From a bacterium (GTDB lineage Bacteria; Thermosulfidibacterota; Thermosulfidibacteria; Thermosulfidibacterales; JALWSI01): a stretch of 12,845 nt of DNA. The number at the start of each line of letters is the position of its first letter. The first letter of the stretch is position 1. Below, one piece after another: positions 1-12,845 of this stretch. The notes below the pieces were generated by a model. That model saw only the letters and a list, made by a program, of their open reading frames with translations, was not told the origin of the DNA and made no database searches. The position numbers were made by a program, and so were the translations under genes. The DNA lies in the NCBI GenBank assembly GCA_027080315.1, contig JALWSI010000205.1:1-12845 (forward strand). The letters are read 5' to 3'.

Positions 1-1061
1 CAGTAGTCTATTGTGGGCTCAAAACAGGCCGGGGTCTTCTTGGTGATGTCGTTGGGAATCTCGTCCAAGGTGTAACCCACCGCCAGCTTAGCGGCGATCT
101 TGGCAATGGGAAATCCCGTGGCTTTGGAGGCCAAAGCCGAAGAGCGGGAGACCCTTGGATTCATCTCAATCACAACCATCTCCCCGTTCTCGGGGTTGAT
201 GGCAAACTGGATGTTAGAGCCCCCTGTCTCCACCCCGATCTCCCGGATGATGGCCAAAGAGGCGTCTCTCATGAGCTGGTACTCCTTGTCGGTGAGGGTC
301 TGGGCAGGGGCCACGGTGATGGAGTCTCCTGTGTGGATGCCCATTGGATCAAGGTTCTCAATGGAGCAGATGATCACCACGTTGTCCTTCAGGTCCCGCA
401 TCACCTCAAGCTCAAACTCCTTCCATCCCTTAACCGAGCGCTCAATGAGGATCTCGTTGGAGGGAGAGGCTGAGAGGCCCCACTCCACGCACCTCTCAAA
501 CTCCTCGCTGTTGTAGGCCATGCCCCCACCTGTGCCTCCCAGAGTGAAGGAGGGGCGTATGATCACAGGGAATCCGATCTCTTGCACTATTCTTTTGGCC
601 TCTGCCATGGAATGGGCATAGCCGCTGGGTGGCACCTGAAGACCGATCTTGCTCATGGCTGCCTTGAACATCTCCCTGTCTTCAGCCTTCTTGATGGCGT
701 GCAGCTTTGCCCCGATGAGCTCAACTCCGTACTTGTCCAGCACACCGCCCTCTGCAAGGGCCACGGCGGTGTTCAGAGCCGTCTGTCCCCCAAGGGTGGG
801 AAGCAACGCCTGGGGACGCTCCTTCTCAATCACCTTTGCAACTGTGTCAGGGGTGATGGGTTCAACGTAGGTTCTGTGGGCCATTTCTGGATCGGTCATG
901 ATGGTGGCAGGATTACTGTTCACCAATACCACGGTGAAACCGTCCTCTTTCAGAACCTTGCAGGCCTGGGTGCCAGAGTAATCAAACTCGCACGCCTGGC
1001 CAATCACAATGGGTCCTGAACCTATGATCAGAATCTTCTCAATATCGGTGCGTCGGGGCAT
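1..1061 (-). CDS. carB: Carbamoyl-phosphate synthase large subunit, N-terminal third (partial at window edge)
   Basis: CarB makes carbamoyl phosphate from bicarbonate, ATP and ammonia channelled from the glutaminase subunit CarA, feeding arginine and pyrimidine synthesis in the cytoplasm. The visible 353 residues start [10 protein letters not shown] and cover the preATP-grasp and first ATP-grasp (carboxyphosphate) domains. The match to the Escherichia coli protein is collinear: R129, R169, E215, N236, E299 and N301 fall at the E. coli positions. Recognisable blocks are [15 protein letters not shown] (16-30), a Gly-rich loop GGTGGG (175-180) and [12 protein letters not shown] (299-310). The gene runs off the left edge; the full protein should be about 1,070 residues. 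The ATG at 1061-1059 follows a strong GGAGGAG site (about 1070-1079) inside a possible hairpin. carA is not next door: the upstream neighbour is a divergent archease gene. The sequence is intact and the identification is very secure. Confidence 0.97.
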
Positions 1062-1116
1062 TAACCCTTCTCCTCCTCCCTCATGCTTGAAGGGAGACTC
1101 TACCAGCAGAGGGTTA
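1062..1116 (-). promoter_or_regulatory. Nested hairpin in the carB 5' leader, enclosing the ribosome binding site
   Basis: On the minus (carB) strand, TAACCCT (1116-1110) can pair with AGGGTTA (1068-1062). Inside it, CTCCCT (1096-1091) can pair with AGGGAG (1081-1076). The outer stem ends at the base just before the carB ATG, and the GGAGGAG ribosome binding site lies in and beside the inner stem. The pairing is seen directly. A role in translational control of carB is inference, because purine-rich Shine-Dalgarno and pyrimidine-rich tracts can pair by chance. No known riboswitch consensus was recognised. Confidence 0.35.
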
Positions 1117-1177
1117 GCCCTTGCAAGAATGGAAGGGTAGTGAGAAAGGATGGCCTTGGCAAAAGGGAACGATCGTT

Positions 1178-1597
1178 ATGAGGGGCTTCAGGATATTTGG
1201 AACCACAGCAGACGAAGGCATGGAGCTATGGGGTGACAGCCTTGAAGAGCTGTTGGCCGCAGGGGTTGAGGGCTTTGTTGCCGTACTGCTGGGAGAGGAT
1301 TCTATTGTGAATCCCCGAGAGAGAAGGAGGCTGGTGGTCTCTGGAGAAGGCGAGGAAGAGCTGTTGGTGGCTATGGTGAACGAGCTTATCTTCTTCTTTG
1401 ACGCCCACAAATGGATTCCAAGCAGGGCAGAGGAGGTCCTATTGTCAGGGAAAGAGCTAAAGATGGTGGTGGTGGGAGAGGGGTATGATCCAGACCGCCA
1501 TCCCCCTGCCACGGGAGTGAAAGGGGCCACCTATCACCTTGCAGAGGTGTGGAGAGAGCATCGCCTATGGAAGGCTCGGCTCATCCTTGACCTGTAA
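1178..1597 (+). CDS. Archease family protein
   Basis: Archeases are small metal-binding proteins that promote guanylylation and multiple turnover of the RNA ligase RtcB, which acts in tRNA splicing and RNA repair. The 139 residues show the family plan: N-terminal FxxxTTADEGM (res 7-15) followed by an amphipathic GDSLEELLAAG segment, a central LLVAMVNELIFFFD helix (62-75), then GVKGATYH (113-120) and a C-terminal strand ending ILDL (136-139). D12, K115 and D138 sit where the family has its conserved Asp/Lys/Asp. The usual HTAD signature is TTAD here. I chose ATG 1178 because the family begins right there and AAAAGGGA (1161-1168) gives a ribosome binding site; an in-frame extension to 1121 has no homologous content. 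No rtcB lies in the window. It is divergent from carB and 94 bases ahead of pilB. Confidence 0.85.
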   Translation: MRGFRIFGTTADEGMELWGDSLEELLAAGVEGFVAVLLGEDSIVNPRERRRLVVSGEGEEELLVAMVNELIFFFDAHKWIPSRAEEVLLSGKELKMVVVGEGYDPDRHPPATGVKGATYHLAEVWREHRLWKARLILDL

Positions 1598-1615
1598 CCT
1601 CTTCAGAATTCCCCG

Positions 1616-1644
1616 TTGACAAGGCGGAACTGACACCCTAAAAG
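1616..1644 (+). promoter_or_regulatory. Candidate sigma-70-type promoter for the pilB-dapB operon
   Basis: A perfect TTGACA (1616-1621) is followed after 17 bases by TAAAAG (1639-1644), which matches the -10 consensus at four of six positions. It lies in the 94-base spacer between the archease stop and pilB and would start transcription near 1651, about 40 bases before the pilB ATG. No sigma-54 type GG/GC element was seen, although sigma-54 often drives pilus genes. The motif is seen directly; activity is inferred. Confidence 0.45.
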
Positions 1645-1691
1645 AGAATGTATAAAAAGCTGTTTTTTTGACCTGATCAGAAAGGGAACAG

Positions 1692-3455
1692 ATGCCCGAA
1701 ACCACGCTTCAAAACAAGACAAGAACCGCGGGGGAAGAGAGCTTCTCGTTCAGGCTTCGCATAGGCGATATCCTGATCAAACAGGGACTGGTAACGCCAG
1801 AGCAGGTTGAGGAGGCCTTAGACGTCCAGAAGAGTCTTCCCAAACGCCTGGGGGACATCCTGATAGACCTGGGAGCCATCTCCCGAGAGCAACTGGAAGA
1901 GGTTTTAAAGAACTACAACGCCACCTTGGAGGAGGTGTGGGGGGATCCATCTAGGGATATTGAGCTCTCTGACCTTGACCAAAGTCTGGCAAAGAGCTTT
2001 CCAGAGAAGCTGGCCAGGCTCTTCAAGGTGGTTCCCATCAAGAGAGAAGAGAACATCCTATACGTGGCATCTGCTGATCTTCTACCTGTCTCAAGCCTTG
2101 ACTACATCCGATTTGCCACTGGCTTCACCGTCACTGTGGTGCTCACCTCTGAGGACTTTGTTGAGAGCGCCCTTGAGTATCTCTACGGCTCAAGCTCTGA
2201 GGTCCTGAAGGAGATAATAGGGGAAGAGGAGGAGCACGAGGCGGTAGAGGTTATTGAAGATGAAGATGTCATAACAGACTCTTCAGAGGCGGACCTGGCC
2301 AACCAGGCCCCGGTGATCCGCCTTGTGAACTACATCATAAGCGACGCCCTCTCCAAAGGGGCCAGCGATATCCATATGGAGCCCTACGAGAAGCGTTTCA
2401 GGGTTAGATACCGTATAGACGGGGTTCTTCACGAGCAAATAGAGGTGCCTTTCCGCCTCAGGGATGCAGTGATCGCAAGAACAAAGATCCTCTCGCACAT
2501 GGACATAGTTGAGAGACGTCTCCCCCAGGACGGCAGGGCCAAAGTGAGAATAAAGGGTAGAGAGGCAGACCTTCGCGTCTCAACCATACCCACCATCTTC
2601 GGCGAAAAGGTGGTGCTTAGGATCTTGGAGAAGGCCAGCCTCACCTTTGACCTGAAACTCCTGGGCTTCAACGAAAAGCAGCTGGCCATGTTCAACGAGG
2701 CCATAGAGCGGCCTTACGGCATGGTGCTCATCACTGGACCCACCGGTTCTGGAAAAACAACCACCCTCTATTCCGCCCTATCCAAAATCAACAACCCGGA
2801 CATCAACATCATGACCATTGAGGATCCAGTGGAGTACAATTTTGAGGGAATAAACCAGATCCAGACCAAAGAGGATATCGGCCTCACCTTTGCCGCGGCC
2901 CTCCGCTCCTTTCTGAGGCAGGACCCCGACGTGATTCTGGTTGGAGAGATCAGGGATCTTGAGACCGCAGATATCGCCATCAAGGCCGCTTTAACCGGAC
3001 ACTTGGTCTTCTCCACCCTGCACACCAATGACGCTCCTTCAACGGTGACGAGGCTTGTGGACATGGGTGTGGAGCCCTTCTTGGTCTCCTCCTCGGTTCA
3101 CCTAGTTGTGGCCCAGAGGCTGGCAAGAAAGATTTGCAAGTACTGCAAAGAGGAGTACAGGGATCCTCCCCCTGAGCTTCTGGAGCGTCTGGGGATCACC
3201 ATGGAGGATGGTCCCTTCTACCACGGTAGAGGGTGTAGTCGCTGCAACCACACAGGCTACAAAGGAAGAATAGCCTTTTACGAGATAATGCCCGTATCCC
3301 CTGCCATTGGTAAGCTGATTGTGCAAAAAGCCTCGGCAGACCGGGTGTTTGAACAGGCCTTGGAAGAGGGCCTGGTCACGCTGAGGCAGAGTGGTATAGA
3401 GAAGATGAAAGAAGGAATAACCAGCCCAGAGGAGGTGCTGAGAGTAACCGTTTAG
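1692..3455 (+). CDS. pilB: Type IV pilus extension ATPase PilB (GspE/PilB family)
   Basis: PilB is the hexameric cytoplasmic motor that powers pilin polymerisation through the inner-membrane platform PilC. The 587 residues hold an N-terminal MshEN-type domain (about 20-165), an acidic linker (about 170-200), an N2-type domain with SDIHMEP (225-231), and the RecA-like core. The core has Walker A GPTGSGKT (349-356), Asp box TIEDPVEY (375-382), Walker B LVGEIRD (416-422) and His box GHLVFSTLHTND (436-447). Two CxxC pairs (C482/C485 and C515/C518) form the tetracysteine zinc site typical of PilB/GspE and absent from PilT. ATG 1692 follows AAAGGGAACAG. The N-terminus carries two copies of a 24-residue repeat matching the known cyclic-di-GMP motif. 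pilT follows after 21 bases, which favours a pilus role over a type II secretion role; no gsp or other pil genes are in view. Length is normal for the family. Confidence 0.95.
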   Translation: MPETTLQNKTRTAGEESFSFRLRIGDILIKQGLVTPEQVEEALDVQKSLPKRLGDILIDLGAISREQLEEVLKNYNATLEEVWGDPSRDIELSDLDQSLAKSFPEKLARLFKVVPIKREENILYVASADLLPVSSLDYIRFATGFTVTVVLTSEDFVESALEYLYGSSSEVLKEIIGEEEEHEAVEVIEDEDVITDSSEADLANQAPVIRLVNYIISDALSKGASDIHMEPYEKRFRVRYRIDGVLHEQIEVPFRLRDAVIARTKILSHMDIVERRLPQDGRAKVRIKGREADLRVSTIPTIFGEKVVLRILEKASLTFDLKLLGFNEKQLAMFNEAIERPYGMVLITGPTGSGKTTTLYSALSKINNPDINIMTIEDPVEYNFEGINQIQTKEDIGLTFAAALRSFLRQDPDVILVGEIRDLETADIAIKAALTGHLVFSTLHTNDAPSTVTRLVDMGVEPFLVSSSVHLVVAQRLARKICKYCKEEYRDPPPELLERLGITMEDGPFYHGRGCSRCNHTGYKGRIAFYEIMPVSPAIGKLIVQKASADRVFEQALEEGLVTLRQSGIEKMKEGITSPEEVLRVTV

Positions 3456-3465
3456 GAACCGGTGA

Positions 3466-3473
3466 GGGAGGAA
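3466..3473 (+). promoter_or_regulatory. Ribosome binding site fixing the pilT start
   Basis: GGGAGGAA lies three bases before ATG 3477-3479. A GTG five codons upstream (3462) is in frame, but it would place this strong site inside the coding region and has no comparable site of its own. The ATG is therefore preferred. Confidence 0.7.
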
Positions 3474-3476
3474 AGT

Positions 3477-4580
3477 ATGGTTTCTTTGGAAGATCTTTTG
3501 AGAGAGATGGAGGAGAAGAACGCCACGGACCTCCACATAACCACTGGCAACCCTCCAAGGATGAGGCTGCACGGAGAACTGATGCCCATGAAAGGAATAG
3601 AGCCTCTAACCCCCTCGGATACTCAAAGATTATGCTACAGCGTCATGTCCGATCTTCAGAAGAAGATATTTGAAGAGGAGCACGAGGTGGACTTCTCCTT
3701 TGGAATACAGGGTGTTGCCAGATTCAGGGCCAACGTGTTCAAGCAGAGAGGTGCCGTTGCCGGTACCTTTAGAAGGGTTCCCTACGAGGCCCTTCCCTTA
3801 GAAAAGCTGGGGCTCCCCCCGGTGGTAAACACCTTCATCTCAAAGTCCAAAGGCCTCATACTGGTCACAGGGCCCACCGGTTCTGGAAAGAGCACCACCT
3901 TGGCAGCAATCATTGATCGCATCAACGAGAGCTACTACAAACACATCATCACTATTGAAGACCCAATAGAGTACCTGCACGCCCACAAGAAGTGCTTGGT
4001 AAACCAGAGGGAGGTGCACTCTGACACCACATCCTTCGCTAGGGCCTTGCGCTTCGTGCTCAGGCAAGACCCAGACGTGGTGCTGGTGGGAGAGATGAGA
4101 GATTTAGAAAGTATGAGCGCAGCCCTCACCTTGGCAGAGACGGGACACCTCACCTTTGCCACCTTGCACACCAACTCAGCTGTTGAGACCATAAACCGAA
4201 TAATAGACGCCTTCCCCGCCCACCAACAGCCCCAGATAAGGGCCCAGCTCTCTTTCGTGATTGAGGGCATAGTCTGCCAACAACTGCTTCCAAGGGCCGA
4301 CAAGAGCGGATTGGTGCTGGCCTCAGAGGTTCTCATCCCCACCCCTGCCATAAGAAACCTGATCCGCGAAGAGAAGCTTCACCAGATCTACTCTGTTATG
4401 CAGGCCGGTCAGATACACCACGGTATGCAGACCATGAACCAATCCTTGGCAAGGCTCTACGAGAAGGGACTCATTGAGTACGAGGATGCGGTGGCTGCAT
4501 CTCCAAGACAGGAAGAGATCATAGGGATGTTGAGGAACATCACTCCCCAAACAAGTATGATGGGAGGTTTTGACAGGTGA
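3477..4580 (+). CDS. pilT: Type IV pilus retraction ATPase PilT
   Basis: PilT is the hexameric cytoplasmic ATPase that depolymerises type IV pili, giving twitching motility and DNA uptake. The 367 residues show a PAS-like N-terminal domain beginning LEDLLREMEEKNATDLH (4-20), Walker A GPTGSGKS (132-139), Asp box TIEDPIEY (159-166), Walker B LVGEMRD (203-209) and His box GHLTFATLHTN (223-233). They also show the diagnostic C-terminal AIRNLIRE (291-298), needed for retraction in studied PilTs, and GMQTMNQSL (316-324). The tetracysteine zinc site of PilB is missing, as expected. The stop codon overlaps the argH GTG by four bases (GTGA), so translation of pilT and argH is probably coupled. PilT paralogues such as PilU are possible, but the AIRNLIRE motif and the position after pilB favour PilT itself. 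Confidence 0.95.
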   Translation: MVSLEDLLREMEEKNATDLHITTGNPPRMRLHGELMPMKGIEPLTPSDTQRLCYSVMSDLQKKIFEEEHEVDFSFGIQGVARFRANVFKQRGAVAGTFRRVPYEALPLEKLGLPPVVNTFISKSKGLILVTGPTGSGKSTTLAAIIDRINESYYKHIITIEDPIEYLHAHKKCLVNQREVHSDTTSFARALRFVLRQDPDVVLVGEMRDLESMSAALTLAETGHLTFATLHTNSAVETINRIIDAFPAHQQPQIRAQLSFVIEGIVCQQLLPRADKSGLVLASEVLIPTPAIRNLIREEKLHQIYSVMQAGQIHHGMQTMNQSLARLYEKGLIEYEDAVAASPRQEEIIGMLRNITPQTSMMGGFDR

Positions 4581-5956
4581 CGAAGCTATGGGGAGGCAGG
4601 TTCTCTGAAGAGACCGACAAGCTGGTTGAGGAGTTCACCTCCTCTATCCAGTACGATCATCTCCTTTACAAAGAGGACATTGAGGGAAGCAGGGTCCACT
4701 GCAGGATGCTCATGCGTCAGGGCATAATCTCCCAAGAAGAGGGAGAGTCCATACTCAAAGGACTTGACGAGATTGAAGGGGAGATAGAACGAGGAGAGCT
4801 GCCCTTTACCCCCGAACTGGAAGACATCCATATGCACGTGGAACACAGGCTCAAAGAGAAGGTAGGCCCAGTTGGGGGCAAACTGCACACAGCAAGAAGC
4901 AGAAACGACCAGGTGGCATTAGATTTTCGGCTCTATCTGAGAAGAGAGGGAAAAGAACTGAGAGGGCTGCTGAGAGATATACAGAAAGTGCTGCTGGAGC
5001 AAGCCGAAGCCAACGTGGATCTCATCATGCCTGGCTTCACCCACCTGCAACACGCCCAACCCGTAAGGGTGGCCTTCCACCTTCTGGCCTATGTAGAGAT
5101 GTTCCAAAGGGACATAAGCCGCTTAGAGGACTGGCACAGGCGCACTGCCCTATCGCCCTTGGGCTCCTGTGCCCTTGCAGGTACCTCCTTTCCCATAGAC
5201 CGCCACTTTACCAGCAGAGAACTGGGCTTTGAGGGACCAACACGAAACGCCATGGACAGCGTCTCTGACAGGGATTTTGCCATGGAGATGCTCTCAATTC
5301 TCTCAATCATTGCCATACATCTGTCCCGGATGGCAGAGGAGATTGTGCTTTGGAGCAGCACCGAGTTCTCCTTCATAACCCTACCAGACGGCTTCTGCAC
5401 CGGCAGCAGCATAATGCCCCAAAAGAAGAATCCCGATGTTGCAGAGCTGGTAAGGGGCAAGACCGGCAGGGTGCTCGGGGCCATGGTGGCTCTCTTCACC
5501 ACCATGAAGGGGCTTCCCTTGGCCTACAACAGGGACATGCAGGAGGATAAGGAGCCCCTTTTAGACGCCTTAGAAACGGTGAAGGGTTCTTTGAAGGTTA
5601 TGACAGGGATGCTTAAGGGCACAAGGTTCAATAGAGAGGAGTTGGAGAGAAGAGCCAAAGAGGGGTTCACCACCGCCACAGACCTGGCGGACTACTTGGT
5701 GCGAAAGGGCGTTCCATTCAGAGACGCCCACGGCATTGTGGGGAGAATCGTGGCCCATTGTGTAAACCAGGGGCTGGAACTTGATCGGCTCTCCCTAAAA
5801 GAGCTCAAAGGGTTCTCTCCACTGATTGAGGAGGATGTGTTCAAGGTGCTGGGAGTGAAGGAGTCGGTGGATAGCAGGGACTCTTTCGGAGGAACCTCTA
5901 AGAGGGAGGTTGAGAGGGCTATAGCCTGGTGGAGGGAGGTGCTGGGTGAAGGATAG
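4577..5956 (+). CDS. argH: Argininosuccinate lyase
   Basis: ArgH splits argininosuccinate into arginine and fumarate, the last step of arginine synthesis, as a cytoplasmic homotetramer. The 459-residue length is typical. It begins TKLWGGRFSEETD after a GTG start. It contains HTARSRNDQVALD (104-116), MPGFTHLQHAQP (151-162) with the catalytic His region, and the fumarase/aspartase superfamily signature GSSIMPQKKNP (276-286) with the catalytic serine loop. The GTG overlaps the pilT stop. GGGAGG at 4562-4567 lies nine bases upstream, and no ATG in the first 40 codons would keep the conserved N-terminus. It overlaps the next gene by 11 bases, so it sits in the middle of the operon. Nothing looks truncated. 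Confidence 0.97.
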   Translation: MTKLWGGRFSEETDKLVEEFTSSIQYDHLLYKEDIEGSRVHCRMLMRQGIISQEEGESILKGLDEIEGEIERGELPFTPELEDIHMHVEHRLKEKVGPVGGKLHTARSRNDQVALDFRLYLRREGKELRGLLRDIQKVLLEQAEANVDLIMPGFTHLQHAQPVRVAFHLLAYVEMFQRDISRLEDWHRRTALSPLGSCALAGTSFPIDRHFTSRELGFEGPTRNAMDSVSDRDFAMEMLSILSIIAIHLSRMAEEIVLWSSTEFSFITLPDGFCTGSSIMPQKKNPDVAELVRGKTGRVLGAMVALFTTMKGLPLAYNRDMQEDKEPLLDALETVKGSLKVMTGMLKGTRFNREELERRAKEGFTTATDLADYLVRKGVPFRDAHGIVGRIVAHCVNQGLELDRLSLKELKGFSPLIEEDVFKVLGVKESVDSRDSFGGTSKREVERAIAWWREVLGEG

Positions 5957-6926
5957 GGGATTTACAAGTTTTTTTGTCATTTTAAGCGTTGCTCTACCTA
6001 TGGCTCTGTTATCAGGGTGCGGTCATAAGGCCCCTCCTCTGAAGCCGAAGCACAGGGTTCCTCAGCCTGCTGTTATTGAAGAGATTGCAGGAAGAGTCCA
6101 CGAGGTGAAGATCTCGTTCAGGTTGCCATCCAGGTATCTAAAAGGCGCAAAGATCAAGAGGGATTTAGGATACAAGGTGGAGAGGTGCCTGGTTGGAGAG
6201 TGCAAAAAGGTGGCCAAAGGTAAGGCATCGCCGGGATCCTTGGTTGTTGTGAGAGACAGAGGTGTCTCTCAGGGGATGCTGTACCAGTACAGAGTGGAGG
6301 TATGGGGCCGACACAAGGCTCCTCCCCAGGATGAGACCTTTCACTATGGCCCTCCCCCAGAGCCGCCTGGGGAGGTGGTAGCCACGGCCAAGGAGGGTGA
6401 GGTGGTCTTAACATGGAAAACCCCTACTCCTGGCTTGGGTTTCAGAATCTACAAGGCAGAGGATGGCAAACCCTTCTCCCTCATCAACCGCCAACCCCTT
6501 TTTGAAACGAGATACTCCGATACCAATGTGGTGAATGGAGAGACCTACAGCTACAAGCTCAGATCGGTAGCAAAGGTGGAAGGCGGACTCTTAGAGAGCG
6601 AATCCTCACAGGTTGTTAAGGCGACCCCTGTGGACACCACCCCTCCCGCCATTCCCGAGAGCCTCTCTGGGGCAGTGCTCAACGGAGTGGTCCATTTGGC
6701 CTGGGCTCCCAACACCGAGCCTGACCTTGCAGGATACAGGGTGTACCGCCGGGAGGGACGAGGAAAAAAGGTTCTGCTCACTCCAACACCGCTAACAGCC
6801 CCTGTGTTCAAGGATTCAGAGGTGAAGTTGAGACACAGGTATCTCTACTATGTGACCGCTGTGGACAAGAGTGGAAACGAGAGTCCAGCAGCGGTCTTCA
6901 GAATACGAATAAAGAAGGAGGAATGA
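5946..6926 (+). CDS. Lipoprotein with LptM-like N-terminus and fibronectin type III-like domains
   Basis: The first 24 residues are a lipoprotein signal: positive KDR, a hydrophobic stretch (9-22) and lipobox LSGC with the lipidated Cys at 25. There is no Asp at +2, so outer-membrane sorting is plausible. Directly after it, GCGHKAPPLKP (24-34) resembles the GCGQKGPLYLP-type motif of the small lipoprotein LptM (YifL), encoded beside dapF in E. coli. The rest (326 residues in total) has two fibronectin type III-like domains, about 135-228 and 229-325. Typical features are VVLTWKTP, FRIYKAED, YSYKLRSVA, then DTTPP, VHLAWAPNTEPDLAGYRVYR and YYVTAVDKSGNES. Residues 42-134 may be a third, degenerate copy containing a Cys pair (81, 86). 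The GTG start at 5946 overlaps argH and has GGAGGT upstream. The exact function is unknown; a comparable lipoprotein lies between argH and lysA in Geobacter-like genomes. Confidence 0.8.
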   Translation: MKDRGFTSFFVILSVALPMALLSGCGHKAPPLKPKHRVPQPAVIEEIAGRVHEVKISFRLPSRYLKGAKIKRDLGYKVERCLVGECKKVAKGKASPGSLVVVRDRGVSQGMLYQYRVEVWGRHKAPPQDETFHYGPPPEPPGEVVATAKEGEVVLTWKTPTPGLGFRIYKAEDGKPFSLINRQPLFETRYSDTNVVNGETYSYKLRSVAKVEGGLLESESSQVVKATPVDTTPPAIPESLSGAVLNGVVHLAWAPNTEPDLAGYRVYRREGRGKKVLLTPTPLTAPVFKDSEVKLRHRYLYYVTAVDKSGNESPAAVFRIRIKKEE

Positions 6927-6927
6927 A

Positions 6928-8202
6928 GTGACTGAGCTCCCATTTCATTACCAAAAGGGGGAACTCTACTGCGAATCCATGCCTGTGGATTCCATTGCCG
7001 AGGACGTGGGAACCCCCTTCTACCTCTACAGCTACGGGCACTTGGTTGAGAGGGTGAAGACCCTCAAGCAGGCCTTTTCAGAGGTTAACTTTCAGACCCA
7101 CTTTGCAGCCAAGGCCAACTCTAACATCTCAGTTCTGAGAATACTGGCCCTGGAAGGCTGTGGAATGGACGTTGTCTCTGCCGGAGAGATCTTCAGGTGC
7201 ATAAGGGCAGGGGCGGACCCCTCTTCCATTGTCTTTGCAGGGGTGGGAAAACAAGAGTGGGAGATGAGATACGCCTTAGAGCTGGGCATTGGCTGCTTCA
7301 ACATTGAGTCAGAGGCTGAGCTGGAGTTACTGGGCGCAGTTGCCAAAGATATGGGCAAGAGGGCCCCAATAGCGGTAAGGGTGAACCCAGATGTGGATCC
7401 CAAAACCCATCCCTACATCTCAACAGGGCTCAAGAAGAGCAAGTTTGGTCTTACACCTGAAAAGGCCAAGGCCCTCTACAAAAGGGCGATGGAGATGGAT
7501 TCTATAGAGATCGTTGGAATACACTGCCACATAGGCTCCCAGATAACCACTGTATCGCCCTTCAGAGACGCGGTAGAGAGGGTTATTGCTCTGGTTGTGG
7601 AGCTGCGTAAAGAAGGGATCACCATCAGAGACCTGGACATGGGAGGGGGTTTAGGCATCAGATACAAACACGAGACGCCCCCCACCCCCTTTGAGCTGGC
7701 AGAGGCGGTGGTGCCCATGGTGAAGGAGATTGGGCTCAACCTTCACATGGAGCCCGGACGGTGGATAAGCGGGAACTGCGGCGCTCTGATCACAAAGGTT
7801 CTCTTTGAGAAGAGGGGAGAGACAAAGAACTTTTTGGTGGTGGATGCCGCCATGAACGACCTTGCCCGTCCCAGCCTCTACGGCGCATACCACTCAATAA
7901 TGGCCTCACCCCTGCGGGAAGGAGATGGAGACGTGTGGGATGTGGTTGGTCCCATATGCGAGAGCGGAGACTTTCTGGCCCAGGAAAGAGAGCTACCCCC
8001 TGTTAAGCCAGGTGATCTCCTCGCCGTATGCTCTGCAGGGGCTTACGGATTCACCATGTCCTCAAACTACAACTCAAGATGCAGGGTTCCTGAGGTGTTG
8101 GTGAAGGGAGAGGGATATTGGCTCATCAGAGAGAGGGAAGAGTTTGAGGATCTAGTGAGGGGAGAGAGGATACCGCCTTTCCTGCTGGAAGAGGAAGAGT
8201 GA
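6928..8202 (+). CDS. lysA: Diaminopimelate decarboxylase
   Basis: LysA removes the D-carboxyl of meso-diaminopimelate to give L-lysine, using pyridoxal phosphate (fold type III, TIM barrel plus beta domain). In 424 residues the expected motifs are present: HFAAKANSN (58-66) with K62 binding the cofactor, HCHIGSQ (199-205), the phosphate-binding GGGLGI (239-244), EPGR (275-278), CESGD (344-348) with the catalytic Cys from the partner subunit, and AGAYGFTMSSNYN (370-382). The GTG start follows AAGGAGGA (6915-6922) with five bases of spacing. The overlapping ATG at 6923 hits a stop after two codons, so it is not the start. The gene begins one base after the lipoprotein stop, and its own stop overlaps the dapF ATG by one base. 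Confidence 0.97.
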   Translation: MTELPFHYQKGELYCESMPVDSIAEDVGTPFYLYSYGHLVERVKTLKQAFSEVNFQTHFAAKANSNISVLRILALEGCGMDVVSAGEIFRCIRAGADPSSIVFAGVGKQEWEMRYALELGIGCFNIESEAELELLGAVAKDMGKRAPIAVRVNPDVDPKTHPYISTGLKKSKFGLTPEKAKALYKRAMEMDSIEIVGIHCHIGSQITTVSPFRDAVERVIALVVELRKEGITIRDLDMGGGLGIRYKHETPPTPFELAEAVVPMVKEIGLNLHMEPGRWISGNCGALITKVLFEKRGETKNFLVVDAAMNDLARPSLYGAYHSIMASPLREGDGDVWDVVGPICESGDFLAQERELPPVKPGDLLAVCSAGAYGFTMSSNYNSRCRVPEVLVKGEGYWLIREREEFEDLVRGERIPPFLLEEEE

Positions 8203-9020
8203 TGGTTAAGGCCATACCCTTTGCAAAGCTCACGGGTAGCGGAAACGATTTCATACTTATTGACAACATGACTGAAAGCCTCTCTGTGGATGAGATCCAG
8301 AAGATTGTGCCCAAGGTCTGCTCCAGGGCACTGTCGGTGGGAGCAGACGGACTGATTGTCCTGGTGCCATCAAAAGACGCCCACTTTAGGTGGAGGTTCT
8401 TCAACTCTGATGGTTCAGAGGCAGAGATGTGTGGAAACGGTGGACGATGCGCCGCAAGGTTCGCAGTTGAAAGGGGAATAGCCCCAGAGAGGCTCACCTT
8501 TGCCACACTGGCAGGAGAGCTTGAGGCAGAGGTGAAAGAGGGAGGAGTGGTGAGGTTGCAGCTCACCCCTCCAAAGGGCTTGAAGCTCAACCAGAGGCTT
8601 AAACTGAAGAGCGAAGAGTTGGACTACTCCTTCGTGGACACAGGGGTCCCCCACGTTGTGATTTGGGTTGACGATCTTGAAAATACAGACGTTGAGGAAT
8701 TGGGAAGGGAGATCCGCCTTCATCAGCAGTTCTCCCCTGCGGGAACAAACGTGAACTTCGCCACAGTGCTGGATAGAGGCTCTATTGCCATTCGCACCTA
8801 CGAAAGAGGGGTAGAGGCTGAGACCTTGGCCTGCGGCACAGGATCAACGGCTGCAGCCTATATTGGGATAAAGCTCGGCATGGTTGAGCCTCCGGTACGG
8901 GTAACCACAAGAAGCGGAGAGGTTCTTCTCATCTCTCTTGAGGATGAGAAGCTATTTCTGGAGGGAGGCACCCGTTGGGTGTACGATGGGGTTATGCACA
9001 CCGAGGCCTGGGAATGGTGA
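8202..9020 (+). CDS. dapF: Diaminopimelate epimerase
   Basis: DapF converts LL-diaminopimelate to the meso form, the substrate of LysA and the peptide cross-linking residue of most Gram-negative peptidoglycan. It is a cofactor-free two-base enzyme. The 272 residues carry TGSGNDFILID (11-21), SDGSEAEMCGNGGRC (69-83) with catalytic C77, and ETLACGTGSTAAA (207-219) with catalytic C211; both cysteines are present. I took ATG 8202 (TGATG overlap with the lysA stop). A GTG immediately before it (8199) would add one residue and cannot be excluded. The gene ends with tandem stops TGA TAG. Confidence 0.96.
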   Translation: MVKAIPFAKLTGSGNDFILIDNMTESLSVDEIQKIVPKVCSRALSVGADGLIVLVPSKDAHFRWRFFNSDGSEAEMCGNGGRCAARFAVERGIAPERLTFATLAGELEAEVKEGGVVRLQLTPPKGLKLNQRLKLKSEELDYSFVDTGVPHVVIWVDDLENTDVEELGREIRLHQQFSPAGTNVNFATVLDRGSIAIRTYERGVEAETLACGTGSTAAAYIGIKLGMVEPPVRVTTRSGEVLLISLEDEKLFLEGGTRWVYDGVMHTEAWEW

Positions 9021-9060
9021 TAGGCCCGGATCATTCTTTTGAGAGTAAAGGGGGTTTATT

Positions 9061-9951
9061 ATGACCAGCATAGGAGGATCTATAGTTGCCATAGTCACTC
9101 CATTCACCAGCCAGGGGGCGGTGGATGAGGAGAGGCTTAGAGAGCTGGTGGAGTTCCACATCTCTTCTGGAACCCACGGGATAGTGCCCTGCGGAACCAC
9201 TGGAGAGTCCGCCACCCTCTCCCACGAAGAGCACAGAGAGGTGATCCGCATTGTGGTGGATCAGGTTAAAGGTAGGGTGCCAGTGATTGCTGGGGCGGGT
9301 TCAAACTCAACTGCAGAGTCCCTATCCTTGGTGAAGTTCGCCAAAGAGGTGAAGGCCGATGCCGCTTTGGTGATCACCCCTTACTACAACAAACCCACCC
9401 AAGAGGGGCTCTTCCTTCACTACTCCTACCTGGCAAAAGAGGCCGACTTCCCCATGGTGATCTACAATGTTCCCGGTAGGACAGGGGTGGACATTCTACC
9501 CTCAACCATAGGTCGACTCTCCAAATTGCCCCAGGTGATAGGCGTTAAGGAGGCCACTGGCTCGGTGAGAAGGGCCACAGAGGTGCTTCTGGCAGTGGAT
9601 AAGGAGGATTTCGCCCTGCTTTCAGGAGATGACTTCATCGTATATCCCTTCCTCTGCGTAGGGGGAAAAGGGGTGATCTCGGTGGTAGCCAACATCGTAC
9701 CCCAACTGATGGCTGAACTTGTGAACTCCTTCAACGCAGGAGACCACAAAAGAGCCCGGGAGCTTCACCATAAACTCCTGCCCCTGTGCGAGGCCATGTT
9801 CTACGAAACCAACCCCATACCCGTTAAAACCGCACTGGGCATGATGGGAAGAATAGAGCCCAGCCTGAGGCTGCCACTCTGCGAGATGTCTGCCAAGAAC
9901 AGAGAACGCCTCTCTGAGGTTCTAAAAGGGTTTGGGTTAATCCATCACTGA
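9061..9951 (+). CDS. dapA: 4-Hydroxy-tetrahydrodipicolinate synthase
   Basis: DapA condenses pyruvate with aspartate semialdehyde, the first committed step toward diaminopimelate and lysine, and is usually a tetramer. All key residues are present, offset by two from E. coli: Schiff-base K163 in GVKEATGS, the T46/T47 pair in GTTGES (45-50), Y109 in TPYYN, and Y135 and R140 in IYNVPGR. Length 296 is typical. ATG 9061 has AAAGGGGG (9047-9054) upstream. The 40-base gap after dapF is the longest inside the operon and shows no terminator. Allosteric lysine sensitivity cannot be judged from the motifs alone. Confidence 0.97.
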   Translation: MTSIGGSIVAIVTPFTSQGAVDEERLRELVEFHISSGTHGIVPCGTTGESATLSHEEHREVIRIVVDQVKGRVPVIAGAGSNSTAESLSLVKFAKEVKADAALVITPYYNKPTQEGLFLHYSYLAKEADFPMVIYNVPGRTGVDILPSTIGRLSKLPQVIGVKEATGSVRRATEVLLAVDKEDFALLSGDDFIVYPFLCVGGKGVISVVANIVPQLMAELVNSFNAGDHKRARELHHKLLPLCEAMFYETNPIPVKTALGMMGRIEPSLRLPLCEMSAKNRERLSEVLKGFGLIHH

Positions 9952-9959
9952 GGAGAATC

Positions 9960-10772
9960 ATGCTTGGCATAGTGGTTGCCGGTGTAGGAGGGCGCATGGG
10001 CCAGACCATTGCCCGACTGGTGGCAGAGGCGGAAGATCTGGTGCTGCTGGGAGCCACGGAGGCGGATAGCCACCCATGGTGCGGTTCATCTCTCAAAGAG
10101 GCGGGAATCCCAGCAGACTGCTCGGTGAAGAACTCCCTTGAATCGGCTCTTGAGCTGTGTGAGGGAGAGATCCCCGTGGTGGTGATAGACTTCACCCTGC
10201 CCAAGGCCACCCTGCAAAACGCCAAAGCTGCGGTGGAGAAGAAGGTGCCTATGGTGGTGGGCACCACCGGCTTCTCAAAAGAGGAGACCCAAGAGCTAAG
10301 GGAGCTTCTTCAGAATATCCCCTCAGTATGGGCACCAAACATGAGCGTGGGAGTGAACCTGCTATTCAACTTGGTGGAACAGGTGGCCTCTATTCTGGAC
10401 GATGAATACGATGTGGAGATCGTAGAGATCCACCACAGGTTCAAAAAGGATGCCCCAAGCGGCACAGCCCTTAGACTGGCAGAGAGGGTGGCCAAAGGAA
10501 GAGGAGTGAACTTAGACGAAGCTGGCGTCTTTGGCCGCAAAGGCATAACAGGAGAGAGAAAACGGGGCGAGATTGGCGTTATGGCTCTGAGAGCAGGAGA
10601 CGTTGTGGGAGAGCACACTGTAACCTTTGGAGCCTTGGGAGAAAGGGTGGAGCTAACCCACAAGGCCCACAGCAGAGAGACCTTCGCCCGTGGAGCCATA
10701 AAAGCGGCTCGATGGGTGGCAGATAAGTCTCCTGGAATCTACGGAATGGATCAGGTGCTTGGACTGAAGTGA
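9960..10772 (+). CDS. dapB: 4-Hydroxy-tetrahydrodipicolinate reductase
   Basis: DapB reduces the DapA product to tetrahydrodipicolinate with NAD(P)H. The 270 residues have a Rossmann start VAGVGGRMGQ (6-15), GTTGF (101-105), APNMSVGVN (125-133) and the catalytic block EIHHRFKKDAPSGTA (156-170) containing H158/H159 and K163. The C-terminus YGMDQVLGL (261-269) is typical. The start lies eight bases after dapA, with GAGGAG at 9950-9955 overlapping the dapA stop. It is the last gene before a strong terminator. No succinylase, acetylase or LL-DAP aminotransferase gene follows it, so the next pathway step is encoded elsewhere. Confidence 0.97.
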   Translation: MLGIVVAGVGGRMGQTIARLVAEAEDLVLLGATEADSHPWCGSSLKEAGIPADCSVKNSLESALELCEGEIPVVVIDFTLPKATLQNAKAAVEKKVPMVVGTTGFSKEETQELRELLQNIPSVWAPNMSVGVNLLFNLVEQVASILDDEYDVEIVEIHHRFKKDAPSGTALRLAERVAKGRGVNLDEAGVFGRKGITGERKRGEIGVMALRAGDVVGEHTVTFGALGERVELTHKAHSRETFARGAIKAARWVADKSPGIYGMDQVLGLK

Positions 10773-10778
10773 CGGAGG

Positions 10779-10807
10779 GGCCCTTCTTTTCTGGAGAAGG
10801 GCCTTTT
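10779..10807 (+). terminator. Intrinsic terminator of the pilB-dapB operon
   Basis: GGCCCTTCT (10779-10787) pairs perfectly with AGAAGGGCC (10795-10803) around a 7-base loop, followed by TTTT. It begins six bases after the dapB stop. The convergent permease gene ends at 10812, so read from the other strand the stem could also slow that transcript, but there it lacks a following T-run. Confidence 0.88.
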
Positions 10808-10811
10808 AACT

Positions 10812-11885
10812 CTAAGCCTGGGAGTGTTCCTGTCCTTCGTGGATCCATGCCATAAACAGCTTGTAGGCTATGGCCAGAACCACGGCTCCTATGAAAAGGC
10901 CTATTATCCCAGACATCACCATTCCTCCTATGGCCCCCACCAGGATCACCAGCATGGGAACATCCACACCACGACCCATGAAGAGAGGCTTTAAAAAGTT
11001 GTCGCTTATGCTCACCACTACGCACCACACAAGAAAGAGCACCGATACCGTTGTGTTGTCCTTGGTGAAGAACACCCAGACAGCTATGGGGCCTGTGACA
11101 AGAATGGTGGGAAGCTGAATAACGGCGCACACCATAACCAAAATGGCCCAAAGGCCTGAGAGGGGAACCCCAACAACAACCATCCCCAAGCCTGCAAGCA
11201 GGGATTGGATCACAGCCACACCCACGACTCCCAGCATAACCCCCCTGATGGTGGCAACAGAGACCTCACAGATCTCAGTACCCTTATCTCCAGCAAACCT
11301 GTTAACCACCCTTTTTGCCAGAGAAGCCGAGCCCTCTGGAGTAGCCAGAAAGACCCCTGCAATGAATATGGATACGAGAAAGGAGATCATAACCTTAAAT
11401 CCCCCGGTAAGAAGACCAAATAGATAAACAATGGCTGTTTTTATCTGGGGCTCTAAGTGTTTCAACAGCATCCCCAGGTTGGTGGCCAGCAGAGTCCACA
11501 CCTTGCTCACCTCATGGCCTATCAGAGGCCAGCTTTCAACCCTCTTTGGAGGTAGAGGAATGGAGAGATGCAGCTTTCCAACTCCCTTTATCCAGGATTG
11601 TATCACATCCATGGAGGATGTGGTGATAAGAACCAATGGCAAGAGCAGAGCAACCACCACCACGGCAGCAAGTAAGGCCACAACCAGTCTTCTTCTATCT
11701 CCAAAAAAAGCGGAGAGCCTCACCACCAAGGGATCTACTGCTATGGCTATTATTCCCCCCCAGACCACAGGCATAAGAAAGGGCTTGGTGATGTGATAAG
11801 TCCAAACCACCAGCACCCCAACAACCGCTATGCGAATAGCAGCTTCTAAGGAGTTTCTAACAAATCCCTTGGTATCTTCTTCCAC
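10812..11885 (-). CDS. AI-2E family transporter (UPF0118/PerM-like membrane protein)
   Basis: This is a 357-residue polytopic inner-membrane protein of the family that includes TqsA (autoinducer-2 export) and sodium/proton antiporter-like members; substrates vary and cannot be assigned here. Hydrophobic segments are visible near 16-34, 38-51, 66-88, a re-entrant region around 150-180, and a dense C-terminal set from about 210 to 345. Family landmarks include a mid-protein IRGVMLGVVGVAVIQSLLAG and a C-terminal block DNFLKPLFMGRGVDVP followed by a Gly-rich hydrophobic stretch. The start is GTG 11885-11883 with GAGGAG (11898-11893) upstream; no nearby in-frame ATG fits. The start codon lies in the left arm of an inverted repeat. 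The gene is convergent with the operon and monocistronic as far as can be seen. Confidence 0.88.
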   Translation of the reverse strand: MEEDTKGFVRNSLEAAIRIAVVGVLVVWTYHITKPFLMPVVWGGIIAIAVDPLVVRLSAFFGDRRRLVVALLAAVVVVALLLPLVLITTSSMDVIQSWIKGVGKLHLSIPLPPKRVESWPLIGHEVSKVWTLLATNLGMLLKHLEPQIKTAIVYLFGLLTGGFKVMISFLVSIFIAGVFLATPEGSASLAKRVVNRFAGDKGTEICEVSVATIRGVMLGVVGVAVIQSLLAGLGMVVVGVPLSGLWAILVMVCAVIQLPTILVTGPIAVWVFFTKDNTTVSVLFLVWCVVVSISDNFLKPLFMGRGVDVPMLVILVGAIGGMVMSGIIGLFIGAVVLAIAYKLFMAWIHEGQEHSQA

Positions 11886-11939
11886 TAATGGTCTCCTCTA
11901 ACCCTTTTGGGAGACTGTAGCTTAGTGGAAGATGATACC
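11871..11939. repeat. Quasi-palindrome across the permease start codon
   Basis: The left arm 11871-11888 (first 18 codon-region bases of the permease) and the right arm 11922-11939 are reverse complements at 17 of 18 positions. The right arm reads TTAGTGGAAGATGATACC on the plus strand. An inner 6-base pair, GTCTCC (11891-11896) with GGAGAC (11910-11915), extends the structure toward a short central loop. A partial match (AAGG) continues past the right arm after a two-base offset. The sequence is directly visible. It may be an operator, an RNA hairpin, or the scar of a template-switch event. Confidence 0.7.
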
Positions 11940-12087
11940 TCAAGGCGAACCACAAAGAGATTTTTTAGCACTTGAAATAAAACCCTTTATCGCATAGCTT
12001 ATGTGAGCAGGAGATAAGGTCTGGTTCTAAGTTGAGGCCGTGTGTCCTAATAGCTTGGATCCATACCCCAACAGAGTGGAGGTGTTT
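11886..12087. other. Divergent intergenic region between the permease and pyrophosphatase genes
   Basis: This 202-base spacer holds the permease ribosome binding site, the right arm of the quasi-palindrome and presumably two divergent promoters. Candidate elements are weak. Toward the permease there is TTGAGG (11943-11938), 18 bases, then TACAGT (11919-11914), overlapping the repeat arm. Toward the pyrophosphatase there is TTGAAA (11972-11977), 17 bases, then TAGCTT (11995-12000). A small stem GGTCT/AGGCC (12018-12022 with 12035-12039) lies in the pyrophosphatase leader. No RNA gene or riboswitch could be supported. Confidence 0.4.
12078..12084 (+). promoter_or_regulatory. Ribosome binding site fixing the pyrophosphatase start
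   Basis: GGAGGTG lies three bases before ATG 12088-12090 (core GGAGG five bases away). A GTG at 12040 is in frame, but the 16 residues it would add are not family-like and would bury this site. The ATG gives a 177-residue protein, close to the E. coli enzyme at 176. Confidence 0.75.
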
Positions 12088-12621
12088 ATGAAAAACCTGT
12101 TTCATATAGATAAGGGATCCCATTTTCCAGAGGCCGTAACCGCAGTGATTGAGGTGACCTGTGGAAGCAGGGCAAAGTACGAGTACGATATTGATAAAGG
12201 AATTCTTAAATTGGACAGGATTTTAAGAACATCCGCCCGATACCCTGGAAACTACGGCTTCATACCCCAGACACTTGGAAACTTCAGAAACCCTGTTGAT
12301 GTCTATGTTCTTTTGAATGAGCCACTATTTCCAGGATGCGTCCTTGAGGTGAGGCCCCTGGGCCTTCTTGAGATGGCCGACGAGATGGGCACCGACAGCA
12401 AGGTTATAGCCCTCCACGTTGCAGATCCCCGCTGCGATGAGATAGAGGATATCTTTCAGGTGCGCTCCTTCGCTCTTGAAGAGATAAAGCACTTCTTTGA
12501 AACCTACAAGCCAGGCACCCAGGTTAAGGGGTGGCAAGGAAAAGAAGAGGCCCACAACTTCCTAAAAAAGGCCCACCTAAGATACTTAGACAGGTTCTCT
12601 TCAGAGCCAGGAGAGGTTTAG
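12088..12621 (+). CDS. ppa: Family I (soluble) inorganic pyrophosphatase with altered active site
   Basis: The family hydrolyses pyrophosphate to two phosphates in the cytoplasm, pulling biosynthetic reactions forward. The 177 residues align without gaps through the core to E. coli Ppa. Retained are E22, K30, E32, R44, Y52, Y56, D71, D98, D103, K105, Y140 and K141 (E. coli E20, K29, E31, R43, Y51, Y55, D70, D97, D102, K104, Y141, K142). The hallmark DGDPVD segment reads FRNPVD (66-71): the metal ligand equivalent to D65 is Phe, and the general-base equivalent of D67 is Asn. The frame is open and the rest is well conserved, so this is not simple decay. It could be a weak enzyme, a pseudoenzyme or one with a shifted mechanism. 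The fold assignment is secure; activity is uncertain. It converges on the small gene downstream, 16 bases away. Confidence 0.85.
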   Translation: MKNLFHIDKGSHFPEAVTAVIEVTCGSRAKYEYDIDKGILKLDRILRTSARYPGNYGFIPQTLGNFRNPVDVYVLLNEPLFPGCVLEVRPLGLLEMADEMGTDSKVIALHVADPRCDEIEDIFQVRSFALEEIKHFFETYKPGTQVKGWQGKEEAHNFLKKAHLRYLDRFSSEPGEV

Positions 12622-12637
12622 ATCAAGCAAAAATCAC

Positions 12638-12845
12638 TTACCAGCTCTTATACCTCTCCATAATCTCCCTCTCCGCTTCCTTGGCTGCGGCAAACTCCTC
12701 CTCGCTTACCTCCACCTCCATGCGCAGAAGCACACACCCCATTGACTTTCCGGTCTGGTCAAATCTGAGTGTTCTGGTGGCTCCCCCCTCCAAGGCGTTG
12801 TCCAGTATCACCTCTAAGCTATGAATGTTATCCATGGGATATATG
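12638..12845 (-). CDS. Small hypothetical protein, possibly 5'-truncated by the window edge
   Basis: I do not recognise this protein. From ATG 12835 it has 65 residues: MDNIHSLEVILDNALEGG, a likely beta-strand region TRTLRFDQTGKSMGCVLLRMEVEV, then an acidic helix SEEEFAAAKEAEREIMERY ending KSW. The codon pattern (AGA/AGG, purine-rich coding strand) matches neighbouring genes, which supports it being real. The frame stays open upstream to the edge of the window and no ribosome binding site is visible before 12835, so the true start may lie outside. It has no signal peptide or membrane segment. It converges with the pyrophosphatase gene, with a 16-base gap and no obvious terminator between. Confidence 0.6.
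   Translation of the reverse strand, partial: IYPMDNIHSLEVILDNALEGGATRTLRFDQTGKSMGCVLLRMEVEVSEEEFAAAKEAEREIMERYKSW

Follow-up and report, generated by a model that had tools for sequence, protein, structure and literature searches.

What remains of a family I pyrophosphatase that lacks two of its catalytic aspartates but keeps its other active-site residues? This question is raised by a gene close to the 3' end of the window, that is, the whole stretch of 12,845 nucleotides analysed here. The features of the gene and its surroundings are:

12088..12621, plus strand: homologue of family I pyrophosphatases belonging to a variant clade, 177 amino acids (Pfam PF00719, AlphaFold2 model, PDB matches)
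12283..12300, plus strand: FRNPVD in the place of D-x-D-P-x-D, with F66 equivalent to E. coli D65, N68 to D67 and D71 to D70
12280..12282, plus strand: N65, invariant within the variant clade and frequent in canonical enzymes too
12078..12082, plus strand: GGAGG, resembling a ribosome-binding site, 5 bases ahead of the ATG at 12088
upstream of the pyrophosphatase gene, minus strand: AI-2E type transporter gene, named from its sequence
12638-12844, downstream, minus strand: gene for an AtuA ferredoxin-like domain, running off the contig end

Translation probably starts at the ATG at 12088 and not at an upstream GTG (position 12040), because the GGAGG precedes this ATG and because every orthologue in an alignment of the variant copies begins with M-x-NLFH. 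The codons from 12283 to 12300 (TTC AGA AAC CCT GTT GAT) encode FRNPVD, and in the protein TLGNFRNPVD takes the place of the TLxxDGDPLD of canonical enzymes. The signature D-x-D-P-x-D is thus absent from the window protein, D65 and D67 being gone and D70 present. Codons and alignment both bear out an earlier note on this DNA, which had described FxNPxD for DxDPxD with Phe66 at the position of D65 and Asn68 at that of D67. It had called the alignment with the E. coli enzyme gap-free; this holds for the Thermus pyrophosphatase (residues 3-148), whereas the E. coli sequence aligns only with a gap of one residue, placed between E20 and K29.

Fourteen active-site positions were compared (E. coli numbering: E20, K29, E31, R43, Y51, Y55, D65, D67, D70, D97, D102, K104, Y141 and K142). 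Canonical relatives read EKERYY-DD-DDDKYK and the window protein EKERYY-FN-DDDKYK. Exactly two of the 14 residues have changed; the other 12, which the earlier note had also counted as remaining, were all read in the protein. The PF00719 match (159.8 bits, cut-off 23.5) spans residues 19-166 and profile positions 1-152 of 153. An AlphaFold2 model built from a 26-row alignment (pLDDT 85, pTM 0.83) has family I pyrophosphatases as its best PDB matches, with Z scores of 23-25 and an rmsd of 1.4-2.1 over 155-169 residues, and the fold is predicted to be intact. The protein resembles E. coli PPA, the Thermus thermophilus enzyme (2prd) and Tt-IPPase of Thermococcus thioreducens in fold (Z around 24), in length, in sequence (about 35-47% identity) and in 12 of the 14 active-site residues, but unlike these three it has neither D65 and D67 nor the DxDPxD signature. 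It shares with the E. coli D65N mutant (PDB 1mjx, Z 23.8) the loss of the same metal ligand and the kept fold. However, 1mjx is a laboratory mutant changed at one residue, and the loss in the window protein and its clade is natural, clade-wide and extends to D67.

The roles of the residues in family I pyrophosphatases are well defined. Metal 1 is held by D65, D70 and D102, D67 orients the nucleophilic water that forms a bridge between metals 1 and 2, and the two phosphates are held by K29, R43, Y55, K104, Y141 and K142. Given these roles in metal 1 and water, loss of D65 and D67 would be expected to hit the activation of water and to spare the binding of phosphate.

The two aspartates hardly vary elsewhere in the family. 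Both D65 and D67 are Asp in 100% of 195 aligned canonical relatives, in which E20, K29, E31, R43, Y55, D70, D102, K104, Y141 and K142 are conserved at about 100% and D97 at 98%. Among distinct relatives from genomes and viral contigs outside the phylum, 211 of 215 keep DxD[PAH]xD and none has the variant pattern. The four exceptions are L199 and L207, in which most of the active site is gone, L216, in which D67 is replaced by Glu, and L282, a viral fragment. At the 14 positions L199 (genome G323) and L207 (G191) read EKH-VYDHNDDHYF and ERRYPFGKNDDQF-, respectively. Like the window clade, these two have lost the DxDPxD motif naturally; unlike it, they are without most of the active-site residues, and they come from genomes outside the phylum. 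Judged by their residues, they appear to represent another type of degenerate family I pyrophosphatase, distinct from the window clade.

A search with the exact motif pattern among the first 88 loci matched the window's own gene only. In the sister group in the tree, the phylum of G361 (95 genomes), the variant was not seen: 24 of 25 further loci carry DxD[PA]xD, and the remaining one, L317, belongs to the sequences that carry an insertion around the motif. Apparent losses of D65 (TYCG...RDPLD) were rejected as an alignment effect caused by such insertions, as those inspected carry GDxDPLD. None of 64 relatives on viral contigs showed the variant pattern, and all plasmid and phage matches were below 60% identity. 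These 64 viral contigs (L219-L282) encode family I pyrophosphatase relatives of their own, nearly always with the canonical motif.

The phylum itself is small and was sampled with nine genomes from three families, one genome per species, the window's own family being represented only by its own genome (G000). Six variant copies were present in five of the nine genomes, two of them in G003. Their motifs are:

window: TLGNFRNPVD
G003, two copies: TLGNARNAVD and TLSNTRNPVD
G001 and G002: TLGNTVNPVD
G005: TLGNTVNPAD

All six conform to [GS]N-[TFA][RV]-N-[PA][VA]-D. N65, N68 and D71 occur in every copy, position 66 holds F, A or T and position 67 holds R or V, so that D65 and D67 are both absent from every copy. 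The other twelve active-site residues are kept across the clade, apart from one Tyr-to-Phe change that is also found in canonical enzymes. The earlier note had proposed that the motif might define a clade, and in the tree the six copies do form a single one (support 100/100) on a long stem of 1.29 changes per column; nearest to it are canonical sequences of G361 and G232 (support 95/82). The simplest history, with one genome sampled per species, is a single ancestral change that predates the split of families f1 and f2 and the duplication in G003, since one fully supported clade stands on a long stem beside canonical sequences. Nei-Gojobori dN/dS ranged from 0.05 to 0.15 for pairs with unsaturated dS, which together with the kept active-site residues upholds the purifying selection suggested earlier. 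In a draft genome of 253 contigs one might suspect a misassembly, a sequencing error or a gene in decay. This explanation is hardly credible and is refuted by the orthologues: the same change occurs in six genes of five genomes, with codons that vary from copy to copy, and dN/dS is well below 1. The variant is real, clade-wide and under selection.

The only canonical soluble pyrophosphatase in the phylum (L083) was found in G007, of family f3. It is nested among sequences of family f13 (from G018, G166 and G305) and is therefore either a transfer or a contamination, the G007 bin being 6% contaminated. A profile search gave no PF00719 match in G004, G006 and G008.

Two further explanations of the variant suppose that it is still an enzyme. 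According to the first, it is a slow or metal-shifted working pyrophosphatase in which N68 positions the water, a metal-bound hydroxide or another carboxylate acts, and the protein tops up a membrane pump. Single Asp changes in family I pyrophosphatases often reduce activity and do not abolish it, and a water can still be held by an Asn. Purifying selection has kept D70, D97, D102 and every substrate-binding residue, and in the genomes with the variant no other soluble pyrophosphatase homologue was found, both of which would suit a slow enzyme. Against this stand the full conservation of D65 and D67 in the 195 relatives and the drift of the D65 position between F, A and T, which shows that metal site 1 is not maintained. 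Asp117 of mouse PPA1 is presumably the equivalent of D67. Its change to Ala, not to Asn, left no detectable activity (D117A; PMC3633968). We therefore consider a slow pyrophosphatase unlikely. The earlier note had also allowed for compensation nearby, for which the motif gives no sign: it holds no new acidic residue, and position 66 drifts freely. This free drift indicates that the metal-1 ligand is no longer constrained, and the fixed Asn at position 68 that this position still has a role.

As other possible pyrophosphatases of the same genome, the earlier note had pointed to a membrane-bound or a family II enzyme; the first was found and the second was not. The genome of the window encodes an intact membrane-bound pyrophosphatase as a separate protein (G000:C180, 867 bits, H_PPase profile 1-644 of 645), and no match to PF02833, the DHHA2 domain of family II (DHH/DHHA2) pyrophosphatases, was obtained in G000. 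Membrane pyrophosphatases with the motifs GNTTAA and DNAGG occur in eight of the nine phylum genomes, including G000 and G004, and the ninth genome is 71% complete. The GNTTAA motif marks the K+-dependent type. A pyrophosphate-dependent phosphofructokinase was considered as a motive for sparing pyrophosphate and ruled out, because proteins of the PFK family (PF00365) are absent from all nine genomes. PPDK_N matches were present in eight of the nine.

An intact soluble copy is missing from G004, which is 96% complete. Inside a 26-kb contig (L158:8321-8088) the last 43 residues of the pyrophosphatase stand beside the last 37 residues of a HEAT-repeat protein, and this remnant is a variant pyrophosphatase and HEAT pair that decayed together. 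G004 has only this remnant together with the membrane enzyme and so does not rely on the soluble protein as an essential pyrophosphatase; in this genome at least, the soluble variant is dispensable for that task.

The gene neighbourhood differs between families. In the window the pyrophosphatase gene stands alone, with both flanking genes on the opposite strand. In G002, G003 (contig C14) and G005 the order is a dynamin-like GTPase, a protein of prenyltransferase fold (alpha-alpha toroid), the variant pyrophosphatase and a HEAT-repeat protein, and the same order is spread across two contigs in G001. The second copy in G003 is followed by a HEAT gene as well, and the two genes adjoin for all five f2 copies. 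The HEAT protein was detected only in genomes with an f2 variant pyrophosphatase. No HEAT homologue was detected in the genome of the window, which has its dynamin and toroid genes at another place (C138), and the HEAT partner therefore cannot belong to a mechanism common to all copies. For f2 the cluster offers a clue to function, not a fixed partnership. Its coordinates are L096:4780-9265, L097:1526-5489 and L098:5979-9847; some clusters include a small protein without a Pfam match, and an ABC-class ATPase adjoins on the other strand.

This neighbourhood bears on the second enzymatic explanation, in which the nucleophile site has been remodelled for another phosphoanhydride, such as a prenyl or nucleoside diphosphate. 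A prenyltransferase-fold protein and a dynamin-like GTPase adjoin in the f2 genomes, the stem branch is long, and several residues are invariant and specific to the clade, F13, E95, A97 and K147 among them. However, the toroid gene is not beside the pyrophosphatase gene in the genome of the window, the charged canonical pocket is unaltered except for the two Asp, and the motif offers no new catalytic acid or base, which makes a new substrate quite improbable. The conserved HEAT neighbour in f2 could also fit a protein with a structural or moonlighting role, its pocket being no more than a relic, as pseudoenzymes often keep their folds for partner binding. This is very improbable, as all six copies retain 11 pocket residues found in nearly every canonical enzyme, in an alignment that is invariant in less than half of its columns.

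The protein may be of any of the kinds put forward earlier (pyrophosphate sensor, regulator, weakened enzyme, enzyme for another substrate); in our view it most probably binds its ligand without hydrolysing it efficiently. We hold, with moderate confidence, that the variant is a lineage-specific pseudo-pyrophosphatase, non-hydrolytic or very slow, which binds pyrophosphate or a diphosphate group in cells where the membrane pump deals with the bulk of the pyrophosphate. The metal ligand D65 and the water activator D67 (Asn in every copy now) would have been lost in an ancestor of some of the phylum, with the phosphate-binding residues K29, R43, Y55, K104, Y141 and K142 and the carboxylates E20, E31, D70, D97 and D102 being kept. 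The protein most likely binds Mg-pyrophosphate or a diphosphate group but hydrolyses it too slowly to be of use, if at all, and the bulk of the pyrophosphate would be hydrolysed by the membrane-bound, ion-pumping enzyme. The bound state might be passed on, we infer, with the variant acting as a sensor, a buffer or a binding partner; in the relatives of the window's organism, the partner could be the HEAT-repeat protein encoded alongside.

A literature search yielded no natural pseudo-pyrophosphatase of family I, which is a weak negative since older enzymology was poorly covered, and we know of no dedicated pyrophosphate sensor established in bacteria. A tentative and bolder proposal is that the clade as a whole uses a natural pyrophosphate sensor, derived from a family I pyrophosphatase through loss of just the two residues by which the attacking water is positioned and activated. 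Hydrolysis of pyrophosphate would be left to the membrane ion pump, and in the relatives the sensor would report to a HEAT-repeat partner within the cluster of dynamin and prenyltransferase-fold genes. A clade in which only the catalytic pair is altered is a ready natural test of the role of the two aspartates, and of the way in which cells cope that have an ion-pumping pyrophosphatase but no efficient soluble enzyme.
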